From positions 1 through 31,487 of IMG/VR virus record IMGVR_UViG_3300044640_001162: a stretch of DNA of 31,487 nucleotides; one strand, written 5' to 3'. Positions 1 to 31,487 of this stretch are shown here, in pieces. Source of the DNA: a virus. The notes below the pieces were generated by a model. The model saw only the letters and a program-made list of their open reading frames with translations, was not told where the DNA came from and did no database searches. Within the stretch, counting starts at the first letter, position 1. Every line of letters starts with the position of its first letter. The translations under genes and the position numbers were made by a program.

Positions 1-1
1 G

Positions 2-424
2 TTCTATGAATGGAGTCCTGCGAGAGATCCTTTAAATCCTCAAATCAATGGAGTAAACATTGGCCAGTCAAGAGGAGTTACTTCTAATCTTTCCAATATT
101 GCATTCGGACATTTAGGATATTCTAACATCAACTCTATGGGGAAAAATTGGATCTTCAGAATGACTAAGGCGATGTGTAAAGAGATTCTTGGTAATATTC
201 GTTCGTATTACTCGAAGATTCCAATTCCCGACAGTGATATTACACTGAATGGTCCTGAGTTAATTAACCAAGCAAAGTCAGAGATGGAAAATCTGCGCCA
301 AGAACTAAGAGAGACTCTTGAGCAAATGACTTACAAAAATTTGATGACCGAAAGATCTGAACTTGAGACGTTGGCCAAGAAATCTTTTTCTAACGTTCCG
401 TTGCTAATTTACATCTCTCGGTAA
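2..424 (+). CDS. Neck protein, T4 gp13-like (5' partial)
   Basis: The reading frame is open from the left edge of the window, so the start lies upstream; only the C-terminal 140 residues are seen. In T4, gp13 forms part of the neck that closes the filled head and accepts the tail. The visible part ends with a helical stretch (KAMCKEILGNIRSYY, then a LNGPELINQAKSEME segment and LRQEL) that matches the layout of the gp13 C-terminus: a KELNGQIL-type helix, a short hydrophobic strand, then a charged helix beginning with a LIEEAR-like motif. The likely gp15-like and gp14-like genes downstream support the call. The tail after LRQEL is longer than in T4. Family assignment is by remembered sequence pattern and synteny. 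Confidence 0.62.
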   Translation, partial: FYEWSPARDPLNPQINGVNIGQSRGVTSNLSNIAFGHLGYSNINSMGKNWIFRMTKAMCKEILGNIRSYYSKIPIPDSDITLNGPELINQAKSEMENLRQELRETLEQMTYKNLMTERSELETLAKKSFSNVPLLIYISR

Positions 425-436
425 GGAACAAACGAA

Positions 437-1027
437 ATGATGAAATCAAGTGAAATTATTTTGAGCGAGAGCATGCTAAACACAGTTCTTGATATTGGAG
501 GACTTGTCCCTGGCATGGAAATGCTGGACTTGGCTAATGCTTTTCTGTATGCTTCTAGTGGAGACTATCTCATGGCTGCATTATCGATGATTTCGATGAT
601 TCCAGTTCTTGGAGACGCAGTCGGAAAAGGCGGCAAGGTTGCTGTTTGGATTGAGAAGAATGTTGGAAAGAATGCTGCCAAGAATGTTGTAAAGTATGGA
701 CCAGAAGTTATTGCCGGAATCAACAAAGCGAAGGCTGCCATTATGCAAAACATGTCATTGATTGGACCGTTGTTTTTAGCAATTGACCAGCAGGCCAAAG
801 AAGGCAGCATGATTGCCTCTAAAATCGCTCCATATCTTCCAAGAATTAAGCAAGCACTACAAGTATTTGTATCTACTCCAATGCCACAGGCGCAGCCACA
901 AACCCAGCAAATGAATGCTCCAGGAACTCCAGCACCAGCAATGGAAGGACTGTTTCTTCCATCAATGCAAATGGTGTTCGAGAATGTAAATATACCAAAA
1001 AAGAAAGAGAAGAAAGTGCGAAAATGA
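437..1027 (+). CDS. Hydrophobic Gly/Ala-rich phage protein, unknown
   Basis: This 196-residue protein is not confidently recognised. Residues 20-65 form a hydrophobic, glycine-rich segment (AALSMISMIPVLGDAVGKGG) of the kind found in pre-toxin-like regions of secreted polymorphic toxins and in some marine phage structural proteins. Residues 66-145 are amphipathic and helical, 150-168 are Pro/Gln/Ala-rich, and the protein ends in a very basic tail (KKKEKKVRK). A motif beginning EGLFL at residue 170 recurs in the protein at 19645-20502. An L-S-E triplet at residues 9-11 resembles a T4 prohead protease site. It sits between the gp13-like gene and a 2H phosphoesterase, overlapping the latter by 4 bases. 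A virion-internal or membrane-active role is possible but unproven. Confidence 0.6.
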   Translation: MMKSSEIILSESMLNTVLDIGGLVPGMEMLDLANAFLYASSGDYLMAALSMISMIPVLGDAVGKGGKVAVWIEKNVGKNAAKNVVKYGPEVIAGINKAKAAIMQNMSLIGPLFLAIDQQAKEGSMIASKIAPYLPRIKQALQVFVSTPMPQAQPQTQQMNAPGTPAPAMEGLFLPSMQMVFENVNIPKKKEKKVRK

Positions 1028-1587
1028 ATCGATTGTCATTGAGAAGAATCATGGAAGAGATTGAGAAGAATAGTGCCGAAGAGGCAAAAAAGGGAAGCAT
1101 GTTGGCTTTCTTTGTTCCGTTGGAAGTTGGAAAGAAGTTAGCATCTAGATTTTCGGAAATTTCCGGAGATCCAGTTCTTCCAAAAGACATGCATGTTACT
1201 ATTGGATTGATGCGTGGAGGAAAGAGAGCAGAGTTTGTAAATTCTGTGATTGAAGATCTTTGCAGCTCCATTTCTCCATTCGAGGTTTCAATCACAGAAT
1301 TTGGAGTGTTCGATCCTTCTCCAAGCAGTGATAACAAATATGTTTTGTATGCGAAACCAAGATCTGATCGATTCAAGGATATTCATGATCATGTATTTTC
1401 AATTTTCGAAAGACATGAAATACATATTGATAACGGAAGCTTTGAATTTTCTCCACACATTACGATAAAGTACTGTAATGAGAAACCTGATATTTCCAGT
1501 GCGGTCAACGTGAAGTTTAGTTTGGACAAAATTAGTTTTGCAGATTTTGGAAAAGACTTTCACCATAAGTTAAGAGGAAAACAATGA
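1024..1587 (+). CDS. 2H phosphoesterase (LigT/2'-5' RNA ligase-like)
   Basis: The protein has the two His-x-Thr motifs that define the 2H phosphoesterase superfamily: H57-V-T59 within MHVTIGL and H145-I-T147 within FSPHITIKY, 88 residues apart, each followed by hydrophobic strands. At 187 residues the length is usual for the family. These enzymes open or form 2',5'/3',5' and cyclic phosphodiester bonds in RNA or nucleotides. Family members in phages include RNA-repair enzymes and the anti-CBASS enzyme Acb1, which degrades cyclic oligonucleotide signals; the exact substrate cannot be read here. The N-terminus (RRIMEE) carries an I-M-E triplet like a prohead protease site. ATG at 1024 overlaps the upstream stop and the next gene starts in an ATGA overlap, so it is embedded in the neck operon. 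Confidence 0.82.
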   Translation: MNRLSLRRIMEEIEKNSAEEAKKGSMLAFFVPLEVGKKLASRFSEISGDPVLPKDMHVTIGLMRGGKRAEFVNSVIEDLCSSISPFEVSITEFGVFDPSPSSDNKYVLYAKPRSDRFKDIHDHVFSIFERHEIHIDNGSFEFSPHITIKYCNEKPDISSAVNVKFSLDKISFADFGKDFHHKLRGKQ

Positions 1588-1859
1588 AAACGAAAAATAA
1601 GAAAATGTCTCTATCAATGCTTTTTGAATCTGATGTTCTTCGAAGCAATTTGACGCTAAGAAATTTGGCTAGCCAAGATCTTCCGGCACTCGTCCAGGCA
1701 TTTAACAAGAATATCGAACAAGACAAGTACGATCAAGCAATGAAACTTGCACAGAAGATTGCGGAAACAGCAACCCGTATTCAGCAAGAGCTTCAGAAGG
1801 AATTGATGAACAAAACGCAGGCTCCACAAGCTCCCGGAATCTCGAATACTGAGGTTTGA
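1584..1859 (+). CDS. Small helical protein of unknown function
   Basis: This 91-residue protein starts at an ATG overlapping the stop of the 2H phosphoesterase gene (ATGA). The N-terminus is basic and then hydrophobic (KKMSLSMLFES) and contains an L-F-E triplet at residues 13-15, similar to T4 prohead protease sites. Residues 25-75 are predicted by eye to be a long amphipathic helix (KYDQAMKLAQKIAETATRI and following), so a coiled coil is possible. The C-terminus is Gln/Pro/Ala-rich. No known family is recognised. Co-transcription with neck genes suggests a minor structural or head-packaged role (inference). Confidence 0.6.
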   Translation: MKTKNKKMSLSMLFESDVLRSNLTLRNLASQDLPALVQAFNKNIEQDKYDQAMKLAQKIAETATRIQQELQKELMNKTQAPQAPGISNTEV

Positions 1860-1864
1860 TACTG

Positions 1865-2656
1865 ATGACACGAACCTTCGACACCAAAAGAAAGATTAAA
1901 CCTCTTACGTTAATGGACGTAGATAAGGCTTTTTTCAATTGGTGGGACTCTAAGTTGAACATCGCTCTTCTCGATGGTGGCGGAAGTCTAAAGAAGGTTC
2001 CTGTTGGTTACGTTTCGGCCGAGCGCTGGTCTCTATCAAGACAAGAAGGAATTCGGGATAACAACGGAAGTCTTGGTGTTCCTATGATTGTTATAGCTAG
2101 GACCGCAGAGGGTGGCCCAAACGAAGAAGGCTTTCAGAGAATTTTTGCAGACACAAAACAGGATCATGTTTACCACAAAGAGGTTAGTGATAAAAGTTCT
2201 CTGATTAAAGAACTTAACAAAATTAGACCTCACAACATTGATCCTTCTCTGCCAATCTATGAAGTATTCACTCATCTTGCTCCTGACCATTACGTTCTGA
2301 CTTATCAAATTTCAATTTGGACTTCCACAATTGAAGATATGAGTATTTGTATAGAGAAAATTGGCCAAGAGCTTGACTACAAGTCGATTAAGTCTTTTCA
2401 ATTTTTCACTGATGACAATTTTAGATTTAGGGCTTTGCAGGTTGACGGACTTGAAGACGATTCGAATATTGATGACTTCACGGGAAAAGAAAGAATTATT
2501 CGAAAAAATTACACGTTCAAGGTCGCTGCTTATCTTATGCCACAATCTGATCAAAAAAGAGACACATTTAGAAGATATTGGAGTCAAACGAAATTGGTCT
2601 TCAAAGAAGAAGTTTGTTTGACGAATGAAGAATACAAGAAAGCGACGGAGAAATAA
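1865..2656 (+). CDS. Tail sheath stabilizer/terminator, T4 gp15-like
   Basis: In T4, gp15 caps the top of the sheath and tube and connects the tail to the neck. The 263-residue product shows the same order of elements: an early VPVGYVSAERWSLSR strand (T4 has a VPITYASKEHF-like segment), a central PIYEVFTHLAPDHYVLTY and QISIWTSTIEDMSICIEKI block (T4: MIYELSIFTRYEDDMFQIVEQI), and a late NYTFKVAAYLMP strand (T4: WSLTFEVNGWMYPP). The ATG at 1865 is preferred to the TTG at 1856 because a GAGG at 1850-1853 is well spaced for the former only. It lies directly upstream of the gp14-like gene and close to the sheath gene. Assignment is by pattern, not by alignment software. Confidence 0.75.
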   Translation: MTRTFDTKRKIKPLTLMDVDKAFFNWWDSKLNIALLDGGGSLKKVPVGYVSAERWSLSRQEGIRDNNGSLGVPMIVIARTAEGGPNEEGFQRIFADTKQDHVYHKEVSDKSSLIKELNKIRPHNIDPSLPIYEVFTHLAPDHYVLTYQISIWTSTIEDMSICIEKIGQELDYKSIKSFQFFTDDNFRFRALQVDGLEDDSNIDDFTGKERIIRKNYTFKVAAYLMPQSDQKRDTFRRYWSQTKLVFKEEVCLTNEEYKKATEK

Positions 2657-2659
2657 TAC

Positions 2660-3205
2660 ATGACTCTCTTTCGCTCAAAACATAATCTTGAATATATCCG
2701 AAGACACAACAAGCAGCTTGTTGAGCATGTGGTTGGAGAGAAAATTACCTATTACGGAATCAATAAAGAATTCACAAGAGTGAATTTATATGGTGAGTCT
2801 AAGGGTAAAGTCTGGAATCCTCCAGTAGAAATAATGGCATTGGTTCGTTGGGGCGATCAGGAAGTCACTACCACAAAATTTGGCCAAGACACAATCTATA
2901 ACATTTCATTCTATCCTCTGCTTGAAACTTTGAAGAATATAAATCTATCTCCAAAAGAGGGAGATTTTGTAGAGTATGATTCGAAATACTTCGAAATAGC
3001 AAAAATCTCTTACCCACAACAGATGTTGGGCAAGGAAGAAGAAACTTTTTATACGAAATTTGAGTGCATTACAGCAAGAGATGGAATTTTCCATACAAAC
3101 TTGTCAGGAACCCCAGACGATGCACTCAGGACCAGGCCAGACGAAAATCTTACATCAAGCTTTTTCTACAAAGATGTAATGTTCGCATTCAGTTCTAGCG
3201 TGTAA
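2660..3205 (+). CDS. Neck protein, T4 gp14-like
   Basis: The 181-residue product resembles the second half of the T4 neck protein gp14, which sits with gp13 between head and tail. The clearest match is the block PKEGDFVEYDSKYFEIAKIS, which parallels PKEGDLIYFPMDNSLFEI in T4, followed in both by a Q-x-LG element and an aromatic KF strand. It is shorter than T4 gp14 (about 256 residues). The start is 3 bases after the gp15-like stop. After this gene comes a 71-base gap before the sheath gene, the first sizeable break in the operon. Confidence 0.68.
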   Translation: MTLFRSKHNLEYIRRHNKQLVEHVVGEKITYYGINKEFTRVNLYGESKGKVWNPPVEIMALVRWGDQEVTTTKFGQDTIYNISFYPLLETLKNINLSPKEGDFVEYDSKYFEIAKISYPQQMLGKEEETFYTKFECITARDGIFHTNLSGTPDDALRTRPDENLTSSFFYKDVMFAFSSSV

Positions 3206-3212
3206 TTGGAGA

Positions 3213-3225
3213 GGTAAATACTTCT
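3213..3225 (+). promoter_or_regulatory. Possible T4-type late promoter element
   Basis: The gap between the gp14-like and sheath genes contains GGTAAATACTTCT, which matches the T4 late promoter core TATAAATA at 6 of 8 positions and shares the following CT. It lies about 55 bases upstream of the sheath start, a sensible place for a strong structural-gene promoter. The match is imperfect and a single site is weak evidence; comparison with other gaps in this genome would decide. Confidence 0.22.
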
Positions 3226-3276
3226 GCTTTTGATTTTCCTTAAACGTATTTAGGGCTGTTTAAGGAGAATTTAATT

Positions 3277-5712
3277 ATGGCAGATAGAGTTCTGATTTCC
3301 CCCGGTGTTTACGATCGAGAAATTGACGGCACCATTCGTCCAGCCTCTCCTGTTGGAGTTGGTTCCGCTGTCGTTGTTCAGCGCAGCAAAGGTCCAGCGA
3401 TGGAGCCTGTTCTCGTTAAGGATAGAGATCTGGACGAACAATTGTTTGGTCTTCCGTCTTCGTCTGGAAAAGATCTTGGAGCATATACTGCTCGTACGTA
3501 TCTTAATCTAGAAACGAATCCCTTGACTCAAATTCGCGTTCTAGGAATGGATGATACTGGAGTTGTTCCAGGATTCAATATTCCAAGCCCTGGTGGTCTT
3601 TACGCTATCGGTGCGTCTGGTTCGTCTGTGGTGGCACTGATTCTTGCCTCTGGCACTGTTACACTTGCTGGCACTCTTACTTCTTCTGTCGAAGAATTGG
3701 GAATCACCATCGCTGGATATGGCGATGTTACCGCAAGTCTCAACAGAAGCTCTTCAAAGTATTTGAAGAAAGTTTTGAATACTGACGCTTCGCAATTTTC
3801 CGCTCAAAAGCATTTGGTTTACGCTGTTTACGACTACGCAAACAAAACGCCAACAGTTACCAATGCGTTCTTTGCAGCGCAGGTTCCGCTATCAAACAAC
3901 TGGCAAGATTCTTTCATTACTGGATCGACGACTGAAGTTATTTCACAGCCATTTGGTGTTACTGAATATGGTCTGTTTGGGATTGGAAACAAGTTTGCTG
4001 GTGTATCTGCAAACGAACAGTTTAAGATCACAATCATGAACCTGAAGAAGTCTACGAATCCTTCTGTTGATGAATTTGGAACCTTCACGTTGCTTGTCAG
4101 AAGCTATGAAGACAATGACCGAAATCCTGTCGTCCTTGAGTCATTCTCTGGATTGTCTCTCAATCCAGATTCGCCAAATTACATTTGTCGAGTTATTGGT
4201 GATTCGTATAAAGTCTGGAACAAGACACAAAAGAAATTTGATGAGTTTGGAGACTATGAGTCAAAGTCGAAATACATCTACATTGTTCCATCATTGGATC
4301 TGAAGAACGGAAATTGTCCAGACTCTTCGCTTCCTTTTGGATTCAGAGGTCAACGCACGATTCTCTCTGGGGCGTTCTCAGGAAAAGGATCTCTTCCGGA
4401 TATTCCGTTTGTTTCGAATTTGCTCTACAAGAATGATTTCAATACAAGAGTTTGTTGGGGTGCCGCCGTAATCAATAATGCCTCTGGTTCCTTGAACTAT
4501 GGTATTCTTGATAAGGCACAACATCTTCCAAGAACGCTAACTCTTGCCTCTGGTTCGACTGGAGCGAAGTTCAGCTTGAAGTGGATCTCTGCTTCTGTTG
4601 GTTCAGCGTCGGGATTCAATGATTCGACTCGAATGACTGATATTCAACTTCAGGCTTTGAGTACTTCGATTCAGTATAACACTGGTTCTACAAATCCTGC
4701 AACTTCTGGTTCCGCAGGATATACTGGATATCTCTCGCTTGATAATATCGAGAACACTCCGCTTGCTAAGTTCACGATGATTGTCTCGGACGGATTTGAC
4801 GGAACGGACATTACGAAAGCAAATCCGTTCGATCCTTCTGATATGTCTTCCGTCTCGTCCTACCAGACGTATGCATATCGAGCTGCTCTTGACATGCTTT
4901 CTAATCCGGAAGAAGTAGAATTGAAAGATTTGGCTCTTCCTGGAATTTGGGCAAGCAAGGTAACGGATTACGCAACTGACATGGTTGAGAATCGTGCTGA
5001 TATGTTTTATATCATGGACCTTTCTGGATCAACTGTCGACGATGTTATCGACCACATCACAGCAAAGAACATGGACTCGAACTATGTTGCTTGTTATTTC
5101 CCCGATGTACAAATCGAAGATAAGACAAACAACAAGTTGGTTACTGTTCCTCCTTCTGTTATTCTTCCTGCCGTTTACGCATACTCAGATGCTGTAAGCT
5201 ATCCTTGGTTTGCGCCTGCCGGATTTGCTCGTGGCGGCCTCCAGATTCACGGTGTCAAGAAAGCGAAAGAGAAGCTAAAGAAATTGCAACGTGATCGCCT
5301 TCAGGAGAACCGTATCAATCCAATTGCTTCGTTCACAGGAGAGGGTACTGTTGTTTGGGGTCAGAAAACCTTGCAGAAGGCTGAGTCTGCTCTTGATCGA
5401 GTAAACGTTCGTAGAATGCTTATTTCGGTCCGAAAGATGATTGCCAAAGAGGCAACGAAAATTGTTTTCGAACCGAACGTCTCTGCGACTTGGGATAAGT
5501 TCATCAACAAGGTTGAACCGAAGCTTGAGGTTATTCGCAGGAACTTTGGTATCGAAGAATTCAAGTTGATTCTCAATGATTCTACGACAACCGAAGACAT
5601 GATTGAAAGAAATATCATGTACGCCAAACTCGCAATCAAGCCAACTCGCTCGGCCGAAAAAATTCTTTTGGATTTCTTTGTCACGAACAATGCGGCTGGT
5701 TTCGACGAATGA
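3277..5712 (+). CDS. Contractile tail sheath protein, T4 gp18-like
   Basis: At 811 residues this is the major sheath subunit, which surrounds the tube and contracts to drive it through the host envelope. The N-terminus (VLISPGVYDREIDGT) is the standard sheath opening, with the SPGVY motif. Residues 610-811 form the conserved C-terminal sheath domain: AYSDAVSYPWFAPAGFARGG, then a QENRINPIASF segment, GTVVWGQKTL, VRRMLISVRKMI and a LLDFF end strand. The middle is Ser/Gly-rich (SGSS, ASGSLN, ASGSTG, TGSTNPATSG), probably surface-inserted domains; T4 gp18 is 659 residues, so the insertions make this one longer. The ATG follows a good AAGGAG. The gene is closed by an intrinsic terminator at 5741. 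Confidence 0.96.
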   Translation: MADRVLISPGVYDREIDGTIRPASPVGVGSAVVVQRSKGPAMEPVLVKDRDLDEQLFGLPSSSGKDLGAYTARTYLNLETNPLTQIRVLGMDDTGVVPGFNIPSPGGLYAIGASGSSVVALILASGTVTLAGTLTSSVEELGITIAGYGDVTASLNRSSSKYLKKVLNTDASQFSAQKHLVYAVYDYANKTPTVTNAFFAAQVPLSNNWQDSFITGSTTEVISQPFGVTEYGLFGIGNKFAGVSANEQFKITIMNLKKSTNPSVDEFGTFTLLVRSYEDNDRNPVVLESFSGLSLNPDSPNYICRVIGDSYKVWNKTQKKFDEFGDYESKSKYIYIVPSLDLKNGNCPDSSLPFGFRGQRTILSGAFSGKGSLPDIPFVSNLLYKNDFNTRVCWGAAVINNASGSLNYGILDKAQHLPRTLTLASGSTGAKFSLKWISASVGSASGFNDSTRMTDIQLQALSTSIQYNTGSTNPATSGSAGYTGYLSLDNIENTPLAKFTMIVSDGFDGTDITKANPFDPSDMSSVSSYQTYAYRAALDMLSNPEEVELKDLALPGIWASKVTDYATDMVENRADMFYIMDLSGSTVDDVIDHITAKNMDSNYVACYFPDVQIEDKTNNKLVTVPPSVILPAVYAYSDAVSYPWFAPAGFARGGLQIHGVKKAKEKLKKLQRDRLQENRINPIASFTGEGTVVWGQKTLQKAESALDRVNVRRMLISVRKMIAKEATKIVFEPNVSATWDKFINKVEPKLEVIRRNFGIEEFKLILNDSTTTEDMIERNIMYAKLAIKPTRSAEKILLDFFVTNNAAGFDE

Positions 5713-5740
5713 ACCAAAAAAAATAGCTCTTAACATTGGG

Positions 5741-5770
5741 AAAACCTGCTTACTTAGCAGGTTTTTTCTT
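5741..5770 (+). terminator. Intrinsic terminator after the sheath gene
   Basis: A perfect 10-base stem (AAAACCTGCT pairing with AGCAGGTTTT) closes a 5-base loop TACTT and runs into a T-rich tract (TTTTTTCTTTT). This is a textbook rho-independent terminator. It lies 28 bases after the sheath stop and before the tube gene, so it probably adjusts the amount of sheath transcript relative to downstream genes. Confidence 0.9.
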
Positions 5771-5832
5771 TTGTTGGTTTCGAAAGCTGTTTATATCTAT
5801 AGAGAGATTTGTGGTCTTAGGAGAATAAAAAA

Positions 5833-6321
5833 GTGGCAGAAATTTTGGACATCAATCAGATGCTCGCGAATGAATATGAACCCAAACGATCTTGGCAGTG
5901 GGTACTAGAGATCGACGGTATCGATTCTTTCACGGCCAAGACCGCTTCGCGCCCGAACAAGAAATATGAAGAGATTACTTTGGACTGGATGAATCAAAAG
6001 ATTTATCATTCCGCAAAAGGATCGTGGGAACCAATTGAAATTTCTTTGTATGATCCTATCGCCCCGTCACAATGTCTCAAAGTTATGGAGTGGATGAAAT
6101 TAGTTCATGATGACACTACTGGTCGTATGGGCTATGCATCAATCTATAAAAAGACTTTTACGTTGAAAATTTGTGATGGTGGCGGATTGGTTATTGAAAA
6201 GTGGAAAGCTGTCGGTGCTTGGCCAACAAACATTGATCTTGGAAAGCTTGACTATGCAGACGCAAGCGCGCTAGCGGTTTCGTTTACGTGTCGTTGCGAT
6301 CGATGGATTCAGGAATTTTGA
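5833..6321 (+). CDS. Tail tube protein, T4 gp19-like
   Basis: This 162-residue protein has the length and features of the T4 gp19 family, whose hexamers stack to form the inner tail tube. Characteristic segments are SWQWVLEIDGIDSFTAKTA, RPNKKYEEITLDWMNQKIY, the WEPIEISLYDP strand, and the KWKAVGAWPTNIDLGKLDY segment with the C-terminal strand ALAVSFTCRCDRW. The start is GTG at 5833, supported by TAGGAG at 5818-5823 and by the fixed N-terminal length of the family. The adjacent upstream sheath gene supports the call. The stop overlaps the next ATG (ATGA). Confidence 0.93.
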   Translation: MAEILDINQMLANEYEPKRSWQWVLEIDGIDSFTAKTASRPNKKYEEITLDWMNQKIYHSAKGSWEPIEISLYDPIAPSQCLKVMEWMKLVHDDTTGRMGYASIYKKTFTLKICDGGGLVIEKWKAVGAWPTNIDLGKLDYADASALAVSFTCRCDRWIQEF

Positions 6322-7862
6322 TGAAAAAGAAAATTCTCAAAGAGGCTGGTCTTGCTTCTTTGGACAAAAGCGAATTGGCCTCTATTGCCAATCTTTCTCC
6401 GACGCTCAAAACAAGCCTAGGAAATGTGATTTCTTCACTTAGAAAGATGGGTAAAAAGGTTGAATTGAAGAACGTTGCCAAGGAATTGCTTCAGACTCCT
6501 CAATTTGCAGATAATCCAGAACTATCAAAATTTGCATCTTCGTTTGATGCACAGTCAGCAGATGTTTCGAAAGTCGCATCTGCTAGATCGAACCAGAGCA
6601 AAGGATCAATTCCTCTTCCTTCGAATTTCCAAAGACCAGAGGTAACAGCTTCAAAAGCTCCCCTTCCTCTTCCTTCGAATTTTTTCCCTGCTCAAAAACA
6701 ACAGACTCCTCAGTCGCAAGCTAGAATGCCAATGCAGGATCAGCTTGGAAAGACGATGCCCGCCATCCCTGCTCAGAAAAATTCTTTTGCAGACCAACTT
6801 GCGGCAAGGAAAGCAAAAAGAGAAAGACAGCAAACGCAATTTGCTCAGACGCAACCAGTATCAGAAGCGCTCGGCCAGCCTGATCCAAATCTTCAGAGAA
6901 TCTTTCAGTCTATTCGGACTCTCAGACCTGAAGACTTGAATGCGCTAAAAGGAATGCTAAATGGCCTTTCTAATGGTCAACCTCAAGGAAATCAAAACAT
7001 GAGAACTGAATCGAAGAAAATTTTTACCGAAACTCTAAAACTTCAACTTGTTGAACAGATCCAAACAAGAGATAGAATCAACTCGATTCTGTCCGAAGGT
7101 CCGCTCGATAGTGTCTGGGGCAAGCTGAAAGATGCTGGGGCGGCCATTGGAAACAAGATGGGTCTAGCTGGTGCCGTTGGGCAGAAGGCGCAAGATACTG
7201 GCGCTAAAGAGCAAGCCAATCAAGTAAGTCAGGAATTGATGAAGATGATCGGCAAGACAAACCAGCAGAGACAGAAGTTTCAAGCATCAATTCTCAAGAA
7301 TTCTCAGATGGTTGACACATATCACAACTACGTTACCGATCTTGTTCAGGCGTATCAGCAAGCGCAGCATGCTCTTGGAACTTCTGGTGCACAGATCGTT
7401 AAACAGGTTCAAGATGCAGTCGGAAATTTTGTTTATGATCTCAAGAGCGAGAAGGAACAACTTGATATGTTTCTGAAGCAGATTCAGGATGTTGGAACCG
7501 CAAAACAGAAACTTCCTCCCGATGCGCCAGGTGGTCGTGTCGGAAAAGCTTATGCAGAAAAACAGCCACCAATGATGGATCCAAGTTTGCTCGGAGCCGC
7601 AGCAAAGAAGCGTCTAAAAGCCTCAAGAGAGGCCGAAAGCGCTAACGCTGGTGTCACGAGTTTCCAGCGTCAGCAACCGTCTCTGAGAGGCTCGGGGCAA
7701 GCTCCTGGCGAAGAAGATTTAGAGAAGCAGAAGCAACAGATTCTTCTTCGTGCAAAAAACTCAACTTCAGAAAAAGATAAGAAAAAGGCGATGAACGATC
7801 TCCAAAATTTGTTTATGAAGCAAATTGAGAGAGAGAAAGCTGCCGAAAAATCAAAGAAGTGA
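6321..7862 (+). CDS. Large Gln-rich protein of unknown function
   Basis: The 513-residue product is not recognised. The ATG at 6321 overlaps the tube stop (ATGA) and has AGGAA upstream; the longer frame from TTG 6288 runs inside the tube gene and is unlikely. The N-terminus (MKKKILKEAGLAS) is basic with an L-K-E triplet at residues 6-8. Residues 80-190 are low complexity, Pro/Gln/Ser-rich, with a duplicated PLPSNF motif. Residues 235-260 hold LQLVEQIQTRDRINSILSEG, followed by a long helical, probably coiled-coil region (NQQRQKFQASILKNSQMVDTY onward) to about residue 390. The last third is charged and disordered, ending in KEKAAEKSKK. Its position between tube and baseplate genes suggests a structural or scaffold role (inference). 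Confidence 0.68.
   Translation: MKKKILKEAGLASLDKSELASIANLSPTLKTSLGNVISSLRKMGKKVELKNVAKELLQTPQFADNPELSKFASSFDAQSADVSKVASARSNQSKGSIPLPSNFQRPEVTASKAPLPLPSNFFPAQKQQTPQSQARMPMQDQLGKTMPAIPAQKNSFADQLAARKAKRERQQTQFAQTQPVSEALGQPDPNLQRIFQSIRTLRPEDLNALKGMLNGLSNGQPQGNQNMRTESKKIFTETLKLQLVEQIQTRDRINSILSEGPLDSVWGKLKDAGAAIGNKMGLAGAVGQKAQDTGAKEQANQVSQELMKMIGKTNQQRQKFQASILKNSQMVDTYHNYVTDLVQAYQQAQHALGTSGAQIVKQVQDAVGNFVYDLKSEKEQLDMFLKQIQDVGTAKQKLPPDAPGGRVGKAYAEKQPPMMDPSLLGAAAKKRLKASREAESANAGVTSFQRQQPSLRGSGQAPGEEDLEKQKQQILLRAKNSTSEKDKKKAMNDLQNLFMKQIEREKAAEKSKK
6612..6682 (+). repeat. In-frame 17-base direct repeat (PLPSNF)
   Basis: Two perfect copies of CCTCTTCCTTCGAATTT lie at 6612-6628 and 6666-6682, 54 bases apart and in frame, encoding PLPSNF twice in the low-complexity part of the unknown protein. 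This is coding repeat structure, not a mobile element. Confidence 0.85.
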
Positions 7863-7868
7863 TTCAAC

Positions 7869-9926
7869 ATGAAAAAGACTTTCTCAAAAAAGATCATTCA
7901 GGAAGCTCTTTCTCAAGAACTATCCAAAAGTCTGATTAATGAAAAGATGACCGACATTCCCGGCAATATGATTGCTGGTGTAAAGAATGCCGTATCTTCA
8001 GGGCTTGGCTCCTATAATGTTGGCAAGATCAATAATCAGATTAAGAAGAGCGCAGAAAGAATTGGCAAAGAGTGGGATTCTGTCGAAGCTGTTGCAAGAA
8101 AAGGCGCCGAGAAGATAAAGAATTCTAGCAATCCTCAAGTTGCAGGAAATGCCCAAAATGTAGAGAGAAACGTTTCCAGTATCGGAAAGGCGATCAAGCA
8201 AGCAACTGCTCAGATGAACGCTCTAGCCAATACTGGAATTACTTCCGTTCCAGGCGCTCAATCAAATGCCCGCAGTGGAATAGAACAAGATCCGAATGGT
8301 CAGTTAATGAATGGTCTAGATGACAACGAGGATGATTTCAAGACCATCGAGAAGACCACGAAGTTTGGAAACAAATATAAAGAATCAGCAATTCAGCGTT
8401 GGGCAGAGAAGCTTGGAATGGACACTGACAAAATTGGTGTTCACGAATGGTCTGCTTTGAATAAGACGTTTTTGGAACTTCGTTCTTTGGGAGCCAATCC
8501 TTTTTCCATGACTCCAGAACAGGTGGATAAACTTGTTCGATACGAGAGAGCAAGAAACTCGGCAATTGAGAAAGGGCAAGCTGACGAATATCTTGGAAAT
8601 TTCCAGCACTATGATTACGTTTTCGGAAAAGCGAAAGCTGACAAGCTGCGCCAGGCCCTTGCGGACAAGCATGGAGTTCCTGTTGAAAAACTCCGAAATG
8701 CTTATCTTGGAGATCCTCCGGGCGAAAAGAAAACTGAACCTGCCAAGGCTGAACCTCCAGAAGATGGAATGAGCTTGTCTGGCGGAGAAGAGGAAGATTC
8801 CGATCCTGAAGTTCCTAATGTTGCCGTTCCTTCTGTCAAAAAGTCAGATATCGATCCAGAAACGGGTCAAGACATTGGCTCTATGAAAGTTGGCATGCCA
8901 TCTCAAAGGCAGGGACAGGTGGCACGAGGGCCGAAGGTTCAGATGCCGCCAACGGCAAAGCCCCAGGCCCAACCAAGTATCGATCCAGAAACGGGTCAAG
9001 ACGTCAACTCAATGAAGGTTGGTCCAAGAGTCGATCGCAATGCGCCACCAAGACAGCCATCTTTGCAGACACCTCCTGCTCCTCCTATTCCTCTCACGAA
9101 CGTAAAGCCAGTTGCTCCGCAACCTGAGCAAGCACCAATTCCTCTCACGAAGGTGAAACCAGTCAACAATGTTGCGCTTCCTCCTTCTGCAAAACAGGAT
9201 GCTCCAAAAGCTTTTGCTCCTCCTATGAATAATTTCTTTGGCGAACTTCCTGCTCAGGACACTGGCAAAGAAGTTCAGGTTGGCTCTTTTGATAATCCCG
9301 GATTTGGAGAAAAGCCCGCAACTCCAGAAGATCAGAAATCAAGGCTTGCTTCTGATTTTTCTAACGCAAAAACTCCAGAAGCAAAAGAGAAAGCAAGAAA
9401 GGCTTATGAAGACTTCATTTCAAAGTCTCCAACATCTCCATCTGCTCCAAAGAGCAAGTTGAGCGATATGTTTGACGATAACAAGGAAGATCTTGCGGAC
9501 GAATTCAAGAACGCAAAAACTCCAGAAGCAAAGGAGAAAGCTCGAAAGAAATACGAAGATTTCATCTCTAAGGCTCCACAAGGTCCAACAAAGAGAAATA
9601 AACTTAGCGATATTTTTGACGATGAAGAGTCAGATAAGGCTCGATCTGCCGCCGCTGTTGCAAATACATTCTCGAAAAAAATTCCGTCTGGCACTGGAAA
9701 GGTTTCGGGATTCTCAAAGCCAAAATCAAACAGAGTAAGCGATGAGGAGTCAAAATTTGAGAGAGATCTTTCTGCTAAACAATCAGAGAAATTGAAAGCT
9801 GATGCTCAGGCTCAGATGAAAAAACTTCTTGACCAAGAGAAAAATAAGGATACCATAGAACCTCCAAAAGTCTCCGGCTTCTTTGATGATGGCGAAGAAA
9901 ACAAAACAAAAGTAGGTAAAAAATGA
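7869..9926 (+). CDS. Large repeat-bearing Pro/Lys-rich protein, unknown
   Basis: The 685-residue product is not recognised. The N-terminus (KKTFSKKIIQEALSQEL) is a basic amphipathic helix with an I-Q-E triplet at residues 10-12. Residues 15-125 are helical (GNMIAGVKNAVSSGLGSYN onward). Residues 150-285 look like a small globular domain (IQRWAEKLGMDTDKIGVHEW through LADKHGVPVEKLRNAYLGD). Residues 290-490 are Pro-rich with two DIDPETGQD/SIDPETGQD motifs and two PIPLTxVKPV motifs. Residues 492-587 hold two copies of a 47-48-residue unit (NAKTPEAKEKARK-YEDFISK then KLSD-FDD). The tail is charged. It follows a similar low-complexity gene and overlaps the gp26-like gene (ATGA). A flexible virion or scaffold-like component is a guess. 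Confidence 0.7.
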   Translation: MKKTFSKKIIQEALSQELSKSLINEKMTDIPGNMIAGVKNAVSSGLGSYNVGKINNQIKKSAERIGKEWDSVEAVARKGAEKIKNSSNPQVAGNAQNVERNVSSIGKAIKQATAQMNALANTGITSVPGAQSNARSGIEQDPNGQLMNGLDDNEDDFKTIEKTTKFGNKYKESAIQRWAEKLGMDTDKIGVHEWSALNKTFLELRSLGANPFSMTPEQVDKLVRYERARNSAIEKGQADEYLGNFQHYDYVFGKAKADKLRQALADKHGVPVEKLRNAYLGDPPGEKKTEPAKAEPPEDGMSLSGGEEEDSDPEVPNVAVPSVKKSDIDPETGQDIGSMKVGMPSQRQGQVARGPKVQMPPTAKPQAQPSIDPETGQDVNSMKVGPRVDRNAPPRQPSLQTPPAPPIPLTNVKPVAPQPEQAPIPLTKVKPVNNVALPPSAKQDAPKAFAPPMNNFFGELPAQDTGKEVQVGSFDNPGFGEKPATPEDQKSRLASDFSNAKTPEAKEKARKAYEDFISKSPTSPSAPKSKLSDMFDDNKEDLADEFKNAKTPEAKEKARKKYEDFISKAPQGPTKRNKLSDIFDDEESDKARSAAAVANTFSKKIPSGTGKVSGFSKPKSNRVSDEESKFERDLSAKQSEKLKADAQAQMKKLLDQEKNKDTIEPPKVSGFFDDGEENKTKVGKK
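8849..9002 (+). repeat. 25-base perfect direct repeat (IDPETGQD)
   Basis: Identical 25-base copies lie at 8849-8873 and 8978-9002. They are in frame, encode IDPETGQD, and are each followed by a diverged NSMKVG/GSMKVG segment. They mark a duplicated linker motif in the Pro-rich region of the host gene. Confidence 0.9.
9342..9629 (+). repeat. Tandem 47-48-codon repeat, two units
   Basis: Unit 1 is about 9342-9485 and unit 2 about 9489-9629. Both encode the same order: L-A-S/D-D/E-F-x-NAKTPEAKEKARK-x-YEDFISK, a variable Ser/Pro linker, then KLSD-I/M-FDD. Stretches such as AACGCAAAAACTCCAGAAGC are identical between units while third positions differ elsewhere, so the duplication is not very recent. 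Confidence 0.88.
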
Positions 9927-10732
9927 ACGAACAGAAATTGAATCTCCTTCGTAGCGAAATGAACACTGTAAATAAGATCGTTCCCTTCGATACCGTAAAG
10001 CTCCCATCAAATGGAATTGTGTATGATGAAAGCAATCCCCTCTGTAATGAAACAGAGGTCGCCATTCGAGGGATGGGCGCCCTTCAAGAAAATATCCTTA
10101 ATTCCGAAGCCCTCAAGAAGAAGGGAACGATTTCATCAGTACTGATCAAGAGTTGTCTCGCAAACCCAAACATCGATGTAAGTTCTTTGCTTTTGGGAGA
10201 TAAAGCTGCTCTTCTTTTGGCTATTCGAATTTCTGGCCTTGGACATGAATACAAGGTTATGACAAGATGTCCAAGTTGTGGTCATACGTTCAAGTACACT
10301 TTCGATTTGCGAAAGTGTCCTATTCGACGACTGAAAGTTGAGCCGTTGCGAAAGAATACGAATCTTTTTGACTTCGTGCTTCCTGTATTGAGGAAGACTG
10401 TTACGTTCAAGCTTTTGACAGATCTTGACGATCTTGAACTTGCAAATATGCAAAAAGCGAAAGCGAAGCAGAATTCTGACATTGATAGCAGCACTACAGA
10501 TAGATTGTTGCAGCAAATTGTTGCAATTGAAGGAAACGAAAGCAGAGAATTCATTTCCGAATTTGTTTTTGGACCCATGAAGTCTTTGGACATCAAGTCG
10601 TTGGTAGACTATATTGAAGACATTGCTCCTGGTATGGACTTGGAGGAGGAAGTTAAGTGTCCAAAGTGTGATGATACAGATCTTCACAAGGTGCCAATGG
10701 TAAACGAGTTCTTTCGCCCGAAGACCCGATAA
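9923..10732 (+). CDS. Baseplate hub assembly protein, T4 gp26-like
   Basis: The 269-residue product matches the T4 gp26 family, needed to assemble the baseplate hub. Diagnostic parts are the VKLPSNGIVYDE opening, the TEVAIRGMGALQENIL segment, the TISSVLIKSCL helix, LLLGDKAALLLAIRISGLGHEY, and a zinc-ribbon-like CPSCGH at residues 116-121. A second CxxC pair (C246, C249, CPKCDD) near the C-terminus could complete a metal site. ATG overlaps the upstream stop. The last 29 bases overlap an ORF in the +1 frame that lacks a start codon and continues for 79 codons; see that entry for a possible frameshift. Confidence 0.82.
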   Translation: MNEQKLNLLRSEMNTVNKIVPFDTVKLPSNGIVYDESNPLCNETEVAIRGMGALQENILNSEALKKKGTISSVLIKSCLANPNIDVSSLLLGDKAALLLAIRISGLGHEYKVMTRCPSCGHTFKYTFDLRKCPIRRLKVEPLRKNTNLFDFVLPVLRKTVTFKLLTDLDDLELANMQKAKAKQNSDIDSSTTDRLLQQIVAIEGNESREFISEFVFGPMKSLDIKSLVDYIEDIAPGMDLEEEVKCPKCDDTDLHKVPMVNEFFRPKTR

Positions 10733-10943
10733 TCGTTCCGGAACAGATTTCTTCGGAATTGATACGAAGTACATTATCAACGTACAAAAGAAAGAGATTT
10801 TTGATCTAGTCGCAGAAGGATGGAATTCTGAAACCTTGATGGAAATGTCCATTGCGGAAAGAAGGTATTATTACCATCGCCTGGTTGAGAAGTATACTCC
10901 AAAGGAACAAGCACCTCCTCCGAAGAGAGGTAATTCCAAATGA
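10704..10943 (+). CDS. gp51-like ORF lacking a start; possible frameshift extension of gp26-like
   Basis: This frame is open for 79 codons from just after a stop at 10701 but has no ATG, GTG or TTG before 10836. Its sequence is protein-like: VQKKEIFDLVAEGWNSETLM then EMSIAERRYYYHRLVEKY, a pattern (helix, Gly turn, M-x-I-x-x-R-R-Y-Y) seen in small T4-like hub assembly proteins. In T4, gene 51 follows gene 26, which fits the position. It could be read by a +1 (or -2) frameshift from the gp26-like gene within 10704-10732; UUU at 10712-10714 followed by C allows tRNA-Phe to re-pair with UUC, giving a fusion of about 339 residues. Alternatives are a non-canonical start (for example ATT 10758), a short product from ATG 10839, or a sequencing error. 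Confidence 0.55.
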   Translation, partial: TSSFARRPDNRSGTDFFGIDTKYIINVQKKEIFDLVAEGWNSETLMEMSIAERRYYYHRLVEKYTPKEQAPPPKRGNSK

Positions 10944-10968
10944 AGTCTACTTAATCCGAGGATTCTAG

Positions 10969-13386
10969 TTGGCACAAGATATCGAATCTCTGTTGGCGGC
11001 TCTTCGAGGGGATGGACTCTCGAAGGCTGCCGACGAAATTTCCGCAAAGATTCAGACTGGCGCAAAGTTGTCAAACTCTGCGCTAAAAGTCTTGAGTAAC
11101 GCTCGCGCAAAAAACAATCGCGAGATGGATGAAGCCTTAAAGAAAATCAAAGCCTACGAAGAAGATGCTGGCTCGATGACCAAAGTCGACAAAGCAGACT
11201 ATGAACTTCAGAAGAAGATTTTCGACCAGAGAATTAAAGGCAACAGACAAATTGGTATCATAACAGACTCTACCAATAAATTGTCTGAGGCAAACGAAAC
11301 TCAAACAAAGACTCAATCCAAAACTATTGAATCTATCAAGTCTTTCATTTCTTCCATGAACGAAGAGGTGACTGTTCTTGGGCTTTTGGACAGAGCCTTT
11401 GTTGGTCTTGAATATGTTCAAGGACTTTGGTTTCAAAGTCAGACAGAACTTACTGCTGCTTTAGGTGCTGCAACGCGCCAGGCAGGCATGGCAACCTCGC
11501 AAGTTGAAGACTTGGAAGCTGCTGCCGGAAATATGAGATCGACCTTCCAGACGCTCGGAGGCAGCCTCATCGGTTGGACGGACTCGATTGCTTTTGCGAA
11601 CGAAGCTCAGATGGCTTTTCGGACTTCAATTGGCAGCATGTCCGAACAGTTTCAACTTGAAGTTCTTGCGACTGAAAGAGGGTTGGGCATGTCTGCCGAA
11701 CAAACGGCGCAGTTGTTTCGAACTCTTCAGACTGGACTGGCTGATGGTAACGAGTCTTTGGGAGATTTTACTTTGGATCTGCGAGAATTTGCAGCTTCCA
11801 TTGGCGCCAACTCAAACCAGCTTGCCCAGGATTTTATAGCTTCGAGCAATTCTCTTCAGAGATTTGGAAGAAATGGAACTCAAGTTTTTCGTGAAGTTGC
11901 TCTATTCGCAAATCGTTTCGGAATGGAAACCGAGCGTGTTCTTCAGATGTCGTCAAGATTCGACCAATTTGGAGCCGCTTCAGATAACATCAATCAGCTC
12001 AATTCAATGTTTGGAACTACGATCAGTTCTCTTGAGCTGATGCAAACCACAGATCCGATCGAAAGAATTGAAATGATCACCAATTCAATTAGAGATCAGG
12101 GAATTGCTTGGAACGACATGGATTTCGCTCAGCAGAGATCTTTGGCTGCTTCTTTGGGTATTTCCGAAGCGGAAGCTGGAAGAGTGATGATGGGCGAAGA
12201 CATGGCCGCAATCCAAAGAGAACAAGCTGCCCGCGAACAGACAGCAGAAGCTCAGGCCCAAAAAAGAATCAATCAGCAAGACAATCTTCTCAACATCATT
12301 TCTGCTACAAGCACAAGATTCATGTCTTGGGGCGACCAACTAGAAAGAATCTATTTGGTTATCTCTGATTCGCTTGCGCCAATTTTTGAAGCACTTCATC
12401 TGTCTTCGCAAGACACTGCATCTTCTTTGATGGATATGGTTCAGTCGGTAGTTCAATCTCCAGAATTCGAATCAACAGTTCGAAATATCGCAAATTTCAT
12501 TAAAGAGATGCCTCCGGCAATTGAAATGTTTCGACCTGTCTGGGAAACGATTCGAGATACGGCAATCGAAATGTGGCCAATGATTCAAGAAATTGGAAGA
12601 ACTTTAATGGAGGTTTTCCAGGAAGCCAGAACGAGATTTGGTCCTATTTGGGAGCAGATCAAAGACACCACAAAACAAATGAAGCCTATTTGGGACTCAA
12701 TATCATCTACCATTGCTTGGACTGTGGATAAATTGGTGGAAGCCTTCTCTCCAGGAAGCGCTCTAATGAATGGAATTTCTTATATTGCAGGAACTATAGG
12801 AGGCTTCGCTAACGGAGTTGGCGGACTTTTGGGAGTAACTTCGAATGAAATTCCTGCACCCAACACTGGATCAATTGGTTCTTCTTCTTCGCCAATTGTT
12901 TCTTCGGCTCCACAACCAAGAAATTCGACGAGGCAGATGGTGGGAAATAGCATTCCAGCCAGAACGCAAGACTATCGTCAAATTTCTGAGTCTGCGTTGG
13001 CCGGAGGCGCTAGCCCCACTTCTGTTATTCAAAACATGGTTCAAACAGCAGCAAAAGATCCTGCTCAGGATTTCGCTATTCGAAATTCTTTTGGAATCTC
13101 TCGTGACGAAGATTTGGCTGTTGGCCTTTCCAGAAAGTTCTCTCAGATGAGTGCGGTCGCAAACGAAGCTGCAACGACGGGCTTCGTTGGAAGTACAAGT
13201 CCGGTCACGTCAACCGGGACTCCTGCGGTTTCATCTTCTTCGGCGGTAGAGTCTGCACCAACTACGATGCGAACAGCAAATCTCCCAGGACAAACAAATC
13301 AGCAAATGCAGATCGTTGCATCCGACGTTGTGATGGATGGAAAACAGGTAGGTAAAGTGTTCTTCCAGATCTCGGCGAGGGCATGA
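10969..13386 (+). CDS. Tail tape measure protein, T4 gp29-like
   Basis: At 805 residues and set between hub assembly and tube-initiator genes, this is the tape measure, which fixes tail length and is ejected with the DNA. The start is TTG at 10969 with CGAGG at 10957-10961. Residues 30-135 are charged and helical (coiled coil likely). Residues 140-420 are a helical Ala/Gln-rich region with motifs such as LYRTLQTGL-like LFRTLQTGLADGNESL, VFREVALFANRFG and INQLNSMFG. A Trp-containing quasi-repeat follows at 515-580 (FRPVWETIRDTAIEMWPMI, FGPIWEQIKDTTKQ, MKPIWDSISST). Residues 590-625 are hydrophobic and Gly-rich (YIAGTIGGFANGVGGLLG), a possible membrane-interacting part. The C-terminus is Ser/Thr-rich and ends in a compact strand region. 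Confidence 0.86.
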   Translation: MAQDIESLLAALRGDGLSKAADEISAKIQTGAKLSNSALKVLSNARAKNNREMDEALKKIKAYEEDAGSMTKVDKADYELQKKIFDQRIKGNRQIGIITDSTNKLSEANETQTKTQSKTIESIKSFISSMNEEVTVLGLLDRAFVGLEYVQGLWFQSQTELTAALGAATRQAGMATSQVEDLEAAAGNMRSTFQTLGGSLIGWTDSIAFANEAQMAFRTSIGSMSEQFQLEVLATERGLGMSAEQTAQLFRTLQTGLADGNESLGDFTLDLREFAASIGANSNQLAQDFIASSNSLQRFGRNGTQVFREVALFANRFGMETERVLQMSSRFDQFGAASDNINQLNSMFGTTISSLELMQTTDPIERIEMITNSIRDQGIAWNDMDFAQQRSLAASLGISEAEAGRVMMGEDMAAIQREQAAREQTAEAQAQKRINQQDNLLNIISATSTRFMSWGDQLERIYLVISDSLAPIFEALHLSSQDTASSLMDMVQSVVQSPEFESTVRNIANFIKEMPPAIEMFRPVWETIRDTAIEMWPMIQEIGRTLMEVFQEARTRFGPIWEQIKDTTKQMKPIWDSISSTIAWTVDKLVEAFSPGSALMNGISYIAGTIGGFANGVGGLLGVTSNEIPAPNTGSIGSSSSPIVSSAPQPRNSTRQMVGNSIPARTQDYRQISESALAGGASPTSVIQNMVQTAAKDPAQDFAIRNSFGISRDEDLAVGLSRKFSQMSAVANEAATTGFVGSTSPVTSTGTPAVSSSSAVESAPTTMRTANLPGQTNQQMQIVASDVVMDGKQVGKVFFQISARA

Positions 13387-13387
13387 A

Positions 13388-14740
13388 ATGAAAACAATCG
13401 AACAAATTAATAAAGAAATTCGAGATCTGATGGATCCTTCAAAGAACTCCTCGCCGGAAATTTTGAAACAGAATATGTTTCATCCAGACAATCCAGCAGA
13501 CGGAAATCCGATAATTGCTTACAAAAATCATGTTTTGCGAGTTAAAAAAGCTCTAGAGACAAATGGTTCTTCTGCACTTGGAATTCAGGCAGCATTCAAG
13601 GCGATGAACCCTGGACCTATCGGAACCGGAAAGCTTTCGAATCCCTTATTTCCTTTTGGCGCTCCCCCAGGATCTTCAACTACACTTACGGATTCGGCAG
13701 ATATTATATCCTCTGCTCCACTTGAGGATGCATCAATTCGTCTAGATGTTCACAAACATAATTCAATTCGAAACGAGAAACTGTCATCACAGATGAATCT
13801 TTTTTCGAACGAGAATCCTGCCACAAAACATACTTTTGTAGATTTTGAATCAGGAGAAGGAACGAAGACGGAAGAATTGAATGGAGTTCAATTTAAGGTT
13901 GTAGACTACTCAAAATTATTTGACGAAAGAAGTACTGGTTTTGATTTTGGCTCTGGAGAGAAGGGATATAAAGGATACAAACCAAAACTTGCTTCTAGAA
14001 TTCCCAAATCTCAAAAAATGAGAAAGGAAGAGTTTGCACTAGAAAATACTGACACCTTCTTTTCTTTGGCTGATTCGAGAAAAGGATACGTTCTTGAGGA
14101 CGAATTCAATTCTGCCGGAATAGAAGATTCTACGAATTACCTTCCATTCTATATTGAAGATTTGAGAAATACTGGATCAAACAGAAAAAGAATTTACTTT
14201 CGAGCCTTTTTGTCTGGTCTCAGAGAGTCTATTTCACCATCTTGGACAAAAGACGAGTATTTTGGAAGAGTGGAACCAATTGGATCATACAAAGGAACAT
14301 CACGATCGGTATCGTTTAGTTTTTCTCTTGTGGCAATGAGTCAGCCTGGCTTTGCGACAATGTGGAGAAAAGCAAATCAACTTGCTAAGATGTTTTATCC
14401 AACAATGAGAAATGGAGTGATGGTAAAGGCTCCGACTGCAAGAGTTAGAATTGGCGATGTTATTTGTGATGCAAACGGAAATGGTCTTCCTGGATATTTC
14501 TCCGCACCAATGGAATTGGAATACGGCGAAGCGACCTGGGAAACTACACCTTGGGTTGGCGGTGGAGACGGAGAGGTAGGAAAAGCTCCACAGCAAATTA
14601 AGGTAAGTCTTTCTTTTGATATTATTCACGAGTCCGTTCCAAAGCTGGACGAATTTGGAAACTTTGATGTTTCTCTCTTCAGAAGAGTTGGCGCCATCGA
14701 TCTCGACAGACAGAATGCGACTGATGAGGGTGAAGAATGA
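13388..14740 (+). CDS. Baseplate tail-tube initiator, T4 gp48/gp54-like
   Basis: The 450-residue product has a C-terminal half typical of the T4 gp48/gp54 group, the baseplate proteins on which the tube polymerises. Key segments are RIYFRAFLSGLRESISPSWT, YFGRVEPIGSYKGTSRSVSF, a helix LAKMFYPTMRNG, and APTARVRIGDVICD followed by GLPGYFSAPMELEYG. These recall the tube fold shared with gp19. The N-terminal 200 residues are less ordered and Ser/Pro-rich, so the protein is longer than T4 gp48 (364). It follows the tape measure gene as in T4 (29-48-54), starts one base after that gene's stop, and overlaps the next gene (ATGA). Whether it equals gp48 or gp54 is not decided. Confidence 0.78.
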   Translation: MKTIEQINKEIRDLMDPSKNSSPEILKQNMFHPDNPADGNPIIAYKNHVLRVKKALETNGSSALGIQAAFKAMNPGPIGTGKLSNPLFPFGAPPGSSTTLTDSADIISSAPLEDASIRLDVHKHNSIRNEKLSSQMNLFSNENPATKHTFVDFESGEGTKTEELNGVQFKVVDYSKLFDERSTGFDFGSGEKGYKGYKPKLASRIPKSQKMRKEEFALENTDTFFSLADSRKGYVLEDEFNSAGIEDSTNYLPFYIEDLRNTGSNRKRIYFRAFLSGLRESISPSWTKDEYFGRVEPIGSYKGTSRSVSFSFSLVAMSQPGFATMWRKANQLAKMFYPTMRNGVMVKAPTARVRIGDVICDANGNGLPGYFSAPMELEYGEATWETTPWVGGGDGEVGKAPQQIKVSLSFDIIHESVPKLDEFGNFDVSLFRRVGAIDLDRQNATDEGEE

Positions 14741-15009
14741 GCAACTACAATAAAAAATTTGAGATTGTAGACGGAAAGTATTATCAAGCTCCTAGCTGGA
14801 TTGGGAAAGATTTCTCCGGAATCCCAAGCAGAGAAATAACTTTCGAGGAAGGATTTCGTTTGGATATCATAGCTCAGCAAGTTTATGGAAATGCATCCTA
14901 TTGGAAAGCTATTGCTATCTATAACGATATTGGATACTTCTTTTCTCTTCAGCCGGGAGACAAACTTTATCTTCCTCTGAAAATTAAAGACGTGATGGAT
15001 AAACTCTGA
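14737..15009 (+). CDS. Small LysM-like baseplate protein (gp53/tail protein X-like)
   Basis: This 90-residue protein has the layout of the small LysM-like tail proteins: a segment RLDIIAQQVYGNASYWKAIA, then IYND and a closing LQPGDKLYLPL strand. That pattern (D-x-I-A-x-x-x-YGN-x-x-x-W and a final PGD-x-L-x-x-P) is shared by phage tail protein X and by the LysM part of the T4 wedge protein gp53. T4 gp53 is 196 residues, so this is closer in size to protein X. It overlaps the previous stop (ATGA) and precedes the hub gene by 9 bases. A role joining hub to tube or wedge is likely. Confidence 0.72.
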   Translation: MSNYNKKFEIVDGKYYQAPSWIGKDFSGIPSREITFEEGFRLDIIAQQVYGNASYWKAIAIYNDIGYFFSLQPGDKLYLPLKIKDVMDKL

Positions 15010-15018
15010 GGAACATAA

Positions 15019-17913
15019 ATGTCTGTAGAATTTGGAAGCGGCGAACTAGGAATAATCGAAGGCGGCCAGAGAAGGTATCAGTTGACCTGGGATGATCTCC
15101 TTTGGTCGGCCCGAATGCTTGAGGGCGAAGCAGGTTCACAAGCTTCTGGAGTTCACGGCGAAACCGTGCTATGGACAATGGCCAGTCGCTTTGTTGCAGT
15201 TGCTCGATCGAGATATCCAACATTCACCAGCTTAATTCAAGCATATTCGCAGCCAATCAATCCAAAATGGCGAAGGGATGGACAGTATTGTAGAGTAGGC
15301 GGAGCTTATCACGGTGGAAGAAATTGCGAAGAAGCCCAATTGCGCCGTCGCGACGAACATGCAACAAAACAGTGGTCAGAATTTTCTTCCGGAATTCAGG
15401 ATACTGTCTTCAGATGGGCGACTGCCCAGGTTCAAAATCCATTTCCGAGAGCGGTGCATTTTGCAACGCCAGCAAGCTCTCAAAGAGGCTTGAGAGAACA
15501 GCAAGAGAAATTAAACAGAGGAGAAAGACTCGGCGGAGATCAAGGTTGGCAATTTGTTTGGGATTCGACCGGAAGAACTTCGATTGATCCAAACGCTAGA
15601 CAGGGAAATCTGTTTCTTTCTACAAACACTTCTCGTGAATGGACTCCTCGATATGTTCGAATTCGACTTGGCGACAGAATCGCTTCAGACAGAGACTCAT
15701 CTCCAACTCAGCAAGAAATCGAGGAAAGGGGAGGTGAGACAGAATCTCGCCCTTTAGACTCGGGGGGCGCAACCCTCCGAATTCCAGAAAATAGAGTCGT
15801 TGCCAGAATTCCAGCTATTACAAGCGACAGAACTTCGGCGCCAAACAATCAATACGACTATGTTACCGTTCCTTGCGATTTCACAGATCCTCAAGCCTCA
15901 AGACAATTGAGCGAGCAAGAAGAAGACTCTTTAGTTTTCACAAATGCTCAAAGATTGAAAAGTCAGGCAGATTCCCTCAAGAGAAGAACAAATCTTGAGA
16001 TGACTCAGGTTGTGCCTGTAATTTTGATTCTTTGCGAAGATCCGAACGGCGGAACGAGTCCGGTCAATCTCAACGAATTGATATTCATGGCATCGCCATA
16101 TGAGTTCTCTTCGGAGCCAGGATTTGACACTTTCGAAGAAAGAGGCTTGGCATCAATTGAATCTTTTGAAGTTACGGTTCAGGAACCATCCGTTGGCGGA
16201 GTTACCGGAATTTCTATGGCTACACTTTCTTTGAAAGTACACAATCCTTTGACGATATCAAGAGACCATTCTAGAGGAAAATATCTCAGTTATCTGATGC
16301 AGCAAGGATTTGTTATTCGTGTTCGTTACGGAATTGAAGGTGGCGGTGATTCTGGCGATCCGGACGTGGCCCAAGCATTCCAGTGGAGAGAGGAAGACTT
16401 CTTTGTTTCGTCTTACACTTTTTCGATCGCTAATGATTTTTCTTGTGTAATGAGAATTTCTTTGATGCCTGGCACTCACCGATTGTTGAATCAGATCAAA
16501 ATTGGACAAAGTTTGCCGATGACTTCCCTTGGTAGAATTTCGGATGACGAACTTAACAATATCGTTTCGTCTGTAGTTTCGTCCAGGACTGGACAGGATC
16601 AATCTCAGACAGAAGCTCTTCGTAGCCATTTGCGAACTTTTGAAGAGCAACTCAACACATCTCTTCGTCGTGCGGGCGTGGGAATGACCGAGGATCCAGG
16701 GCAGAACACTTTCGGATCGCATCTTCATGCCGCATTGGGCAACGGTAGAATTTTTGCCCAAGACGAGTCTCTTGCCGCCATCCCTGTAGAAAATTTTGTC
16801 GAAGGAATTCGAGGAATACAAAACGTCCTTCTCACGAGAAGGTTTCAATCTCTACTTCAACAAGATTGTTACAGAATGACTTCCGCAAGAGATATTTCTA
16901 CAAGCGTTATCAATCTTGGGCCTCTTGTTTACAACATTGCAAAACCAGAAATTGATTACACATTTTCCGTGATCTCAAGAAATCAAATTGAAATTGGAGA
17001 AAAATTCTCTTCCGATTCCTCTGATGCGGCATTTGAGGGAAACAGAAGAACGAATGTCAAATTGGTATTTGGAAGGTTTAATTCTCAAGCTGGTTCCTGG
17101 GCAGCGAAACCAATTTCCGCCTTTCCGATAAACGTAGAAAACATTTTCGCTCATTTGAGGCAATCAAGAAACATTGGAGATTTCTCTTCGACGATCAATG
17201 CATTTCTAAACTCTGCATTCAGAAATGCCGGAGAGATGGAAAACTACGATTCAGACATCTCTCAAGGATCAGACGAGATCAGAAGAAGACTTCAACTCCC
17301 GTCAATCAAGTATGTAATCTACCCTTCTCCAGCAAACAATACCGATTGGATCATGTACGTGTATGACAGCAAGGTTCATACAGTTCGCGTTCGCGCTGCG
17401 ATTGATAGGTTGACGGAAGAATTTCGCTCTTCTAGAGTTCGTCCAACCGTTGAACAGATCAAAGAAATCCTCCAACAAAATTCTGTTCCATGGCTTGAGA
17501 TGGCTGAGCAGGGAAATTTTATCAAGTCTTTCTCCGGAGAAGCCGAAGCTGACGATTTGCTTGCTTCGCACAACCTCCTGGCGGCCTCCAGGCAGTCCGT
17601 TCACACGAGAGACTTGGACAACACTGTTTCGATGCCAGCAGGCATTTCTAGAGACTTCCTGGCGTCAATGCAGAGCAGTCAACAGAACGTTATCTCGACG
17701 AGAGAATATGTTCCCCCAATGAGAGTCTCGGTAAACAGCTTCATGCTTCCAACAGTGTTTCTCTTTGCTCCGATCTTTATCTTCTTCCCAATTCGGACAG
17801 TCACGGGAATCTACAACGTGACACAAATCAAACATGACCTAAAGGCTGGTGGCGCCATGACGAATTTATCGTTGCAACTCGACATGTCCGTCTTCAATCT
17901 GATGGCGACTTGA
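15019..17913 (+). CDS. Baseplate hub protein with N-terminal SleB-like hydrolase domain
   Basis: The 964-residue product combines two parts. Residues 20-175 look like a SleB/cell-wall hydrolase-type domain: DDLLWSARMLEGEA with a candidate catalytic Glu at E35 or E37, then GETVLWTMASRFV, YPTFTSLIQAYSQPINPKW, and a late NPFPRAVHFATP segment. Residues 320-964 look like a hub (T4 gp27/gpD-like) scaffold of beta strands: FEVTVQEPS, ISMATLSLKVHNP, the IRVRYGIEGG strand, an FSIANDFSCVMRISLMPG segment, and a C-terminal YNVTQIKHDLKAGGAM-x-x-LSLQLDMS strand pair typical of hub rings. In T4 the lysozyme (gp5) and hub (gp27) are separate proteins, so here they seem fused. It would puncture the cell wall at the tip of the tube. 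ATG 15019 has GAGGA upstream. Confidence 0.78.
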   Translation: MSVEFGSGELGIIEGGQRRYQLTWDDLLWSARMLEGEAGSQASGVHGETVLWTMASRFVAVARSRYPTFTSLIQAYSQPINPKWRRDGQYCRVGGAYHGGRNCEEAQLRRRDEHATKQWSEFSSGIQDTVFRWATAQVQNPFPRAVHFATPASSQRGLREQQEKLNRGERLGGDQGWQFVWDSTGRTSIDPNARQGNLFLSTNTSREWTPRYVRIRLGDRIASDRDSSPTQQEIEERGGETESRPLDSGGATLRIPENRVVARIPAITSDRTSAPNNQYDYVTVPCDFTDPQASRQLSEQEEDSLVFTNAQRLKSQADSLKRRTNLEMTQVVPVILILCEDPNGGTSPVNLNELIFMASPYEFSSEPGFDTFEERGLASIESFEVTVQEPSVGGVTGISMATLSLKVHNPLTISRDHSRGKYLSYLMQQGFVIRVRYGIEGGGDSGDPDVAQAFQWREEDFFVSSYTFSIANDFSCVMRISLMPGTHRLLNQIKIGQSLPMTSLGRISDDELNNIVSSVVSSRTGQDQSQTEALRSHLRTFEEQLNTSLRRAGVGMTEDPGQNTFGSHLHAALGNGRIFAQDESLAAIPVENFVEGIRGIQNVLLTRRFQSLLQQDCYRMTSARDISTSVINLGPLVYNIAKPEIDYTFSVISRNQIEIGEKFSSDSSDAAFEGNRRTNVKLVFGRFNSQAGSWAAKPISAFPINVENIFAHLRQSRNIGDFSSTINAFLNSAFRNAGEMENYDSDISQGSDEIRRRLQLPSIKYVIYPSPANNTDWIMYVYDSKVHTVRVRAAIDRLTEEFRSSRVRPTVEQIKEILQQNSVPWLEMAEQGNFIKSFSGEAEADDLLASHNLLAASRQSVHTRDLDNTVSMPAGISRDFLASMQSSQQNVISTREYVPPMRVSVNSFMLPTVFLFAPIFIFFPIRTVTGIYNVTQIKHDLKAGGAMTNLSLQLDMSVFNLMAT

Positions 17914-18992
17914 ACCTAAGTGTGGTACGGTTGCACCAAGTGGCTTTTGAATTTTCTAGTTTTGAGTTCTCTGAAGACAGAGAGCCGGGAAAAATTAGCA
18001 TTCAAGACTTCTTTCTTTTCTTCAAGCTGAAGACCGAGAAGGATTTCGAGATTGCTGAGTCTTTTCGCGACTACCAAGAAGCAATAAAGAAAAACCATGC
18101 CATCATAGCAAGTTTTCGGTCTTTCAAAATGAAGCACGAGAACTATGATGAGTCCAGGTTCGTTCCAGATTTCTTGTGGCAGAAAAGCCAAAAATTGAAA
18201 AATAAGGTTTGGATGGAATGCTTGGAGATCCTGAAAGAACAAGTTGGAATCGAGAACTTCGAACGAATTTGCCGGTTCTTTCAATCGTTCAGATCGGATG
18301 TGATCAATAAGCTTTCGAGAATCATAAAGATCAAAGACGGAGAAGCGGAAATTGATTTCTTGTTCTCGGAGAACTTTAGGTTCAAGGCTGCTCCGGATTC
18401 GTTGAATGTTTTCAATTTACAAAAAGACAATAGAGATGTTTTGATTCCGCAAAATGAAAACTCTTCTATTTTTGCACCAGACTTTCGACAATTCGAATTC
18501 AGAACGTTCTTGAATATCCAAGGAATCGATTCATATTTTGAGCATGAGCAAATATACGAAAAGATAGGAAAAGATTTGAACATCCCGAACCCAAAAGAGG
18601 GAATCATTTCATATTTGTACGGCTCCAAGAACCAGAAGTTTGAAAGCTTCTTTAACAAGGAGCAAATTTTTGATCGAATAGAGAATCAAATTTTCTGGTT
18701 TGGAGATTGTCCAGTTTTCGTAAAAAATGACTACGAACCAGGAAAGAAGATTCACACAATCATTCAGACGATCTCACAATTCTTCTATGTGGAAAAACTT
18801 GGAAAGATTCTCGATTTCCTAGAGCATAAAAAGAGTTGCTTACTTTATCCTCATCACGACTGTCTGGTTTTTTCGCTGGATAGCCGCGAGCCGGAAGTGA
18901 TTGATTTCTTGCTTGACGAATTAGATGGTCCAGTATACAAAACGAAGTGGTACATAGGCACGAACTATAGAGACGTAACGGAGACACAGTGA
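17910..18992 (+). CDS. Compact DNA polymerase A (PolA)-like protein
   Basis: Three polymerase-A palm/fingers motifs appear in order: motif A DFRQFEFR at 191-198 (compare DYSQIELR), a motif B-like KEGIISYLYG ending at Y237-G238, and motif C HHDC at 315-318 (usual form HDE). Between B and C lies a helix IQTISQFFYVEKLGKIL, like the region before motif C in the family. At 360 residues it lacks room for a 3'-5' exonuclease domain. The motif B arginine and the motif C glutamate are absent, so activity is doubtful although both catalytic Asp positions (D191, D317) remain. TTG 17910 overlaps the hub stop; GTG 17922 is an alternative start. Its location in the tail operon rather than with replication genes is odd. 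Confidence 0.66.
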   Translation: MNLSVVRLHQVAFEFSSFEFSEDREPGKISIQDFFLFFKLKTEKDFEIAESFRDYQEAIKKNHAIIASFRSFKMKHENYDESRFVPDFLWQKSQKLKNKVWMECLEILKEQVGIENFERICRFFQSFRSDVINKLSRIIKIKDGEAEIDFLFSENFRFKAAPDSLNVFNLQKDNRDVLIPQNENSSIFAPDFRQFEFRTFLNIQGIDSYFEHEQIYEKIGKDLNIPNPKEGIISYLYGSKNQKFESFFNKEQIFDRIENQIFWFGDCPVFVKNDYEPGKKIHTIIQTISQFFYVEKLGKILDFLEHKKSCLLYPHHDCLVFSLDSREPEVIDFLLDELDGPVYKTKWYIGTNYRDVTETQ

Positions 18993-19615
18993 CAGAAGAA
19001 AATTCAGAAACAAAGCCAAATCAACTTACACCAGAAGAGGTTCTAGAACGAACGAACGAGCTAATTTCCAACATGTGCTCAGAGGCTCGCGCAGATGCGT
19101 TGGCTGAGTTTCTTGGAAAGGTTGGCATAGAGCGCTATCTCTACGCGCCCGCCTCGTCGAAATTGGATCACCACAATTGTTTCGCTGGCGGCCTAGCCCT
19201 TCACAATTTGAACGTGTTTCAGTTTCTCGTTGAGCTTGACGCACTCCGACCACGAGAAGATTTTACAACAGAGACTCTTTGTGTAGTGGCAATTCTCCAT
19301 GACATCGGAAAGCTCTGCAATACAGATCTTGGAGACTATTATGTTCCAACAACTGAGCGGTGGAAACTTGAGCGCGGAGAGGAATACACTCCAACGCAGG
19401 GAAAAATCTATCTTACGACTCAGCAACGAACAATGTGGTTGATTTCTCATTTTGGATTTTCTTTGACTGCCGAAGAGTACCAAGCCATTCTGCTCAACGA
19501 CGGTCAGTACATCGATGAAAACAAGATCTATAGAAATCATGAATGCGATCTAGCTAAGCTTTTGCACATGGCAGATATGATGGCTTGCATGAAAGAAAGT
19601 GGCAAAACTTCTTAG
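18989..19615 (+). CDS. HD-domain hydrolase, YhaM-like
   Basis: The 208-residue product has the HD superfamily metal ligands: an early HHNCFAGGLALHNL (H61/H62, H72), the paired H104-D105 in AILHDIGKL, H154 in SHFGF, and D196 in HMADMMA. The block PASSKLDHHNCFAGGLALH closely resembles the HD domain of YhaM-type 3'-5' exoribonucleases, but the N-terminal OB domain of YhaM is missing. HD enzymes hydrolyse phosphoester bonds in nucleotides or RNA/DNA; a nucleotidase role would also fit. The start is GTG at 18989 with CGGAG at 18979-18983, overlapping the polymerase-like gene by 4 bases. Confidence 0.8.
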   Translation: MTEENSETKPNQLTPEEVLERTNELISNMCSEARADALAEFLGKVGIERYLYAPASSKLDHHNCFAGGLALHNLNVFQFLVELDALRPREDFTTETLCVVAILHDIGKLCNTDLGDYYVPTTERWKLERGEEYTPTQGKIYLTTQQRTMWLISHFGFSLTAEEYQAILLNDGQYIDENKIYRNHECDLAKLLHMADMMACMKESGKTS

Positions 19616-19644
19616 ATTTTGCTATTTAACGAGAGGAAAGAGCT

Positions 19645-20502
19645 TTGGCTGGATATAAAAAATTCTACGGAAAAGGGGCAGAAGTAAGATACTTCCCTGA
19701 CCAAAAAACGATTGTTTTGATTCCAAGAGACAAAGCTCAATTCTTGAAGCTCAAAACCAAGCTTGACACTTTGTTGCAAATCGACGGAACGAAAAGGACC
19801 GGAAATTCGTTCACGTTAAAGCTTAACGATACTTTCAATGTGAATATTGACGAAGTGCTTCGGTCTATTGGATTGAAGGGTGGGATAGAAGTGGAAGATG
19901 CGTCTTCCATGGTAGACGATGCAACAAAAGAGTCTAGTGAAGAAAAAAACAATTTGCAGGCACCAGAATTGGGCCAACCTCCTCCGACACCTCCTGGAAC
20001 TCAAGCTCCGCCACAACCAGGGCAACCAGGACAAGAAATTCCGGCCATTCCAGAAGGACTCTTTTTAAAGGTTTCTGATGTTTTTCTTGAGGATTTTTAC
20101 ACTCCACAAGACAAAAAAGAAAGAAGAAAATCAAAAAGAACTGGAGAATACTGGAAGCCAATTGAGGCTTTCATTGGAAAGAACAGAGGATCTATAAACC
20201 CTCAAGATATTTTGGAAGTTAGAAAGAAATTCTCTTTGAAACCACCGAGCGAAGACAGAGATATGATGCTTGTTTCTTTGGATAGAGCAGCATCGTATTT
20301 CTTCGGTCGATTGGAGAAAATGGAAGGTCTTGCTTCTGCCAAAGCTTTTGACGACAAATACACGTCAATAGATAATCTCGCCCCCGACGACTATGCAGTC
20401 GAGGATGAGCCCGAAAGTTTGCCATTCAAACCTAGCGACACAATGTCCTTGACGCCAGATTTTGATGAAGTAGACTATTCGAACATCAACATAGAACAAT
20501 AG
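19645..20502 (+). CDS. Unknown structural-region protein with EGLFL motif
   Basis: The 285-residue product starts at TTG 19645 with GAGAGG at 19631-19636. Residues 1-80 look like a compact alpha/beta domain (KKFYGKGAEVRYFPDQKTIV, then RDKAQFLKLKTKLD). Residues 105-135 are Pro/Gln/Gly-rich. At residue 137 begins EGLFLKVSDVFLEDFYTP followed by KKERRKSKR, which is also found in the C-terminus of the protein at 437-1027. Residues 165-245 form a second helical domain (KNRGSINPQDILEVRKKFSL), and the C-terminus is acidic. No family is recognised. It ends the run of structural-type genes before the SSB gene. Confidence 0.68.
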   Translation: MAGYKKFYGKGAEVRYFPDQKTIVLIPRDKAQFLKLKTKLDTLLQIDGTKRTGNSFTLKLNDTFNVNIDEVLRSIGLKGGIEVEDASSMVDDATKESSEEKNNLQAPELGQPPPTPPGTQAPPQPGQPGQEIPAIPEGLFLKVSDVFLEDFYTPQDKKERRKSKRTGEYWKPIEAFIGKNRGSINPQDILEVRKKFSLKPPSEDRDMMLVSLDRAASYFFGRLEKMEGLASAKAFDDKYTSIDNLAPDDYAVEDEPESLPFKPSDTMSLTPDFDEVDYSNINIEQ

Positions 20503-20512
20503 AGAACAAACC

Positions 20513-20527
20513 GCCTCAAATCGAGGC
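20513..20527 (+). promoter_or_regulatory. Small hairpin upstream of SSB gene (possible translational operator)
   Basis: GCCTC and GAGGC pair around the 5-base loop AAATC, about 10 bases before the GGAG (20537-20541) that serves the SSB start. No T tract follows, so it is not a terminator. In T4, gene 32 is self-regulated through a folded leader in a similar place; that this hairpin acts the same way is inference. Confidence 0.3.
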
Positions 20528-20553
20528 ATTGAGAAAAATGGAGAAAACAACGC

Positions 20554-21561
20554 ATGATTAAGATGAAGTTCGATTCGAATAAGTTCAAGCAGAAGATGGA
20601 GGAAGCGAAGGCTAAGGCTGGCGAGAAGAGTGGTTCAAGCTGGAAGAAGGACATCAAGGATAATCCTTTGTTCAAGGTTGATGGACCTGGAAAGTATCAT
20701 TTCCGAGCATTTCCGTACATTCACAACGAAGATTACACTTCTGATCCTTTCCTGGATCGGTATTATCACATGGGAATTTCTGGCGTTGGTACTGTGTATT
20801 GTCCAGCCAAGAATTCAAATCGAAAGGAAAAGTGTGCCTTTTGTGATTTCGTCTGGGAACAGATGAAGGAAAATAAGGGAAACAAGGCCGGACTAGCACA
20901 TTGGCGACAATTTCTTCCACAGCGAAGAATCATGGTTCCTGGCATTGTTCGTGGACGTGAAGCAGAGGGAATCAAGTTTTTCTCTATCTCTTCGTCTGAC
21001 GACAAGCTTTCAAAGAACCATCAAAAGTTGGTTGATTGGTTGGCCGACGAAGAGACGCAAGATTTCTTGCATCCCGTCTCTGGTCTAGATATCGACATCA
21101 CTTTCGAGGCTTACGATGCCGCACGTTCCGCTGCAATGAACAAGGCAACGCATGGGTTGAGTTTGATTGAGCTTGGTCGCAAGTCTAAGCCCATTTCCGA
21201 AAAGCCCGAAGAAACGTGGGAAGAAATTGAGAAGACTCTTCCAAACATTGATGTTGGTGGTATCGAGGGATACGAGAAGAAGACTTCAGAGCAAGTTCAA
21301 GAGGCTTTTAAGCTTTGGGTAAAGGCTCTCGAAAAGAAGGCTGCTTATCAAAACAAGACGGCTCCAGTCCGAGAATCAAAGGATTCGGAAGGAACGAGCT
21401 TCAAGAAGGGATCTTCGAAGCGAGAGGAACCCGAAGAAGAGGAAGAGATTGCAGAAGAGCAGGTTGATCCAGAAGATCTTCCGCCACCAGTTGAGCCACC
21501 TCCGCCATTGGACAGAAAGGCGCGAGCAAAGGCGCTTCTTGCGAAGTCTTCACTGACCTGA
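20554..21561 (+). CDS. Single-stranded DNA-binding protein, T4 gp32-like
   Basis: The 335-residue product has the three-part gp32 architecture. The N-terminus (KFDSNKFKQKMEEAK) is basic and would mediate cooperativity. The core holds a zinc site with the gp32 ligand order H72, C83, C94, C97 (T4: H64, C77, C87, C90), within YYHMGISGVGTVYC and EKCAFCDF, and a NPLFKV segment ahead of it. The C-terminus is strongly acidic (EEPEEEEEIAEEQVDPEDL), then Pro-rich, as needed to bind UvsX, helicase loader and polymerase partners. The ATG at 20554 follows GGAG; ATG 20560 is a possible alternative. It coats ssDNA during replication and recombination. A strong terminator follows it. Confidence 0.92.
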   Translation: MIKMKFDSNKFKQKMEEAKAKAGEKSGSSWKKDIKDNPLFKVDGPGKYHFRAFPYIHNEDYTSDPFLDRYYHMGISGVGTVYCPAKNSNRKEKCAFCDFVWEQMKENKGNKAGLAHWRQFLPQRRIMVPGIVRGREAEGIKFFSISSSDDKLSKNHQKLVDWLADEETQDFLHPVSGLDIDITFEAYDAARSAAMNKATHGLSLIELGRKSKPISEKPEETWEEIEKTLPNIDVGGIEGYEKKTSEQVQEAFKLWVKALEKKAAYQNKTAPVRESKDSEGTSFKKGSSKREEPEEEEEIAEEQVDPEDLPPPVEPPPPLDRKARAKALLAKSSLT

Positions 21562-21582
21562 TTCGCTGATTTGTAGTAAAGG

Positions 21583-21620
21583 AAAGAAGACGGTCTCGAA
21601 AGGGACTTGTCTTCTTTTTG
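21583..21620 (+). terminator. Long intrinsic terminator with GAAA tetraloop after SSB gene
   Basis: AAAGAAGAC pairs with GTCTTCTTT, extended inward by GGTCTC pairing with GGGACT (two G-U pairs), closed by a GAAA tetraloop; a single T is bulged on the 3' side. The 15-pair stem runs into a T tract. It separates the SSB gene from uvsX and may also protect the abundant SSB mRNA 3' end. Confidence 0.9.
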
Positions 21621-21638
21621 TTTCATAAAGGAGAAAAA

Positions 21639-22739
21639 ATGGCATTAAAAGATTTGATCAAAAGCATGAAAAAGAATTTGAAAGACGACTATGTCTTTCT
21701 CGAAGAAGATGGAAGCATTGATGATGTAACAACTTTCATTCCTTCTGGTTGTACAGCGCTAGATTATCGCATGACCAACCGTAGAGATGGTGGATATCCA
21801 GTCGGGAAGATTATCGAGATTGCGGGTATGCCTGCGTCTGGAAAGTCTCTTCTCGCAGCACACGCTTGCGCAAATGCGCAGAAGATGGGAGGTCTTTGCA
21901 TCTATCTCGATCCGGAGTGTGCATTCGGTGATGATTATGCAAGACGAATTGGTTTGGATGTTGACGCAGAATCATTTTGGCGCCCGCAGCCTCCACCGCC
22001 GTCTGTAGAAGCAGTATTCAGTTTCTTGTTCGATCTTTCGAAGCAGATTGAAGAAGCCAAGAAGAAGAAAGAGTGGAATTACAATTTCGTTCTTGTTGTT
22101 TGGGACTCTGTTGCTGCGACACCTTCTCAGCTTGATTTGACAGAAGAGAATCCAGATCCAGGTGCGACCATGGGCCTGAAACCTCGAATTATCTCGAAGA
22201 ACCTCACGACGTTCCTCTCTATGGCCGCAAAGCGAGATATCTGTCTGCTATGCCTAAACCAGTTGAGAAACATCATGAAGGTCATGCCTGGACAAGATCC
22301 GTTCATCTCCCCTGGAGGAAATGCGATCCCATTTTTGGCCTCGGTACGACTTCGAGTTAAATCAATTGGAAAGCTGAAGATTGATGAAGAGGTGATCGGA
22401 GTCAAAACCGAGGTGACAGTCCAAAAGACTCGATTCGGCCCACCATTCGGAAAGACAACGTTTCCGATCTACTTTACGCACGGCGTAGATGACACCGAGT
22501 CAATTATTGATACGCTGGAAAGCCGAAAGGCAGTTACAACCTTCAATGCAGGATCGAAGGGAAAGATGATTCAGCTTGAAGGTCAAAAGAAGGAAGATGC
22601 TGTAAAGAAGTCTGAGTTCAAACAGCAGTTCATTAAAGACCAGGCTTTCAGAAATACCATTCTGGACATCTTTGAGAAAACGATGACAAAGGATCTTGCG
22701 GACCCTAGATTTACCGACGCAGAGATATCTAACGAGTGA
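21639..22739 (+). CDS. uvsX: Recombinase, UvsX/RecA family
   Basis: This 366-residue protein is the phage strand-exchange enzyme. The Walker A motif is GMPASGKS at residues 63-70 and Walker B is FVLVVWDS ending at D156-S157. Further RecA-core features are YLDPECAF (base-sensing Glu in the RecA order), the LLCLNQLR strand after it, and the SPGGNAIPFLASVRLRV segment of the L2 region. In T4 it drives recombination-dependent replication with gp32. The ATG at 21639 with AAAGGAG immediately upstream is preferred to the TTG at 21618, which lies inside the terminator. It ends in a GTGA overlap with the next gene. Confidence 0.93.
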   Translation: MALKDLIKSMKKNLKDDYVFLEEDGSIDDVTTFIPSGCTALDYRMTNRRDGGYPVGKIIEIAGMPASGKSLLAAHACANAQKMGGLCIYLDPECAFGDDYARRIGLDVDAESFWRPQPPPPSVEAVFSFLFDLSKQIEEAKKKKEWNYNFVLVVWDSVAATPSQLDLTEENPDPGATMGLKPRIISKNLTTFLSMAAKRDICLLCLNQLRNIMKVMPGQDPFISPGGNAIPFLASVRLRVKSIGKLKIDEEVIGVKTEVTVQKTRFGPPFGKTTFPIYFTHGVDDTESIIDTLESRKAVTTFNAGSKGKMIQLEGQKKEDAVKKSEFKQQFIKDQAFRNTILDIFEKTMTKDLADPRFTDAEISNE

Positions 22740-23476
22740 GCAATTATCTCTTTTCTAAGATCAAGTTGGGAGACATCATTTCGATGCGATATAACAATCC
22801 GGCAAAGCCAGGATTCAATATGCCAAGAGACATATTGGTTATTTCTCCCAACTATCTTGGATTCCTTCACGGAATTACTATGAACGGATTGTCTGCACCA
22901 GAGCAGGAGTATTTGCAGCAACTTCTTTATGCAGCATACTCAAATCCGACAAATGTATTCGCTCCGCTTGAGGCTCAGATTCAGGCCAGGAAAAAAGAGA
23001 TTGATATCCTGAACAAAGAAACAAACGATTTGATTCGCGACGGAAAGCGAGTTGTGATGACTCCTATTTCTCAAGAGTCCACTTTTGGCATGCAGAGTCC
23101 GCAAGAGAAGGCTAAACAATTGCTTGGTTCGGTGGTTGGAAAGATTTCAACATTTGGTAGAACTCAAGTTCAAGCTTCTGCTCCAAACGACAAGACGCAA
23201 ATTGATGCCAAGATTCTTCAAAGAAATCAAGTCACGGCTCAGAAGACAAACGAACTTCATCGATTGATGATGGGGCTAAACCAAAGCAAAGAGTTGATGG
23301 CTTCCATTCCCAGGATTCCAACAGAGCCTTATGCGTTCTATCATTCCTTTCTGAAACCGTTTATTGGGAACAGTTTTAGGATGCGTAGCATTTACAGAAA
23401 ATTTAACAATGCTCAGATTAGAAATCCGAGAATACTCAGATCTGTAGGAGTTTTCCCAAGTGGCCAAAGAAGATAA
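22736..23476 (+). CDS. Conserved-looking phage protein of unknown function
   Basis: The 246-residue product starts at GTG, overlapping the uvsX stop (GTGA). The N-terminal 60 residues (KIKLGDIISMRYNNP, PRDILVISPNYLGFLHGITMNGLS) look like a small SH3-like beta barrel; the C-terminus has YAFYHSFLKPFIG followed by RMRSIYRKFN. I recall similar N- and C-terminal signatures in hypothetical proteins beside replication genes of T4-like marine phages, usually without the Lys/Gln-rich helical insert seen here at residues 80-180. No enzymatic motif is seen. It may bind nucleic acid or a replication partner (inference). Confidence 0.65.
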   Translation: MSNYLFSKIKLGDIISMRYNNPAKPGFNMPRDILVISPNYLGFLHGITMNGLSAPEQEYLQQLLYAAYSNPTNVFAPLEAQIQARKKEIDILNKETNDLIRDGKRVVMTPISQESTFGMQSPQEKAKQLLGSVVGKISTFGRTQVQASAPNDKTQIDAKILQRNQVTAQKTNELHRLMMGLNQSKELMASIPRIPTEPYAFYHSFLKPFIGNSFRMRSIYRKFNNAQIRNPRILRSVGVFPSGQRR

Positions 23477-23873
23477 TGTTTTTCCTCTGTATGAATTTAA
23501 GGTTCGTGCTCTGTACAAATTAATCAGACGTCAATTGATGGATGATACGATTAATAGTGTGCAACTAAAAAAAGATCTTTTCGATTCTCTCAGATCTCTT
23601 GTTTGGTACTACAAAGACGTAGACAACAGCCCAATTGTTGGATGTCAATTTGAAGTGATTGAAGAAGTTGCTGGTAAATTGATCGCCAAGAACATTAGAG
23701 GCTTTTTGGTTCTAAATTCTGGATCTGAAATAGCTTTCAATAATCCTATCTTGAATGAGTGTATTTTAAGCTTGTTCTCAAAGAAAATAAAGAAGGATTC
23801 GAAACTGTTTTTTCACAGAACGACTATTGAATCTTCTGGAGATGATGATGTCGGAAAAAAGCGAAAAAAGTAA
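23460..23873 (+). CDS. Small phage protein of unknown function
   Basis: The 137-residue product starts at GTG 23460, with TAGGAG at 23445-23450, and overlaps the previous gene by 17 bases. It is alpha/beta in character: an N-terminal helix pair (YEFKVRALYKLIRRQLMDD, VQLKKDLFDSLRSLVWYY), then strands (IVGCQFEVIEE, RGFLVLNSGS), and a very basic end (KKRKK). No family is recognised. The last 26 bases overlap the nuclease gene. Confidence 0.6.
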   Translation: MAKEDNVFPLYEFKVRALYKLIRRQLMDDTINSVQLKKDLFDSLRSLVWYYKDVDNSPIVGCQFEVIEEVAGKLIAKNIRGFLVLNSGSEIAFNNPILNECILSLFSKKIKKDSKLFFHRTTIESSGDDDVGKKRKK

Positions 23874-24459
23874 AGACTTCAATCTCTACGAAGAGAAAAA
23901 GAAGATTCTCAAAGACAAGAGAGTTTTGAGAAATAAAATTATCGGAAATGACACTGTTGATGGAAGCACCTTTCAACGACACTACGGAGAATTGACGAAG
24001 ACGCGACGGGCTTTGAAGATTGAATTCTTTGGAAGCAAATCAAAGGCTTCCGGAACTGATGGTAAGGACACATCCATCGAAGTCTTCGTCGAAAACCTCT
24101 TGACTGAACTCGGAGTAGACTTCAAGAAGCAGAAGGCGATTCGATACATCAATGTTGACTTCTTTGTGAAAGATAGGAATCTTGCCATCGAGGTTTGTGG
24201 AGATTATTGGCACGTCAACTCTAGAGTCTACGAGACCCCCAAGAATAACATTCAGAAAAAGAATCTAGAAAAAGATCGTCTGTCAAAAGAGGTTCTGAAA
24301 AAAGCTAAGGTTCATAGGTTGGAAATTTGGGAGCTGGACATAAAGAAAAGTCCAGAAATCGTTAGACAAAAATTGAAAGAAGTTCTCGAATCGACAGATT
24401 TTGAATCTGAAGAACTTCTCGATTTGTCTAGCCACGATTGGACGAAAGGTAAAGAATGA
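23848..24459 (+). CDS. Vsr/PD-(D/E)XK-like endonuclease
   Basis: The 203-residue product has the signature of Vsr-type restriction-fold nucleases: an N-terminal helix with SIEVFVENLLTELGV, a YINVDFFVKDRNLAIEVCGDYWH core with D104 and E115 as candidate metal ligands and the G-D-x-W-H ending, then EKDRLSKEVLKKAKVHRLEIW. Vsr proteins nick mismatched DNA; related phage enzymes act as homing endonucleases or in DNA repair. Residues 1-70 are Lys-rich and unassigned. Of three tandem ATG codons (23842, 23845, 23848), the last is best spaced from GGAG at 23838-23841. It lies among replication genes and overlaps the exonuclease gene (ATGA). Confidence 0.75.
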   Translation: MSEKSEKSKDFNLYEEKKKILKDKRVLRNKIIGNDTVDGSTFQRHYGELTKTRRALKIEFFGSKSKASGTDGKDTSIEVFVENLLTELGVDFKKQKAIRYINVDFFVKDRNLAIEVCGDYWHVNSRVYETPKNNIQKKNLEKDRLSKEVLKKAKVHRLEIWELDIKKSPEIVRQKLKEVLESTDFESEELLDLSSHDWTKGKE

Positions 24460-25430
24460 CAACTCTGCTGATTGATGGAACCAACTTGGCCATCATTCAT
24501 TTTACCGCCAATCCTTCCGTTGACTCTAATGGAGTTCCGGTAGGGATGGTCAAAGGTTTTTTGAATGCTTTATCCAACTTGAACAGAACTTTGTCGCCAG
24601 ACAAAATCATGATTTTCTTCGACGGCAAAGGAAATTCAAATCAGAGAAAAGCAATATTCTCTGAATATAAAGAGGGACGGAAAGCGAAGCAGGTCGTTGG
24701 ACGTCTGTACAAGTTTTCCGACTCGGACAAAGCAGAAAAGAACAAAGAATATCAGTTCTTCATTCTTCGAGAAATGATTGACTTGTTGCCAGTAACAATG
24801 ACTGTGTGCAATAATTTCGAGGCAGACGACGGAATTTCATACACTGCAAAGTATCGGAAAGAAAACAACCTCGGACACGTCTACATTGTTTCTTGCGACA
24901 AAGACTTCTATCAGCTAATCGATTCTGACGTTTCGGTGTACAATCCAATGTCAAAAAAGATTTTTGGCCGAAACGAAGTCATAGAAGAGTTTGGAATTCA
25001 TCCCAACAATTGGCTTTTGTATCGTGCTATTGTTGGTGATGTTTCTGATAATATTGATGGCGTAAAAGGGCTTGGACCAAAGACTCTCTTGAAGATATTC
25101 TCTCTTGAGTCCGATATAAAATTTGACTTAGAAGATGTCGAAACAGTTTGCGATAGTGTTGAAGTCAACTCAAAAAAGCCAGACACTCTTACGAAAAACC
25201 TTCTAAAGATCAAAGAGAATCTTTCAAAAATAAAAAGAAATTGGGAACTGATGAATCTATCTTCTCCAATGCTTACCTCAAATTCTAGAGAGGTTCTTGA
25301 TGGAGCGATGACGGAGTCCACTCACTTCAAAAAACTGGAATTCTGGAAAGCTTCAACGAATAACTGTTTGAATTTAAATCTACCATCATTTGACAACTTG
25401 AGATTTCTCACAAAAGGAAAAAATAAATGA
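24456..25430 (+). CDS. 5'-3' exonuclease/RNase H, T4 Rnh-like (FEN family)
   Basis: The 324-residue product carries the acidic metal-binding motifs of the 5' nuclease family: D7 in LLIDGTN, an IFFDGKGN strand, E122-A-D124-D125, S146-C-D148-K-D150 (FYQL follows), and G194-DVSDN with the helix-hairpin-helix GVKGLGPKT. T4 RNase H has the same set and the same size (305 residues); it removes RNA primers and adjacent DNA during lagging-strand synthesis. The position between a nuclease and the gp41-like helicase fits. It overlaps neighbours at both ends with ATGA junctions. Confidence 0.93.
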   Translation: MTTLLIDGTNLAIIHFTANPSVDSNGVPVGMVKGFLNALSNLNRTLSPDKIMIFFDGKGNSNQRKAIFSEYKEGRKAKQVVGRLYKFSDSDKAEKNKEYQFFILREMIDLLPVTMTVCNNFEADDGISYTAKYRKENNLGHVYIVSCDKDFYQLIDSDVSVYNPMSKKIFGRNEVIEEFGIHPNNWLLYRAIVGDVSDNIDGVKGLGPKTLLKIFSLESDIKFDLEDVETVCDSVEVNSKKPDTLTKNLLKIKENLSKIKRNWELMNLSSPMLTSNSREVLDGAMTESTHFKKLEFWKASTNNCLNLNLPSFDNLRFLTKGKNK

Positions 25431-26800
25431 CCGAAGAAAAGAAGAATACGTTCGATCCTGGATTTGAAGAGAAGATTCCGCAAGCAATGCTGCTCGATAC
25501 AATTTGGGCAGAGCAGATTTGTGAGGTTTTGAAGCCTGAATTATTTGACTCTGTTCATACCCAAATGGTTGCAGAGATTTTGATGCAGCACTACTTTGCA
25601 TACAAAGTGTTTCCAAGTATCAATCTTTTGGAAGATATCTGCAAAAAGGATGTTGATGATCCAATCTTGTCAAAGAAGTGTCTCTCGTACATTATGCGAA
25701 TGAGGCAGAATCCTCTCAACAACGACATTGAGTATGTCAAAGATAAGGCGTTGGAATTCTTTCGCTTGCAGACTGTTGGCCGAGCCCTCAGTGAAGAAAT
25801 TCTTCCCAGGATCGAAAGTGGTCAGAATCTTGAAGACATCGTCAGCATCTTCCAGCGTGCGGTTTCGAAAGGAACCTCAGCAAATATTGGATACGATTAC
25901 AACGATGATGACAACAAGCGATTTCTAGACGTGAAAGAGAACAAGGTTTCTACTGGTTGGAAGTATCTTGACGATATTCTTCATGGAGGATATGGAGCGA
26001 AACGTCTCATTACGTGGATTGGCGCAGCCGGAGCCGGAAAGAGTTCGATGCTCGTTTGTTCTGGCGTTGGTGCTTTGCTTGCTGGAAAGACTGTGGTGCA
26101 CTACACTCTTGAGCTTGACGAGCTTGAGGTTGCCCGAAAATACGATGCTTCTATTACCGGAATCGAAATCAATAACATCTGTCTTGAACGGAAAATTGTT
26201 CTAGAAAATTTGGCCAAGAAGCTTCCGGCAGATGCTCATTTGATTATCAAAGAGTATCCGATGAAGTCAGCATCGGTTCAGACAATCAAGAGTCACCTTT
26301 CTAGACTTCGACTGAAAGGAATCATTGCAGATCTCGTCATCATCGATTACGGAGATCTTCTTCGAGTGGGAGAACAAGGCGGCCCTCGTGAAGAGCGCAG
26401 GCATGGCCTAGAATCGATTTGGCAAGACATGAAAGCTCTTGCTCAAGTCTTGGACATTCCGGTCGTTACAGCGACGCAGACGAACCGCAGCGGCTATCAG
26501 GCAGACTTGATTACGCCCGACCAAGTTTCTGAGGATTTCACAAAGATCCAGACTTCGGATTGCGTCATTACGATCGCCCGAAACATGGAGCAGAAGGCTG
26601 CTGGCGTTGGAAAGATGTATGTCGCCAAGAATCGCCAAGGTAGAGACGGGCAAATTTTTGCGTACTCGCTAAACACGGCAAATACGCAAGTTGAACTTTT
26701 CGATCTTACTGATGAGATTGAAAAGAAGATTGAGGGAGAACCTCAAACGGATCTTGATAAAATGAAAGCGTTCTCGAAAAAGAAAGGTTGGGTATCATGA
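25427..26800 (+). CDS. Replicative DNA helicase, T4 gp41/DnaB-like
   Basis: The 457-residue product is a DnaB-family hexameric helicase. An N-terminal helical domain (residues 15-130) precedes the RecA-like motor: Walker A GAAGAGKS at 199-206, an EL-D/E motif (YTLELDELEVARKYDA), Walker B LVIIDYGDLL around D307, and VVTATQTNRSG (sensor Gln) with ITIARN at the end. T4 gp41 is 475 residues. It unwinds the fork for the phage polymerase and works with primase. It starts in an ATGA overlap with the exonuclease gene and ends in another with the RyR gene. Confidence 0.94.
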   Translation: MTEEKKNTFDPGFEEKIPQAMLLDTIWAEQICEVLKPELFDSVHTQMVAEILMQHYFAYKVFPSINLLEDICKKDVDDPILSKKCLSYIMRMRQNPLNNDIEYVKDKALEFFRLQTVGRALSEEILPRIESGQNLEDIVSIFQRAVSKGTSANIGYDYNDDDNKRFLDVKENKVSTGWKYLDDILHGGYGAKRLITWIGAAGAGKSSMLVCSGVGALLAGKTVVHYTLELDELEVARKYDASITGIEINNICLERKIVLENLAKKLPADAHLIIKEYPMKSASVQTIKSHLSRLRLKGIIADLVIIDYGDLLRVGEQGGPREERRHGLESIWQDMKALAQVLDIPVVTATQTNRSGYQADLITPDQVSEDFTKIQTSDCVITIARNMEQKAAGVGKMYVAKNRQGRDGQIFAYSLNTANTQVELFDLTDEIEKKIEGEPQTDLDKMKAFSKKKGWVS

Positions 26801-27180
26801 AGGAAGTTAATAGTTTGTCGAAAGAAGAGAAGATTGATGCTTGCGCTCGTGCAACGCATGAGGCGAACCGCGCCTATTGTCTCGCACTTGGAGATGAGTC
26901 TCAATTGCCTTGGGATTCTGCGCCAGGATGGCAAAGAGGCAGTGCTCGAATTGGAGTTGAGGGCGCCATCAATGGAGCAACTCCGGAGCAATCTCATGAA
27001 TCATGGCTTGCGGTAAAGGCTGCTGATGGATGGCGATATGGACCCACAAAAGATCCTGAAGCAAAAACACATCCATGCTTCGTTCCATATTCAGAATTAC
27101 CAGAAGCGCAAAAGGCAAAGGATCATGTGTTTGTAGCTGTGGCCCGAGCAATGTGGGCGGCACTTGGAGGTGCTCAATGA
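26797..27180 (+). CDS. RyR-domain protein
   Basis: The 127-residue product is a single RyR domain: DACARATHEANRAYCLALGD, then PWDSAPGWQRGSARIGVE, PEQSHESWLAVKAADGWRYG, and KTHPCFVPYSELPEAQKAKD, all close to the family pattern. RyR domains occur singly in phages and bacteria; some work has predicted them to sense nucleotide-derived ligands, but the phage role is not established. ATG 26797 overlaps the helicase stop (ATGA), which rules out TTG 26788. Its first eleven residues are almost the same as those of the next, unrelated protein. A TGA at the end overlaps the next ATG. Confidence 0.88.
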   Translation: MKEVNSLSKEEKIDACARATHEANRAYCLALGDESQLPWDSAPGWQRGSARIGVEGAINGATPEQSHESWLAVKAADGWRYGPTKDPEAKTHPCFVPYSELPEAQKAKDHVFVAVARAMWAALGGAQ

Positions 27181-27563
27181 AGGAAGATGTGAATTATTTG
27201 TCGAAGGAAGAACTGTCAGCTTACTCAAACAGCAAGTCTGTCTCCGAATGGTGTACGGATTGTTACGAAGTGTCTCGAAGCAAGGGTTGGTACGACGTCG
27301 AAAAGGTTGGTACTTTCGAGCGTCTGCTTCTTGTTCATTGTGAGATCTCGGAGGCCGTAGAAGAGCTTCGTGCTGGACATCTCGTTGATCAGGTCTATCT
27401 CAAGAACGGAAAGCCGGAAGGCGCCATTGTGGAGATTGCAGATGCCATCATTCGCATTTTCGATCTTTGCGGAGGCGAGGGAATTGATCTTGCTGCCGTG
27501 ATTAATCTCAAGAACGAGTATAACAAAACTCGTCCATATCGTCACGGCGGAAAAGTGATTTGA
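27177..27563 (+). CDS. MazG-like nucleotide pyrophosphohydrolase
   Basis: The 128-residue product has the all-alpha NTP pyrophosphatase motif EXXE-(12-28)-EXXD: E56-I-S-E59 (AVEEL follows) and E86-I-A-D89, with 26 residues between, then a family-like ending KNEYNKTRPYRHGGK. MazG-like enzymes remove pyrophosphate from NTPs or dNTPs, including (p)ppGpp-related or non-canonical nucleotides; the substrate here is unknown. ATG 27177 overlaps the RyR stop, which rules out the upstream TTG 27075. Position beside the ribonucleotide reductase fits nucleotide-pool control. The N-terminal leader copies that of the RyR protein. Confidence 0.87.
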   Translation: MKEDVNYLSKEELSAYSNSKSVSEWCTDCYEVSRSKGWYDVEKVGTFERLLLVHCEISEAVEELRAGHLVDQVYLKNGKPEGAIVEIADAIIRIFDLCGGEGIDLAAVINLKNEYNKTRPYRHGGKVI

Positions 27564-27595
27564 ATCTGGACTTGATTTCTATCTAAGGCTCCCCT

Positions 27596-28585
27596 ATGAC
27601 ACTACTGGTTCCAAGACAAGTTTACAAACCGTACATGTATCCCGAGTGCTTTGATTTTTGGTTGAAGCAACAGCAAGCACACTGGCTGGTCACTGAAGTT
27701 CCAATGAATGGAGATGTCCAAGATTGGAAAATGTCTTTGACTGACAATGAAAAAGTTGTCGTTGGAGGAATCTTGAAAGGATTTATCCAATCGGAGATTC
27801 AAGTAAATGAGTATTGGAGCCAGAAAGTGGCCTCTTGGTTTCGGCATCCTGAAATTCAGATGATGGCTATTACATTTGGCGCTTTCGAATCGATTCATAC
27901 TAATGCGTACTCTCATCTGAATGAAACTTTGGGAATCGAGGATTATGACGCCTTTCTTGCCGAGCCAACAGCAAAGGCGAAAATTGATCGCTTGGTAGAA
28001 TTTAACAAAGAAACCGGAGCGACAAAAGAAGAAATCGCCCTCTCGCTTGCAGTTTTCTCTGCTTTCACTGAGGGTGTTTCTCTTTTTGCAAATTTTGCTG
28101 TGCTACTAAATTTCGAAAGGTTCAATAAACTCAAAGGCGTTGGAAGAATTATTAGCTGGTCGATCAGAGATGAGACGCTTCATTCTTCTGCTGGATGTTG
28201 GTTGTTTAGAACTTTCATCAAAGAGAATCCCGAAATTTGGACAGACGAATTGAAGAAGAAGATATATCAGGCGGCCAGAGACACCGTAGCGATCGAGGAT
28301 GCGTTCATCGACAAGGTGTTTGCGGGCGGCTCAATTCAGGGATTAGATCCGAAAGATTTGAAGAACTTCATTCGAAGCCAAGCAAACATGAAGCTCGGAG
28401 AACTTGGATTGAAGATGAACTGGAAAACTTTAGACAAAGACTCTTTGGAGAAATTTGAGGCGTGGTTTGAGCCTCTTTCTTCTGGCGCCACAAGTGTTGA
28501 TTTCTTCAGCCAGAGAGTGTCAGCTTATGGCAAAGGTGTAGTAACTTTTGATGATGGAATGTTTGATGAGGAGGACGAAGGATGA
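27596..28585 (+). CDS. nrdB: Ribonucleotide reductase class I, small subunit (NrdB)
   Basis: The 329-residue product is the radical-generating subunit. All six carboxylate/His metal ligands are present in order: D43, E98 and H101 (FESIHTNAY), E159 (FTEGVSLF), E193 and H196 (SIRDETLH). Y105 sits four residues after H101, the place of the radical Tyr in E. coli NrdB (Y122), so this is the Tyr-radical type. The C-terminus (VDFFSQRVSAYGKG, then an acidic tail) would dock on NrdA. It is shorter than the E. coli protein (375). ATG 27596 follows a 32-base gap with AAGG; the stop overlaps the nrdA start (ATGA). Confidence 0.96.
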   Translation: MTLLVPRQVYKPYMYPECFDFWLKQQQAHWLVTEVPMNGDVQDWKMSLTDNEKVVVGGILKGFIQSEIQVNEYWSQKVASWFRHPEIQMMAITFGAFESIHTNAYSHLNETLGIEDYDAFLAEPTAKAKIDRLVEFNKETGATKEEIALSLAVFSAFTEGVSLFANFAVLLNFERFNKLKGVGRIISWSIRDETLHSSAGCWLFRTFIKENPEIWTDELKKKIYQAARDTVAIEDAFIDKVFAGGSIQGLDPKDLKNFIRSQANMKLGELGLKMNWKTLDKDSLEKFEAWFEPLSSGATSVDFFSQRVSAYGKGVVTFDDGMFDEEDEG

Positions 28586-30336
28586 ATCTAGAAGAATTGA
28601 AGACTGCCGGAGAAGCTCCCGACTGGATGACGGAAGACTCTTTTAAGACTCTTTCTGGTGGATATCTCCTCGAAGGCGAGACTCCAAAAGCAATGTATCG
28701 CCGAGTGGCATACGGTGTCGGCCACCGCATTGCGGAAATGTCCCAAGAAGGAAAGGGTTATGACATTTCTATTTCGGAAGAATTTTTTAGTTTAATGTGG
28801 AAGAATTGGCTTTGTCCTGCGTCTCCCATTCTTTCAAATGTTGGCACAACAAGAGGCTTGCCAATTAGCTGCTTTTCTGTAGCAATTCCTGATTCTGTTG
28901 ACGGGATAATGAAGAGCATGCACGAAGTTGCTATGTTGAGCAAAAACGGCGGAGGTGTTGGAACGCACTGGAACGCAGTTCGTCCAAGAGGCTCAAAAAT
29001 TTCACAAAATGGAACTTCGTCTGGCACTCTTTCATTCTTGAAGATATTGGACTCGACGGCGGTTGGCGTTTCTCAGGGAGGAGTTCGTCGTGGTGCTGCG
29101 GCTGCTTATCTTGATATCGAACACGGAGACTTTGATGAGTTTCTGCAAATGCGCAAACCAGTCGGAGATCCGAATAGCCAATGTTTGAATCTTCATCATG
29201 GAGTTTGTATTTCTGATTCTTTCATGAAAAAAGTCAAGGATGGAGACGAAGAAGCTCGTCGACGTTGGCAGAAGGTTCTAAAAACTCGTCTTGAGGTTGG
29301 CGAGCCGTACATGTTCTTTACGGACAACGTAAACAACGCAAATCCTCAGTGCTACAAAGATCTTGGTCTTCTTGTTCAGGCTTCGAACATCTGCACAGAA
29401 ATCATGTTGTTCACTGATTTTCTCCACAGTTTTGTTTGTTGTTTGAGTTCCTTGAATCTTGCGAGATACGATGAATGGAAAGATACCAATCTCGTACAAA
29501 CCTCAATTCTCTTTCTCGATGGAGTCATTGAAGAGTTTATTCAAAAAGCAAAAGACATTCCAGGTTTCGAAAATTCTGCACGTTTTGCAATCAAGAGTCG
29601 AGCAATTGGTCTTGGCGTTTTGGGTTTTCACACATTGTTGCAGCAAAAAGGTTTGGCTTTCGATTCGATGGAAGCCCACATTCTCAATTCGAAGATTTTC
29701 AAGGGAATCCACGAAAAAGGTGAACAAGCCACAAAGACTCTTGCGGATCTTTTTGGCGAACCAGAATGGTGCAAAGGTCACGGAAGGCGTCACACGCATC
29801 TATTTGCTATCGCTCCAACTGCATCAAATTCTATCATCTCTGGCGGAATGTCGAGCGGCATTGAACCAATCACAGCAAATCTTATCTCAAAAGGAACAGC
29901 GAAGGGAACTTTCCAAATCAAAAACAAGCTTCTCGAAGAGCTTCTCGAAACTCTTGGAGAGAATACGTCCAAGACTTGGAAGTCGATCAACCTGCAAGAC
30001 GGAAGCGTACAACATCTCAATTTCTTGACAGAAGAACAAAAGAAAATTTTCTTGACAGCGAGAGAAATTGATCAAATGGCTTTGGTACGTCTGGCTGCCG
30101 CCAGACAGAAGTTTATTGACCAGGGTCAGTCCTTGAACCTCTTCTTCTTTCCAGATGTAGATCAAAAGAAGCTTCACAAGATTCATGTAGAAGCACACAA
30201 GCTTGGAATCAAGTCTTTGTATTACACTCATAGCAATTCTCCTTTGAAAGATTCTGGAACAAAGGAGTATAAACGCGAGAGCATTGAGTCGAAAGCTCCA
30301 AAGCCTCCCGAAGATTGTGCTTTGTGTGAGGGCTGA
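28582..30336 (+). CDS. nrdA: Ribonucleotide reductase class I, large subunit (NrdA)
   Basis: The 584-residue product reduces ribonucleotides to deoxyribonucleotides. Active-site residues are present: C97 (SCF) and C286 (VCCLSSLNL) as the redox pair, N269-I-C271-T-E273 as the thiyl-radical triad, Y547-Y548 for radical transfer, and a C-terminal CALCEG thiol pair. It begins only about 80 residues before C97, whereas E. coli and T4 NrdA have an extra N-terminal ATP-cone domain (about 750-760 residues in all), so the dATP off-switch is missing. It forms an operon with nrdB. The next ATG follows the stop directly and belongs to an HNH endonuclease, but the NrdA C-terminus is intact. Confidence 0.96.
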   Translation: MNLEELKTAGEAPDWMTEDSFKTLSGGYLLEGETPKAMYRRVAYGVGHRIAEMSQEGKGYDISISEEFFSLMWKNWLCPASPILSNVGTTRGLPISCFSVAIPDSVDGIMKSMHEVAMLSKNGGGVGTHWNAVRPRGSKISQNGTSSGTLSFLKILDSTAVGVSQGGVRRGAAAAYLDIEHGDFDEFLQMRKPVGDPNSQCLNLHHGVCISDSFMKKVKDGDEEARRRWQKVLKTRLEVGEPYMFFTDNVNNANPQCYKDLGLLVQASNICTEIMLFTDFLHSFVCCLSSLNLARYDEWKDTNLVQTSILFLDGVIEEFIQKAKDIPGFENSARFAIKSRAIGLGVLGFHTLLQQKGLAFDSMEAHILNSKIFKGIHEKGEQATKTLADLFGEPEWCKGHGRRHTHLFAIAPTASNSIISGGMSSGIEPITANLISKGTAKGTFQIKNKLLEELLETLGENTSKTWKSINLQDGSVQHLNFLTEEQKKIFLTAREIDQMALVRLAAARQKFIDQGQSLNLFFFPDVDQKKLHKIHVEAHKLGIKSLYYTHSNSPLKDSGTKEYKRESIESKAPKPPEDCALCEG

Positions 30337-31155
30337 ATGAGTGGTAAAGATTTTATCGAAGCCGATTTTATTGGAAAACAAAGTAATCAGTTGACGATAG
30401 TGCAGTTCACCGAAAAGAACAAACACAGACAGAAAATGTGCTTAGTTTCTTGTTCTTGTGGAGCATCCAAGATTATCAGATTTAGTTTATTTAAGTCTGG
30501 TACTCAAAAACATTGTGGTGCAGCCATTCATCGAATGGAGCTTAATAAAAAAAAAGGTTCTGTATTCAAGAGCGGAGACAAGTATAATTGTTTGACTTTT
30601 TTGCGTTTCGAAAAACAAAACAAACACAACAGCCCAATGTGGTTATGTTTGTGTGATTGCGGGAAAGAAAAAATTATACTCGCCTCCAGTGTGAAAAATG
30701 GTCACACAAAGTCTTGTGGTTGTTTGCCGAATGCAATTACCATAAACACAGAAAAGTCAAAAAATTTAACAGAATTGGACACAATACGATATGCAGCAAG
30801 ATCTGTTTACAGACAATCTTACAAGGATGGAAATTTGTCTTTTGAGGATTTTTTAATTTTGTCACAAAAAAATTGTTTTTATTGTGGCGCATCCCGTCTG
30901 AACAAGACTCACTTAGTATACAAAACCAATGGTGAAAAAAAGGTTTTATCATCGAAGAGAGAATACAGTGGACACCAAAAGAATCCAGATGCATATTTTG
31001 TATACAACGGGTTAGATAGGATAGACAGTAAATTGCCTCACGATAAAGAGAATTTGGTCCCATGTTGTTATATTTGCAATAAAATGAAACTTGCATCAAG
31101 TCTTGAAGAGTTTGTTTGTCAAATCAAGAAAATTCATGACCATATGTCGCTTTGA
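30337..31155 (+). CDS. HNH homing-type endonuclease
   Basis: The 272-residue product has two N-terminal zinc/DNA-binding modules of the kind found in phage homing proteins: CLVSCSCGASK ending in KHCGA (about 35-63) and LCLCDCGKEKII ending in TKSCGC (about 103-129). The C-terminal HNH-type core has C180-FY-C183 and C244-YI-C247 as a treble-clef zinc site with NGLDRID (224-230) and LPHDKENLVP between them. The ATG abuts the nrdA stop with no gap. The gene is visibly richer in A/T than its neighbours, with poly-A and poly-T runs and AT-ending codons, a usual sign of an acquired homing endonuclease. Free-standing enzymes like this cut alleles that lack them. Confidence 0.86.
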   Translation: MSGKDFIEADFIGKQSNQLTIVQFTEKNKHRQKMCLVSCSCGASKIIRFSLFKSGTQKHCGAAIHRMELNKKKGSVFKSGDKYNCLTFLRFEKQNKHNSPMWLCLCDCGKEKIILASSVKNGHTKSCGCLPNAITINTEKSKNLTELDTIRYAARSVYRQSYKDGNLSFEDFLILSQKNCFYCGASRLNKTHLVYKTNGEKKVLSSKREYSGHQKNPDAYFVYNGLDRIDSKLPHDKENLVPCCYICNKMKLASSLEEFVCQIKKIHDHMSL

Positions 31156-31277
31156 TCGTTGCGTCGTTGCCGTATGCTGCTAAGCTCGAACTGCGAGAAG
31201 GCTTGCGCAATATTTATATCAAGAAGTCTCTTGGTGATTGGCGCCCTCCATTTTCGAACAACAAGAAAGAAGAGTAA
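31140..31277 (+). pseudogene. Headless coding remnant after the HNH gene
   Basis: A frame open from just after a TGA at 31137 encodes LPYAAKLELREGLRNIYIKK, then SLGDWRPPFSNNKKEE and a TAA at 31275-31277. Its codons are of the native, higher-GC style (CTC, CTG, CGC, GGC), unlike the HNH gene. It has no credible start: the only candidate, TTG 31152, has no ribosome site. It ends 2 bases before the start of the next gene, as an operon member would. It is probably the 3' end of a native gene whose 5' part was lost when the HNH gene entered. I do not recognise the family. Confidence 0.5.
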
Positions 31278-31279
31278 AG

Positions 31280-31487
31280 ATGAACAAGAAGAAAGTTTTG
31301 ATTGATTGTGACGGAGTTCTTTGTGATTTCATGAAGTTTTGCATTGAGTACGCAAACAACTCTGGGAAGGTTTCGAAGAAGATTCTGTTCGAAGAAGTAA
31401 CTGCCGATACTCGAACGTATCCGTTTTGGACCGAATCTGGGCTTGAGAAGGCTTGGAAGATGCAAGGATTTTGTTCGCAACTTCCCG
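31280..31487 (+). CDS. HAD-family phosphatase/nucleotidase (3' partial)
   Basis: The gene runs off the right edge; 69 residues are seen. The N-terminus (KKVLIDCDGVLCDFMKF) holds the HAD superfamily motif I DxDGV with D9 as nucleophile and D11 as acid/base. The following segment (YPFWTESGLEKAW) resembles the cap region of 5'(3')-deoxyribonucleotidase-like proteins. In this nucleotide-metabolism neighbourhood a nucleotidase is the simplest idea; a T4 Pnk-type phosphatase domain is the alternative. ATG 31280 follows AAGAAGAG within the end of the remnant ORF. Confidence 0.82.
   Translation, partial: MNKKKVLIDCDGVLCDFMKFCIEYANNSGKVSKKILFEEVTADTRTYPFWTESGLEKAWKMQGFCSQLP

Follow-up and report, generated by a model that had tools for sequence, protein, structure and literature searches.

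A conserved frameshift in phage tail genes was reportedly described by Xu, Hendrix and Duda in 2004. Frameshifted tail chaperones are well known, and a review calls the frameshift conserved "except T4" (PMC5009743). According to papers that cite Vladimirov, Gautam and Davidson (2022), the hub assembly chaperones gp26 and gp51 of T4 have been identified as tail assembly chaperones, and the chaperones of T4-like phages are reported as separate genes (via PMC10885494, PMC12846349). A -1 shift has been described for the tail chaperone of the Vandenendeviridae (phage Adele, PMC12846349), and TTT-CGC has been proposed as a +1 shift site in the tail chaperones of the HF1-group haloviruses (PMC7230728). 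Outside phages, mass spectrometry has demonstrated a +1 site of the form UUU_CGN in influenza PA-X (PMC3498833).

The locus compared here with these systems lies in the virus record IMGVR_UViG_3300044640_001162, a metagenome contig of 31,487 bases from an uncultured virus; the whole of this stretch was analysed and is called the window. The features of its tail module and of the chaperone locus are the following.

3277 to 5712, plus strand: tail sheath gene of a contractile tail module (PHROG 23, tail sheath, E 2.3e-58)
5833 to 6321, plus strand: tail tube gene, lying ahead of the chaperone locus (match to the tail tube proteins of PHROG 4542, E 4.9e-23)
9923 to 10732, plus strand: gp26-type gene in the zero frame, ATG start, short product (TAC-N) of 269 aa (PF12322, PHROG 150, predicted fold)
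10701 to 10703, plus strand: TAA that closes the +1 frame upstream and confines a shift to 10704-10732 (from the sequence)
10704 to 10943, plus strand: +1 open region without a usable start (HMM of the relatives' extensions, three-helix prediction, openness in 107 of 107 loci outside the -1 group)
10709 to 10717, plus strand: proposed slip site UUC_UUU_CGC (conserved Phe-Phe position; only +1 gives cognate re-pairing)
10716 to 10943, plus strand: putative 75-residue C-terminal extension of the long product, the +1 frame being used from 10716 on
9923 to 10714 joined to 10716 to 10943, plus strand: predicted long product (TAC-NC), 339 aa
10969 to 13386, plus strand: tape-measure-like gene encoding 805 aa, with a TTG start behind GAGG (assigned by position only)

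The gp26-type ORF matches the Pfam family T4_baseplate (PF12322) at 54.1 bits, against a gathering cut-off of 24.5, and PHROG 150, "baseplate hub", with an E of 2.4e-18. It has the sheath and tube genes upstream, with two extra genes between tube and gp26, and the tape-measure-like gene downstream. The protein encoded at 10969-13386 gave no useful PHROG or Pfam match, and in phages SP-15, LIS04 and immuto the equivalent place is occupied by the annotated tail tape measure gene. The locus resembles lambda gpG/gpGT in that one gene would give both a short and a long product, in its start-less overlap and, judged by position, in a probable place just before the tape measure gene, but it differs in that lambda shifts by -1 at a heptamer, whereas the window would shift by +1 at UUU_C, and in that the window protein belongs to a T4 gp26-like family.

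Other parts of the window also carry recognizable genes. Between the tube gene and gp26, positions 7869-9926 encode a protein of 685 aa with a high content of Pro, Lys and Ala; direct repeats within its DNA are 84-87% alike, and SP-15, LIS04 and immuto have no gene at this place. Genes for the small and large subunits of a class I ribonucleotide reductase (PHROG 86 and 84) lie at 27596-30336, a weak match to RNA ligase (E 1.8e-4) at 1024-1587, and a metal-dependent phosphohydrolase-like protein at 18989-19615.

A sequence-only reading of this DNA had described a start-less +1 frame of 79 codons overlapping the gp26-like gene by 29 bases, and this description was confirmed. The frame is open from 10704 to 10940 and closed by a stop at 10941-10943, the overlap includes the gp26 stop, and the first ATG, GTG or TTG is a TTG at 10836, codon 45. 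Within the overlap, TTT_CGC occupies 10712-10717 in the gp26 frame, with TTT six codons ahead of the gp26 stop (10730-10732). Taken by itself, the overlap in the window supports a frameshift weakly and is only suggestive, because an opening of such length would arise by chance with a probability of about 0.0135 under a first-order Markov model; the -1 frame of the window closes 25 codons beyond the gp26 stop. The nonamer TTCTTTCGC has three copies in the window, against 1.1 expected, and is also in frame in one more gene, at 25757, so that the slip motif alone is insufficient.

Relatives of the locus were picked by their gp26 sequence only, a choice that was blind to the second frame. Isolates, including SP-15, LIS04, GXN1, Mel-JY01 and immuto, came from tblastn, and contigs came from two profile scans of IMG/VR (115 loci), the second being represented by the best 80 of at least 600. 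Once near-copies had been taken out and six -1 loci had been set apart after inspection, 107 unique loci remained. In all 107, the +1 frame ran on for at least 40 codons beyond the gp26 stop before closing (range 43-101, median 84), where about 5.3 would be expected by chance and the -1 frame was open in 4, the 107 loci being related to each other and so not 107 independent tests. SP-15, LIS04, GXN1, immuto and many contigs are arranged as in the window, Rhodothermus phage RM378 has the +1 pattern, and a search of bacterial genomes found one MAG contig with a +1 arrangement and UUU_CGU. The compared gp26 proteins are 21-34% identical to that of the window. The only close relative found via gp26 or the tape-measure-like protein was an identical contig, and conservation was therefore tested in distant relatives.

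Between related loci, pN/pS in the +1 frame past the gp26 stop has a mean of 0.26, and pN was below pS in 70 of 70 pairs, which share loci and among which the window has no pair of its own. Substitutions in this region fall on the three codon positions as 1005/676/2145, a third-position excess. By this pattern of substitution, the +1 frame in the relatives is under purifying selection.

These comparisons also bear on whether the extension could be a separate small gene, whose translation would restart, after termination of gp26, at a non-canonical codon such as ATT 10758 or would begin at the internal TTG at 10836. Annotators have handled parts of it in that manner: the GenBank entries SP15_046 (39 aa; 3797-3916 of L007, the SP-15 locus) and immuto gp038 (36 aa; 3833-3943 of L008, the immuto locus) are pieces of the frameshift extension called from internal ATGs, and in Mel-JY01 a start was picked within the overlap; in LIS04 and GXN1 the extension was left unannotated. 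However, a start at TTG 10836 would lose half of the conserved domain, ATT 10758 has no spaced Shine-Dalgarno (SD) sequence, and the open +1 frame extends upstream to include the slip site. Moreover, the vicinity of the junction is free of start codons in 56 of the 107 loci and holds one preceded by an SD sequence in only 3, and one locus (L031) lacks a start codon throughout the extension. A separate gene is thus improbable, and a shift of frame within the gp26-type gene is the preferred reading.

The extension itself behaves as a protein domain. That of the window matches a profile built from the other extensions at 18.9 bits (E 6e-8 for one sequence), and homology links the extensions of two remote subfamilies (E 5.7e-13). 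When the short form and the extension were folded separately, the short form was predicted with a pLDDT of 92.6 and the extension as three helices with a core pLDDT of 88-96. Searches with the extension against PDB sequences, Pfam, PHROGs and structure libraries gave nothing significant. Two members of A6 (extension domain) weakly match Pfam DUF6760 (best E 0.023), which might be the cellular equivalent of the extension; a follow-up search for DUF6760 gave no matches, its controls being blank as well. For the short form, a second look at the PDB placed the HK97 tail assembly chaperone (2ob9) at the top over 78 residues, with a Z of 4.6 and 5ir0 level at 4.5, and Foldseek gave an E of 3.4 against the HK97 chaperone, a hint that the predicted short form shares a fold with HK97 gp13.

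Nearly all loci have a codon that allows cognate +1 re-pairing, at a place close to the C-terminus of gp26 where Phe-Phe or Phe-Leu is conserved. The slip forms are UUU_CGN (the window type), UUU_UGG after a U run, UUU_CUU_UGG and, in one subfamily, CCC_AGU, the commonest being UUU_CGN or UUU_UGG. The first of the two Phe codons in FF-type loci is UUU in 15 and UUC in 8, and the second, the proposed slip codon, is UUU in 23 of 23; this is supportive rather than decisive, because UUU already makes up 78% of the Phe codons in gp26 bodies (738/949). The codon in the A site after UUU is CGN in 19 of these 23 loci, and the window has UUU_CGC. Six loci (L032, L035, L036, L037, L041, L042) carry TTT/TTC AAT CCC AGT in place of the UUU_CGN site, where re-pairing of tRNA-Pro from CCC to CCA would yield the same +1 frame. 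The sequence-only reading had looked to a +1 frame conserved among relatives without a start codon and to an invariant UUUC; the frame was kept in every one of the 107 loci and the start was missing near the junction in about half, but UUUC varies, being UUU_C or UUU_U in most forms and CCC_A in one subfamily, with a -1 shift in a few distant relatives. In Alishewanella phage Slickus01 (L012), a 44-codon +1 extension at about 3650-3840 has no obvious cognate slip site, and it possibly reflects a different mechanism or a chance frame.

The sequence UUU_CGN also links the window to more remote systems. The HF1-group haloviruses and HSTV-2 (PMC7230728, PMC5009743) likewise have a tail chaperone pair with a +1 shift and TTT-CGC just before the stop, a position that was checked in the sequence of halovirus HF2. 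Unlike the window, these are archaeal viruses with a short product of 156 aa, and their likeness to the gp26 family lies in motif and arrangement. In influenza A PA-X, at UCC_UUU_CGU (PMC3498833), tRNA-Phe in the P site moves from UUU to UUC with CGN in the A site and with no known downstream structure; only the decoding signal is similar, since PA-X is an unrelated gene translated by a eukaryotic ribosome.

Pausing at the gp26 stop was considered as a stimulus, since the sequence-only reading had proposed that a CGA-UAA end would favour it. This part of that reading is not supported: in relatives the gp26 stop follows the slip codon at a distance of about 4 to 16 codons, the stop is well past the A-site codon at the moment of slippage, and stop pausing is therefore not the driver. 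Stop-codon pausing of the RF2 type was rejected on the same grounds, as the stop is not in the A site and its distance from the slip site varies. No fold better than shuffled sequences was found downstream at five loci (z -0.55 to 1.63; window -0.55), and no upstream SD-like stimulator was seen beside the slip site of the window. Because neither stimulator was seen, the efficiency of the shift may be low.

The frame reached by +1 is also reached by -2, the shift used in phage Mu, and the seven-U run of the UUU_UUU_UGG subfamily would permit such a shift. A -2 shift is nevertheless very improbable, because its pairing is mismatched at UUC_UUU_CGC and at UUU_CUU_UGG, where +1 is cognate; at UUC_UUU_CGC, a +1 move of the P-site tRNA-Phe from UUU to UUC is the only cognate one. 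The window comes from a metagenome, yet an error of one base in assembly or sequencing, or a decaying gene, is scarcely conceivable as the cause. A separately listed IMG/VR contig (L002), possibly from a related sample, equals the window over 6408 bases that take in the junction and so speaks against an indel error; SP-15, LIS04, GXN1, immuto and many contigs are arranged alike, which refutes this explanation for the family; and the +1 frame is under purifying selection.

A frameshift is supported by a +1 frame that is conserved and under selection, by a homologous extension and by cognate slip sites at Phe-Phe. The locus is thus very probably a tail assembly chaperone gene of the gp26/gp51 family with a programmed +1 frameshift of the G/GT type; the slip itself, the ratio of the products and the chaperone role are what we infer. 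The central proposal of the sequence-only reading, a +1 slip at UUU-C that yields a fusion of about 339 residues, gains support from more than 100 loci, from purifying selection and from the homology of the extensions, and the fused product would have 339 residues. Its analogy with lambda G/GT as a tail assembly frameshift likewise stands, but with a +1 shift. Its view that two hub-assembly factors are fused is supported as to one long fusion, but a more fitting description is a single gene that would give a short (gp26-like) and a long (as a whole gp51-like) product, since T4 gp51 is a gp26 paralogue with an extra C-terminal tail.

Under the proposed +1 frameshift, most ribosomes would end at 10730-10732 and make the short chaperone of 269 aa. 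A minority would hold UUU (10712-10714) in the P site with CGC waiting in the A site, a codon that is little used in the window (4.4 per 1000, against 13.0 per 1000 for GCC). The tRNA-Phe would move forward and re-pair with UUC (10713-10715), the next codon would be GCC at 10716, and the shifted ribosomes would end at 10943 with a 339-aa protein carrying the three-helix C-terminal domain. Lambda gpG/gpGT suggests, by analogy, that the short form would coat the tape measure protein, whose putative gene is the neighbouring one, and that the few long forms would recruit tail tube subunits.

Within the same gp26 family, the shift may also take the other direction. GAP32, RaK2, LR756511 and three contigs have a homologous extension in the -1 frame (E 7e-9). 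The slip sequences of these -1 loci (L009, L010, L011, L045, L046, L047), U_UUU_UUC in five and U_UUU_UUU in L045, sit at the same Phe pair as the +1 sites. Jumbo phages of the RaK2/GAP32 type therefore share with the window both the gp26 family and the extension, but they, like the Vandenendeviridae (Adele, PMC12846349), differ in the -1 direction, at U_UUU_UUC or GTTTTT.

T4 gp26 and gp51 are paralogues (E 2e-23 over 194 columns), and T4-type gp26 and gp51 fall in one clade of the family tree (100/99), a tree whose deeper branching order is weakly supported and for which the ancestral state is left unclaimed. T4 gp26 is a homologue of the short product and stops at the Phe pair that is the proposed slip site of the others (E 7e-10), and gp51 has about 45 further residues past this pair. 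The C-terminal tail of gp51 resembles the extension in the right order, weakly when compared alone (E 0.005) and with an E of 2e-5 within the whole long form; the -1 group matches gp51 with an E of 5e-5. T4 differs in having two separate genes, where the window has one gene with a frameshift, and since T4 genes 26 and 51 are on opposite strands, no shift can join them. The window shows no separate gene of the T4 style for the long form: the extension has no start codon and no second gp26-type gene was found in the 31 kb record, which may be incomplete. On the simplest reading of these alignments, the two products of one frameshifted gene seem to have become two genes in T4 by duplication.

A wider reading is put forward tentatively, with slightly less than even confidence. 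The long chaperone of the gp26 family may be made in three interchangeable ways, by a +1 slip at UUU_C or UUU_U (or CCC_A), by a -1 slip at U_UUU_UU[CU] or by a duplicated full-length gene (T4 gp51); UUU_CGN may be a general, structure-free +1 signal in the tail genes of viruses of both bacteria and archaea; and the extension may be a widespread, unnamed protein domain that annotators skip and that has gone unnoticed for this reason.

The literature search turned up no description of a +1 shift for gp26-type genes, although Vladimirov et al. (2022), as represented in citing papers, may mention frameshifting relatives. The finding bears on the apparent exception of T4 to the rule of tail frameshifting: relatives of T4 gp26 do seem to frameshift, mostly by +1, and the two-gene arrangement of T4 looks like a replacement by gene duplication. 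It also points to a hidden conserved C-terminal domain that is recognised by no Pfam or PHROG family and that appears in GenBank as an empty gap or as shortened ORFs. Moreover, the many natural variants of one +1 slip site may serve as a test of which A-site codons promote slippage in bacteria.
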